Of a stretch of DNA of 64,000 bases, positions 1 through 64,000 are shown in pieces. Location: the NCBI GenBank assembly GCA_019096195.1, contig JAGTXK010000050.1, positions 620,001 through 684,000 on the forward strand, read 5' to 3'. Every line of letters starts with the position of its first letter. The stretch's first letter is position 1. A program made the position numbers and the translations under genes. The DNA comes from Boletus sp. NGJ. Taxonomy: Eukaryota; Basidiomycota; Agaricomycetes; Boletales; Boletaceae. Under the pieces are notes generated by a model. The model did no database searches, was not told the DNA's origin, and worked only from the letters and a program-made list of their open reading frames with translations.

Positions 1-422
1 GAGCTCAATCATGGACGGGCTTATTAGGACTCATATGGCGTGACACGATCTTGAAGAACTGCGTAATTGATAAGTCCACATACTCGCAATTCAGCTCAGC
101 ATCTATCTGTATTGCATTTTATGACCTGGATCAATGTGACACATCTTGTACTCTTGAGTGAATACAGAAGATCCATGCGGGGAACTTGAGCGAAAGGGTA
201 GGCATCCGCTCATCCTTGCTGATGCTAATCGGTATCCGCCGCAAGTAACTTAAATGTCCAGTTGTATTAATATCCCATACTGGGATTTGCGGTTAACTCT
301 CCGAGTCGACAAGGAAGACGGTCCACAAGGTTGGCTGCAAGGTATCCATGGGCACGCGACACTATACTGTTCGTGCAGATCAGTTCTGACGCAGATCAGC
401 CAACCGATCATCTTTATACCAG

Positions 423-1772
423 ACCCTACGCGGACTCTTCCTCCAAGATGATTCCGAATCAGCAGAGGATGCTGTACGTATACCCATATCCCCCTTGTTT
501 TAACGAGCGCGGTGGAATCGTTGATCTTGCCCCCCGCTCTCGTTGCCATAGGCCGTGAGCCTGGTTCGGGTTCTTGTTGAGGACGTTGGATGAGCTCGAT
601 TCTGTTCTAGATACCCCCGCGTTTTGGGCTCAAGGACGATAGTGACGATCGCTGGGTAAAATTCAAACGGGAGATCGAACGACTGAACACGAGTGCACCA
701 TCGGGAACGCAGTACAAGGTCGTCTTCCTTGGAAGGCATGGCGAGGGATACCGTACGTTCCCTACTGAGATCCCCAATATCATTTGGTCCCACAGCCGAT
801 GACGACCGTCAGATAACGTGGCGATGGAAAAGTACACAGCAAAGGCATGTCACACCACCACCTCGCTCGTACTTTGATCGAATAGGATCTTCTAAAAAAA
901 CTGACGGGATTTCTGCAGGCATGGATGAGGCAAGCTTTGATCACGCGTCGGTCTTTGAGCGCTTTTCTCATCTTCCCGATATCGCACTAGCTACTGGATG
1001 AGACTAAATGGCGACGGAGAGCTTGTGTGGGGACGTGAGTAGCGCCGCACGAGCATGTCTCGGCATCCGACCTTTAGTCATCGATCACAGCCGATCCCGA
1101 CCTCACCGAGTTGGGTGTAGAGCAAGCGAAAGATGCGCACCGAGCGTGGAAGACGGAACTCGAGTACAGCATCCCTCTTCCTGAGAAACTGTATTGCAGC
1201 CCCTTGCGCCGCGCAATCAAGACCAACCAAATCACATTCGAGGGTCTCCTCCGGCCGGATCTCAAGGCGACTATCGTAGAGGCAGGTCGCGCATCGAGAT
1301 CCAACTGGCGCTTCCATGCTCAACTTGTGCCCCCAGGATATCCGTGAGAAGAACGGGGTATCCACATGTGATAAGCGGCGCAAAAAGTCGGAGATCGCAA
1401 AGGACTTTCCTGATTACCCGTTTGAGGAAGGATTTACTGAAGCGGACGAAAGATGGGACCCCGAGGTACGAGAAACGCCTGAAGAGCTTGATACCCGCGC
1501 CAAGAAAGCGCTGGATATGATATTCGACAATGACGAGGAACAATGTATGTTGGTCACGTTCTCAGGTGTTGCACACGGAAGGATGACTGTCCTAGTTATT
1601 TCCATCACGGCGCACCACGGATTCATCAACGCTTTCCGACGGGTCTGTGAACACCGTCCTTGGACGCTCCCAACCGGAGGCGAGTATTTGTGAGCACTAA
1701 TCTGACGAACGACTGACCTATCCACTAGGTGTTGTACCGATTGTCCTGAGAGCTGAGCAACTGTTGAATTAA
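423..1772 (+). CDS. PMU1-like histidine phosphatase (phosphoglycerate mutase family)
   Basis: Member of the histidine phosphatase superfamily, in the fungal PMU1-like group. The phosphohistidine motif LGRHGEGYHN is assembled across an intron (753-812), with the catalytic His in RHG. Other exons read GLFLQDDSESAEDA, then (after intron 474-610) IPPRFGLKDDSDDRW, NGDGELVWG joined at 1034/1090 to PDPDLTELGVEQAK, YCSPLRRA, NGVSTCDKRR and LVTFSGVAHG, which carries the second catalytic His position. The blocks follow the order known for the family. At least six introns are needed. The joints near 840-990 and 1280-1340 are not resolved with canonical GT donors; one may be a GC donor. The stop is taken as TAA at 1770-1772 after a last intron near 1695-1730. 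The first exon and true start lie upstream of about 423 and were not identified. The substrate is unknown; members act on small phosphate esters. Confidence 0.72.
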
Positions 1773-3433
1773 AATAAATATTCGTAAAAAGCCATCGACT
1801 GAAGTTCGTATACGTTAGCTTTCCGCTGTCAGAGCTGCGACCATTGACATACGACCTGGTGATGCTACACGTAGTCGTGCCAGAAATAGCACAAGAGCTG
1901 ATTGGGGAACTGACCTGACAGAAGCTTGGATTTTGTTTGGAAGTCTTTGCATCTTGTGCATCTTGTAGCTCCAGGAGGGTTCCAAAGACAATCGGATCGG
2001 TGTACACGCCACCACAGACGATTCTACATGAGGACTTGCACGGAACAAGGCGTCAGACATGATCTACCCAAATATGGAAGCGGCACATCGCCAGACTCCA
2101 ATGTTGGCAGCCTTGCGACAGCAGCTTGGAGTTGCTCTGACGTTATTTGGAGCTGGACGCGCCATCGCTGGCGTTTCTGGCTGTGAAGTCGTGCGACGCG
2201 TTTAGTGTGACTGAGCGCGTCGTCACGCGTCACACATCCACACGCGGTGGTTGATCTGGATCCTGCTGTGGAGTTTTACATGGTGACAGAGTGCGAGTCA
2301 ACACGCCGGGGGAAACAAAAGAACGTGTGATACGTCCACCAGGGACGAACATGGTGAATTCAAATCAGAGTGAGACCTGAGTCCACTTGAGGGGGCTATT
2401 GTTCCAGAGGTTAGGCCAGGAACGCCATGTAAGGATTTACTTCATAGCACAAGCGAGTGCAGCAGGCCACCGTGTCGATGTCAAATGCTGATTTGATGAG
2501 GCCAATGAGCTAATATTGGTCAAACGGCGACTACTTCGCCCTTCTGAGGACGGATATTAGCAGAACCGCTTCGACCGGAGTGTCTGAGAGGGGGTTCTAT
2601 ATTATGTGCTGGTCCGCGTTTCGAAGATTTCAGTTCAACCGCTCTGATGCATTGCCTGCGCGGAGTAGAAACGCGCATTCTTACTGGATAGTGAAACAAG
2701 GACAATTGATGTGGACCTGGAGACACTAGGAAATTGTTATGTCAGGATCCGTATTGTCTGCCAGAATCCAGATTAGCCGCTGTGATCAGAGAAGCAGTGT
2801 TACTCTGCCTGTTAATTGTCCAAAGGCGGATAGAGCATAGCAAAGTTCAGGCTGAGGGGCGAATCCCGAGAGCGAATCTCTTGTCTTTCTAGCTGCGAGG
2901 GCTGAGGGTAAATGGAGACCATGCCAACAAGGAAGTCAATTATGGAGACGGGAGCTGCGTTGCCCTTGATCTCTGAGTCAGTCACTGGTCTTGTGCGGCC
3001 AAAAATGGGTGGCTCTACACACTGCATACGCCACCAGATACGACTACAATAAGCGCTGTGTTTTGCACACCTCACAGTTGAGCACGTCGGTCGGCGACGC
3101 CAGCCAAGACGACAAAAGTAAAACTACGTACTTCAATTTAACTCACTTTTCGCGTCTTCACATGAGCAAGTCGAACCGTTCTATAGTGTAGTGGCGTGGA
3201 AAAAAAGACCAGGTAAGGCAATACCCTATGCCCTGCCCTGGACCCGAACCCTTTGCCCAGCTCTGAATTTAATTTTCAGTTTATTTCGACACTCTGCTCC
3301 TCAATCAACAACCATCATCTTCCCCACCCCCTTCTTCACTGTACGTACCCGTCGTCGTCGTCGTCGCCGTCGACAACAGCGAGCTCATCGTTTCCCCACC
3401 AGTACATCTTAGACCTCTCCTCCACCATCTACA
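1773..3433. other. Intergenic stretch, no gene firmly supported
   Basis: About 1.7 kb between the phosphatase and 14-3-3. Two stretches look faintly protein-like but match nothing I recognise: plus 2055-2193, containing ALRQQLGVALTLFGAG, and minus 2812-3075, containing IIDFLVGMVSIYPQP. Neither shows a convincing start, splice pattern or conserved motif. They could be decayed exons of a lost gene. The last 150 bp form the pyrimidine-rich promoter and leader of the 14-3-3 gene, including a GTC microsatellite near 3349-3373. Confidence 0.4.
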
Positions 3434-3508
3434 GTGAGTGTATCGGCGCGTCCTCGACGCGTCGATGTCGCGTTTTGGACACATTACTCATCACACCTCC
3501 GTTTGTAG
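3434..3508 (+). other. Intron in the 5' leader of the 14-3-3 gene
   Basis: A GTGAGT donor at 3434 and a TTTGTAG acceptor ending at 3508 place a 75-bp intron directly against the ATG at 3509. Leader introns touching the start codon are common in highly expressed fungal genes. No coding sequence lies upstream, so I read it as part of the 5' UTR. Confidence 0.65.
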
Positions 3509-4435
3509 ATGCCTGAATCCCGCGAAGACTCCGTCTACCTTGCCAAGCTCGCCGAGCAGGCTGAACGCTATGAAGGCAAGTTGTCACCTTGCTTATTTTG
3601 GTCGCGTGCGCCATATGTTAATCATGTGCCGCAGAGATGGTCGAGAACATGAAGCGCGTTGCCTCCTCCGACCAGGAACTCACCGTCGAGGAACGTAACC
3701 TCTTGTCCGTTGCATACAAGAACGTCATCGGTGCCCGCCGTGCGTCGTGGCGTATCGTATCGTCTATTGAGCAGAAGGAGGAATCCAAGGGCAACGAGGC
3801 CCAGGTCGCCATGATCAAGGGTTACAGAGAGAAGATCGAGAGCGAGCTCGCTAAGATTTGTGAAGACATTCTCGACGTCCTTGACAAGCACCTCATCCCC
3901 TCGGCTGCTTCTGGCGAGTCCAAGGTCTTCTACCACAAGATGTAAGCTCTCTTTGCCTTCTCGTCAATTTTTCTCTTGACAGGGTCCATATAGGATGGGT
4001 GACTATCACCGTTACCTCGCCGAGTTCGCAACTGGTGACAAGCGCAAGGACAGCGCCGACAAGTCTCTGGCTGCCTACAAGGACGCTTCCGACGTTGCCG
4101 TCACCGAACTTCCGCCAACACACCCCATCCGCCTTGGTCTCGCGTTGAATTTCTCCGTTTTCTACTATGAGATTCTTAACAGCCCCGATCGTGCATGTCA
4201 CCTTGCCAAGCAGGCATTCGATGATGCCATTGCTGAGCTTGACACCCTCTCGGAGGAGAGCTACAAAGACTCGACGCTGATTATGCAACTACTACGGGAC
4301 AACCTCACTCTCTGGACGTCAGACATGCAAGAAGCTGGTACGTCGACATTCAATGGCGATCCAAGACTTTTACTCAACCAGTTTGCAGACAAACTAGACT
4401 CGAAAGATGAGGGCGAGAACGCTGCCGATGACTAA
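3509..4435 (+). CDS. 14-3-3 protein
   Basis: Phosphoserine/phosphothreonine-binding adaptor of the 14-3-3 family, a cytosolic dimer that docks on phosphorylated clients. The protein starts [22 protein letters not shown] and holds the family signatures [20 protein letters not shown], the phosphate-binding region [10 protein letters not shown] and the helix [20 protein letters not shown]. Exons: 3509-3575, 3635-3941, 3994-4337 and 4389-4435. The first intron uses a GC donor (GCAAGT at 3576) with a normal AG acceptor; without it the reading EEMVEN cannot be made. The last intron (4338-4388, GTACGT...TTTGCAG) is 51 bp and stop-free, so an unspliced reading also runs to the same stop. Splicing gives the more typical acidic tail [16 protein letters not shown]. 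Identification is very secure; the last intron is inferred from consensus sites and family tail shape. Confidence 0.96.
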
Positions 4436-4688
4436 ACAGCGTACTTTTCCCTCGTACACCCTTGGACTAGGACGCAATGGCTGTCAGGCGGTATCCGTCG
4501 GGTGTTTCCATCATCACATCATTTGCATCGTCTCACCTGTCGCATCTTTTTCCCTCTTTTCATGTCCTTTTATTATACCGTAGTATGCTGCGGTGGCTCG
4601 TTGTCTCTGGTATCATAGAGGCGAATGGAAGAAGTTTGAAATGACACGTGTGATTTCATTGGTGTAAAAAGGCATCAAGTTTTGGTTC

Positions 4689-7600
4689 ATGTTGTCTACC
4701 ATGTCTAGAGTTGTACACGCAATCCTTAGCTTGCTCACTTTGTCCATAACGTACGCGGTTTTTCGTGCTGCATCCGACGTCCCTCGTCGAATATCGCCCC
4801 AAGGATGTCGGATGTCATGGATGTCGCCTTCCTACCTCCTCCAGTCGGAATTCAACACCTCTTGGACACCACTCGCCAGCCGCTACTCGCTCTGGCTATA
4901 CCGCGAAGTTGAATGGGAGCCTAGCCAGGTGAGAGTTCGAACCTGTTCATACCCAATGAGTCGTTCCCGAATGAGGTAGGCAATGGGTTTGCCCGTCCTG
5001 TTCATACCAGGAAATGCGGGATCTTCGCACCAGGTGCGCTCAATAGCGTCATCTGCTGCTAGACAATACTTCTCGTCGCCATTCGTCGTGTCACACGAAT
5101 TCACAAGACGAGGGGCAAAACCCATTGATTTCTACGCCGGTAAGCCCCTCTGGCTTGGCCTTGGTTGCGTGTGACAACCTAACACGATGGCATTCACAGT
5201 GGAGTTCAATGAAGATCTCTCCGCATTCCATGGCGCCACGCTCGATTCTCAGATCGCCTATACGTCTGCGGCGGTGGAGTATATTCTCTCCCGCTACGCT
5301 CCCAACACCCACATCATTATCATGGGTCATTCCATGGGTGGTGTCGTAGGCACTGCTCTTCTTCCCTCTAGAAACATTTCTGCTCTCATCACCATGTCTA
5401 CCCCGCATGCGCTTCCCCCAGCCCGTTTCGACGCGCGAATTGCAGAGATATATAACCAAAATCGAAAAGCATTGCGCGAAGACGAGACACCGATCCTGTC
5501 CATTTGCGGAGGTGCGACGGATATGATGATCCCTTCCGAGTCTTGCATCTTGCCAGGTGACTCGAGGGAGGGAGGCGTTTATCGACGGACAGTGTTCACA
5601 TCCGCGCTCGAGGGTGCGTGGACGGGGGTTGGACACCGCGAGATGGTATGGTGCCATCAGATACGGTGGCGTGTCGCTCGGGCTGTGCTTGAACTTGGAG
5701 TCACACACACAGCCGAAGAGCGTGTGCGGGCACTGGATCGGTGGTTGAGAGACGGGAGTTTATTGCCGTCGGATGGTGATTCCGTCCGAGACCTGAGCCT
5801 CAAAGCGGGGGAATACGACGCCCTTTCCGGGGATCTGCAACTCGTTCTCGATCGTCCCCTTGGGAAACGGACCTACTTGCTGCCTATACCGAGCGTCCGG
5901 GATGAGGAGAATAGTCGGACGTTTGTGTTGTATGTTTCTCGGGGGGGCGTCTCAAACGTGTCCCCGCACCATGCTCTCAACTTGCGTGTGTCTGTTCACC
6001 TTTGCGCGGAACATTCCACGGATGAAACTGTGTCGTGCAACTCTCTTGCACCAACTTCGCTCAAACTCCTCCCAGCCCCGATTCCTGGTAAACCATTCCC
6101 AGTGCCGGACGAAGGAGCGGATGAGAGCGAGGGCGTGGTATTTTTCGAGGCCGAGCTTCCACGTGGGGTGGAAGGCTGGGTAGGGGTCACTGTCGACGCG
6201 GGTAACGATGGAAGCGGTTGGGTTACGGGAGCGATTGACCAAGTACGCAATGTCAAGAGCGAGCTCAGCCTCTGGGGTGCGTGGATATTGTATTTCTCTG
6301 ACAAGGCTACGAAACTGACGGCGTTCTGCAGACTTGCTTTTCGGTGGTGGGAAGATATCGGTACCTCGGTCTGACAATGTAGGATTGAGGACGTCCATCA
6401 GTCTTCCACGCCTCCCAGCTACTGCAATGCTAGTGTATCGACTCGTCCCTAAAATGGGAGAATATTCATCGTGCGCAGGTAAACGTGTCGTGAAGTCAGT
6501 TTAGAGGACGCATACTGACGCTTGATTAAAGCACCTCTATTTTCTCCGCTGCTCGTCCACACCTCACAAGTCTCTGAAATACACTATTATCGTCTTGCCT
6601 CCGACCAGCCCATTTTCCTCCATACTCATTCCTCTGCTCCTTACGTCCCTCATCAAGGCCCTAACGCGTCTCACGGTCTGTATCTCACAATCCATTCTTC
6701 TGGACCTAGCTGTCAAGATGTCACGGTAGTGTTCCTTTCGGTCGACTGGTGGGCTTCTGTGGGCCGAATAGGCACGCGGTATCCCACCACGTTACTCAGC
6801 TGGGGTGTTGGAATCGTCTCGCTCCTGTTGTTCCATTCCTGGCGGCTAGATGGTCAGCAGATGAGCGTCTACGCGTCGTTGAGTGTGTTCGTGAGGCACC
6901 GAATGCCCGCATTGATGGCGATTGCCGGGGTAATTGCATTACTCCCGTTGGGACCCAATTACTACCTTGGGATTGGGGACGAGTTAGGTGTGCTGCGCGC
7001 GGTTCTAGCGGTGTTTTTTGTAGGTGTGGCAACTGGAATGGTGTGCGTCAGTTGGTGGGGTCTGATGGCTCTCATGTGGCCACTCAGGTTGCTGGGGAGA
7101 GGATTTATTCCAAGGTACGGTGCCACAACTAATTCTCTATCTCCGAGGTGACAATCGGAGAGCAGGGGACCCGAAGACCGCGTGCGACGGAGCACGGTTA
7201 TTATCTCCATTGTCCTCGTGCTAGCGCTCATATTACTGTTCGTGCCGTGGCAGGTCGCCTTCCTTGGGTGCTGGGTGATCCAAGTACTCAATTGTAACGC
7301 GACCTCTCGACCCAAGTCGTACCCGGGTTCTGTTCCGACGTTGGCAAGTACACCTACGAGTCGCACGCCCACATGTGAACAGGATGGCAAGGCATCGGAC
7401 GAAGATGATCCATCAGCAGCTCCCTCCAGTCCGTCTTCCAGCCGATCACCCAGCATACCCAGTCACATGCTCAAACCCATGTTCGCCAACGCGCACAACC
7501 AGAACATGCATATATTGTTGCTCATGACGTGGCTCCTACCGCTGGCTGCCCCTGTCTTGGCGGTATGGGTGCGAACGATCCATACGGCGGGCTACACGAC

Positions 7601-7902
7601 GCCGTTCAACGGCGATCACAACGCGTTCAAAGTTGCGCCAGTGTTGATGCTCGTGGATTTCTTGAGCCGCGGCCGTCCACTCGAGACGACGACGTACGTG
7701 TGTGTTCTCTCCTTTTCTCGTCGTGAGTTGACGTATCGGTCGTGGTTGCAGGACGCCGGTGCGATGGGGATGGCTTGTCGTGGCTGTGGTTGCGTTTTTT
7801 GGGGGTGGACGGTGGGCGTATGGGGTGTATGATGTGGCTAGCGTTCAGGTGGCGATTCTGGTGGGGTTTCAGATGAGAGGGTGGTTTTGTGGACGATGGT
7901 GA
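4689..7902 (+). CDS. BST1: GPI inositol-deacylase (BST1/PGAP1)
   Basis: ER membrane lipase that removes the acyl chain from inositol of GPI anchors, needed for export and quality control of GPI proteins. An N-terminal membrane segment (AILSLLTLSITYAVF) is followed by the PGAP1 block GLPVLFIPGNAGSSHQVRSI and the serine-hydrolase elbow GHSMGG with the nucleophile Ser. The C-terminal half has several hydrophobic segments, including LLSWGVGIVSLLLF, LMAIAGVIALLPLG, IVLVLALILLFVPW and VVAVVAFFGGG, as expected of the family. Introns read from consensus sites: 4929-4979, 5140-5199, 6277-6331, 6479-6531, one beginning at 7115, and 7694-7751. The last exon reads TPVRWGWLVVAVVAFFGG and stops at 7900-7902. 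ATG 4689 was chosen because it precedes the signal-anchor; ATG 4701 in the same frame is possible. The acceptor of the intron at 7115 is uncertain. Confidence 0.92.
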
Positions 7903-8268
7903 TGATGTGATTCCACAACCACACCTGGTCTCTGCATTATAGGGGGTCCGTTTGCCAGCCTTACGGTCCACATATGCCCGCGTCCCGAAAAACTCCGATA
8001 GCCTAGTAATATGTACCGGACCGAGTTTTGAATACCGATGTTATAACGAGGTATTTTGGTCGTCGCATATTATTATTTGGTTCGAGTTTTCGTCGCGTAA
8101 GAATTATCACGTGATTAAAGTGGGGTTGGTGCGATAATACTCTCATGTGGTCAATTTTTTGACCGCTGGACCCGTCAAATAACCCGTAACAAGGTATTGT
8201 CTATCTTGTCCATCGTCTCGGTTCTGTTGATTGTATAACGTGCTCGGACGGCAGTAATCTTAAACGAT
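7903..8268. other. Intergenic, BST1 to CorA gene
   Basis: About 365 bp containing the BST1 3' end and the promoter of the downstream transporter. It is mildly AT-rich and I see no coding signal, tRNA or repeat in it. Confidence 0.5.
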
Positions 8269-10915
8269 ATGGCATCTCCATTCGACGATCCACCAGTACT
8301 TGCAGCCTCGCCTGGATCCTCTTCCTCGATAAGAGGCGTGTCTGAAATGAGGCGGAGAAGCGACAGGGACACTTCCAGCCCGAGCAACTCTATCGAGCGT
8401 ACTCTGCGCGCCCGCGGATCCCCAACGCTCACGCGTTCCCTGGACCCCAACGACCCCGATGCCCGTGAACGACAACGGACGATGGACGTCGATATGGCGC
8501 TCCATCTCTCCCGTGCGCGAAGGGAAACCCTCGTGCAGCCCACCTCTCCCTTTGATGATCCCCGAACAGCCTCTCAGCTTCCGTTTGGCACGTTCTCCGC
8601 TGTCGAACGACACGACTTTGAGTTGGCTCGCGGGGAGGAATCACTTGTGCTTGACCATGACACCATTCATGGCGGTCATGTCGCTGCACGGAGTTCGACG
8701 CCGATGGACCTCGAACTCAACCAGCCCCAGGATCCTTCCCTCTTCGTTGCCATCGAAGGTCGGTATCCACTCCCGAACCGCCAGAATTCGTCGCCGAGGT
8801 ATACAGCCAGTTCTCCCCGATCCGTATTCGACTTTGCGCCTCTCGAGAGCTTTGCCGCAGAAGAGAAGGAGAGTTTGGGTCTGACGTCGTCCAGCGATCC
8901 ACCCACGATTAGGATTCGGCATCCAAAAGCACAGAGGGATGACGGGCAGCCGACAATATCTGACATTGGGGTATTTGATTTGCCTGGAGGGACGCCCGCT
9001 GTTCCTCGGCGCCCACGTGCGCGTCAACGTAAGCTTAGCGAAAGTGCGCCTCTTCCTCGACCCCATCGCAGGGGAAAGTTGGCGCTTTTCGAACATCAGG
9101 CGAAAGAGCCAGTGTTGGGTTTCCCGGGGAGACTCATGGGCACCGGCCAGCTCAGCGTGGTCCCTTCGTCCGAGGACGTCTCTGGCATATTCTACCAATA
9201 CACACCACCGCCTCCGACAGACATTGGTGATTTCATGTCTCCGGGCCACGATAGACCGTACAGATTCTCGTTCTATTCCAACGCCTTGTCGGCGACTATT
9301 CATGCCCGGAGTTTGTGTGAGCTCCCGGCGGAGGGTCAGTCCTTTGAGGATTTGTTCAGTGGTGTGCACTCTCCTACTCCGAGACAGGGGGACGCCACGG
9401 GAGGACCCCCCACTTTCGCCGCACCGGTGCCTATGCTTGCATCTCGACCAGGTTTTTTCATTCCCAGTGAGAAAAGGACCTCATCGAGTTCGGAAGGGGT
9501 ACCAGCGGGCTATCGTAATCACTCCTCCGGACGATCCGCGGATAAGGCTGATCATGGTCGCCCGAACGGTTCAGGACCAGCAACGAGTGTTGATGCTGAG
9601 GCGAATACGTGGTGGCTCGATATACAATGCCCAACCGATGAAGAGATGAAAGTGCTGAGCAAGGTAATCACCCCCAACTCTTGCGCTGCACGCGCACGCT
9701 CACGCAGGGTTCTCAAGGTATTCTCAATCCACCCCCTAACCACAGAAGACATCCAAATGGAGGAAGCCCGCGAGAAGATTGAACTTTTCCGGAATTATTA
9801 CCTCGTTTGTTTTAGAAGCTTCGATCAAGATCCGTACAGCCCCACTTATCTCGAGCCATTGAACATGTACATCATCGTCTTCCGCGAGGGCATCCTGTCC
9901 GTGCGTCCTTGTCTTTTTGTGGTGCAAACATGTCCCTCCTGATCTCCACCTTGCGCGGGTATGGGTCAGTTCCACTTTCGCCCGACACCGCACCCGCAGA
10001 ACGTCCGCCGTCGGATTAAGCAGCTCAAGGACTACATCAACGTCACGTCGGATTGGATTTCATATGCCCTGATCGACGATATCACTGATGCCTTTGGGCC
10101 GCTCATCCAATCGATCGAGTACGAAGTCGACTCTATCGATGAGCTCGTGCTTATCCTCAAAGACGCTGAGCAAAGCGACATGCTTCGCCGGATCGGGACG
10201 TGTCGAAAGAAGGTGATGGGGCTCCTAAGATTGATGGGTAACAAAGCAGACGTCGTCAAAGGCTTGGCGAAACGATGTAATGAGAATTGGAGGGTGGCAC
10301 CTACGTCGGATATCGTGGGTGTTTTTTAATTTCTTCGCTTGTCGTAGCTCGGTTGGTTGCTGACCATATTTTCCTTCTCAGGGTCTCTATCTCTCTGACA
10401 TCCAGGTATGGCCCGTCTCAGCCAAGACACGACGTTCGGGCTCAGGCGCTCATGTGACAAACAACAGGACCACCTGATCACGATGACCCAAAACCTGAAC
10501 CACTATGAAAAAATCCTCTCCCGGAGCCATTCAAACTACCTCGCCCAGATCTCGATCGAGATGACGGACGCCAACAATCAGATCAACGACGTCCTCTCGA
10601 AACTGACCGCCCTCGGTACGATACTCATACCCATGAACTTGATCACAGGTGCCGTTTTTTTTTTTTTTTTCCTTCTCACTTGTCGTCTTTGTGCTCACTG
10701 AATCATGTAGGTCTTTGGGGGATGAACGTGCATGTACCGGGACAGGACGTATTGGTACGTTGATTATCCTCGTCATTGCCTTTTTTTTTTTTTTTTTGAA
10801 CAATGAGATGTGTGGGTAGGAGGGTTATGCGTGGTTTTCTGCCATCGTTGCTGCGCTCGCCGCGTTTGCGCTCATTGGGGGTTACACGACGTATCGCTTC
10901 ATGGTCCGACGGTGA
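8269..10915 (+). CDS. CorA-type Mg2+ transporter (ALR1/MNR2 group)
   Basis: Divalent-cation channel of the CorA superfamily. A long disordered Ser/Pro/Arg-rich cytosolic N-terminus (roughly the first 440 residues) precedes the core WWLDIQCPTDEEM, KVFSIHPLTTEDI, EPLNMYIIVF, FRPTPHPQNVRRRI and the long pore helix. The first membrane helix ends in the signature GMN (ITGLWGMNVHVPG), and a second helix (IVAALAAFALIGGY) ends in TTYRFMVRR. Introns: 9664-9717 (54 bp, stop-free and in frame), 9901-9969, 10315-10381, 10406-10467, one from about 10650 and one from about 10756. Between the third and fourth introns lies a 24-nt exon, 10382-10405, coding GLYLSDIQ. The last two introns contain long T runs. 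The N-terminal extension fits the fungal plasma-membrane ALR or vacuolar MNR2 proteins; I cannot tell which from sequence. Confidence 0.92.
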
Positions 10916-11562
10916 GAAAAGACGAGAGACGAGAGGGAACGGGGAAACACGGGTGACGGGACCGGGGAGAGGAACACCGACACACGACCGTCCCGAGTCC
11001 TCGTCGGTGGCGGGTATTTTTTTTTTTGAACTATTCTCGTCTTTATTTTATTTTCCTTTATTTACTTAATTATTTTTGTTCTCCCCCCTGGTGGTTTTTC
11101 TTTTTTTCTCATTTCTCTACGAGACCGCCCGTTGCCCGGACCCTTGTTTTGTACAGCCAAACAATCATCGCATCGCACTTGTCACCTCGAGCACTTTTCT
11201 AGACACAAAACACGGATAGACGTCCAGGTTGGCTTTGACGCACATGGTCACACTCTGTTTGGTGGAGAGACGTTCCCCAAAATGCATGTCACGGAATACG
11301 GAACATATATGTGAGCTGCACGGGGAAGGGGGGAACGCAGAAACGAAAGAAAGAAAAAAAAAGGAAAACACGAATCCAAGTAAACGAAATGACGCGAGAT
11401 GGTCAGGAAACAAAACAGATTACTCGTACAAATGAAAAACAAAAGGAGAATCATACGAAGAGCCTAGGAAAAAAGGGTCGACAACATGCGAGGTAAAACA
11501 AAAACAAAAAAAAGGGTGAGATGCACACGCGAGCGGAATCAAAAAGCATACGGGCCCATGCT
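10916..11562. other. Convergent 3' intergenic region
   Basis: Region between the 3' ends of the CorA gene (plus) and the KDM5 gene (minus). It has T-rich stretches near 11018-11110 and A-rich stretches near 11340-11520, as expected for two facing transcript ends. No gene seen. Confidence 0.5.
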
Positions 11563-14500
11563 CTATTTCTTGGGCAAAACAAGCTTGATGGAACGCAACG
11601 GTGGGGTATTCGAATGCCCAGATGCCGACGAAAGAGGCGGTGGTTGCAGTGGCGGAGGTGGCGGCGGCGGGGCAGTGGCGTACGGTACGGAAGACGACGG
11701 CCGTGGTGAGGGCTCGGTGTCAACGGGTGACACGATCATCGCGAGTGAGGGTGAGAGCGTTTGTTGCATCGCACGCGCAGGCACCGAAACCGGCGGTGGC
11801 ACTGGCGTCTGGGGATGCCGTCGCGCTTGCTTTGGCGACCGCGAACCCGATGTCGAGCCCGAGCCCGACCCAGAGCCAGAATTTGAACCAGAGTGGCCGT
11901 GAGAAACCTCGGGCGGCGTAGGCGAGTCGTCGACGAATTTACGCTTCTTCCCGCCATGCGGAGACGTGGAAAGCGGTGCGTGTAGCTGCTCTGGTGCTTC
12001 CGAACGGCGAGGCGTGGGGGTGATACTGTGCCATTGGGTCGACCAGGGTGGTGGGGGCGGGACGTGGTGGCCATTGGACGACGGCTGTCGCGAGAGTTCG
12101 TGTACCGGCGTGGGTGGCGTTGGCAGCGGCAACGGCGAATGATGTGGATGAGAGTGCCGATGGTGATGAGTTGATGATGGTCCGGGATCTGCAGATCGAG
12201 GCATGGATGGCGTCTGGAGGCCACGTTGAAGCGGTGCACCATTGGTTCCCTCGGGCTGACCCGGGGTGAACCGTATAAGTTCGACAAAGAGCGTTTGGGT
12301 GTACGGCGGAAGCATCTTGGTGTATACAACATCTTTGCTAAAGCTGTCCAACATGGCACTCGTATTCACATACGTGTCTTGATCCTGGTTATCTGTAACA
12401 TGGGGTCAGAAATTTTGTTTTCTGGAAAAAAAAAAAAAAGGGAACGCCGTAGTAAAATAAAGTGAAACCAACCAATATGTCTGACCCGTACTTCCGAATA
12501 AATATACGGTCGATTCTTGCGCAAACAACACAGTGGGCACATGAATCGACTTTGCTGTTGTCCCATGGCCGCATCGACAGGGAAGAATACACACCCGGCA
12601 TGATACCGCTTGTTACAGAGCTCACATTCCACCGTCGGGTAGTTGAGCAGATACGGCGTGCGGCCTCTACATATACACCGCGTCCCATCGAGCCAATCAT
12701 TGTCAATATCCTGCCCAAACGTAAACCGTGGCCGTCTCCGCTTTCTGACACGAACCGGCGTCGGTTGACCGGCGAGTATCCGATGCAAGCCGGCGAGGTC
12801 GAGACCAAACGACACCTCCCGCGAAGGCGACACCGCAAACTGGATCTTGTACAACTTGCGCATATAATGGCGCACCTGTGGAATATATTCCGAGCGCTGG
12901 TTGCCAGGCTGAGAAGCAAACGTCAAAAAGTGTCCGATCACCGCTGACAGGCGATCGACGCAATGTACGATGATCTCCAGCTGCTTCCATGCATCCGAGT
13001 AATTCTTGGTGATGTCAGGGGCGGAGAGAAGGATTTGGGGTAGGAAGCAAAAGTGCCAGCTTCGTTCCTTGTGGATGGCGCCGTTCCAGTGATGATGATC
13101 GCAGAATGGACATGATCCACCATTGGCAGCGCAGACGCCATGGAATCGCGCAAAGCAGTGGTCGCATTGGACTGCATCAGATTGTGTACCGGGAGGTGGT
13201 GGTCGAACGGGCGCCGTGCAGATACACGTGAAATATTCGTCATGCGGGGGGAGGTCATCTTCGGGTCTTGTAGACTCGATGACGTCGTCAAGGATCGCCT
13301 GACCATGAGCACAGCCATGCTGAGGACAATACCACGGCAAGTCCTCGAGCCACCTTCCATGCAAGACGAGCTGGGCATCCAGCTTCTCAAAGATGGGCAG
13401 CGAAAACATCGAGAGATGTTCTCGGGCATAGGTCGTCCACTTCTTCATCATGTCAAAAATGTCTGTCTCATCCCGGTGCTGGTAACGATTTCGTAGAATC
13501 GCCTCGCAGCGATTCTCGAGGTCGAGTGCAAACTCGGCAGTCTGCTTGAGATCTCGAATGGCAGGGATGCTAAAGTCCTTCTCTGCGCGCGCCACAAATC
13601 TCATGACCTCCGACACCTTCGGCTTCGGCCCTTGGCTGTCCGGCAATAACCACGCCTTTGCCTGCTTCTCAAAGTCCTTGGCCTTGTTCCGAGCAGAAAG
13701 CAGCCGGTCATAAATTGTGACGTCAACAGGGACGGTAGGATCCATTCTGAAAAATTCATCGAGCTCCTCCACTGTTTTATACGGTTGGTCGAGGACATGT
13801 CTCGCCCTATCAACCCATTCATCACCAGCGTGCTGCCTCGACTGCAACGTCTCGACAAACTTGTTTTCCTCGCCGAGGTTGCAGGACCGAGCACGTGTGA
13901 GGAGGCCGCGAACGTCTTCCAATGTCGTGGTGCTGTCTTCCGTTTTTTCTTCGAGCTCCCTCAGGAGCTGCTCACGAGACACGATCTTCTCGACTTCGAA
14001 AATTTCTTCAAGGTAGACGTTGACGGAAGAAGCCTCCATGAGTAATCGCTCGCATTCATTGATAAATGTGTCACGACCGCCGAGGGAACCCCCCTCCTGG
14101 AGCAGTGTCGCAGCCTTGCATTGGATTTCCTCCGACTTTTCCGCCAACCCACGCAGTAGACCGATCTCTGGGGTGTCAAAACCAAGGTTCTGTACCTCCT
14201 TTAGCAGAGTGTAGAGATCCTCCAGACTTCGGTCTGGTCTGTCGCCCGGATCCCGGTCGTCGAACGCGGGGTTGTTGACTTCGTGAAGTGGAGGTCGACC
14301 ACGTGAACGACGAGAACGTTTGCGACTTTGTTTGCGGATGATAAAAGTGTTGGCAGTATCGAGCCACTCATTGGCACGGTTGACACATCTTCTGAGTGAA
14401 GCCAACTCGGGCAAGTGGTGATTTATCCGTTCCCCCTCGGCGAGAATTGCCCGAAGAGAGCGGAGTGACGGCATGTCACTTTCTGTCAAAACTTTGTGAA

Positions 14501-17500
14501 GCTTAGCCTTCCACGTGGCCGGGATGGCTGCCCGATCGGCCACCTTGACAAGGCTTTCTTGTAGGTCCACGTCCGAGAACCGCAGCCTCAACACGTGCTG
14601 GTTTATGGGATGATCGCACAGATGCTTCGCATGCTCAATGCAAACCACCTCGCTCTTGCAGTGGCAGGTGACTTGCGAGAGATAGCAGAAAACCTTGCAG
14701 TACACGCACTGGTACTGGTCTTCGGGTCGATCCTCTTCCTCGAGCCGCTCCACCACACCTAGGGTCCTAGCGACTTGGCGTGATCCCAGCTCGCGTTCGG
14801 TCATTTCCCTCAGGCTCGACTCCAGCCTAAAGACGGTCATATTCAGCGGGGAATAACAGAACACGCCTACACAAGTGATGACTCACCACAAGGCCGTCTT
14901 AATGGACGTCGACTGTTGCGTGATGGTGACCAAAAGTTCGTCGTGAGAGAACACGGGTAATTTTCTGTGCTCTCTGTAACGCTGCACACAGTCGCGGCCG
15001 TAAGACAACCAATCAGGAAGCGCGAAGTTGACGGCCTCATTGAAATTAAGCTAAAGCCGCACAAAATCAATACTGTATGAATGATCAATCGCGTGTAAAA
15101 CGTACCCCATGATTAAATCCTGCATGATACGCCTTCGGGAAGGTGATGACAAATTCGCCTGCACGTTGGTTGCATGCGTACACGCGGACCCCAGCATCGG
15201 TGAGGCGCATCGGGTTCATCAGTGTTACCAACTGAAAAAGGAGATCTGGCTGTGCTTCGAACAGATCCGGCGCCTCGCTCTTGATCGCGGCTTCGAATTT
15301 ATCTGCGTCTTCTCCTGGAATGCCGTACCACGTCTTTGTTTCCCCCCAATGCTCTATATGAATATGGTCAATCATGTCACCTTTGATATGAAAACGAAGA
15401 CGCGACACCCACGGAAGTTGATGCTGTACGTATAATGATCCTACGCAGGCCATCACACAGCGGCCTCTATAACAGGAGGGGCGAATGCTTACCTCGTTGT
15501 GCCAACAGAAAGTGGAAAATACCATTCCTACGTAGGTCCATGGCACGGTCATACCCGAGATGTCTGATTTGATGAATCGCAAGAGGGAATCCGCAAGAAT
15601 GGGAATGTTGTTCAAATTCCAAGAATCCTTGGAAGAAGAATCAAGGGGATGAGTCTCCATGGTCGGCATGGCACTATCGTGGAGGTATCAAGAATATTTA
15701 ACGGTGGAAAATTGCAGAAAAGGTCACCTGCGACATACCTGCCGTGAGTGGTCGAGTGGACGTCGGCTCCGTACTCGATCTCAACCGTGTCATTCGGGGA
15801 CTGAACAAGCCGCCAAAATTCGTTCTCCACATCACTCTCGGTCACCAAAACGTTACCGACATAATTTACGGTGGGATCATTGAGATCCGGGGATGATTTG
15901 TGGGCAGGGGGATGAGACGCCCACCACCTACGGCGAAATTCGAGATCCCTGGCTTGGAAGCTGGAAAGACTGTGCTCCTCCCCTTCATCGAAACCGAAAT
16001 CACCACCTGTCTCGAACAAACACGTGTGGCAAAACCATTGATCCTTTGGAATCGAAATCAATGGCGGATCCAAGCAGAACATGTGGAAGCCTTTTAAAAG
16101 TGAGACATGACCAAAAGAGACGTGACGAAAAAGATTCGCCGTACCACAGTCACAACCGTCACAGAGCAACATTTCTTCCTCGTGATTTTTCTTCTGACAA
16201 ACTTCACAAGACTGCTAATTCCGGAGTCAGAATGTGAGTCGATTCATTCCATCAAGATACCCACCTCCTGAGTTAATTTTGTGACCTCGTCTGGCTGTGA
16301 CGTAGGCGATGCTGATGACATTCGGCCCGCAACATTGCGACGCCTCCGAGTGGCTGCTCGGGACCGACTGGGTGAGATGTAGGGCAGAAAGAAAAAACAA
16401 CTTACGAGAGGTTTGGTCATGGGAGGTTGACTTTGCGTTCCGTCTCGAACTCGTACCTTCGGTGCGGGAGCCATTTCGCTCCTTATAATCGCCATCATCT
16501 GGAATATCAGACAAGGCACTCGAGGAAGAAGTTAAAGGACTAGAGGGCGGAGATGTGGCCTCGCGGGTGTGTCCGTTACGGGTTCGCGTTGATTGAATAT
16601 TTGTGTGGGTTTTAAGGTGAGGATCACGAGCTCCGCCTGGTGAAGTCGACAACGTGGGTGAATTTCGGACTCGATCGCAAAAATGCTCATATGGGAGGAT
16701 GATTCGCGTGTAGGAATTCTTGATCTGGGTGGATAAACCGGGTATGCCCCTGTAGCCGAGAAGAGCGCCGAGGTCACCCCATTTCCGATTCTTTGTGACC
16801 TATCGTACGAGTTAGCGGTGACAAAAAAAGAGTGGCATGGGCAGGGTGGATACCGCATCATAGCCACCAAGTTTGTGGACCTCTTTGCGAAGAAGCCAGA
16901 GATCGAGAGACTTGTGGTTGATCGTGGGCACGGAGACACGTGGATTGCCTTGCTGCTTGTGGAAGCGGTAAAGCTGCTCCAGAAAATTAACCTTTGCACG
17001 AGATGAAGCCTCGATGGAGTTGAGGCGCTGCAATCGAGTCTTGAAGCGAAAGGCCTGGCGGAAATGAATAAATATAAGATCGAGGCTTACGAAAAAAAAT
17101 GAGAAAAATGCGGCAGAATGACACAAACCTCTGTGTTAGTGACAAAGGGCATTTTCCAGCCGACTGGAGGGACTACTTTGCAAATTCCATAGCTGAGAGC
17201 CTTTTCGGCGATCGAACGAATGTAGGTCATAGGGTCCTTGAATTCGTCTGAATTTGGGTAGAAAACGGGACAATCCTCTAGGCCAAAGGGACGGGGAGAT
17301 GTTCTGGGAGGGTGATTCCTAGGGCTCGAGGTCTTGACGGAAGAGAGGTCGAGGGAGGGAGAAACTGAAATTGGAGCAGAGTCAGCGGAAAAATCATCAG
17401 ATATGTCCTGCGATGCGACATCATCGCTATCGTGTGAGGAGGCGTGGTAGTGGAGAGCGGCAAGGGCGTGTGTCTTTGATTTGCGAGGGGCGCGCTTGGA

Positions 17501-17740
17501 GGAGGAGGCGGAATTGTCGGACATCCGGGAGAGAGAGGCGGAAGGAGGATCATCCTGGGATATGATTGGGAGAGCGCCCTCTACTGGGATTGAGAGACAA
17601 GAGGTGAAGGTATTTGGCTGTTTATTCGGAAAGTCGGTTGGCAGGGCGTCCGAAGAGGAACGAGAAGCGGGGTGAGGAGGAGTGCGGGGAGACCTTCCTC
17701 TGCGGGATGGAGTACCGCGAGAGGGGGGGGGGTGTTCCAT
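11563..17740 (-). CDS. KDM5/JARID1-family histone H3K4 demethylase
   Basis: Nuclear Fe(II)/2-oxoglutarate dioxygenase removing methyl groups from H3K4. Domain order from the N-terminus: Pro/Ser-rich leader from ATG 17740; JmjN ([18 protein letters not shown]...YGICKVVPP, about 17290-17140); ARID ([15 protein letters not shown]...LGGYDAV, about 17030-16780); PHD1 ([30 protein letters not shown]); JmjC; C5HC2 zinc finger ([21 protein letters not shown], near 14700); PLU-1 helical region; PHD2 (CICTAPVRP...[12 protein letters not shown], near 13230-13090); PHD3 (CICRGRTPY...[12 protein letters not shown], near 12680-12490); and a Ser/Pro/His-rich tail ending IKLVLPKK. The metal ligands are all present: His and Glu in FCWHNE, and the distal His in [13 protein letters not shown] 28-nt exon (15413-15440) codes DHYTYSINF between the introns 15354-15412 and 15441-15492, completing the JmjC core. 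The architecture is that of Lid2/KDM5, so it should be catalytically active. Exact exon count was not established. Confidence 0.93.
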
Positions 17741-18688
17741 TGGGAAGATGGGAGACAGAGAGGAAGGGGCACAACTGGCGACCTGTACGCTCCCTGGCGT
17801 GGATGTGTGGGAGCGGGCATTGAATTTGGGCACCAAGTTATCGTGTCGTTCCTCGTGGGAACATCCACAGACGTTCGCGGATTCCAATCTTACAATGCTT
17901 CCGCGTCCAGCCAGCGCCCGGCCGTTCCTGGTCACACCGACCACTAGATATTCCCCCCCCCCCATTCGACGTGAGTCTTTCTGGCTCGGTGCTGCAGCGT
18001 CGTGAAATTCTGGACACGGCCACGCACACAAAATATTAATATGTACTGGCTCCGAAAAAAATTCCAATAGCCCAACCATTGCTATGGCTCTTAGAGCGGT
18101 GTAGTCGTCAAATTAGCCTTCATTCTATCTTGGTGAAACAATAATACACCGTATGGAGTGCTTCGATTCGCTGACGGCAGACTTGAACCGACACAGCAAC
18201 CGTCTCAATCAGTCTCGATGAACAATGCCCATATGGTCCCCGCCGCCGCCGCATCAGCGGTCGTGACCAGCCTCCATGTGGGTTCGGTGTGTTCGGCAGG
18301 CGAGAATTCCGCTGCAGATAATTAATTGGTTCTCAGTTTATGATCATCATCCGAATCCTGTTTCACCCTCAAGCGCTGGGATAGAGTCACGCCTCCCGAG
18401 TCTTCCGTTATCGCGTCGACCACAAGCACCAAAACCTAATCACCCACTAACCCTGGTTCATTAGTGGTTAGGGCCCGAGATGGGTGGAAATTTTACGTAT
18501 CATCGTAACGGTATGGGTCTTATCCGCCTGCAATGCCTCGCAGGGACGCAATGGCATGATATTCACTGATTCTTCTCCCTCCACAATGCACATGGCTCGT
18601 TGATCGCCGACGACTCTGCCAAAGGGAACGAAAAATTCATTCAACACCACACTCTACTGCGACTGCTCAGAAAGGAAACAAAACTAAA
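17741..18688. other. Intergenic, upstream of KDM5
   Basis: About 950 bp holding the KDM5 promoter and leader (reading leftward) and the 3' side of the tRNA gene. A CCG microsatellite lies near 18240-18255. No convincing reading frame with conserved motifs was found. Confidence 0.45.
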
Positions 18689-18768
18689 GCCCCCGGTGGG
18701 ACTCGAACCCACAACCTCCAGATAATCGATTTAGAAGTCTGACGTCATAACCATTAGACAACGAGGGC
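18689..18768 (-). tRNA. tRNA-Arg(UCU) with an 8-nt intron
   Basis: The minus strand folds as a complete tRNA: 7-bp acceptor stem GCCCTCG/CGGGGGC, D arm GTC...GAC with loop TAATGGTTAT, anticodon stem TCAGA/TCTGG, and T arm GTGGG-TTCGAGT-CCCAC. The anticodon loop reads CT-TCT-A, followed after position 37 by about 8 extra bases (AATCGATT) before the last loop base. That is the canonical site of nuclear tRNA introns. The anticodon TCT gives Arg for AGA codons. No CCA is encoded, as expected for a eukaryote. The intron boundary may shift by a base because the flanking bases are A/T. Confidence 0.92.
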
Positions 18769-19645
18769 TTGGTTGCGACGTCGTCTTGAACATATCAACG
18801 ACCTGCGTAACGTGACATATTAACATTAGGTCGCCCTGACACAGTGTCTCAAACCAGTTTGGTCGTCAAGTTTTATCGGTTCAAACAAGTCGAACACGTC
18901 CCTCTACCTCCGTGTTACAGCTTCTACCTGACACCGCCGGTGCTCATCATATGTCGGATTTTGACCGGGAGTCCAATCGGCGCGCACGATCGACGTTGAC
19001 GTTGCAGAACACGTCAATGGTCCCCTTTCGCGGATACGGAATGCAAGGTATGTACCACCTTATCATAACATCAGCGCTGCAGGACCCTCGCAGGATTGAG
19101 TACTGAGTATTCGACTTGCCGCGACGCGCTGTAGCAGCAAGCCGACTTGTCATCGACCTGATCAAGTGCGCCACAGTACACGCCTCCCTTCCGCTCTCGT
19201 CGCCACTCGTCTCCGCGTGTTATCGCATCGCACGCACACCGAGGGACTGTACGTCGACTGGGGCTATTTATGGTCGCGTGATATGGTTTTCCCTTCTTCC
19301 TTCCTATCAACGCTTGCCGAGCCGAAACATACGTCATTTGCCCAACGTCCCTCCACCCACCAGACACTAACCCGAAAACCTTGCCACGAATCCCGAGTTT
19401 TCGAGCCACATGACGCTTGATTCATTGACCCGACCCACCGAGGACGATCACCAAGATCACAACCGACCGCGCCCGAGGAGACGTACTAATTCCATCTTAT
19501 CACGTACCCCATACACCCCCCTGCCCCGATCGCCTTGTGGGACACCAAGTCGGGCAAACACCAAACAGCTTCCACGAATTATGAAACAAAACGAAGAGAA
19601 GGGACAGAGGCATGCGGGCAACGCCCTTTTTCCTCGGGCGAGGAT
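18769..19645. other. Intergenic, tRNA to small-protein promoter
   Basis: No gene could be supported. A short frame at 18951-19106 starting MSDFDRESNRRARS ends soon after and has no recognisable feature. The right part leads into the TATA box at 19646. Confidence 0.4.
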
Positions 19646-19653
19646 TATAAAAA
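19646..19653 (+). promoter_or_regulatory. TATA box of the 57-residue protein gene
   Basis: A strong TATAAAAA motif followed by G, about 30 bp upstream of a pyrimidine-rich initiator-like stretch (CCCTCCCCCCCCAC, near 19672). The next ATG with a supported reading frame is 206 bp downstream. The spacing and pyrimidine-rich leader fit a strong basidiomycete promoter; transcription is not shown directly. Confidence 0.55.
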
Positions 19654-19858
19654 GGCGCCTGGGGCCGTTCCCTCCCCCCCCACTTCATCAACGACCCACT
19701 CGCAGTTTTCATTAGCGGTTACGCGCCAATCGATCTCACCCCCACCCACCACTTCCCCTTTCCCTCACCGACCGCTCTCGCCATAGCCCCACTTTGTCCC
19801 GTTGACATTCCACGTGTTGTCACGAGTAACTACTTCTCCACTCAAGAACAAACGCGAC

Positions 19859-20121
19859 ATGGATATTAGACTGAGGGCTTTACAACGTGTATGTATTCCG
19901 CCCCCTCGCCCCCTAATCCTAATCCAACGCATCCCACAAATAAATTAAATAAAATTAAAAACAAACATAAAACACAGGCATCTGCCGTTCGTCTCCGCAC
20001 GTCCGCCTATCGATTCGACGTCGACTCGGACCTCTTTTCCTCCTCGTCCGACTCGTTCGACGAACAACCCACCAAATGGTGGACTCGATGTTGTTTCTGT
20101 CTTTGTTTCAAGAGTTGGTGA
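19859..20121 (+). CDS. Small protein with C-terminal Trp/Cys cluster, unrecognised
   Basis: Two exons, 19859-19888 and 19978-20121, joined by an 89-bp intron with a perfect GTATGT donor and an ACACAG acceptor. The product is 57 residues: MDIRLRALQR then ASAVRLRTSAYRFDVDSDLF, a Ser/Asp-rich acidic centre, and the tail PTKWWTRCCFCLCFKSW. The basic N-terminus, acidic Ser run (a casein-kinase-2-like context) and closing Trp/Cys/Phe cluster suggest a membrane-anchored, possibly palmitoylated peptide. It lies behind a strong TATA box with a 206-bp leader. I do not recognise a family; CYSTM-type Cys-rich tail proteins are a distant analogy only. The intron and the absence of stops in both exons favour a real gene over chance, but it is short. 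Confidence 0.5.
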
Positions 20122-20376
20122 CGTGATCGGCCCCTCGTCGGCGTGTTGGGATAACATCTCCGCGGGAGTAGGAGGTGGACACAGATACCCCCTTGTCGGA
20201 CTTCTTCTGCTCCATTTCCTTTTTTTTTTCTTTTCTTTTGTTGACCACGTCGCTGCTAGTGTGACCTGGCAGATGCCGGCATCTGTGTGTACGTTACCGA
20301 TGATAGTGCGGCACGAGACGGGTTTACATGTATATTGATATTGGCCAGGGCGTGATCTTGTACCATCAGTTGTATT

Positions 20377-20580
20377 TCATACCAAATTCTTCTTGATCGA
20401 ATCAATGACGCGACGACCAGTTCTGACGCCAGGAAAAAGTCCTAGGAGATAGTCAGAGGCAGAGAATGCTTGGATTAGCATATCGGATAGCGAAGTGCGT
20501 GAGGGTACATTTTGCAGTGCGGCAGGCAGGTGAAATACACTGGACATGCTGGACATGAGAAAGAAAAACGAGGGGACCAT
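20377..20580 (-). CDS. Small hydrophobic-N-terminus protein, unrecognised
   Basis: A 67-residue frame starting MVPSFFFLMSSMSS at 20580 and ending RTGRRVIDSIKKNLV at 20377. The middle part PSRTSLSDMLIQAFSASDYL and GLFPGVRTGRRVI look like coding sequence with an amphipathic tail. Upstream, 20590-20850 on the minus strand is extremely C/T-rich, like a fungal leader. A leader intron is possible, with donor at AAG|GTATCT near 20596. It runs convergently toward the 57-residue gene. No family recognised; a mitochondrial or ER micro-protein is one possibility but nothing proves it. Confidence 0.4.
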   Translation of the reverse strand: MVPSFFFLMSSMSSVFHLPAALQNVPSRTSLSDMLIQAFSASDYLLGLFPGVRTGRRVIDSIKKNLV

Positions 20581-20918
20581 AGCGGTGGGATGTTCAGTCA
20601 AGATACCTTGCCAATCGGATTAGGTGGGTATCCAGAGAAAATAAAGAAAAAAATCCTGGTATCACAATTTGCGTGCAAGGAAAGGAGTATGAACGAGGGA
20701 GGAGAAGGGTGAAGTAGCAGGAAAAGAGGAGCTAGGAAGAGTGAGCGAGTGAAAGTGGGTTCCAAGTCTCTGCAGTCAAAGGGCAGGTCCGGAAAAACGA
20801 CGGAGAAAAAAAAAAAAAAAAGGTGGATCATGCGTCGCCGACCAAGCACCTTCGCCCTTCCTCTTTCCCCACGTTAAACCGACCTCTCCCTCCCCCTCCC
20901 ACATCCAACGCATAATAA
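20581..20918. other. Pyrimidine-rich leader/promoter and Uds1 3' flank
   Basis: Minus-strand C/T-rich sequence with a 17-base T run (A run 20805-20821 on plus). I read it as promoter and leader of the small minus-strand gene plus the 3' flank of the Uds1 gene. No separate gene seen. Confidence 0.4.
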
Positions 20919-23851
20919 TTACTTTCTAAGCGTGCGCAACTGCGCCCTTAGATTTGCATTCTCGGTTTGCGTCGAGTTGAGTTCGTCCAACAACGCAATC
21001 CGCTGTGTCTGCTCCGACGTCCGCATCGCCTGGACTTCTTCCTGGGCTTCACGGAGTGCTTTTTGACATCCCTGCAGTTGTCCCTCGAGTTGCTTGCGTA
21101 CCATCTCAGGGGCTGATGCTGCCTCTTGCGCGAGGGCGAGCGTCTTGGCACTGAGCGTGTTGTTGGCCTCGGTGAGTTGTCTGCATGTTTCTGCTTGGTC
21201 GGCAGCATGCACCTCCATGTCTCTCTTCTCCGCTACTGCGCGATCCACGGCAGCTTGCAGTTCCTGTATCTCGTTCATCCTGCATCACATCACATGAGCA
21301 ACACAATCACCTGACAAGGTAGAAAATAAAACCAAAACCATCCTTTCACAGTACTTTTTTTTTTCCATGAAAAATGAACAAGAGGGCGGGAAAACACGCA
21401 CAAAGCAGCCTGTTTCTGCTGTAAAGTAAAGTTTTGATCGTCGAGGGTGGCGACATGTTTTTGATACGTCTCCAGCGCAGCATTGCTGTCCTCAGCGAGC
21501 TTCTGTACACGCTCCGCGTTCTTCTTGAGTAGATCGTGTGCTTGCGCGGATCGAATCAGTCGTTCGATCAAGGCTCGGTCGTCGATCACCAAGGCTTGAA
21601 CGCGCGCAACAAAGGCTTCGAGGGAGAAAGGCCCGCCAACGGCAGCTTGGGGTGATTTTGTGTCGTAGAGCGCCTTGAGGGAACGGATGTCCATATCCGA
21701 CAGGGAGGGTAGACCTGATTTAGAATAGGCACCACCCGGACTCGAGGCCGTGGAAGCCGCCCGGAGGTGGCGCGGCGTGTTGAGCTTTGCCGAACGCAGT
21801 TCAGGGGCGGGCAGAACGGCCCACACGGGTTGTAAGAGTGCAACGACATCGGCGACATCGCCTTTGTATTCGATCGGTGGGCCGGTATAGACGGAAAGCG
21901 AGGTCAGTTCCTGTAAAATGAAATTTAGTGTCATGCAGGTAGGGTCGGGAAAGGCATGAACCTTCACGCGGGCGTCCAGAACAAGGGTTTCCCGCTTTGC
22001 ATCGTCTCTTTCTCGCCGTGATGCCTCGAGTTCTGCTTGAAGCCGAGACTCGAGTTGCTCCCAGGAATCACCGTGCTCTCTTATGATCGCAGAGAGGTTC
22101 TCGAGGTGGGCTCCAACTGATGCAAGTAGACCCTGCAACGATGCATCCCTAGATGTGTGATCGAGGTCGTGGAGCCGCATCAACGCACGGAGAGTCTCGA
22201 TTGCACCATCCAATTCCACTCGCGCTTCGCCACCTCCTCTCAGCCGATCCAGCTCATCCTCCATCACAGCCTTTTCTGCCTGCCAATGTGCACGTGCCTC
22301 CTCATACTCCACCTCGAGGGCCGAAAGCTCTTCACTTCTTCTCTGCGCATCTACATCTGCTTCCTCCCGAACTGAAGCTAGCATCACCTCCATTTCCATG
22401 GCTTCGCCACTCTTCTCTTCCAACACCTCCAGTCGTCTTTCAAGCCTTTCCACCTCTCGCTCCCGCGCTGTCAGGTTTTGCCTGTCTTCTTCCCATTGCG
22501 CACGCTCTTTGGTCAATTCGTCGCACCGTGCTTGGAGTTCCTCAAACCGCGGTAGCTCCTGTTCTAGCGCAACGACCGTCTCCTCAGCATTCTGGAGCTC
22601 CATACACATCGTCGTCTGTATCTGTTCTTTCTCCAAACGAAGATGGGACAGCTCGCGTACCATCTTTGCGTTCTTCTTGTTCGCCGCATTCAGAGACTCG
22701 GTGGCAGCACGTAGGTTGGCCTCGAGGGTGGCGATATCGGATGCGGAAAAAGGTGCTCTGGGTATTTGTGCGTCTGAATGTCCAGCGAATAAATGGGCAC
22801 CCTCAAACTTTGATGGGGTGGACAGAGCACTGGCGACCGAGCCAATGGTCGAGTTTCGATTCGACGTGATGGCTCTTGAAGCGTCCAGTTCAGATACGCC
22901 ATTTAAGGATGGATGGGTCGTCTTTTCCATCTTGTGCACAGAGTACCCTAACACACCGGCACGGTGTTCGAGCAGCTTTCGATATACCTCGCTCGTCCGC
23001 TCAGACACGCGCCATAGTTCTTTTTGTGCCGTCGCGACCTTGCGTTCGGCTGTCTTGAGTTGTTCCTCTGTCTGTTTCGAAACTTTTCTGTGCGCTGCGT
23101 TCACCTTGGAGAGTAATAGTGCTGCATCACGAATCTTGGTTTCGAGCTCGACTTTTTTCTGAATCGCCGTCAGTCGAATCTTGAGAACGTGATACTCCTT
23201 GAAGGGGGTGTCAGGATGAAGAGGAAATAATTTGTTCGTACGCACCTTTTTGAGCTCTTCGACTTCCTCGGCGTTGAGTATCTCGCATTCTCGACTGTCG
23301 ACGACGGCTTCGCTGGTGAGCAAGCTCATAAGAAGCTCATCCCGGATATTGACCAACGCAGACGTCCGTTTCCACCCCACGCTACTCTCCGGCATCATGG
23401 GTTGCACCCGACTCAGCGGCGACGCACGAGACGAAGAGGGTGTCGGCGAGCCAAGGATGGTCGCAGCACCTTTTGGGATGGGCTTGCAAGTCGGTGAGGC
23501 GACATCGTAGGACACGATACTGCCTGTGGGTGAGCGTGCCGAGGCAGGCGTCGACTCCGACCTCGAAGATTGAACAAGAACGCTTCTGGGCGTGGGCTCG
23601 CCCGTCGGAGACGCCACTTGAGACGGCTTCCTTCGTTCCTTGCGAATAATCAGACCTGGGGTGCCACTGACGGGTTTGCCATCCGCGGGTGGGATCGGCG
23701 GGGAATTCTGAGGTGACCAGGACGATTTCGAAGGAGGCAGAGAGGAACCAAGGGATGATGAGGGTGGTGTGACAGGTGCAGGCGCTGGGGGTGGTGGTGG
23801 TGGTTGTATGTTGGACCCGCCTCCAACGAGGAATCTACGGACACCGTTCAT
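20919..23851 (-). CDS. Uds1-domain coiled-coil protein (up-regulated during septation)
   Basis: Starts MNGVRRFLVGGG at 23851 with a Pro/Ser-rich leader of about 170 residues. Then comes the Uds1 block ELLMSLLTSEAVVDSRECE, EVEELKKEYHVLKIRLTAI and KIRDAALLLSKVN. The rest is long coiled coil rich in Glu/Arg/Leu heptads, ending LRAQLRTLRK at 20919. The family was named after a fission-yeast gene induced at septation; the role is probably a cytoskeletal or septal scaffold. Three introns are inferred: 23198-23245 (48 bp), 21911-21961 (51 bp) and one near 21280-21400 joining QKQAAL to the last exon. The first two are multiples of three with no in-frame stop, so they read through as VRTNKLFPLHPDTPFK and VHAFPDPTCMTLNFILQ if not spliced. 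Splicing makes the Uds1 motif continuous. Confidence 0.85.
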
Positions 23852-24198
23852 AAACTTGAATTGCTCGACGTCACCAGATGTTACATTAAATGTTGTCGTT
23901 GCTGATGCTGACGACGACGGCGAGGATTAGAAAGTCGACCACTGGTAGTAGTTTGAACTAGTGCTGCAACTCGTCGTTTTTGTTTGTGTTCCGGGCTTCG
24001 GCTGTTGGGATGTCAACGTTTCAGCCGGCCCAAGCTGGCTTTACTCGGGATTATGAGGTGCGGCATTAGCACAATTTAGTAGCGCCGCCGCCGCCCGACT
24101 TACGTTCTTCTCGCCGACCAACACGATGCTCACGGCAGCCGAGTACTGACCAGCAAACCTATACATTGCACTGAATGACATCCACGTCAAAGTCGGCC
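23852..24198. promoter_or_regulatory. Divergent promoter, Uds1 gene and MDM34
   Basis: 347 bp between two start codons pointing away from each other. It contains GCT/GAC trinucleotide-rich sequence near 23895-23925 and a CCG tract near 24082. A shared bidirectional promoter is inferred from distance only. Confidence 0.5.
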
Positions 24199-26299
24199 AT
24201 GTCGTTCACCTTCCAATGGCCCCGCTTTTCCGACCAGTTCCACACCGATGCGATCCAGATGCTCAACAACGCACTCAACAAGGGAAACAAACCACCCGTG
24301 ATTGCAGACAAGATCGAGGTCGTCGAGTTGGAGATGGGCACTCAGGTGCGCGTCCGCCGTCTCAAGGACATATTCACCGCACTCACCCTGATGTTAATTA
24401 GCCTCCTGAACTAGAAATTCGGGACATTGGCGATCTCACCATGGATCAATTTCGAGGCATATTTCGTCTAACATACGCTGGCGACGCTCACTTGGTCCTC
24501 AAAACTAAAGTGCAGGTGCGAATAATTATCTATCATGTGTGCATTTCGGGAACCCGAGATGACCCTTGGTGCGTAAGGCGAATCCCCTGAACCACAAGCA
24601 ACCCGATATACACCTCATGACTGGCTCAAGAGGAATGCTGGCAGCCAAAGAACCTCTCGTCGTACCCATGCTCCTTCGCCTCTCGCACTTCAAGCTCAAC
24701 TCATATGTCGTCCTCGTCATTTCCAAACAAAAGGGTATCACCCTCGTATTCAAGACCGACCCTCTCCAAAACGTCGACATCCACAGCACCTTTGACTCTA
24801 TAGCCGTCATTCAAAAATTCATACAACGCGAAATCGAAGGACAGCTTCGTCAAATGTTTAGAGAGGATTTGCCGGGTATCATTCATCGTCTAAGTCAACA
24901 ATGGGTCAAGGCAAAGGTGGAAGCGCCCTATCTCTACAAAGGGCCACCACCGGTGGTGCGTCGGCCGTTTGATACTGCTTCCGCGCCAGACCTGTCGCAT
25001 ATGTCTGATGTCTCTAGAGTTTCCGTTGGAAGCTCGGCTCGGAGGACATCGAAAAGCATTCCTTCTGCCCCTCTTATCCCGTCCCCGACCGAATCTATAG
25101 GTTCGTTACCTGAGCTCGAGAACTTTGACCCAACATATGGGCTTCGTCCAGACGGTCTTCCTATGAAGAGCATGTTCCCGAGCTTTGGCCGGCTATTCAA
25201 ACAAAACAAGGGTCTTGCAGATCTCACGGAGGAGCAGTCGGAGGTAGATGGAGAGGAGAAAGAAGAGGAAGGGGAGGAAGAAGAGGAAGAGAAAGGGACA
25301 TACTCGGTGTTAGACTGGGAGGACACTTCGATTGGCTATTCGCCGCCCCCAAGCCTGGCGCCAGATGACTCTGTCACAGAGTACGAGACCATCCCCGCTG
25401 TCGGTGGAGGTATCATCACCCGTCCACGGGTCTACCATTCACAATCAATGATTCAACCTCCAGCCGAAATCTCCCAAACCAATACCGACCCAGGTAGTGT
25501 AACAGCTTCCTCGCCCAGCTTCCTCCATCCTATATCGCCGTCACAGCAAGCCGGTCCCTCGAGAACTAGTTCGCTCCAATACGGTCCACTGCCATTCCAC
25601 CTTCTCTCCGTCTCGTCTTCTACCACTGCCAATCGAACCAACACTGACCCAGGCGGTGTAACAGCTTCTACACCCAACTTCCGACATCCTATGTCACCGT
25701 CACAGCAAGCGGGTCCCGTGCGAGCCAGTTCGTTCCCATACTCTCCGCCACCATTCCGCCGTCTCTCCGTCTCGTCCTCCACTTCCCCCAACCTCGACCC
25801 GTTCTACTCTGGCTCTTCACCACCGCATCACGCTATGTCTGAAGCAGATCCCAAGATTATCCTCCGCCCAACCTTGAACAATACGTTACACCAACTGTCG
25901 ACGCTCAGCTATTCAAACCATACGTTGTCCCCTTACACCCGCTCTTTGGAGCATTTCGCCGTGCGAAGTGGTCCCCCACGAACGCTCAACGCATTTGGGG
26001 TACGCGCTCCTCCTGAACGCCGTCCCGTCAAAGCAAAACGCAAACGAACGTATCGCATCGGGGGAAAGTCACAGCCCCAGCCCGACCCAGAACCCAATGG
26101 TCATCCACCCCGCACGTCTGCGCCCTCGCCAATTCCCCCCTCCGAATTCGATCCGTCCGAGATTGACCAGTATTTTCGGTCGTGGGACGATGCGGATGGA
26201 CTTGTTGGGGAGCCTGGACCGAGTCGGCTCGGACAACACCAGCTGCGTGCGCTGGATTCACCGCCACGTGCGCCTCCGCCGGGATCTTTGCCTCGGTAG
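24199..26299 (+). CDS. MDM34: Mitochondrial distribution and morphology protein 34 (ERMES subunit)
   Basis: Outer-membrane subunit of the ERMES complex tethering ER to mitochondria and moving phospholipids. The N-terminal SMP-domain signature is unmistakable: [41 protein letters not shown], then [34 protein letters not shown] and [20 protein letters not shown]. Introns are 24346-24401 and 24516-24577; both give exact family sequence. The C-terminal half is disordered and Ser/Pro-rich, with an acidic Glu run (about 25240-25300), a tandem 53-residue duplication and an [13 protein letters not shown] basic patch near 26020. Start ATG 24199 matches the family; upstream ATG 24175 in frame is less likely. 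The gene is divergent from the Uds1 gene. Confidence 0.96.
25481..25798 (+). repeat. Tandem 159-bp (53-codon) duplication inside MDM34
   Basis: Two consecutive units, 25481-25639 and 25640-25798. Both begin NTDPG.VTAS and carry [23 protein letters not shown]. The period is exactly 159 bp, so the frame is kept. The units differ at many third and some first positions, so the duplication is not very recent. Confidence 0.85.
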
Positions 26300-27026
26300 C
26301 TACGTGGCGCGTACGAGACTCTACGTCGGCGACGTCCATGGCTATTTTTTCCCCTTCCTTCTTGTTCTTCTGCCCTTCCTATTTGTTTCACTTTCGTGTC
26401 GCCTGTCGAGAATGTTGGGACCCATCCACGATTGTGGAATGGGTTAGAACCATGATCATACTTATGTTAGTATACCTGTAAATGCCACCTTACAATAATC
26501 ATTGCACAGCACGTCAAGTACCACTCACACCATATAGGACAATAACCACGTCCAGAAAGAAAGAAAATGTGATCATTGTTTAGCACTGAAGTAAATAAAT
26601 GTACTTGGTTGTAGGTAGATTTAGATACAGTATCCCTTTCTTTACATTCACCATGTTAGTGTTACTGCAACTGCAGCTAGTCTCAAGTTTGATCTGTATT
26701 GTCTCAGAAGTGCAATCAATATTGTGAGGGTTATCACTTTTATCCACAGCCAGGATCCTTTTGACTTGCTGCTGCACTTATTGATCAACACGCATGTACT
26801 CCGCACAAGCACAGACTTTGTTGTTCAATACTATCAAATACATCTCAACCCCCAACCCCCAATCTTCCAATGTCTATTTCTGTTCCAAAGTCTCCTTTCA
26901 CCTTGGTAACACGATCCTCAACTTTCTCCTTCTCCGCAATGTGGTGCGTGCATATGAAACCAGAAAGAACATGTACACTACTACCACAGCAAAAATATAT
27001 GTCACCTCTCTCATTCAAGAATACTC
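26300..27026. other. Convergent intergenic, with a CpG-poor AT-rich patch
   Basis: Lies between the 3' ends of MDM34 and the Virilizer-like gene. From about 26560 to 26790 it is AT-rich and almost free of CpG, unlike the flanking genes. The composition resembles the transposon-rich right end of the window, so it may be a degraded short repeat insertion. No coding signal. Confidence 0.4.
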
Positions 27027-30000
27027 CTAGCTCATGCTGAACGGTGCTCCGAGACCAAACGGCTGCACTCCCATGGCATTGGGGTCGATCGGTACTGAAA
27101 TGGACTGGGGCTGAACGAGCGGCGACAACGTGACCCCACCAAGCTCGAATTCCTACATATCAACAAGAGAGGGCGGGCGGGCAAACCAATCAGTGGTGTC
27201 CTCCCACGTGAAATGCAGAAACGAAAGCGAAACGACCAGCGAACGAAATCAAAAGGCAAACTCACATCTACATGCAAACTCGGCATCCGGCTCGTATTCT
27301 GTCTCGCCGACGGTGTCTGCCTCAACTCCCTAAAATCGTTCTTTGTGTACGTCTTTGAAAGTCCCGAGATCGCCGGTGACCTCAACAACGCCGTCGGCGG
27401 CGAGAGTGCTACCAATCCCAGCACATCCCGATCCCGTCCCGGAGGGAGAGACCTGTATTTCCGCGTTGGTGTACACGGGACCGGCGCAGGTGGCTGCAAC
27501 ACCTCCTCGAGCGCGTTGATCGACAGCGCAAGTGGGCGCACGCGTGCATCCGGGATCAACGTCGTCGGAATCGACGAATCGGGCAGCGGCGTCAGCTTTC
27601 CCTTGATGGCTTTCAAGGCGGGGTACATATCCGGTAACACCCCGTTTTGGAATACCTCGCAGAGTTTGTCCCACTTGTCCCAGGAGAGCCCGGGAAGGTC
27701 GGATGGACCTGGAAGCTTGTCGCGGAGCCAGTCGAGCGCTCGGACGACACTTTGGACGTCCAGCGAATCGAAGCTGTTACCGGACCCTGCGATGGACGAG
27801 AGGCAATGTCCGAATTCCCATAAGAGCCGATCTAGAGCTAGCTCTGCCTTGCTGACGGTGGAGAGCATGACTCGGATAGTGTCGAACGTCTCACCGATAC
27901 CGATGCCTAGTTCCGTCACGGAGACGCCGCGGACCAGTGCAAGGGCGACCGCAAATTTGAGGGTCGGATCAGTAACCGAAGGAGAAGACGCGAGAATTTG
28001 GGTGATTTGTACGAGGTGTGTGGAATGCAGGCGGGCGCTCAACATGGAGGTGATGGTGTCCGTGAGCGCATAGCTAGTCTGGGGCATCGTGCAGATGGTA
28101 TTCATGCACATGGTCGAATGTTTAGATGATTTGTCCATGAGCCTGACAATGAACTGAAGGCAGAGGTTGACGTCATACTGCGCGAGAGTGTGATGCGGGC
28201 CTCGCATGCACCCAAGAAGCTTAGCAATCCTGGCCATATGCTTGAATTCCTCTGCTAGCAGCCACTCGCCGACGTCCAGAGTTCCACTATCTAGGGAAAC
28301 GAGTCGATCGAGGAAATCAAGTCTGCTATCGACGTCTAGGGCGCGGAAGAACGTGCCCAGGTCGGTGAGAATATGAGGTATGACAGATAGTATCCATCTC
28401 CTGTTGGATTGTGCTGCTTCTGAAGCATCAGGCATGAGACAGTCAACGAGGGTGTACACCTGCCGAATGCGATGGGCTGGATCGATATTGTCCACTCGGA
28501 GGCCGTGCTCGAAGAGTGTTCGGAGGAAGAGTGCAGGTCCCCGCTTTGGGGAGTCTGCCCCCCAAAACTCGGAAAGTTGGCGAAGAAAAGCTACGCAGGT
28601 CTGGCGGACGCGCTTTCCGGTCAACGCTAAAGAAGGTGGTACTGGTGGTTGTGACAAAAACAAGTCGGCACAGATGAAGATATCCGCTATCGCCACGATG
28701 ACACAGCGCATGGACCGACTGGTAGTTACTGAAAGTGGCTCGAGGTGGATGACAAGAGGCAACAATTCATCAGCAAGCAACAGCAGTTGCTCCACAATCC
28801 CTGCTTCTCGCGGTTGTGTCATGTTGAGAGAACACAATGTCTTGAGTTCTTGGCTGACAGAGGATGCCATATCTATGACGTGAAATACCATGCCTTGTAT
28901 GCCCCCTCTCCATGCTGTGTCGAGGACATTCCAGTCCCCAGTTTCGTCTTCCTCAAGTTCATGAAGGATAACAGCGACGGCGACTCTCAATCCACGTACG
29001 CGGCCCAAGTCGAATGGCGAGGAATCCGTCCGGACAAGTTCCTCCATCGCACCGAGCAGTCCATCATCGGCTATCGTAGCTGCCCTATGCAACGAAATAC
29101 GCTCCTCTTCGCTGATATACGTTAAGGAGAACGGTTGCCAAGACCGCAAGCACTTGACGAAGTCTGAACTAAGGTAACACCGAGGTTCGTTGACGAGGTT
29201 CAATATGATATTTTCCGCATGAATGCCTGATTGGGCCGGAGGGTCGTTGTCTATCGTCATGCATTCCAGCCGGAAGGTCATCTGGCGGAGCAAGAGAAGA
29301 TGATTGACTATCTGCGACGCTTTGATCAGATACACTCCAGTAAATTTGGCGAGAGAATGTACTTCGCGGTAGCCTGGAACGTCTTGCCATGATCTTAACA
29401 CTCCCAACGTACGTTCTCGACAGTGATCATTTGGCAGACTATCTGACCAAGCGTAGACCGCTAGAACAGACGCGACTCCAATATAAGCTTTAACAAATCC
29501 GAGAAAATCGCCATGGGATATCGCTGTTGACGGTGGGTCCAAAAACGATGCAAGCGGGCCATCACCATGGGTTGGTCCATCCAGCAGGCTCGCCCAGAGA
29601 TCCTCATGCATCGTCATGCAGCTCAACCAGATACCAAACGATTTTTCTTCGCTTCCTACATCCTTTAGAAACCGACAAGCATCCACAAAGTTGCCCTCAG
29701 GGTTCGACAAGGCGTCTTCGAATATTTGCCAGTGCCGTACTCGAGCTGTTAGTCGTTGAGCACCTTTCTTAACTTCTCGTCGGGCCGTGGGTAGTGACTC
29801 CACAGATCGGAGTGTATCCTTAAACCAGTCGACGTTGAGCAGTTCTGAAATGTCAGGGTTGGTTGATGCATCCAACAAGGTATATATCGTGTCATCGTCA
29901 TTCAGGTTAGAAACGTCAAACACGTTTTCCAAGTCGATTGATTGCTAGAACGAGAATTAGTGAACGGATGCTAACTCGTACAGGCGACACACCATGAGCG

Positions 30001-30987
30001 CTTGTGCAAAGTGGGGATTTTGTGAAGCAGAGCGGCATAGTATCCCGGACACGAGATAAGCCTGAGTATCGTCCTACTTGCAGTGAGATCGTCAGCCTGG
30101 AATATTATTTGTCGAACAGATTCACTGCGGACCATTGGACCGATTGCATCTGCAATCTTCTCGGCAAACCGCTGCAGAGACTCGACAGAAGCATCCTCGG
30201 CTACCGGGCGGCTCAGACAGCGAAACGCTGTGTCTAGATCGATATCCATGTCCTCCTCGTTCAAGTCAGAGTATAGATGGGGGAATTCAGGGAGATCCCA
30301 GTCGTCGTTGGGTGGCTTCAAACAGAACATCAGACGAATGACAAGGTTGAGTGAAGGGGCGTCTGGGATCAAAGTAAGAAGTTGTCTTGCCAGACACGTC
30401 GGATCGGCAGCATTAGCGAGATCAAGTGGAGGTGAAACGGAGACAGGTTCGGGAAGGTGTAATAATCCCGGCGTGTACGACGTCACAGACGCAATCGCGT
30501 CTGTGACGACCTCTCCGTATATGGCCATAGACACGCTTTCAAAATCCCCGCGTACGATCATCAGTCGCGTCACAAACTAAATGGAGTGGTCAGGCTTGAG
30601 GTGAACGAAAACAGGAGAATATACACGTACATCAGCACCCATGTCAATCGCAAACTCAGTCTGCCCACCCGAGTATGCGATCACGGTCGGGATGAGCGCG
30701 TTGGGTGCCTTGAGCTTGAGTTTCCCATCTTGCGAACCTGGCACAGGTTGCGCGTTGAAGTAAACATCGGTGAAGAACGACGCCGGCTCGGTACATCTAC
30801 AGAACGTATTAGTATCGATTGAACGTGCCTAGTCGGAGACCCACGCGACGATATCCGGGCTGTTTGCAAACGGCTTCGCGCCAGTCGGAAATATCTTGAC
30901 AGCTTGGACTCTGCATGGGGATGAAAACCGTATGGCAGCCAACTTGGAGGGTCCGAGCGGTTTCAAGTTACACCATTGTAACAACAT
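27027..30987 (-). CDS. Virilizer-like protein (m6A methyltransferase complex subunit)
   Basis: Starts MLLQWCNLKPLGPSKLAAIR at 30987. The VIR N-terminal domain is spread over small exons: CRVQAVKIFPTGAKPFANSP, EPASFFTDVYFNAQPVPGSQ, KLKLKAPNALIPTVIAYSGG and FVTRLMIVRGDFESVSMAIY. The remaining thousand-odd residues are mostly helical with few low-complexity stretches, as in Virilizer. In animals and plants this scaffold holds the WTAP/METTL3 writer complex; the same role here is inferred. The last exon is reached by an intron with donor after SLHVD (near 27265) and acceptor near 27153. It reads EFELGGVTLSPLVQP and ends APFSMS at 27027. Further introns lie near 29945-29990, 30588-30630 and 30797-30843. 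The N-terminal domain is convincing; the rest is assigned by continuity. Confidence 0.82.
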
Positions 30988-31197
30988 CGATGTTTGTCTG
31001 TTCGTCAGGACTGTCCTTGTCGTTGCTGTCGCCGATTCTGAGCAGTGAGCGCGTGTGTAGAGGAATCACGTGCTGGCAGAGGTATTATTTGTACATGTTT
31101 GTCTTGTCTAGGTATAGCTGCCCTTGCCGCAATACGTGGTGAGACGCTCTTCCTTGCTGCGTAGAACCACGTCGTTCCGTTCCTCCAAGTCTCCACC
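30988..31197. promoter_or_regulatory. Divergent promoter, Virilizer-like gene and ORM1
   Basis: Only 210 bp separate the two opposed start codons, so promoter and both leaders must be packed here. No clear TATA box; co-regulation is inference. Confidence 0.5.
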
Positions 31198-32101
31198 ATG
31201 AGTCCCCCGCCAACCATCAAGCTTCCACAACTCTCTCTGCCTCACCAGAACGCCAGCCTCAAGGGCCGAAAAAGAAGTGGCAGCATAGTCAAGGTCGAGG
31301 AAGTCGGGGGCCGAGTCGAGGAATTGCTCGACAGAAGTGCATACGTCAACATCAACGCGAATTGGGTCAACGCAAAAGGTGTGTGAGAGCGTATGAATAG
31401 TTCAATTTTTCTCAGCGCCCACGTCATGTTACAGGTGCATGGTTAATTCACGTCGTCCTCGTCTTCACGGGCAAGATTATCATCGATACACTTCCTGGCA
31501 TAACGCAGCAGATTAGCTGGACCCTCGTCAACTTGATATACCTCGCAGTAGGTGTCTACAATCTTCTGTACACCCAATGAGGTGCTCAACATGGTTAGTT
31601 GTCGTATCTCATGTTCCACTGGGTAACCGGTATCCCATTCGACAACGAACTACATGCCGGTGCTTACGACGACCTCACGCTCTGGGAGCAAATTGATGAT
31701 GGTGCGCAGTATACCCCATCAAAGAAGTGGCTGTTCACAGCGCCAATACTACTGTGAGTGTGGACCTCGGCCTTTGTGCGAATCTCATGACACATACATT
31801 AGTTTCCTCGCCTCAACACATTACACGAATTACAACCCTTGGTTGTTTGCTGTCAACCTCGCGGCTCTCATCGGCCTTGCCATCGTTCCCAAGCTCCCTC
31901 AGGTATGTGTCTGGTCGCAGTCCAGACCAGTCTACGCGTCCGTTGACATCACCCCAGCTTCACCGACAACGTGTGCGATTCCTGGCAGAAGATGGATCAG
32001 GAATGGCTACACCAATCACACCATGTTTTCCCCTTACAGAACCACCCAAGCAAATTGAGCCATCAAACATCAACGATGTACTATTCAAAATAGCAACATA
32101 A
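31198..32101 (+). CDS. ORM1: ORM1/ORMDL sphingolipid homeostasis protein
   Basis: ER membrane regulator that inhibits serine palmitoyltransferase. After a Ser/Lys-rich N-terminus, the family core runs NANWVNAKGAWLIHVVLVF, DTLPGITQQISWTLVNLIYL, LSYLMFHWVTGIPFDNELHA, GAYDDLTLWEQIDDGAQYTP, STHYTNYNPWLFAVNLAALI and IVPKLPQLHRQRVRFL. Introns: 31379-31434, 31548-31598, 31754-31802 and 31903-31957, all GT-AG and all phase-consistent. The gene ends SNINDVLFKIAT. The N-terminal Ser-rich stretch (KGRKRSGSIVK) is where yeast Orm proteins are phosphorylated; regulation here by phosphorylation is inference. Confidence 0.95.
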
Positions 32102-32283
32102 TTGACTTAATTATTTCGATTCTTAAAATTCGACTTTAGACACTGGTCAGGGTGACCTACCTCCCTGAACCAAATCCGCTTTATTCTCTAGTGCAACGCA
32201 CATCGCAATGGTAATTCCCCTCCTAATGGTGTATATATCGGCGTTGTATAGCAATTGGAACTGCGGCGGGTTATCTCCCTTTT

Positions 32284-33861
32284 CACGCCGACGCTATCAC
32301 CGGTTCCGACACGTCCTTATAAAGCGTAAGGCGCATTCTGATAAGCAAATCCGAAGATAGGTCTGTTATGTGCATCGTTCATTACAACAGCCATATAAAG
32401 TACGCACAAGTTCCGGAGGAGCATCAAAATAGTAACTTTTCCAACAGCTGGGACATAGATTGATGCCTGTGAAAATGTCGGACGTGCCCGTGAGTGATAT
32501 CCCTCGCGCCACGCTAGGTGTCTAGCACACCTTTTCCCTGACGTCTTTCTCAAAGTTCTTGTCCGCTGCCACGTTCACAGCGATGCATCCTTCTTTTAAC
32601 CATTCTGTCTCTACTTTGTATTCCGCGGTTGGAACAGCCGAAATGACGACGTCTGAGATCGCTAGACATTCTTGTAGCGTCAGCTGACTCGGGTGAGCAA
32701 CGTGGTGAGGAAGGTATTTCCGGGTTGTCTCTGGCGACTTGCGAGGTCGCTTCGTATACTCCTGACATCGGAAGGAAACGGTAAGCTTCTTGTTTCGAAA
32801 CGAGGTCCCGAAACGCGGGACCCTTTCGCACGTTGCACACCTGGATGGAGTCGATATCTACGGAAAACACGCGTGCACCGTCGTTGGCTAATAATGCTGC
32901 AAGGGGCCTACCGACGACTTCGGATCTATGAAAAATGGGGACGGAGGTGTACGTGAGTTTCAAGGGGAACCACATGCTGTGTTCTCACCGGTTGATGACT
33001 GTCACCGTCCTCCCGTAGGCACGGTCACCGTACGTGAGGATTTTATTGTATACTCCGATGTATTCGAGACACTTGACGACGCCAAGTGGCGTGCATGGGA
33101 GGATGGACTTGACCATGCCGGGAGGGGGAATATCGTCTATTACTGGAATCTGCGGCACGGACGAAGGGACGGATGATGTGAGCGACTTGGGTTCTATAAA
33201 TCGAACACTGCACATGAATCACTGAGTTAAACGGACCCGGAGAGACATCAAAAGTCACATTCATACTTGTGGTACAAATTATAGTGAAACTTGAAATGAA
33301 GTCCTTCGACGTCCTTCAATGGCGAGACAACCTTTGGCGGTGTAAGTATGAGAAATAACACAGACATTCCGCGTCTTACTTGTTGTAAATAATGATCCTG
33401 TAGTGATCCGTTTCCACGCCAGTGACGGTTTTCTGACAACGAGCCAACTCACATACCTGTTGTCCGCCATAGATCGGGTAATATACCTAGATCCCGAAAG
33501 TACCCCGTCATGAGACCGACCGGATGCACATCCAAACTGCGAACGTGCGCACCATGATACCGTCTACGTCCGCATCTTCGTTGGCCTCTATAATCGCCTC
33601 TTCCACCCCTTCCCCATCGACTCGTTCAGCGCATTCAGCCGAACCGACCGCCTTCAGGACAAACCGCACACCGAGCTCGTCACACTGCTTCCTTGTGAAC
33701 TCGGCATAAAATTTACTCGGAGCCGCCGGTGTCCCCAGAATACCGACAAGCGTCGGCGTCCGCGACGATCGTGTTACAAACGTCTTGACCTCGTCCCGAT
33801 AGGTGTCTGCGATGAGGTCTGCCTTGAGAAGCAAACCTTTACCTGAGGCGTCTAGGACCAT
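32284..33861 (-). CDS. MTD1: NAD-dependent methylenetetrahydrofolate dehydrogenase (MTD1)
   Basis: Cytosolic folate enzyme oxidising 5,10-methylene-THF. Start ATG 33861 gives MVLDASGKGLLLKADLIADT. Family blocks follow: LVGILGTPAAPSKFYAEFTR, ANEDADVDGIMV, PPPGMVKSILPCTPLGVVKC, the NAD-site segment VINRSEVVGRPLAALLANDG, DVVISAVPTAEYKVE, AVNVAADKNFEKDVREK and ASIYVPAVGKVTILMLLRNL. Small introns interrupt it about seven times, for example around 32532-32450 and 33200-33250. The last exon is unsure: splicing to a site near 32330 gives RNLMRLTLYKDV and a stop at 32284-32286; unspliced reading ends near 32327. The protein is of the monofunctional fungal type, without a synthetase domain. Confidence 0.9.
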
Positions 33862-34562
33862 GATATTTGCTGAAGCCTTGTGATGGAGATTTCCTTGTGG
33901 CCGGACTCGGTATGTAAAATTTCGCGCAAAAGAGTCCACATTTGCAAGTTTGCCGATCCTAGATCATCTAGATGGATTTCACTGATCGCGGTCACGTGGG
34001 CCGCGAAGGTTCGGAGGTTCGAGGACGAGATTTCGACCCAGTCTAGGGATAAATAAAAAGTGATCAAGTTCAAACACTACCATGCTCTGCGTTCATGATG
34101 GTAGGGCTTTCCGGGGGCAGTCGTAGCTATTTTCAGCAGGGGAGCCAGTAGTATTACAGAATTTCGGTACCTCTCGCGCCAACCGAGATGATCGACGCGT
34201 TCATCAATTTGGATCCCCAGACGTGCATGAGGTTAACTCAGATCCTCCGATAGTTCTCGCACTCGTCTTGCTAGCTAACGCCAGCTCGTCCCAAAGCATT
34301 CAAATATAAACACTCGGACCGCATATGTGGATTGGGCATATACATAAAGAACGAAAGGGCTCGTCGCCAGGATGTCCGAACATGATAATTTGTGTCCATC
34401 ATAAATGGAGCGAACGAACATACAGACAAAAGCAGAACCGTTCCTGCTAGCAGGGGTGACTGATCCGGTGCTAATAACACACACACACACACATAACAAA
34501 CTGCCTCAACGAATATTACGGAGTACCGAGGGGCGACATCCACACGGACGGATCGATCGTCC
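33862..34562. other. Intergenic, MTD1 promoter and GLC8 3' flank
   Basis: About 700 bp. It holds an AC dinucleotide run of about 17 bp (34477-34493). A minus-strand frame continues upstream of the MTD1 start to 33939 but adds no conserved residues. No other gene seen. Confidence 0.45.
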
Positions 34563-35587
34563 TCAGCCACCATGGGCATCCCCGTTGACGAGATCCTCTC
34601 GGTGCAGGACCTCATCAGGAGCCTGTGAATCGTCAGCCTCAAAATCGTCTACATCAACATCATCGACCCAGGTTCCTTCCACTGCCTTGCCTGTTTCATC
34701 ATCGTCATCATCGTCCATGAGCAACGCTGCTTTCTGTGTTGTTCGACACACCCATCAATCGGCAGCCGGTCGGCGCGACAAGTCATATGCATACCTTCAT
34801 AGCTTCGGCTTCATTCGAGTAGTGGCGTCCCCGTGCTCTGACGAACGCAGCATGCTTCGCAGCGGCTATACATTCCAGGTCAGCACCCAAAAAAATCGAA
34901 GAACGGATCATGTCCAAGCACCCTACCTTCCTCGTCCATCTCCTCTGCTTCAATCTCATCGCCTGAATCCGCCTTGAGCGCTCTGATCTCGCCTCTCGCT
35001 TCGTTTGGGAGGTTGAACGACGTGCTTCGGCTCGAAGCAGCACTCCCAGAACGTCCTGACGAGTTTCTACCAACGCTCGACAACGACGCTCTACGCGAGG
35101 ACGGACCAGAAGCCACCATGCTTGCGGGGGACTCTGCTCTCGAGCCGACGCTGCTCGGAGAACCTGCACGAGCTCCGAGATGGAAGTCGGGTATATCTAC
35201 ACACAAAGGGTGGGGACGACCCGTCTGTTGGTTAATCACACTGTCCCGTACGACCAAACCATGCATAGCTCCACGTACCACCCTCGACTTCGTCCGTCTC
35301 GGCATTGTATCGGACGTACGGCGTCTTGGGCTCTGTGATCTTCATGAGACTATCTTTCTGAATCTCCGTCAACGCAATGTTGGCCTCGTCCCATTGTAAA
35401 CTGCTACACCATCACACCGAATGTCAGAAACGCGTCGATAAGAAAGCAAAAGAGACACGGACTGTTGTTGTTGTCCAGCCAGTTGTGGCGCGGCGTTCTT
35501 GAGAATGCCTTTGGGCTTTGGCTGAGATCCGGAGCGGGGTAATGGTGAGAGATGCGGAGGATCTTGTATGATCTCTACGGTAGACAT
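34563..35587 (-). CDS. GLC8: Protein phosphatase inhibitor 2 (GLC8-like)
   Basis: Regulatory partner of type-1 protein phosphatase. It starts [20 protein letters not shown] and holds the PP1-binding KGILKN motif. After an intron comes [20 protein letters not shown] then [10 protein letters not shown], the inhibitor-2 core that contains the Thr of the PxTP phosphorylation site. A Ser/Arg-rich linker precedes [10 protein letters not shown], the second PP1 contact. The last exon [19 protein letters not shown] ends [10 protein letters not shown] at 34563. Four or so short introns are inferred. GLC8 in yeast activates Glc7 after phosphorylation; the same use here is inference. Confidence 0.9.
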
Positions 35588-35938
35588 TGTATCTTGTGCG
35601 TCAATGGTACGACGGCGGCGAACGAGGACGATGGAGAACTAGAACACGAATGGCTCAGTACCAATCCTGCACAGTAGGGAGTCACCTGAATTCCCCTCAG
35701 CGTCCCTAGCACTAGGATGTGGGAATAACATCCCTTTCTGGGATGGCCATGTTTGACAAGCGGATGCAGAGAAGTGCACAAACACAACGCGTAGACGTAC
35801 GTGGGACGAGAACGACACCTGAGATGCATCTGATTCTAGTGAATTGTGGGTCGGTTGCCCAGCTACGAATACAGCGAAAATAGTGTACAAGTCCGACAAT
35901 GACAGAAATAGATCCACTGCCCCTGGTAGCGACCCGGA
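35588..35938. other. Intergenic, GLC8 promoter and SEC18 3' flank
   Basis: About 350 bp between two genes on the same strand. It should hold the GLC8 promoter. I see no motif or frame worth naming. Confidence 0.45.
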
Positions 35939-38831
35939 TCAAAATAATCCGTTCATTAGTCGTTGTCCAACGCTCTCTGGTTCCTGCCTCGCCATCTCGA
36001 TGATGCTCAGCAACTTCTTGATACCGACCAATAACGGCAATGTCGGGCTCTCCGCTTCAGAGGCAGTCCGTGGGAATCCGGCACTGGATAGCTGGCGGAC
36101 GGTGTCGCGTAACTCCGAGTCGTCAGCGAACAGCTCGACCGATCTAAGAACAACCTCTAACTGTCCCAGGTGCGAGATGGCAGGCGCTTTGATGGAGGCA
36201 TCGAATACCTCTGAGAACCCTAAGTCTGTAATGTGTTGTCCGAGAGAAGAGGTTGCCAGCACCAAGAGGCGGCGACCCTGCAGTGCAGATACTCAGGATC
36301 TGTCAACTTAGCCCTTGGATGACGATACTGACCTTGGGTGGTTTCCGTGCAATGAGTACTAGTAGTGCTTGAAGAACTTGATTTGAGAATCTGCTACCCA
36401 AATATGTCCAATCTGCAGGTTTACCGTCAATATCCTTCCAATTGGAGTCACGGTAAAGTTACCTAGCAACCGCTCTAGGCTGTCTACGACGATGACACTC
36501 AGCGGACTCTTATAGCTATCGTGGAATGTTTTCGTGATAGCAGCAATCTTTTGGGCTTCCGAAAAGCCAACCATCCGGTCAGGTGAGATAATCTTCACGA
36601 ACGGGAATTCCGACCGCCATGCGATCGTTGCAGCCAAGACAGTCTTGCCAGACCCAGGTAGTCCGCTCAAAAGGACACTAACCCGAGGCGTCCGTTCAGA
36701 TTTGGCAACTTGGTTGACGAACAGCTTCCCCTTTTCCAATATTTCCTAAAGGGCATCTCAGTAAATTCTGAAGCGTGAACGCTTCACGACGCACGTGGAT
36801 CTCGGCATCAAACTCGATTATTCCATTCTGAATCACTTCCTGGATCTCCTCTTCAGAAGTACCATACGCCGGCTTAACTTCCTCCAGTGCTTGGAAGAAA
36901 TCACTTCTGTTTACTCTCAAATTCTCCACGTCGTCGGAAATACCCGCAAACGTCCCAACCTTTACATGCCGATTGAAGGCAAAACTTGTCGCACTCTTGA
37001 CGAACCCCTCGATTTCAGCGCCAGAGTAGTTCTTCATCAACAGTGCGAGCTCTTCAAGGTCGACATCGTTGTCCATTACCTTATTAGATCGCATCTTGGC
37101 GGTGTGGATACGAAGAATCTGATACCGGCCATCTGCATCGGGAAGCGAAATTTCCATGTGGACTTCGAGACGACCCGGTCGTAGCAGTGCCTCATCTATC
37201 ATGTCCGGCCTGTTAGTCATACCGATGACAAGGATGTTGTTCAGTTTGTCGACACCATCCATCTGATATTAGAATTAGCATTTGCGAGGACTCGACAAAC
37301 AACACACCATACCTTTGACAAAAGCTGGTTGACAACAGTGTCACCCACACCAGTCCCGTTGTTCGTAGAACCACGTTGTTTGAAGATAGCATCCAACTCG
37401 TCAAAAATGATGATATGCAAACCACTCTCGTCACCCTTCTCCTTATACTACAACAATGATTTGGCGAGATTAACTAGGTAAGGGAACTGGACGGGAACTC
37501 ACCTCCTTCTCAGCGTCCTCAAAGAGTTTACGAATGTTCTCTTCGGAAGCACCGACATATTTATTAAGAACTTCGGGTCCATTCACCACCTTGGGCTCTC
37601 GTGCATTCAACATTTTCCCAATTTGTCGTGCGATCAGAGTTTTACCCGTTCCAGGAGGTCCGTGTAGAAGGATACCTGTTGAATACACGTTCATGTCATG
37701 ATCCGATGTACTCGAAGACGGGACAAACCTTTTACGTGTTGAATGCCAAGCTTCTCGACGAGGGCCGGGGGAACACGCGCGAGGCAAATGCACGGCGGAA
37801 GATATCATTAAACTCCTTGTCGAGACCTCCAATGCCCATGTCCTCAAACTTGAAGTTAGGCGCAATGATCGCGTTCGTAGCGGCCCTGGTCACGGGAATA
37901 AGGTCGAACCATTTGCTTGACGTCAGCGACCTACCTCTTCGCGCTCGACTTGATCTTAATCGGACTACCTCCCTCCTTCATGATGGTAATATCCGTCTTC
38001 TGCATCATTACACCCATCTCCATATGTCTTGGATTCTTTCTCCGCCCGCCTTGCTGCTCCTCGGCTAGCTCGACTATGCCTAACGAGGCGACGGTGAGTT
38101 TCAATTTATCACTCTTGAAATCCATGGTGAGGATCCCCCCGGGTGCGAACACGAGGCCGCTGTACGCATTGAGGAACTTTGAAATCAACTCATCCAGATC
38201 ATAAGGCACAGGGTTCTCATAATTCTTCTTCAAAAAGCTCGCGACCAAATCGATCGATTGTAGGTAGGGTGGGGTGTCCGGATGCGGTGAGGTGGGGAGC
38301 AACTCGACGGTAACCACATCCCCGGTGAGAGAGAGCTCCATCCACTGCCTGAATGTCATGGAAACTCCTACAACTCCTGGTGCTATTGACGCGGATGTAT
38401 CATGGCTTTTGATACGGTGAGCGGTGGGAGTAAGGGGATAGTGGAAGCGTACCATGTCGTGACGGGGTATCTTCCCTTTACGATGACGTGCGCGCCGTTG
38501 GGAAAGTCGGACGGGTGGACGACGAGGCAGTTTTTGAGGGCGAGGGTCTCGTTTGGCGTACCCTCGACGGCATAGCTAGGGTGAATCATTCATTCATTGG
38601 TAACATAAAAAGGTAGGTGCCGTACGTCATGCCCGAGCGCGGTGGAGGGGGTTTACGATCATAAGACCGTTTCTCCAACAGCCCCTGGGAAGGATCATTG
38701 TAGTGCCTTGCTGGTGGAGGTGGCGGGCGAGCGTTTGTCCTCAGCCCAGCGGGTAGCCCGTCCGGTACGCGGTGGTATTGGTTTGGCTGGGAATTCGGTG
38801 CCGGAGACGACCTACCAAAAAACGACGACAT
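35939..38831 (-). CDS. SEC18: Vesicle-fusing ATPase Sec18/NSF
   Basis: AAA+ ATPase that disassembles SNARE complexes after membrane fusion. ATG 38831 gives a Pro-rich leader ([15 protein letters not shown]), then the N-domain [40 protein letters not shown] and [21 protein letters not shown]1 carries the Walker A motif GPPGTGKT (near 37650), Walker [10 protein letters not shown] (near 37410), and the AAA second region [21 protein letters not shown]2 carries Walker A GLPGSGKT (near 36655) and [12 protein letters not shown]. The C-terminus [20 protein letters not shown] ends RLMNGLF at 35939. About nine short introns. All ATP-binding residues I can see are intact. Confidence 0.95.
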
Positions 38832-39072
38832 TAATGCCTATGAATGGGATTAGGATATTCGCTCGTTTTCTGTCGTGGTCGTTGCAGTCGTGGTAGTCGA
38901 GAATATTTAATGCCGCAGTGTCCAGGCGGGTAGATTACGTTATCACGTCCAACTAATTATTGAGTTCTTCCGTGAAGAGGAGCACCCTCAGGCTCAAGCT
39001 CGCGTTGCCCGCTGCAGCCGTTCGAGCTCGCATTTCTGACGCGACTCGTGGACCAGCACTACCGCAAGGACG
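38832..39072. promoter_or_regulatory. Divergent promoter, SEC18 and STIMATE-family gene
   Basis: 241 bp between opposed start codons. Near 38900-38960 it is AT-richer. Bidirectional use is inferred from spacing. Confidence 0.45.
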
Positions 39073-40529
39073 ATGAGCTCAGTACCAAGCGTGATCACCA
39101 AGAGCTTGGGTGAGTTTCCTCTCGACCATCGCTCATGTCAGCTCCTTGGTCCCACCGCACTGGTGAGTCGTGACGCTGCCACGTACGACACAGTCTCCGA
39201 TAGAATCAATACCTCTCTTAGGTCGTTCAAGCCCTCATGGGCGTACTTGCCGTTCTCTCGCTCGTCTACAAGAGGCATTGGGAAACCCAGAAGCGTCCAT
39301 GGAAGATATGGTAACGCCTCCCAACTGCTCAGCTATGCACCGACTGAGATGCGCTCCATGTTCATTTCATAGGCTTTTCGACGTTTCAAAACAAGTTTTT
39401 GGCCAGATGTTCGTCCATGGGCTGAACGTACTTATATCCGACCTCGGATCGCATCATTCCGCCGGAAATGCCTGCACATATTATTTTCTTAATATCCTCC
39501 TTGATACCACGCTCGGTAGGTCTTTTTGCATTTCAGAACTCAACTGCAGTTCTGACGCAGTCGGACTCGAAAGGCATTGGACTGATCTATCTCGTGCTGC
39601 AAAGTGCGACTTGGTTGCTTTCAAAGAAACTTGGCATTAAAGGCTTGAAGACGGGACAGTATGGCAACCCCCCTTCAGTCGCATTCTGGGTCCGTCAGAC
39701 TGCCGTTTACGTCTTCTCCATTACAACGATGAAACTTCTCGTGGTTGCCTTATTTGCTGTTTGGCCAGGTATATCTAGTATAGGTGACTGGCTCCTCAGC
39801 TGGATAGGGGACGAGGAATCAGTCCAAGTGATATTGTATGTAGACTCTCTTTTACTCGCCGCGCAGCGTTTCACGACGTGTTTTCTTAGCGTCATGGGCA
39901 TCTTCCCCATCTTCATGAACATTGTACAATTTTGGGTGATCGACTCCATCGTCAAAGCGTCCACCAGTTCGACCGCTGGACGCTCTGCCTCGCCTCGAAG
40001 TTCCGACTCTCAAGATTGCGAGCCTTTGTTCAATTCTCCAGATGATGACGACGATGTTCCACGAGACATCGAGGATCGCCCTCACTCATCCACCTCCACG
40101 ACAACGGAGGGAGACTTTAAAACACTTGTCGGTGCGGAGAACGATAAAACGAAGTTATTGGTTTCTGGATCGTCTTCACCGATGACTCTTCCAAGCGTCC
40201 CGGTAGTGGTTGCGCATGGTTATCCACCCAACAACGTCGGCAGTGTATCCCAGAGCAGCACTAGATCCCGGCACAAGTACAAACGATCTCCTTCGTCGTT
40301 GCTAGATGCTTCGATATCCTACTCTGCACCGACTGTCAACACTTTTGATTCGACGCAAAACTCTCCACGCCGGGCCTTGTTCTCGAGGTCATTAGATGGC
40401 GTTGACGATGTAGCAGAGTTTGACGCATACGAAAAGAACGACCGGGAGGAACGAGTTAGCGAGGGGCGGAGTGGGCGACGAGTTGAGCAGCACAAGACAC
40501 TCATCAGTGCCAGGCAACCTAGTAGATAG
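39073..40529 (+). CDS. STIMATE/YPL162C-family vacuolar or ER membrane protein
   Basis: Multi-pass membrane protein. Segments: LLGPTALVVQALMGVLAVLS, IWLFDVSKQVFGQMFVHGLN, CTYYFLNILLDTTLG, GLIYLVLQSATWLLSKKL, AVYVFSITTMKLLVVALFAV and VMGIFPIFMNIVQFWVIDSI. The order and the motif YYFLNI..DTTLG match the STIMATE (TMEM110) family: animal members sit at ER-plasma-membrane contacts and yeast YPL162C is vacuolar. A long hydrophilic Ser/Asp-rich tail of about 190 residues follows. Introns: 39163-39221, 39310-39372, a short one (about 35 bp) at 39513-39547, and one near 39837-39890. The 35-bp intron is unusually short; its boundaries are less sure. Confidence 0.82.
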
Positions 40530-40829
40530 ATCTAGCTGTCTCGGGTAGTGCTACATTTCTCCCTCATATCCGCCTCGTACACGTGTACATGTACCATATC
40601 TCAGATAATCATTCTCTCTCTGGCGGACATATTTTCTGTCGTCTAATACCATTTTTACTGCGACGTCCTGGATCGGACGCGTTTTCGTCAGCCTCGAAGC
40701 ATATCGTACACGCGGCCGGTGTGACAATTACGGTGCAACTACAGCGCCTTTGAAGCATTTCATCACACCACGGCACTCCCACCCTTCCTTCCCACCCACC
40801 TCACGAATTGTGGTATAGATGCAGACATA

Positions 40830-43165
40830 ATGGTCGGAAACGTACCCTCCAATAATGTAGCCGTAGAGAGCGCCGCGAGGCCGACTCAAAATGGCGCCGC
40901 GTTCTCACTCGAAAACATCCTCGGTGACAACCACGACACGCTCGAACACCCAGGACTCAAACAACAAGAACTAGATGCACGCTCGACGACGGCGGAGGGT
41001 TGGGACGAGGAATCTGCGAATCGACCGGCGGCGGAGGGATTCTGTGTTGAATGCGAAGGTGAGTGGGGTTACCACGGGTGGATTCGTGTGGATTCAGCGA
41101 TTGTCTGACGGGGTCGTCTGGCACCCCATGGCAGACCAGCCTGCACAGCTCTCATGTAAAGAATGCGAGGACGATTACTGCGAAGTCTGCTTCGCCGCAC
41201 AGCATAGAAAAGGATCTCGAAAGAAGCACGCCGTGACGCCTATCTCAGGGTTCTCGTCCAAGCGTATGGAGAAGGCGTGGAATGGTGTCCCGAGTGCGAC
41301 GGTGGGGACAGTGAACGGCGAGCGTAAAGGCGACTCGGAGGTAGCTGGTGTTTGTGCATCGTGGTGTCGATCTGCTTTTCTAATGCGGGTCCAATTCCAG
41401 GTCGGTGCAGACGTCGACATGGGAGAAGGTTCGGATGCAGAGCTCGACCAGATTGCTGTGGGGTCCGCTACAGGACCGTCCACGGAACTGCTTGGCGTCC
41501 AGCCAGCCATCGGCACCGCTGTTGGCGAATGGTTCGTCGAGCGTGCTAAGTACATTCCCCTTCGCTTAACGCTCGTCGAGCGTAAATACCTCCGCCTCCT
41601 CGATGCCGCACTTCAAGTCTCAGAGTATACCGACAAAATCGATACCCTCGGTTTCGGTCTCTCGAAAGCAAAGCGGATCGTCCATCAGATTCGTGAATTG
41701 TGCGCGATCTTGTCTGGGCTCGTGTTGTCGGCGGACTACAAGCTTGGGCAAGAGCTCTTCACGGACCGTGATTTCCAGCATAATGCAGAATTTTACCAGC
41801 AGATATTCGAGCTTGGACGACGGCACAAAATCATGAACCCTGACAAGATGCGCACGACGTACGGCAAGTTGATCTATCTTCTTCAGGTGAGCATCGGATT
41901 CTTTTAGGTGTTTCGATCGCATAATTGATCACAATTGTGTTGCAGGACAGCCAATCGCCCGAGGTGAAGGATATGCTCAGCTTTTCTTGTGTCAAACCCA
42001 TTCGAACCGTGTACGGCGTGTTGGAGCAGCACAGCGCCCTGGAACTCCTCCGTGATAATCTTGTATCCGTCGCAACGAAGGAAGTTTACGCCGACGGTCG
42101 ATCTCGACGCGACATTCAAAAAGATATCAAAAGTAAGGAACGCGCGATCGAAACGCTTGCTTCTCGCTATCAACGCCAAGGTCTAAACCAGGAACAAATC
42201 CGTCAATGTCTCTACAGCATTGGAGACAACCATGCTTTCTTGCGGACGAATCGTGATCCTTGTGACCGCATGATTCATTACCTGAAAACGTACTTTCACC
42301 CCACGCAGGCAAAGGAACAGAAACATAGCCTGGCGATCCGGAGCGGTAAGGGTGGTGCAAGGCTCAGTCACGACCACGCGAAGCAATACGCGTACGTGTT
42401 GCAAAGTCTGACGCTATGGCGTGAGATTTTGCACGGTACGTCCTCATTGTGTCTCCTCGTGAACTTGGACTCACGCTGGCCGCTCAGACATGTTCCGCTT
42501 GTGGTCTCTTGCAGAGCTAGACTTGCTCTCTGAGACTGTCCCTTATCGTCTTCGTGATACAGGTCAGGGTCTGAACAGAGTCCAGGCTGCTCCGAAAACG
42601 CTGCGCATGATGCACACGATCCTTCAGCGTGCTCAGCAAAGCGTTGGGTCCTGGGTCGGCTCGTCTGCCATCCATATGGGTGACCACAACGTCCCCAACG
42701 CTTTGATGTTCATCGGTAAAACTAATGTTTGTTGTCATTGCCCCGAGAACATCCTGATTGATTCCTTTGCAGACAAATACTCTCAAATTTACCGCATCCT
42801 CCTTCCCGTTTGCAATACCCTTTCACAAATACCCAGTCTGTCAGACAAACCCGCGCTCCGTTCCTACATCGAAGACGAGTTCGGTTCGATCGAAAACTGC
42901 ATACGAGAAATCCTCTCCGATTTCTTCAGGCATGGTTTCGACGGCTCCGGGGCCGACAACTTTTTCGATGCGGGGAGCTGTATCGACGGGCGTTTGACGA
43001 GTGCATGGAATTGGTGTGCGCAGTTGGAGAAGAAGTGGTATTTCCCCGTATTCTTGTTGACCGGTACGTCGTCTGTGGTCGCGTCTGATGTAGTATCCAT
43101 CGTTGATGCGACCGTGTCCCCCCCTCCCCCACCAAGGGTTTATTGGGTTCGATGGCGAGTGGTGA
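40830..43165 (+). CDS. DUF2009/UPF0652 protein with B-box-like zinc finger
   Basis: N-terminal Cys/His block EGFCVECE...DQPAQLSCKECEDDYCE then VCFAAQHRKGSRKKHAV has the spacing of a B-box zinc finger. The large C-terminal part is the conserved eukaryotic DUF2009 domain: GEWFVERAKYIPLRLTLVER, KYLRLLDAALQVSEYTDKID, YGKLIYLLQDSQSPEVKDML, SCVKPIRTVYGVLEQ, HSLAIRSGKGGARLSHDHAK and IGDNHAFLRTNRDPCDRMIH. The final exon, after an intron 43063-43136 or so, reads GFIGFDGEW with the stop at 43163-43165. Function of the family is unknown to me. Start ATG 40830 precedes a plausible acidic leader. About six introns. Confidence 0.85.
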
Positions 43166-43527
43166 GGGCCTCGAGGATCGATACCGAAGTTTTCTCAGTG
43201 GTGGTTCCTTTTACCTTTGCTATACAAGGATATTCTGTATCTTCGGCATGGGAATCTTATCGAATCATTCTGCTGCGATGTGTCGGGCAATGATCAATGA
43301 CGTCTGGTGCAATCACACAACTAATGTCAGGTCATCAACTAGCTTCGAGTGGGAGGCGAGACCCATTTGCCAAACCTACGAAACATCAGAAATGTCGGTT
43401 ACCAGTGGTCTTCAGTCGTGACCTGTATAGTAATCAGTCTTTCGTGCGCAATGGACGAAAGGATGCAACAACAATCAGGTTGATTGAAAATGCTATACGC
43501 TACACGCCACAGTCTATAATATGTACA
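43166..43527. other. Convergent intergenic region
   Basis: 362 bp between the 3' ends of the DUF2009 gene and eIF3m. No gene, repeat or structure noted. Confidence 0.45.
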
Positions 43528-45068
43528 TCAAGCAGTGCTTTCTACCTGGATCCCCTGCTCGTTTTGAGTCGCCTGCAGTGCCTCAGCCACATTGCCACCC
43601 CTCCGTTGCGCTTGTGCGACGACTTCGATCACGCTTGCGAGTCCCGCTTTCCATGCGAGTAGCCGCTTCTCGAGAGCTTCCCATTGCTCTCGCTCAAACT
43701 TGCGTGCAGAGGACCTGTGCACGTGGAGATTTTGTGTCGTTTGGGAGAGTTTACCAGAGATGAGACCGACTCGAATGACTGATACAGATCACACGACCGT
43801 CAATGTGTCTTCCTTTGGTGGGATATCATTTTGTCTTACCATCTATGGCCCACTTCTCGACTTGCGATGTATCGATTTGCAATGTTGATGCAATCGTCGA
43901 GTAAGGAAGATCCCGTCCAATATAGTCAAATGCGAGCGAGGTGAATGCCAGGAGGCGTATTTTGCGTTCAAGCTGAGATCTTTCGAGTTCTGCAAACAAC
44001 CGGGATTTCCCCCCCTTTTTTTTCAGCGAAACGGACACGTTGTATGAGAAACGTACGATAGATTTCGAAAACGGCGGTATGGCCATCCGCCCATGCCTGG
44101 AACTCGGGCAAACCGTTTCTCAGGAATATCTGGAGAAGGGGGAAGAGTTCGTGGTCTCGCACAGCGATGATAGGATCGAGGTTGTACAATGTATCAAAGT
44201 CAAAGACAGTTGGTATGCGAAGGGCAGCAACAATCGTGTCGACAGCGGCCGAGCGACCTTGTGGGGAGGAGGACGGGAGAGCGTGTACGAGTAAGATTTG
44301 ATATTCGTAGGCACTATCCCTAAAAAGCGAAGGTAGTGAGCACGTAGGAATACACCATAAAAAGAACACACACGCTTTACCAGCTCGTGTAAGCGTATCA
44401 ATGATGGTTTTTAGGAATTGGCTCTTCTCTTCGTCGGAGATATGCCATTCGTTCAGCCATCGTTGGACGTCAGATTTTGTCATCGCGAGAACTTCAAGTT
44501 CGCCACCGGCTGCCGCAAGCTGTAGAAGGGTAGTGTATATTGGTAGCCGCAACGCGGAGGACCGTGTGGCGGCATTGAACAAGTTGGATAATCTGATCAA
44601 GCTCAGTAGAGCGCACGTAGGATAATCATAGAGAAACTCACATGCGATGTTTGACTGATGTGTTGTTGGAGGGTGAAGACGAGATTACATTGAGCAGATA
44701 GACTACATGCTGCCTCGTTTCAGACGAATCGACCTGCCACAGAGTGAACAGATGTGAATACAAGAGATTGAAGAAACCTTCAATCTCTGTTGCAATGTGA
44801 GAAGGGAGTGCGAGCGATCGCGACCGCACATACCGTGGTCAGTGCCCTTACCCATGCTTTTGGTGTTTTTCAGCACAAGTTCAAACGCTGTCCGTCGAGG
44901 GTCCTCATCAAGTGGCGCGTTCCCGGTCTTGACGACGTCTTGGAGTGACTGCAAGAGCACGGTGCGGTCCTCGTCAGGAATTCCCCGGGCGGTGTACTCG
45001 AGCAGTTCTTGCAGCTGCTCCTCGAACGTTCCCTCTGCAAACGCGGAGACCGAGTCTGACGACGACAT
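43528..45068 (-). CDS. Translation initiation factor eIF3 subunit m
   Basis: PCI-domain subunit of eIF3. ATG 45068 gives MSSSDSVSAFAEGTFEEQLQ. Later blocks are EIEGFFNLLYSHLFTLWQVD, NLFNAATRSSALRLPIYTTL, DPIIAVRDHELFPLLQIFL, ERKIRLLAFTSLAFDYIGRD and the PCI winged helix LPYSTIASTLQIDTSQVEKW. After an intron around 43770-43840 comes VIRVGLISGKLSQTTQNLHV, then REQWEALEKRLLAWKAGLAS. The ISGKLSQ..Q..HVHR block separates eIF3m from CSN7 and proteasome lid subunits. About six introns. It is the last intact host gene before the transposon-rich region. Confidence 0.9.
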
Positions 45069-45244
45069 TTCTTACACTTGTGCTTTTGAATTTCTCAAAT
45101 CAAAGTTTGAATGGTATATGAGTGATAACAAGTGCAAACACAGCCACGTGGTAATCGAGCCTCTGACTAAGCGTGTGTCCGAGATGGAATCACGAGCCGG
45201 TGGCTCGCTGTTCGGCCCAAACAGGGGGCGAGATAGCGAATACT

Positions 45245-45350
45245 TACTTCGTGCCTTCGGCACTGTGCTTGGATTTGGTAGCTGTAATTTTTGGGGGTAA
45301 AGATGTAAGTCCCCAGTACTTTGTACCTTTGGCATTGCACTTGGTTTTGG
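45245..45350 (+). repeat. Short tandem duplication at the edge of the repeat-rich region
   Basis: Two 34-bp copies, 45245-45278 and 45317-45350, 72 bp apart; the downstream motif GGGGGTAAAGATGT / TTTTGGTAAAGATGT is also repeated. The copies differ at about 7 of 34 sites. Five of these changes read C-to-T or G-to-A going from copy 1 to copy 2, including loss of two CpG sites. Confidence 0.6.
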
Positions 45351-45594
45351 GCCATTGGCCCAAGGGAGACTGATAATATTTACCCTACTAATTTTTTTTG
45401 GTAAAGATGTTCATTCTACAGTAGTTTTGAAAAGCTGTGTTGAAATTATGTACTACTATACACATTGGAGAGTGTATGTAATAGTATCTTTACAGTAATC
45501 ATCATCACTAACAATAAAACAATAGCCCACACTCAACCCTGATGAGTTTTATTCTTATAATGGAGTTGAACATCAGGCCATAGTAGAACAGCAG

Positions 45595-45692
45595 ATATAG
45601 TATACATACCATAGCAGCATCAAAAGATTTTATCAATTGTTAGATCTCTTACTATCATTTTATAACCCAAAACATCATTTGATAGAATACTA
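45595..45692 (+). repeat. Dispersed repeat, copy 1
   Basis: About 98 bp beginning ATATAGTATACATACCAT and containing TCAATTGTTAGATCTCTTA and ATCATTTG.TAG.ATACTA. It is repeated in the same orientation at 60389-60486 with about 10 differences, mostly transitions. The flanks are unrelated. Probably a fragment of a non-autonomous element. Confidence 0.75.
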
Positions 45693-45857
45693 TTAAGCTC
45701 ACTAAGATAATCTTAGATTCTTCAAATGAATTTTGAATTTTTATACTTATATTTTTATGAATATGTGAGTGGGCAGATGTAGTAATATTTTGTTGTAGTT
45801 GCAGTAAGTATCTATATCTGAGGAAATGAACATACTGTGCCTTTGCTGGGTTTATTA

Positions 45858-46073
45858 CAGTGGCTCAAAAAACTGTCTGCATGTTTGGTCATTTTTCACT
45901 AAACACATTATTCCCCAATAACCCCTAACCCTTAACCTAACATATAGGTGTATGAAATAAAGCACTGACCCTTGGCTTTCTATCCATCAAGGTTTTAAGA
46001 CATATGAATAAGAATTGATGAACTGGCAGCCATTTCAAAACAATGACTCATTCAGAGAGTTTTTTGACTCTAA
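45858..46073 (+). repeat. Left terminal inverted repeat of Tc1 element 1
   Basis: 216 bp, inverted relative to 54514-54726, with good identity throughout (for example AAGCACTGACCCTTGGCTTT matches on the other strand). Its own two ends carry inverted copies of one box: outer GGCTCAAAAAACTGTCTG and inner AGAGAGTTTTTTGACTC. Confidence 0.9.
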
Positions 46074-46221
46074 GTTTTGATTACATATATTGGACCCTAG
46101 CATGCTGTAATATGATTACATACATTTGGTAAGGCTTCTATTATGTCACCATTATGTAACTGAGTGTCAGACAACACATATAAACCCCATCATTCCATGT
46201 TTATTTTTCCATCATCACCAT

Positions 46222-46581
46222 TGAAACGAACTCGGATATTTTCCCTTTATTTACGTAGTTAGCTACCACTTAGACGATCCCACGAAGACATTACGTAGTT
46301 ACCATTATACCTAGGCCTTACGCCTAGACCATACGTCACTCACTAGTCAGCCTACGTCACAACCCCTATACCCATAGAACAGGCTAGACCCCACTACGTC
46401 ACCGTACGTCATACGGAACATTCTAGTAGGTTCCATGACCGGCCCTAAGCTGGTCCGTGCCCCCAGTAGTTAGTATATAAGTAGCGCTACAACACCTGTA
46501 TTAGCTAATCTTGGAATTCCTTTTCTCTCTCTCGAATATCGCGCTTGCGACTCTTGAGATATTAAGGTCTTCTTCCTTTCA
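46222..46581 (+). repeat. 5' LTR
   Basis: 360 bp from TGAAACGAACTCGG to CCTTTCA. It includes a TATATAA box at 46474-46480, about 32 bp upstream of TAATCTTGGAATT (46506-46518), which is the probable RNA start because the primer site is complementary to it. Confidence 0.92.
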
Positions 46582-46594
46582 AATTCCAAGATTA
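46582..46594 (+). other. Primer-binding site of self-priming type
   Basis: AATTCCAAGATTA directly follows the 5' LTR. It is the exact reverse complement of 46506-46518 inside the LTR, just downstream of the TATA box. This matches the self-primed group of Ty3/gypsy elements (Tf1/sushi type), in which the 5' end of the RNA primes reverse transcription instead of a tRNA. Confidence 0.78.
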
Positions 46595-47439
46595 TCCCTC
46601 GTCCCCGGGCTCTTCGCCTCTGGACATTTCCTCCCCTCTACCTCCACTGTTTTTGCCTAGTCGAGCAAACTTTTTGCTCGCTAGTACCGCTCTCGCCCTT
46701 CGATCCAACACTCCCCGTATCTGACCCTCAGAGGAACCGAGGGATCCCCGTTAGCGATAGACGTAACATCCGGACCTATACGGCGGTTGTCAGCGCAGGG
46801 ATCGTCCTCTACTGCAGGGAACGAATAAGGAGTTCGGGTCTCACTTCTCCCTCCTCCCCCATCCACTTCCGAACGCGTGGGCTCGTCGCCGCCGTTCACC
46901 CATATACCGGACCTCAGGTTTAGAGGGACCCGCTCGTACACGTGACGTACGCGAGTAAAGCACTCGGCGAAACGCTTTGTCATACGCTCGTCCGGCGTTC
47001 ACAAATAAGGATAACGTTGCTACCGGGCATAGTGCACTAGCCCCGCTTCTTGGGTGGTTGTCGACCCAAGCGTACGCTGGTCCTACGATAGTGGACTCGG
47101 GTTCGCGTGATCACCCGTGACGTCACGTAGGTGCGATAACTCGATTTATCTCGACTTTCGAGCGTGCACCACCTTCCTGTAGTAAGGAAGTTATCCTCCG
47201 GTTCCATACACCGCCCGACTCTCCCCCCTCCTGACGGTGCGCGGTCTTTCCCGCCGTTATTCTTTTTACAGCCCTGTCTTCAGACGGCCCCCGAACCTAC
47301 AACGTATTCAGACGCCGCTACGTCTGGGTACACCCCGACTATTCTTTCGTCATCCACACGACCTTGACGACCTACTCCACGCACGACCACCGCCACAGAA
47401 CCATCACCCGCCTAGCTCGTCTCGCCGGCTTAAGACGCG

Positions 47440-48900
47440 ATGAGCCACGTACCCCCGCAGCAGCCATACTCACGCCCCCCGTCCGTAGCAGCCGCCCCGG
47501 GTTCCTTCAGGGACCTGGCCAACCGGGCCGCCGCGCAAGGGCTCCCCACCCTTCAACTTATACAGCCGACCCCGCAGTCGATCCCTGCGCCGCTACCGCA
47601 GGCCCCTCCGTCCCCCACGCGCCAACAGGACATAGAGCAGTACCTCCTGCACCAGTCCGTCCTGAGGTACAACGTGTGGCGCCAAGCGTTCGCGGCAGAT
47701 CCCGTAGCGGCTGGACCGCCCCCACCAATCGCGCTCCCCAGGGTGGACCCTCCCGTCCCATCTCCCGCTCCTCTCCCGGAGCCCACTCCCCGAGCTCAGG
47801 TATCCGAGTCCACATCCCTTCTCCCGGGAGGACACCCCGACTGGTCCCACCGCAGGGCCCAGCTCCCTCGCGCCCGCTCCCCACGCCCCCGCAGCCGAGC
47901 TCCCCATCCCACTCGAATTCACCTGGGATCCCTCGGCCCGCCGCACGTGGCTTCCCCCCGACTTCCCCGAGGATCGGGAAGAGCCTGGCCGCTAAGCCAG
48001 AGCATTACGATGGCAACAAGGAGAAGTTCGTTCAGTGGTGGAGGACCGTCACCCTCTACCTGAACGGCTTCGAAAGCTACGCCGACCGATCGGCAGAAAA
48101 TACTCATCACGCTGTCGTACATGCGAGGCGATAACGCCGCCGGGCGATTCTCAGACCTCCTCGTCGAAGGAGACGCATACGCCGCCGTCAACTTTGAGTT
48201 TTTCGTGGAGAAACTCAAGAAGACGTTCCAACCCGCCGGCCTCGTGCGCCTGGCGGAACAGAAACTGTTCTCCCTTCGCCAAGGGAAGGACAGCGTCGAA
48301 GACTACTTCACGCGCCTGTTCCAGCTGGCCATCGAGGCCAAATTCGACGTCAGGATAAACGGGAGGACGATCGTCAACCAGATCCGGCACCAGGCCCGGA
48401 ACGAACTGGTTGAGTACGTCGAGAGGTACAAGCCGGACCTCATCGACTCCACCGACGTCCGCGAGTGGGAGACCGCCCTGGTACGGGCAGAGGAGGTCCT
48501 CGGCGCCATCGCAGAGCGCAAGAAGGCCTCCAACGTCTTCGCCACCGGCCCCTACCTACAACCCGCGTTTCATCCCGCGTCCCCGCTCGTACGCACCTCC
48601 CGCTGCACCCCCGCCTACCCGCCCGCCCCCCTCGGCGCCCGTCGCGCGCCCGCACCCTCAGACCACCGGGGTCTTCCCCGGACAAGGCGCTCCCATGGAG
48701 CTCGACAAGGCACGCGCAGCTGGACTGTGCCGAAAATGCAGGAAGCCCTGGCCCTGCGCCGATCACCCGCCCCGCCCTCGCCCGCAAGCGAGGAGCATCA
48801 CGGTAAACGGTCAGGAAGTTTCCCCGGACATGTTTGCTACGATACGAGCCATGATGGACTCAGCGGAGAGCCCCGCAAGTAGAACCAGTAGTTTACGCCC
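47440..48900 (+). pseudogene. gag-like region of the LTR element (fossil)
   Basis: Pro/Arg-rich N-terminal sequence followed by a retrotransposon gag block (FFVEKLKKTFQPAG, RLAEQKLFSLRQGKDSVEDY, FTRLFQLAIEAKF) and a short Cys-containing tail (CRKCRKPWPCADH), which resembles a reduced zinc knuckle. Degraded. Confidence 0.75.
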
Positions 48901-49040
48901 CCGATGTACAAAGTGACTCGGGTTTTCAGCCTGTACAGTAGACACCAGTCGACCTGCTGTACAACATAAGTCATTGCTGAATGTAACATGTTTTCCGTCC
49001 TAAGCATTGACGAGACTGAAGACGAGGAAACGAACAACGC

Positions 49041-52000
49041 GTGAACCTCCCGGGCACTCCGCCCGTTAAGAAAATGACCATCATGCCGCGAAAGGTGAAG
49101 TTCGCGCCGTCCGTAAAGCGAGACGACGGCCCGAACGACGCCGACACCATCCCGCGCAAACACCCAAAGGAAGCACGAAAGGGAGAGACGTCCTCTCGTT
49201 CCTGGCTGAACACGTTGGACCCCTGGTCCATACGTTGGATGAAGGCCCAAGTGGAGAACACGGATGTTGACCGCAGCATCCACCACCTGAAGTCCTTCGT
49301 TCACGACAGCCGGACGATCGAAGTGTCTCGGGACCTCGTGCAGGACCTCCGAAGACTTTCCGACGAAGACGCGTACTGGGTCCTCCATGACCTACAGCAC
49401 GCCCCGAAATTCCGGAAAGCATCCCCTCGATCCACGAAGCGAAACTCGCTGGAGATCCCGGTGACGCTAACCCTCCCGAACCGACAGACCGCCAACGTCA
49501 AGGCACTGATCGATTCAGGCTGCACCGGATCGTCCATCCACGAGAAGTTCGTGGCTGAAAAGGGGGTAAAGACGCACTCCCTCCCCCGCCCCCTCACCGT
49601 CTACAACGCCGATGGCACGCCGAACGCCGGAGGCAAAGTAGAGAAATTCGTGATCCTCGAAGCTCCAGGTGAACGACCACAGGGAACAGTTGGCCCTCGC
49701 AGTAACCAACCTCGGGCCGAACACCGTGTTCCTCGGACACGACTGGCTGAAGATGCACAACCCAGCCATCAACTGGAAAACCGGGAGAATTTCCTTTCAG
49801 ATGCAAGAGGGGATCACGCCGTGGGCAGTGTAGACGAGGAGGAAGACGAGATGGACGTAGACTACAGGCCGTCCCAAGGCGACAGACTATTCGAACTCGA
49901 TGTAGTAGAGTACATGCGAAATCGAAACGTCGCCACGGAGGTGGCCATCAAGGACTACGTCCCAGAAAAAGAAGAGAGACCTTCGAGGAAGCCGCCCCGA
50001 AGTACGTCCACGAGTATAAGGACGTCTTCGACAAAGAAAGCTTCGATGCGCTACCCCCGAGACGCCCTTGGGATCACGCCATCGAGCTCCTCCCCGGGAA
50101 CCATGAGGTAGACTGCAAGGTCTATCCCTCTCAATCCCGGGCGAGCAGAAGGAACTGGACTCCTTCCTCGAGGAGAATCTCAAGTCCGGGAGGATACGAC
50201 CCTCCAAGTCACCCTTCGCATCGGCCTTCTTCTTCATCAAGAAGAAAGACGGACGCCTCCGCCCCGTGCAAGACTACCGCAAGCTGAACGCGGTGACAAG
50301 ACGCAACCGCTACCCGCTCCCGCTCATAAGCGAACTGGTCGACAAGCTCAAGTCGGCCAAGTACTACACCAAGTTCGACGTGAGATGGGGGTACAACAAC
50401 GTACGGATGGCAGAAGGCGACGAGTGGAAGGCCGCCTTCCGAGCAAACCGCGGGCTATTCGAGCCCCTCGTGATGTTCTTCGGGCTCACCAATTCACCAG
50501 CGACGTTTCAGACGATGATGAACGCGCTGTTTAGACACTTGGTGGACCGAGGCGTAGTGGTCGTCTACATAGACGATATCATGATATTCACGAGAGACAC
50601 TCGAAGAGCACCGCAAGGTAGTACGCGAGGTGCTACAAATCCTCCGCGACGCACACCTCTACCTGCGTCACGACAAATGCGACTTTGAGGTCCAAGAGAC
50701 CGAGTTCCTCGGGCTCATCGTCGCACAAGACAAGGTGAAGATGGACGAGAAGAAGGTGGAAGCCATCAAGAGCTGGCCAACGTCCCCACCTCGAAGAAAA
50801 CACTGCAGAGGATTCCTCGGGTTCCTCAACTTCTACCGACGGTTCGTCAAGAACTTCGCCATGATCGCGCGCCCCCTCAACGCGCTCACGTCGGTGAAGA
50901 AGAGACTTCGAGTGGACGACGGCCTGCCAAGCGGCCTTCCAAACCCTCAAGGACACCATCTCCTCCGCCCCGGCGCTCGCCATGCCCACCGACACCGACC
51001 CCTACCGCATCGAAACCGACGGCTCGGGCATTGGCATCGGCGCCATCCTCTCCCAAAAGCACGACGGCACATGGCACCCCGTCGCCTTCATCTCCCGTTC
51101 CCTCAACGACGCCGAGAGGAACTACCACGCCGCTGACCTCGAGATGTTAGCCATCATGTTCGCCCTCAACGAGTGGCGACAATATCTCCTCGAGGCAGCC
51201 CACCCGATCGAGATCTGGACGGACCACAAGAACCTCGAGTTCTTCCGGAAACCCCAGGATCTCACCCGCCGTCAGGCCCGCTGGCAACAGGTCCTACAGG
51301 AATACCATGTGGTGATCAGCCACCGCCCTGGCAAAACCAACCCCGCGGACCCTCTGTCCAGGAGGCCAGACTTTGAAAAGGGGGTGACATCCGACAACAC
51401 CGCGCAGACACTACTGCCTGACGCCCTTTTTTCGCCCCCACCGTCACCTACCTCCACGACGGTCTCCCTCAAAGCCGTCGCACCGGCGAGCACGCTCTCA
51501 AGGATCACAAAGCTACAGTACAAACTAGAGCAGTTCGCCAAGGAAGGCTTGGAGAAAGGAGAACTCCCCCTGGAGCCGCAAAGAAGGACTTGTCCACTGG
51601 AAGACGCTCGTCTACGTGCCGAACGACGCGAAACTCAGAGAGGACATCCTCATCGCGAACCATGATCATCCGATCGCTGGCCACCCCGGCATCCGGCGCA
51701 CTCGCGATTTGATCATGAGCGAATACTATTGGCCCTCGCTTCGACGCGACGTGGAGACTTACGTCAAAGGGTGTGATACGTGCCAAAAGGTAAAAGCCAA
51801 AACCTCGGCCATCAACACACCGCTCCACCCGAATGAGATCCCATCTTCCCCCTGGGAAATCATCTCCGTCGACCTGATCGGCCCCCTCCCCCAATCAGAT
51901 GGCAAGAACGCCATCCTGGTTGTCGTCGATCGTTTCTCCAAGATGATCCACCTAGCACCGGTTATGGACACCATAACGTCCCAAGGGGTCGCAACAATCT

Positions 52001-53104
52001 TCCGCGACCAGATCTTCAAGCTCCACGGTGTCCCACGCAAGGTGATCTCCGACAGAGGAACGCAATTCGTGTCGTCGTTCATGCGCGACCTTTACTCCCT
52101 CCTCGGCATCCAAGCCAACCCGTCTACCGCTTACCACCCCCAGACCGACGGGCAGACGGAGCGCATCAACCGAGAGGTGGAGAAATACCTGCGCATCTAC
52201 GTCAACCATCGCCAAACCGACTGGGCCGAATGGCTACCCCTAGCCGAGTTCGCCCACAACTCGCAGACCACCAGCGCAACCGGCGTCTCCCCCTTCCTGC
52301 TCAACTACGGGCAACAGCCGCTCATACCGAACAAGCGAGTGGAAGTGAGAAACGAATCCGCCGCCTCCTTCGCCGAAACAATGAAAACCCACCACAACAC
52401 GGCCAAGGACGCGCTGGAAAAAGCGGCAGAAGCGATGAAGAAGGCGCACGACAAACGTGCATCCCCCGCCGTCGAATACACGGTCGGCCAGCAGGTCCTA
52501 CTCGAAGGAACCCACGTTCGGACCGATCGCCCGACCAAGAAGTTCGACGACAAACGACACGGCCCGTTCAAGGTGAAGCGTAAGATCGGCGAGGCCTCCT
52601 ACGAGCTAGGACCTCCCGCGCACGTGGAAAGGGATTCACCCCGTATTCCACGAGTCGCTTCTTACGCCCTACCACCCGGGCACATCCCCCTCCCAGACGA
52701 AACCGAAACCGCCACCCCCGGTTATCGTCCAGCAACAAGAAGAGTACGAAGTGGAGCACGTCGCCGACTCACGTAAGCGACGCGGCAGAACCGAGTACCT
52801 AGTACAGTGGAAAGGGTACCCCCGCGAGGAACGCACATGGGAACCGAAAAGGAACGTCTCAAACGCCCCACAGGCGATCGAGAAGTTCCACCGAGAGAAC
52901 CCCACCGCCATCCGCACCCTTGCCGACGGCGAGTGCGACTGCCCAACCTGCGCGTTCCCCGGAACCCCCCTATTCGACGACCCGTCCTTCCGCTCGTACG
53001 CGGCCTCCCTAAACCGCCTCCCCGACCAACTCTTCGAGATCCCCGCACCCCATAGCGACGTCAACCTCACCGGTATCATCATCGACCGGGAGTTCGATGG
53101 CTAG
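49041..53104 (+). pseudogene. pol-like region of the LTR element (fossil)
   Basis: In order: aspartic protease (KALIDSGCTGSS, near 49500), reverse transcriptase ([20 protein letters not shown] near 50270; the catalytic VYIDDIMIF near 50570), RNase H (IETDGSGIGIGAILSQKHD near 51010), integrase (GHPGIRRTRDLIMSEYYWPS, ISVDLIGPLP, AYHPQTDGQTERINREVEKY) and chromodomain (RGRTEYLVQWKGYPREERTW near 52790). All are in the normal Ty3/gypsy order. Degraded. Confidence 0.9.
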
Positions 53105-53115
53105 AAAGGGGGTAA

Positions 53116-53479
53116 TGAAACGAACTCGGACGTTTTCGCCTTTATTTACGTAGTTAGCTAACACTTGACGACCCCACGAACGCACTTACGTAGTTACCAT
53201 TATGCCTAGACCTTACGTCTAGACCATACGTCACACACTAGTCAGCCTACGTCACAACCCCATACCCATAGAACAGGCTAGACCCCACTACGTCACCGTA
53301 CGTCGTACGGAACATTCTAGTAGGTTCCACGACCGGCCCTAAGCTGGTCCGTGCTCACGCCAGTAGTTAGTATATAAGTAGCGCCACAACACCTGTATTA
53401 GCTCAATCTTGGAATTCCTTTTCTCTCCCTCGAATATCGCGCTTGCGACTCTCGGGATATTAAGGTCTTTTCCCTTTCA
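53116..53479 (+). repeat. 3' LTR
   Basis: 364 bp from TGAAACGAACTCGG to CCTTTCA, preceded by the purine tract AGAAAGGGGG. It aligns with the 5' LTR along its length; the differences are scattered substitutions and a few 1-3 bp indels. Confidence 0.92.
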
Positions 53480-53482
53480 ACC

Positions 53483-54499
53483 ATGAAACCCATTTCCATC
53501 TCTCAAAGAAACAATATCATCTCTCCCTCCTCTCATGGGCTTTCCTCTAGAAAAATCTCTGCCCAAACTGGCCTAGGGAAGTCTACAGTATGCCAAGTGC
53601 TTCAGGAACTCCAGCCAGAGAAGACTAGGCTTCTTGGTGGCTGTCCTTCCAAGCTTACCTCTACCAATAAAAGAGCTATTGTCCAGCAAATTATTACTAG
53701 CAAGGCCAGAAATGCTGTTCATGCTGCCCAATACATCAATACCATTATTGATACCCCTGTCTGTCCTCAGACTGTTAGAAATACTCTCAAGGAAGCCTCC
53801 TTAAAGGCTGTGGTAAAGAAGAAAAAGCCATTGCTTTTTAGTGGTCACAAGAAAAGAAGATTAGCCTTTGCTCTCAAGTACCAGCATTGGACTGTGGAGG
53901 ACTGGAAGAGAGTTATATGGTCAGATGAGACCAAGATCAATAGGATTGGGTCAGATGGGCAAGAGTATGTGTGGAAAAAGAAAGGAGAGGGGCTAATTGC
54001 TAGAGAGGTCCAAGGCACAGTCAAGTTTGGAGGAGGTTCACTGATGGTATGGGGCTGCATAGGGTGGAATGGAGTGGGGATTTTGAGTGAGGTGGAGGGG
54101 AGAATGGATGCTGAACAGTATGTGGCCATATTGGAGCAGAGGTTGCTGCAAAGCATGGAGGAATCTGGAATTCCAGAAGATGACATTATCTTTCAACAAA
54201 ATAATGATCCCAAGCATACCTCTAAAAGAGCCCAAAGATGGTTTGAAGAGCAAGGAATCAAGCTTCTGGACTGGCCTGCACAATCTCCAGACCTTAATCC
54301 CATTAAACATACTTGGAATCACCTCAAGAGATGCCTCTCAGGTTATGAAAATGCTCCTACAGATGTTCATCAATTGTGGAAAAGAGTAGTGGAGCAGTGG
54401 GGAAAGATTGATGAGGAACAGTGTCAGAAATGGATAGAAAGTATGCCTAGAAGGATTGAAGCAGTTATCAAGGCCAAAGGAGCTCATACCAAGTACTAG
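53483..54499 (+). pseudogene. Tc1 transposase 1, open but catalytically dead (DD34E)
   Basis: A 338-residue open frame MKPISISQRNNIISPSSHGL...KAKGAHTKY. The N-terminal helix-turn-helix (SSRKISAQTGLGKSTVCQVL) and catalytic core are recognisable: VIWSDETKINRIGSDGQEYV with the first Asp (residue 148), then QQNNDPKHTS and WPAQSPDLNPIKHTW. In the family these read QDNDPKH and NPIEH, with 34 residues between Asp and Glu. Here residue 240 is Asn (AAT for GAT) and residue 275 is Lys (AAA for GAA), both G-to-A changes at the right spacing. The frame is full length, so it was silenced by substitution rather than truncation. Its ATG lies inside the target duplication made by the LTR element. Confidence 0.93.
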
Positions 54500-54513
54500 A
54501 TACCTAGATAAAT

Positions 54514-54726
54514 TTAGAGTCAAAAAACTGTCCAAATGAGTTATTGTTTTGAAATGGCTGCCAGTTCATCAATTCCTATTCATGTCTTAAAACCTTGATG
54601 GATAGAAAGCCAAGGGTCAGTGCTTTATTTATACACCTATATGTTAGGGTAAGGGTTAGGGGTTATTGGGGAATAACACGTTTAGTGAAAAATGACCAAA
54701 CATGCAGACAGTTTTTTGAGCCACTA
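54514..54726 (-). repeat. Right terminal inverted repeat of Tc1 element 1
   Basis: 213 bp, starting 14 bp after the transposase stop. Inner box TTAGAGTCAAAAAACTGTCC and outer box GACAGTTTTTTGAGCCACTA are inverted copies of each other, as in the left repeat. Confidence 0.9.
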
Positions 54727-54825
54727 TATCTCACAGTGTCTCATAGTGTCTTATGGTATTCTCATAGTACTTCTGTAGTGGTCATAGTGATGCCATAGTA
54801 TACATAGTGCTTCTATAGTGGCTTA
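54727..54825 (+). repeat. Degenerate CATAGTG-type simple repeat
   Basis: Irregular copies of CATAGTG/TCATAGT directly after Tc1 element 1, ending before 54826. The same unit on the opposite strand (CACTATGA) makes the tracts at 55425-55600 and 60610-60760. Confidence 0.7.
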
Positions 54826-55121
54826 GCAATCCTAATCCTAATCCAATTTCAAGCCAATTCAAATTTCAAATTCAATCAAATATTAATTCTATTAATTCTA
54901 ATTCTACCAGTTCCAATCCCAATCCTAACAATTTACAAAGTGAAGTGTTGACTTTATGTAATAAGTAGAGAAGGATAAAATTGAGAAACAAGAGGGTGTG
55001 GGAAAGTTTTTGAAGTCTAGCTTGTTTATATAAGAATGGTGGCACAAACATTGGCAAACAATGTCCGCTTTTTTAACACTGAGTGTAGGAAAATGGACTT
55101 GGATATTTTTTTTGAGTGTAG

Positions 55122-55390
55122 GTCTACACTTTTGGTACACTTTGTGGCTACACTTTTACTACACTTTGGTGCACATTTTTGGTACATTTTTGGTACACTT
55201 TGTTTGCTACACTGTACTACACCCTGCTACTATTTTGTTTGCTTTTTTTACTACACTTTGTTTGCTACACTTTTGCTACATTTGGTGCGCATTTTTGCTA
55301 CACTATATTACACTCTTTCCTACACTTTTTGTACAACATTTGACTACACCTTTGACTACACCTTTGACTACACTTTTTGTATACTTTTAA
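55122..55390 (+). repeat. Degenerate CTACACTTT/GGTACACTTT minisatellite
   Basis: About 270 bp of irregular units such as CTACACTTTTG, GGTACACTTTG and the tail ACTACACCTTTG three times (55343-55371). T-rich, no CpG. It translates as low-complexity Phe/Leu/Thr strings and is not a gene. Confidence 0.8.
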
Positions 55391-55424
55391 TTTAGGATTA
55401 GGATTAGGATTAGCTTAAAATTAC

Positions 55425-55600
55425 TACTATAACTATGACTACTATGAATGTACTATGAATGCTATGAAATGCTATGGTACTATGACACTATGACACTATG
55501 AATACTATGAATACACTTTCAATACTATGACACTATAAACACTATGAACACTATGAGTTATCTATGAAACTACTATGACACTATGAGCACTATGATGAAA
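55425..55600 (+). repeat. Degenerate ACTATGA simple repeat
   Basis: Irregular tandem units ACTATGACACT, ACTATGAATACT and ACTATGAACACT. It is the opposite strand of the tract at 54727-54825 and the same strand as 60610-60760. Confidence 0.75.
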
Positions 55601-55616
55601 TCCTGTATTTACTGAT

Positions 55617-57219
55617 ATACTCCAAGTGCTAAGTCGAAAGCAATGAGCTCTAGGTCAAAAACAGACAGCAAGATGATAGAATGGTGCAATGGAGAAACTG
55701 AATTTTGACATTACTGAGTTGAAAGCAATGGGTTCTGGATCAAAAGTGGTGAATGATGACACAATAGACATGATGCAGGTGGAGGAAGGCATGCATTGCA
55801 GAATCAATTTTGACATTGCTGAAGTTATTAGTATAATTTTCCATTTGTATGGGCTGACTTCAACCACTCTTTTCCTGGAGGCTATCAAAGAGATTAGTAC
55901 TATATATTCTTTTGGCATGAGAATACACACAATAGACTCTGCCTCTGTATTGTATGCCTGTGGTTACTTGTCAGTCAATAACAGACTGAAAATTTTAATT
56001 TGACCAATACACCATGTGCTGTTCTTTCATGAGCATTCACCAGTATTCCTCAAACTCATCCTTTGTGCCTGGTCCATCCTTGTTTACTTGTTTTAACCAA
56101 CAATGTGCACAAAGATTCCTATAGATCATGGAGACAAAATGAAAAGCCCTATAAAATGGCTGATCTAAAAAGACTAAGAATACAGACATATGAGGATTGT
56201 TAGCAACAATCACAGCTTTTCTGTGGTATTTTTGAATGTATGTGGACCATGCTATAATAAAAATTTGGTGTCAGTGATTTGGAATGACTAGAAGTATGCA
56301 CCACTTTGTCAACTACAACTGTCAGTGGTCAGATCAATAAGATATGTGCATTGGATCAAGGTGCTACAGTACATACTGTAATCTTTAGTCACATCAGCTT
56401 GAGAAACATAGGTGCTATCAGCAATAGGAACCAATTCTGTATTGAAAACAGTTATCTTGGCATCCAGGAGTGTTCTAGACCTCTTGAGCTGGGGTGATGG
56501 TTTGAGCACAATGGACTGTGATCAGATGGGTTAGAACCAGGCTGCAGGAACTCGGACAAGCAAGAGAAGTGCTACTAGTGGGCCAGGAAAGTCTGGGGTG
56601 AGCATAAATCAATACATTTCGTTGTATTTAAGTGGTACCTCAAGGATGAATTCATTTTGGAGGAATTCCCTAATCATGTCTCTGGTGGACATTGTGAGTG
56701 GAATGAAAGTGTTATAATGGACACCGACAATGCTATAAGACATGACACTTGGTAGTATTTATGATCACACTTGATTTTTAAGTTCTATCTAGCTATATGC
56801 ATAGGTCATGCAGACAGCTTTAAATCAGTATGCATCACTGGCACTCCAAAATCATATCACTATATAAATGGACACACCCAGACATAAACATTTCATTGGA
56901 TTTATGACCAGTCATGTGCAGATACAAATAAACTGAACTGAGAATAGCAAGTTTTCACTGGGGCTCAGAATTCTGTCTTGCATCCACATGATTGTATCAA
57001 AAGACAGAACACACAGAGTGCATCCAAGTACTGAAAGAAATCATGTCAGTGAGAGCAGCAGCAGTAGTGAGTCATTAAACAATATCTTGCATCAATGCCA
57101 ATTTTCAAGAGGTCAGCATCTTGTTTCTTAGGGGTGAAAGCCTTCATTAGTTTAAATTTCAAGCAGCAATCATTTTTGAGCAACCACAGAAAAAATCTAC
57201 AGAATGTCATTTAGAATAC
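55617..57219. other. CpG-poor relic region, no gene identified
   Basis: AT-rich sequence with almost no CpG. A plus frame 55689-56003 (104 residues, MEKLNFDITELKAMGSGSKV) and a minus frame 56309-56509 (TLLDAKITVFNTELVPIAD) are the most protein-like pieces, but neither matches a family I know. Probably decayed transposon sequence. Confidence 0.4.
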
Positions 57220-57221
57220 TA

Positions 57222-57440
57222 TAGTGACTCCCAAAACTGTTCCAATACCTAATCCTGATGTAGTGCATGAAGCGCACTGCAAACACCCATGGGACTTTCA
57301 CTTGGCTTTGGTGGGACAAATAATAGTACATACCCTTGGCTACCTATGGGCGCTTGGATCATGTGATTTTATCCAGAGGAAGTGGAGATATGGCTATTTT
57401 AAAACAGCAACTACATTGGAACAGTTTTGGGACTTTTGAT
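57222..57440 (+). repeat. Left terminal inverted repeat of Tc1 element 2
   Basis: 219 bp. Outer box CTCCCAAAACTGTTCCAAT near the tip; the inner end carries the inverted copy ATTGGAACAGTTTTGGGAC, an 18-base perfect match. The same layout is seen in Tc1 element 1. Confidence 0.9.
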
Positions 57441-57573
57441 GTGAGCATTAGAATCTTAATGATATAAGGGGATAATTGCTGTTGTTTGGTGGTACAAACA
57501 AAGATATACATATAAATATCATGTCTGAGTCTAAAAATGTTCCCACACTTCTTGACTCTTAACCACTACCATC

Positions 57574-58587
57574 ATGCAATCTCTCTCTGCCACTCAAAAG
57601 AACACTATCCTCTCTCAACTTGATTCTGGCCATTTCATCCACTCTATTGCCTCTAGTACAGGTGTTGGCATTGCTACCATCTCTAGGCTTTGTTCCAAGG
57701 AGCATTCTGACCTTCAAAAGTCTGCTGGAGGCCATCTATCAAAGCTTTCCTCTGTTAATATTCATCATGCTGTTTGCCTTATCTCCAGTAATAAGGTAGA
57801 GAATGCTGTTCAGGTCACCAAAGCTCTCTCCACTATCACCAACCAGCCTCTCCATCCTAATACAGTTCATTGTCATTTGAAAAAGATTGATATGAAAGTT
57901 GTAGTCAAGTCCAAACACCCACTACTTTCTGCCAAACATCGCAAGGCTCGGTTGGACATTGCTTATGCTTATAAGGACTGGACTCTAGAGGGGAAGCAGA
58001 TGGAATGGTCTGATGAGAATAAAATCAATCATCTTGGGTCAGATGGTCACAAATGGGCATGGAAAAAGCCAGGAGAGGGGCTTAGTAATAGATTAGTTGA
58101 GGGGACTTTGAAGTTTGAAGGGAATTCTTTAATGTTGTGGGGCTGTATGGCTTGGGATGGGGTTGGCTATGCAACCAAGATTGATGGTAGGATGGATGGT
58201 GATCTCTACCTTCAAATTTTGAAGGATGAACTCCAGGATTCCTTGGAGTTTTATGATCTGAATCCTTCTGATGTCATCTTTCAACAAGGTAATGACCCCA
58301 AGCATACTTGCAAAAAGGTCAAGGAGTGGCTGGAAGAGCAGGAATTTAGGACCATGGTATGGCCTGCACAGTCTCCTGACCTCAATCCCATAGAACATAT
58401 CTGGCTTCACCTCAAAAGAAAGCTGGCAGACTATGAGGAGCCTCCTAAGGGAATAGAGGAGTTGTGAAGAAGAACTCAGGAGAAATGGAATGAAATACCA
58501 GCTGAGGTGTGTCAGGGATTGATTGAAAGCATGCCTAGGAGGGTTCAGGCAGTGCTTAAAGTCAAAGGAGGATATACCAAGTACTGA
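57574..58587 (+). pseudogene. Tc1 transposase 2, one nonsense codon and one lost catalytic Asp
   Basis: A 337-codon frame from MQSLSATQKNTILSQLDSGH to KGGYTKY with one in-frame TGA at 58465-58467, where related proteins (element 1: QLWKRV) have Trp, so TGG-to-TGA. The core retains the first Asp (MEWSDENKINHLGSDG) and the Glu of NPIEHIW (residue 274). The second Asp is Gly at residue 239 (QQGNDPKH, GGT for GAT). Two independent lesions mean it is inactive. Confidence 0.9.
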
Positions 58588-58611
58588 TATATACCAAATA
58601 CCCTTATGATA

Positions 58612-58830
58612 ATCAAAAGTTCCAAAACTGTTCCAATGTAGTTGCTGTTTTAAAATAGCCATATCTCCACTTCCTCTGGATAAAATCACATGATCCAAGC
58701 GCCCATAGGTAGCCAAGGGTATGTACTATTATTTGTCCCACCAAAGCCAAGTGAAAGTTCCACGGGTGTTTGCAGTGCACTTCATGCACTACATTAGGAT
58801 TAGGTATTGGAATAGTTTTGGGAGTCACTG
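58612..58830 (-). repeat. Right terminal inverted repeat of Tc1 element 2
   Basis: 219 bp. Inner box TCCAAAACTGTTCCAATG and outer box ATTGGAATAGTTTTGGGAG are inverted copies. Differences from the left repeat are few and mostly transitions. Confidence 0.9.
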
Positions 58831-58832
58831 TA

Positions 58833-60388
58833 TTCCTACTTCAAGTTGCCCAGCATAGTTCAAAAACTTACATTCCACAGTCCTCTTATGCACATGTCAC
58901 TCAAGAAAAGATGCAGTGTGAGGGTAGGTGCAGACAGGGGGCTCCTGACATTCAATGAGATTCCTTTGAAGGACAATGACATCATTCTGTAAGCACATCA
59001 TCTGAGTTGATAAGATAGTAGTTAGTTGAAGTCAGAAGAAGTGAATGGAGTGTTGCAAGACTTGCCTGACATTGAGTGCAGCACAGTTGTGAGCAATTGG
59101 ACAATATTGACATGAGATGGATACATGAATTGATTTGTGCAAGTTGTGTTCAAGATGGCTTATCTCATCTACCTAATTGGGCAGGCATTGAAGTCAATGA
59201 ACAGGAGGGGGCTATAGGAGAGTCAGCTATAATGGGCCACATGGACAGTAGTAGAGAACTTATACAATTACAATGTTAATGTGTTTATTATCCCAAGAAA
59301 GAAAGAAAGAGAAAAAATAAGTTGTTCCTGGTGTGAGGTTGCTAAGATGGATATAAAGTGTAGTAAAGTGGAAAAATGGTGGTAAAAAGTGAGTAAAGTT
59401 AAGCAGGACGAAAAACAAACTGTTTGTTTTATTTGTTTTATATTTGTTGGGCCACCTCCTCACATCATATATTGGTGAGGTATTATTGACATTCATATCA
59501 GGAGGATGGGGTGCCTTCTACTAAGGCCAGCAGCTGTCTTTTCAAGACTTTGAGTGTCCAACTTGTTCAGCCCAGAAAAAGAAGGGCTTTAGGCTTGCAA
59601 GCTGGGTGCTCACTGTGGAATTATTTAATGTCAGGTTTAAATGCTCACTCACAAGTCTCAGGTTTAATTGATCCTGGGTCAAATGTATCTGCCACTCTCA
59701 ATCCACCAATAAACAGCAGTTGTGTGGTACTAGTATTAGGTTACTTGATGCCTATCTGTGTATACTTTTCATATCTTTTACTACCTGATTACATGGCTCA
59801 TCTAACTCCTTGCAATGCTCATAGCCCACCAGCACACACCTATTGGTTCTGACATGTGATGATCAACTTGAAGTTGATTCATTAACACACAACCCAACAT
59901 TGTGTCCATTCAGGCTTCAAGTCTGCCCAAGAATGGTGAGTCACCTTTGGGCTTTGACCACCACCTCTGCTGAGCAATAGCAGCTACATTCACTGCACTG
60001 GCTGCACCTCTAGCAGACTTGCTCTGACTTTAATTTGGAGCCCAACCTATTTGAGCAGCCCTTCCAAGTCTTCTGAGTTCTACCCCTCTTTTTTTTTTCC
60101 AGCATGCTTTCTTCCAAGTCTACCCCTCGCATTAATTTTTTTTCAGCACACTTCTGCATTCTATCAAGATTCAACCAGCCCAGCCTCCAACCACTCTTTC
60201 TGTGCCTCCCAATCCAACAGACCCCCTTGGTGTCTTTCATCTCTTACCCCAAGAACAACACTGCTAGTCACTCCTTCCTAACCACTGTCCTCCAAGTCTC
60301 TTCTCCGTCACTGCCTTTGCCTCTTTATCCAATCAAAGTCACAACTGGAATTTTATGCATCGGTTCTGACACACAATGGTCTTGATAC
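58833..60388. other. CpG-poor relic region, no gene identified
   Basis: AT-rich decayed sequence. The longest plus frame (59511-59852) contains GLIDPGSNVSATLNPP, faintly like a retropepsin active-site loop, but nothing around it supports that. No repeats bounding a recognisable element. Confidence 0.4.
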
Positions 60389-60486
60389 ATATAGTATACA
60401 TACCATGGCAGCATCAAAATATTTTATCAATTGTTAGATCTCTTATTATCAGATTATGACCCAAAAAATCATTTGGTAGGATACTA
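60389..60486 (+). repeat. Dispersed repeat, copy 2
   Basis: Same orientation and length as 45595-45692. It is followed after about 120 bp by the ACTATGA-type tract. Confidence 0.75.
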
Positions 60487-60609
60487 CATACATCAACACA
60501 CATGTGGAACACAGCCCTTCACACTAAGTTGCACATTGCCATGGCCCTTAATTGATCCAGTTGTGCTTAGTTAGCATGGTAACTGGAATCTGGGATTCTC
60601 TGAGAGACC

Positions 60610-60760
60610 TACTGTACTATGAGAATACTATGAGACACTATGAGAATACTATGGCCACACTATGAATAGACTATGAGATACTGTCATAGTACTGTCAAAC
60701 CACTATCCAGTTGGACCCTCACTATGAGCACTATGTTACTGTCCAGTACTGTCCAGCACT
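60610..60760 (+). repeat. Degenerate ACTATGAGA simple repeat
   Basis: Units ACTATGAGAAT, ACTATGAGACACT and ACTGTCCAGT. Same repeat class as 55425-55600. Confidence 0.65.
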
Positions 60761-61331
60761 GGATAGTTAGTCCTGTTTTTACCCTCAAGGAGGTTGCTGG
60801 TTTAATTGGCCATGTCACCTTTTGCCACACCAAAGATGATCTACCACTTTGTATGTTTTCATTGATTGCCATTTTATACTACCACAGTACCTATGCATAT
60901 ATGTGCACAGTGGTGCATATCAAGAATATACATAGCTGAGCAAAATAAAGCATGTGTTTGCATTTCTAAGCAGATGTGGGACCATGCATCAGAGCACAGT
61001 AGAACACAGAAACAAGCATATTGAGAATGTATAAAGCTGAATAGAATCAAGCATGTATTTGCATTTCTAAGCAGACACAAGATCACATCGAAGCACAGCA
61101 GAATGCAGATATGAGCACATGAGAAGTATTGATTTGGATGTATGCTGAGCCACACAGGGAACATACTTGAGCAGCTGACAACACAGCTGAGCATGCTACC
61201 TTATATAAATCTTGTGATTGTAGTCTCATGTTATGCTTGTTTATTCCTACTTCTATTCATTTTGTACAAACTATCTACTCACACATCTGGGCATATGCCA
61301 ACTAATTTAAGCACAGTAAGTTTTTGCAGGG
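60761..61331. other. CpG-poor relic region upstream of the XPG-like pseudogene
   Basis: Holds a weak internal duplication (GCATGTGTTTGCATTTCTAAGCAGA near 60950 and GCATGTATTTGCATTTCTAAGCAGA near 61050; about 100 bp apart). The lost first exon of the nuclease could lie here but I cannot read it. Confidence 0.4.
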
Positions 61332-62407
61332 CTTGAGCTCTGCACTCTTTTTTTCCACCTCACAACTCTTCTTGCTATTTCCTCACATGCAATCTTTGTG
61401 TTTGATGGTCCCCACTGGCCACTTATGAAGCAAGAAAAGCACAATTGGAAAAGGTCTTATTGGTTGGTCATTGGCTTCCAGTTATTGTTGGGTTTATTTG
61501 GATTGAGATGATATGAGGTATGAATATGGTGGTGGCTTGTGATTACTCTGGATGTACTAGTAACTTATTTGCTAGGCTCCTGGAGAAGCTAAAGCTAAAT
61601 TGGCCACCCTAAACCAACATGGGCTTGTTGATGTTGTGTTAATGACTGACAATAATGCGCTCATTTTTGATGCTGAGTGTGTTGTCCACCAGTAAGCTTA
61701 TGGCGGTTTTCTTTTTCTCTATATATTTCTCAAACCCAACTGTTTTGAGCAACCCAGACTGTCACCAACACTTTGATAATGTCAAGATACATTACATATA
61801 TTTAGTTGCTGGCTATCTGGCACTTCCATGTGCAGAGTGTATTCTGGTTGCACTTCTCAGTGGTGGTGACATCCATGTAGATGTCTTTGTTCTTGATTAC
61901 AGATACAAACAGTGGTACTGACTTGTTTGGATGGAGAATGGTGGCTATGGCTTCAGCATCACAATTGCCTGCCAACTGGCACAGTATGGGCTTGGCAGGG
62001 CTTTGTTGGATGCTGTCTCAATGAAGCAAGACTTACCACTTGCTGACTCCCTCACTAGCTGGCAGATTAGACTCTGAGATGTGCTGAGAAATGACCCCAA
62101 AGGATGGCTTGGGCGAAAGTATGGCAAGCTTGTGAACTTGATCAACAAGCTGTTTTCTGACCATAACATACTCCAATATTATGCTAACCCCTTGACAACC
62201 TTCTCTGCCCAGTCCAACACATCCAATAGTTCAATCTCTGAGCCAAGCTTGTTTCCACATTCTCTTAAGTCATGTCAACCATGCATTGAAGCACTCACAG
62301 CCTTTTGTACAGTATGTAGCATTTTGGCTGGAGAAATGAAGGCCTTGTGGCAAAGATGCACTCCATCATATAGGAAGGTGCATGCCTTTGATTGCTGTAT
62401 GGAGTGA
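61332..62407 (+). pseudogene. XPG/FEN1-like PIN-domain nuclease, decayed
   Basis: Plus-strand blocks in family order: LELCTLFFHLTTLLAI, FVFDGPHWPLMKQEKHNWKR, then, after a probable intron ending CTAG at 61570, APGEAKAKLATLNQHGLVDV and VLMTDNNALIFDAECVVHQ. After another probable intron (61692-61762) comes DNVKIHYIY...CILVALLSGGDIH, and finally GLGRALLDAVS and GWLGRKYGKLVNL. In active XPG-I domains the first loop is GEAEAE and the second TDDSDA; here Glu has become Lys and Asp has become Asn, all G-to-A type. There is also a frame change near 61975 and a TGA at about 62075. These PIN-like nucleases occur in many copies in some Agaricomycetes (from memory), possibly carried by transposons. Confidence 0.72.
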
Positions 62408-62410
62408 GTA

Positions 62411-63152
62411 GAACCAGTAGAGTTGGACAATACAATTCACACTGACACTGTAATACTACTCATGCTAATCTGCATCAAACTTGTTTTGTGCAGTCAGAAG
62501 CTACCACCTGAATAGAATTAATTCTGCCACTTGCAGCAGTTAGAATCTTTCAATACTCTAGGGCCTAACAACACTTAGTATGATCCACCACCTCTGAACT
62601 TTTCAGAATATTTTACTGTGAGAAATAAATGTTTTTTTCCAATACATGCTCTGATACTGTCTATAAGTACATACAGTCATCCACCATCAAATGCATCACC
62701 ACTAGCAAGTGTGTCAATTGGCTTTTCTGTCAGAATTCTCAACTTTCTTTGGCATGACAAGTTCAGAATAAGTACTTCTTATGCCTGAGCATGTACTGTC
62801 ACACAGAAATTCCATTGCACCAGGCAGATAGGATAGTTATTACTAATAAACTTATACATAATTGCTTTTCCCTTATGTTTGCCATGCAGGTATTGAAACA
62901 GCCTCTCTATAATACTGGTACATGCTTTAGGGTCTAATGAGTGTGTCTCTCATATTTTTAATGTGGACCATATGTTTATAGTCTGCCATGACAATGCCAG
63001 TGAAGAGTCTCTTTGTATGTCTATCTAACATATCTATTATCTAATCTTATGTTTATCAGGTTTGATAAACCCATTATGGTAGGCATAGAATGGAGAGAAA
63101 GTTGGTCATTCAGAGTGGACTGCAAGAGACAATGTCACTTTTTTCATCCCAT
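62411..63152. other. CpG-poor relic region
   Basis: AT-rich, no coding signal recognised. It separates the nuclease relic from the pogo-like transposase. Confidence 0.4.
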
Positions 63153-64000
63153 AGGAAATGGCTGGACATGCCAAATTTATCTTACAGAAGAAACAAGAGA
63201 TCTCACAGGCCCAGGAAGATGCTTTGGCAAGGGCAATCCAACTCACAGATGGAAAAGCTAAACTAAAGAATAACAGAAGAAGTCTACAAGGAATCTACAA
63301 TTAAGTGTAGATAAAATGGTGGAAGAAGTGGAAAGAAGTTGTAGTGAGCCCAGACACTATTTGACATTGACTAAAGGGAGGGCACAGCCACCATATAGAC
63401 AGTAGTGCATGGTTCACCAATGAAGAAGAAGAATCTGTCATGAAATACTGCCTTGAGCTTGCTACACAAGGCTTTCCATTCAACCACAAAAAACTCAAAC
63501 TCCATGTTGATTGTCTTTGAGAGCTCAACTAGGAGATGCCTTTTCAGAGACTAATGTTGGGAAAAACTGGACCAACCAGTTCATTTCATGCCATAGCAAT
63601 CAATTAGGATGGTATTGGAGTAGCTCACTTGACACTGCAAGAGGACATGCTGTCAACAAGAACACCAACCAAGCATGATATCAGCTACTCTGAAGCATAA
63701 TTGATGGAGAAAAGATTGACCCTAATTGTATATGGGCTGCAGATGAGACTGAATTCCAGCCAGGTGGTGGACTCAAAGACCATGTTATTGGGGCTACAAA
63801 CCAAAAGCTTCAATATCAGCAATATGACAGAAACTGGGAGAATATCACTGTTGTGGTAACAATTTGTGCAGATGGCGAGGACATCTCACTGACTGTTATC
63901 TACAAGGGGCAGGCATTCTCAACTAACTGGCATCAAGACAATAGTCTACAAGCATCGTGAATAGTATTCAACATCAAACAAGACTACAAACTCACCTCTG
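63153..64000 (+). pseudogene. pogo-like (DDE_1) transposase, broken, continues past the window
   Basis: Pieces in more than one frame: MAGHAKFILQKKQEISQAQE (DNA-binding start), TNEEESVMKYCLELATQGFP, VGKNWTNQF, QLGWYWSSSLDTARGHAVN, IWAADETEFQPGGGLKDHVI, and NITVVVTICADGEDISLTVI followed by YKGQAF. These match the fungal DDE_1/CENP-B-like transposase order, with the first catalytic Asp in ADETEF. Several stops and frame changes interrupt it before 63700; the final 260 bp read cleanly apart from a TGA near 63958. The C-terminal half is outside the window. Confidence 0.82.

Follow-up and report, generated by a model that had tools for sequence, protein, structure and literature searches.

The nested locus

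The window analysed here is a 64,000-nucleotide stretch of the genome of Boletus sp. NGJ (contig JAGTXK010000050.1, positions 620,001 to 684,000 of the forward strand), and positions are counted from its first nucleotide. A long terminal repeat (LTR) element at 46222-53479 is nested in a 1.61-kb Tc1-type transposon that spans 45856-54728 (Table 1). The genes of the window include a Uds1 domain, a domain of fungi.

Table 1. Features of the nested insertion, in window coordinates
Feature	Position	Strand	Basis
Left terminal inverted repeat of Tc1	45856..46077	+	Inverted-repeat pairs; ends of other copies match
Tc1 5' region severed from the gene, with TATA-like motif and short upstream ATG frame	46078..46221	+	Alignment with 36 copies
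Target duplication ACCAT, left copy	46217..46221	+	Junction reading and empty sites
5' LTR, 360 bp, TGAAAC...TTTCA	46222..46581	+	Sequence reading, repeat comparison
Internal region, Ty3/gypsy chromodomain element, interrupted frames	47235..53104	+	Pfam matches to separate open pieces
3' LTR, 364 bp, TATATAAG at 53371, end TTTCA at 53479	53116..53479	+	Sequence reading
Target duplication ACCAT, right copy	53480..53484	+	Its AT with G53485 forms the start codon
Tc1-type transposase frame, 338 aa, DDE_3 and HTH_Tnp_Tc3_2	53483..54499	+	Domain matches, alignments
Right terminal inverted repeat of Tc1	54510..54728	+	Inverted-repeat pairs; other copies

Both LTRs have TG...CA ends. The Pfam matches of the internal region follow the order gag-like, weak aspartyl protease, reverse transcriptase (RT), RNase H, integrase zinc finger, integrase core and chromodomain, with PF00078, PF17917/PF17919, PF17921, PF00665 and PF00385 matched in that order on separate frame pieces. 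The element is a chromodomain Ty3/gypsy element, or chromovirus. Like the Ty3/gypsy chromoviruses, it has gag-like, RT, RNase H, integrase and chromodomain regions, a 5-bp duplication and TG...CA LTRs; it differs from them in its interrupted frames and in having LTRs that are 19 substitutions apart and belong to different side-specific groups (described below). An open piece of 255 aa around RNase H has the same length at five loci of the family, the window's included, and the frame interruptions are therefore probably common to these loci. An exact 5-bp duplication is present in 11 of 14 elements of the LTR family, again with the window's among them, and the duplications read in the family show no evident common motif.

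The insertion site and its empty counterparts

The left junction (46221/46222) reads ...ATCACCAT|TGAAACGAAC... and the right junction (53479/53480) reads ...CCCTTTCA|ACCATGAAACCC..., both by direct reading of the sequence. Both junctions and the 5-bp ACCAT duplication bear out the first-pass annotation, which had placed the LTR element exactly at the start codon of the transposase. The right copy of ACCAT and the G that follows it give the ATG at 53483-53485, directly behind the 3' LTR, and the downstream frame is preserved, also as had been proposed. Thus, the insertion of an LTR element at the Tc1 start codon is real and well supported.

A 5-base staggered cut by an integrase leaves five target bases on both sides of the inserted element. 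The ATG and the frame behind it survive here because the duplication produced by such a cut begins at or before the A of the ATG. The rebuilt start codon is present as claimed, but it has no special status since its restoration is automatic whenever the duplication starts at or before that A. Insertions that overlap the ATG in this way can fall at one of five positions in approximately 1600, making the site uncommon, yet not remarkable among many insertions. The locus is nonetheless a clean example of staggered-cut integration that spares a downstream frame. None of the titles and abstract openings listed in the literature searches concerns an LTR element inserted across the start codon of a Tc1. 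In the available parts of two surveys of nested transposable elements in plants (PMC6911290, PMC7251063), a younger LTR element likewise lies within an older element; the present case differs in having a DNA transposon as host and an insertion site that takes in part of its start codon.

Empty sites were sought in 32.8 Mb of genome sequence (141 contigs). The pattern ATCACCATGAAACC occurs at 34 sites exactly and at 78 with at most one mismatch, while the reversed pattern occurs at 3. When the right part of the Tc1 transposon was used as the query, 40 of 390 candidates were scored, namely the window copy and 39 others. The pattern and right-part searches together supplied a comparison set of 36 distinct other Tc1 copies, in which L006 and L035 are counted as one copy. 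Tc1 is continuous across the insertion site in all 36. Joining the Tc1 flanks of the window with a single duplication gives 1611 bp, and the uninterrupted copies are of similar length (about 1.61 kb); empty copies of about 1.6 kb, uninterrupted at the site, had been predicted, and such copies are indeed found. The ACCATG context that had been expected in them is common rather than general: the start codon is ATG in 33 of 36 copies (ATA in three), and ACCAT stands at the site in 27 but not in the remaining nine, which include seven with TTGCC before the ATG. The window Tc1 is 96-98% identical to the other copies. An element at 57220-58832 was considered as a second copy of the same Tc1, which could have served as an empty-site control, and set aside, as it aligns over only 595 bp, at 67% identity.

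The Tc1-type transposase

The inverted repeats of the Tc1 transposon are 222 bp (left) and 219 bp (right) long, and TA flanks the ends of most of the other copies. The transposase matches PF13358 (E 7.7e-17) and PF01498 (E 1.4e-10), and residues 113-338 align with Sleeping Beauty SB100X (PDB 5cr4, E 6.8e-58), the nearest solved structure. The transposon shares with the Tc1 group (DD34E) of the Tc1/mariner elements the HTH_Tnp_Tc3_2 and DDE_3 domains, the 34-residue spacing that separates positions 240 and 275, inverted repeats some 220 bp long at its ends, and TA next to the termini of most other copies. The window copy differs from that group by the substitutions D240N and E275K and by the LTR element that interrupts it.

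Of the catalytic positions, D148 is kept. In the 5cr4 alignment, N240 and K275 stand opposite the D and E of SB100X that are the catalytic residues of the second and third motifs. Each substitution is a G>A change, and each is found in none of the 36 other Tc1 copies. The DD34E triad of the window copy is thus incomplete, two of its three acidic residues having been replaced. From the chemistry of DDE transposases, a protein that lacks two of the three catalytic residues is not expected to cut DNA, and the window copy is by descent a member of the Tc1 group and, from its residues, a dead one. The "complete" transposase frame of the first-pass annotation is open over 338 aa as described, but it does not specify a working protein, with N240 and K275 in place of catalytic acids. 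The locus also illustrates that an open reading frame need not encode a working enzyme.

The 338-aa frame is also present in 13 of the 36 other copies, so an open frame is common in this young Tc1 family; the WSDE, FQQD and LNPIE motifs are all kept in 11 of 36, nine of these 11 with an ATG. Relative to the Tc1 majority, the frame carries 12 coding substitutions, 11 of which are G>A or C>T. Comparison of the window copy with the majority (8 nonsynonymous and 4 synonymous substitutions) gave no sign of selective retention of the frame. CpG decay and a CpA-directed repeat-induced pattern were both considered for the G>A changes and rejected, because the 13 private changes lie in varied sequence contexts.

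Promoter context

The TATA sequence of the 3' LTR lies 112 bp before the ATG, and a transcription start approximately 30 bp downstream of it would be approximately 82 bp before the ATG (about 75 bp had been suggested); the presence of an LTR TATA box just upstream of the frame is therefore confirmed. No ATG lies between this TATA (53371) and the start codon (53483), and the base at -3 is A. In the aligned copies, the native TATA-like motif of Tc1 is approximately 40 bp before the ATG, and the native upstream ATG opens a short frame whose stop overlaps the main start (as ATGA where the copy has an ATG). The insertion has moved the motif and the upstream ATG 7.26 kb away from the transposase gene.

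An open frame, a leader free of ATG and an A at -3 would in principle allow the LTR to yield an mRNA that is translated efficiently. To this extent, it is possible from the sequence that the LTR drives the transposase frame. A scan for bacterial promoters and terminators was set aside as irrelevant to a fungal LTR. The promoter swap that had been claimed thus stands as far as the position of an LTR with a TATA box is concerned, but it was overstated, being drawn from position, with the exact junction present once in the genome and with nonsynonymous changes outnumbering synonymous ones 8:4.

Origin of the nested insertion

The locus is very probably a neutral nested insertion that has no evolved function. 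A chromodomain Ty3/gypsy element integrated at ACCAT over the start codon of a resident Tc1 by a 5-bp staggered cut, presumably made by its own integrase. The five bases were thereby copied to both sides, leaving the right side as ACCATG with the downstream frame untouched. Since the 3' LTR, with its TATA and ATG-free leader, abuts the frame, a chimeric LTR-transposase mRNA may be made, and its product, being without two catalytic residues, would be unable to cut DNA. The element as cargo of the Tc1 was considered and rejected, since members of its family have other flanks and the exact composite junction occurs once; likewise, the other family elements are not segmental duplications of the window's, as their flanks and duplications differ.

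A transposase that no longer cuts can still bind DNA, and a repressor role is therefore conceivable. The swap of promoters would then have had a consequence, with the 3' LTR driving a DNA-binding, non-cutting protein that could repress Tc1 relatives. The TATA at 53371, the lack of an ATG before the start, the A at -3, the open 338-aa frame and the retained helix-turn-helix domain all agree with such a role. We nevertheless regard it as unlikely, as the catalytic triad is lost, the frame is without sign of selection and the exact junction is found at one locus only: the 16-mer that joins the LTR to ACCATGAAA has a single genome site, the window's (one or two mismatches add 26 further sites, and the reversed control with at most two mismatches has 13).

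A preference of the element for Tc1-type elements, or for DNA just downstream of a TATA box, is less probable still. The Tc1 TATA-like motif precedes the site by approximately 40 bp, and 2 of 18 elements of the LTR family, the window's and one on contig C20, are inside Tc1-type transposase genes in a search with the transposase of one or both flanks of each element (29 flanks in all). This proportion is weak in a transposon-rich genome, and only elements similar to the window LTR were sampled. Furthermore, the C20 element splits its Tc1-type gene, a relative 43-53% identical, near codon 186 rather than at the start, all 36 other Tc1 copies run through the start codon without a break, and no evident motif is common to the duplications that were read. 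Placement by chance would also give such cases as the splitting of another Tc1-type gene on C20. The least probable of the explanations is an assembly artefact in which the junctions arose from mis-joined repeats. The in-register similarity among the LTR copies of this genome could reflect mixing of repeats, but a mis-join would not be expected to leave a 5-bp duplication that matches on both sides, precise TG...CA ends or empty sites of the same context, and other members of the family carry duplications of their own (11 of 14 exact, the window's included, as noted above). A neutral nested insertion therefore remains the preferred reading.

Side-specific LTR groups

In three LTR families, most of the elements compared have LTRs that are closer to LTRs of the same side elsewhere than to their own partner. 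In family 1, to which the window element belongs, 12 of 14 elements have a closer same-side match elsewhere on both sides, one on one side and one on neither, in a best-of-many comparison that favours other loci. The best opposite-side match elsewhere served as the control, and the same-side match exceeds this as well, on both sides, in 9 of 14. Three more elements have a closer same-side match on neither side (one) or on one side (two). The 40 LTR matches listed for this family comprise 28 in the 14 pairs, 3 from the three extra elements, 5 unpaired and 4 left out, the last belonging to one truncated element and one element at a contig end.

In family 2, the 5' LTRs of all five elements examined (of 42 matches) are nearly identical to one another, as are their 3' LTRs, with dozens of changes and indels between the 5' and 3' sets. 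Variants common to the C81 and C74 copies are present at both ends. The 5' flanks differ, and in the two elements whose duplication is readable on both sides, C89 (GAGCG) and C74 (CTAGC), it matches. In family 3, each of the 15 paired elements, which account for 30 of the 40 LTRs listed, is closer on both sides to a same-side LTR elsewhere than to its own partner, although the differences are small and only part of the LTR was compared; for 2 of the 15, one same-side match falls below the best match to the opposite side elsewhere. Conventional reciprocal LTR pairs are found in two elements, C102 at 62385-69630 and C97, and the side-specific pattern is therefore not universal.

Within the window subgroup, similarity falls at the outer end of the element. 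Compared with the window, five other loci carry 5 to 18 differences in the 1800 columns that precede the 3' end (interior and most of the LTR), but 5 to 11 in the following 60 alone. The first bases of the 5' LTRs are likewise variable. Two results agree less well with this picture. The four 3' LTRs of a second subgroup (C133, C112, C124 and C75) do not differ anywhere, outer end included. Variation also rises near the ends of the Tc1 copies, up to 9.4% per 20 columns vs. mostly 0-5% inside, a figure that leaves out the first bin, which contains flank. Since Tc1 is a DNA transposon, an explanation that applies to every kind of repeat, such as assembly or indel-prone ends, must be weighed.

Causes of the LTR pattern and dating

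In standard reverse transcription, both LTRs are made from one template and the private U3 of the 5' LTR is not passed on. In-register gene conversion between loci fits both the side-specific similarity and the locus-specific outer ends, and we give it about an even chance of being the cause. A very similar picture would result if repeat copies were mixed in assembly or polishing, which is a less probable but serious candidate. There is only a slight chance that elements are copied whole, each of the two different LTRs being inherited on its own side and the standard strand-transfer route being bypassed. Two further routes were rejected. Gap-filling with one identical repeat sequence does not agree with copies that differ at 5 to 18 of 1800 columns by the 3' end. 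Incomplete cDNA that converts resident elements could give a boundary in the 3' LTR but, because the TATA is at about LTR position 256, not one near the outer end of the 5' LTR.

Gene conversion has been invoked in comparable cases. In the available part of the plant survey PMC7251063, in 25% of nested pairs (1042 of 4126) the two LTRs of the nested element resemble each other less than do those of the original one, which is ascribed there to gene conversion. For Microbotryum, the part of PMC10502011 available gives as the mark of conversion a low 5'-5' LTR divergence between copies together with a high 5'-3' divergence within a copy. As described there, this test would place the side-specific copies of the present genome in the conversion corner; such points are a small minority in Microbotryum, whereas here they make up most of the elements compared. 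If the side-specific groups are real and not an effect of assembly, insertions in this genome cannot be dated by LTR divergence, which removes the usual means of separating recent bursts from old copies.

Whatever the cause of the pattern, LTR divergence is not a sound basis for dating the window element. Its two LTRs differ by 19 substitutions in 358 aligned sites. Comparison of this figure with the surrounding Tc1, in which 13 of 1616 sites carry private substitutions and 31 differences from the majority are present in all, is by itself no more than suggestive. Had the LTRs been alike at insertion, 5.8 differences would be expected between them from the private Tc1 substitutions (P 1e-5) and 13.7 from all Tc1 differences from the majority (P 0.10).

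LTR elements

In three LTR families of the genome containing the window (G000), the 5' LTR of most of the elements compared resembles 5' LTRs at other loci more than it resembles its own partner. The 3' LTRs of most of these elements are likewise nearer to 3' LTRs elsewhere than to their own partners. The comparison took in both LTRs of the Ty3/gypsy chromodomain element in the window and loci L039-L068, L071-L089, L091-L120, and L125-L127. Frame interruptions appear to be common to separate insertions of this element's family, since at five of its loci the open piece reported around RNase H is 255 aa long. On contig C20 of the same genome, an element of the family splits a different Tc1-type transposase gene near codon 186 and is flanked by the target duplication TTCTT.

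Tc1-type transposons and their surroundings

The native 5' region of the LTR-interrupted Tc1 family contains an upstream ATG, and the stop of the short frame that it opens overlaps the main ATG (ATGA). This upstream frame is possibly a translation control that was taken away here by insertion of the LTR element.

The window holds a second Tc1-type transposon, which belongs to another family (67% identity over 595 bp). Its inverted repeats are 221 bp, and its frame reads FQQG at the place of the expected second catalytic D. GC content is about 52% up to 45 kb; beyond this point, the border of a transposon-rich region, it is about 40% except in the GC-rich LTR element. A 98-bp direct repeat (91% identity) flanks the stretch with both transposons.

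Positions of the features discussed (window numbering unless a contig is named)
Feature	Position	Remarks
Native Tc1 5' region with upstream ATG	46190-46221	resumes at 53485 in the empty site (no LTR element)
5' LTR	46222-46581	
3' LTR	53116-53479	
Interrupted frames of the window's LTR element	47235-53104	
C20 element	G000 C20:279917-287170 and flanks	loci L049 and L041
Second Tc1-type transposon	57220-58832	
Direct repeat	45595-45692 and 60389-60486	
Low-GC region	45000-64000
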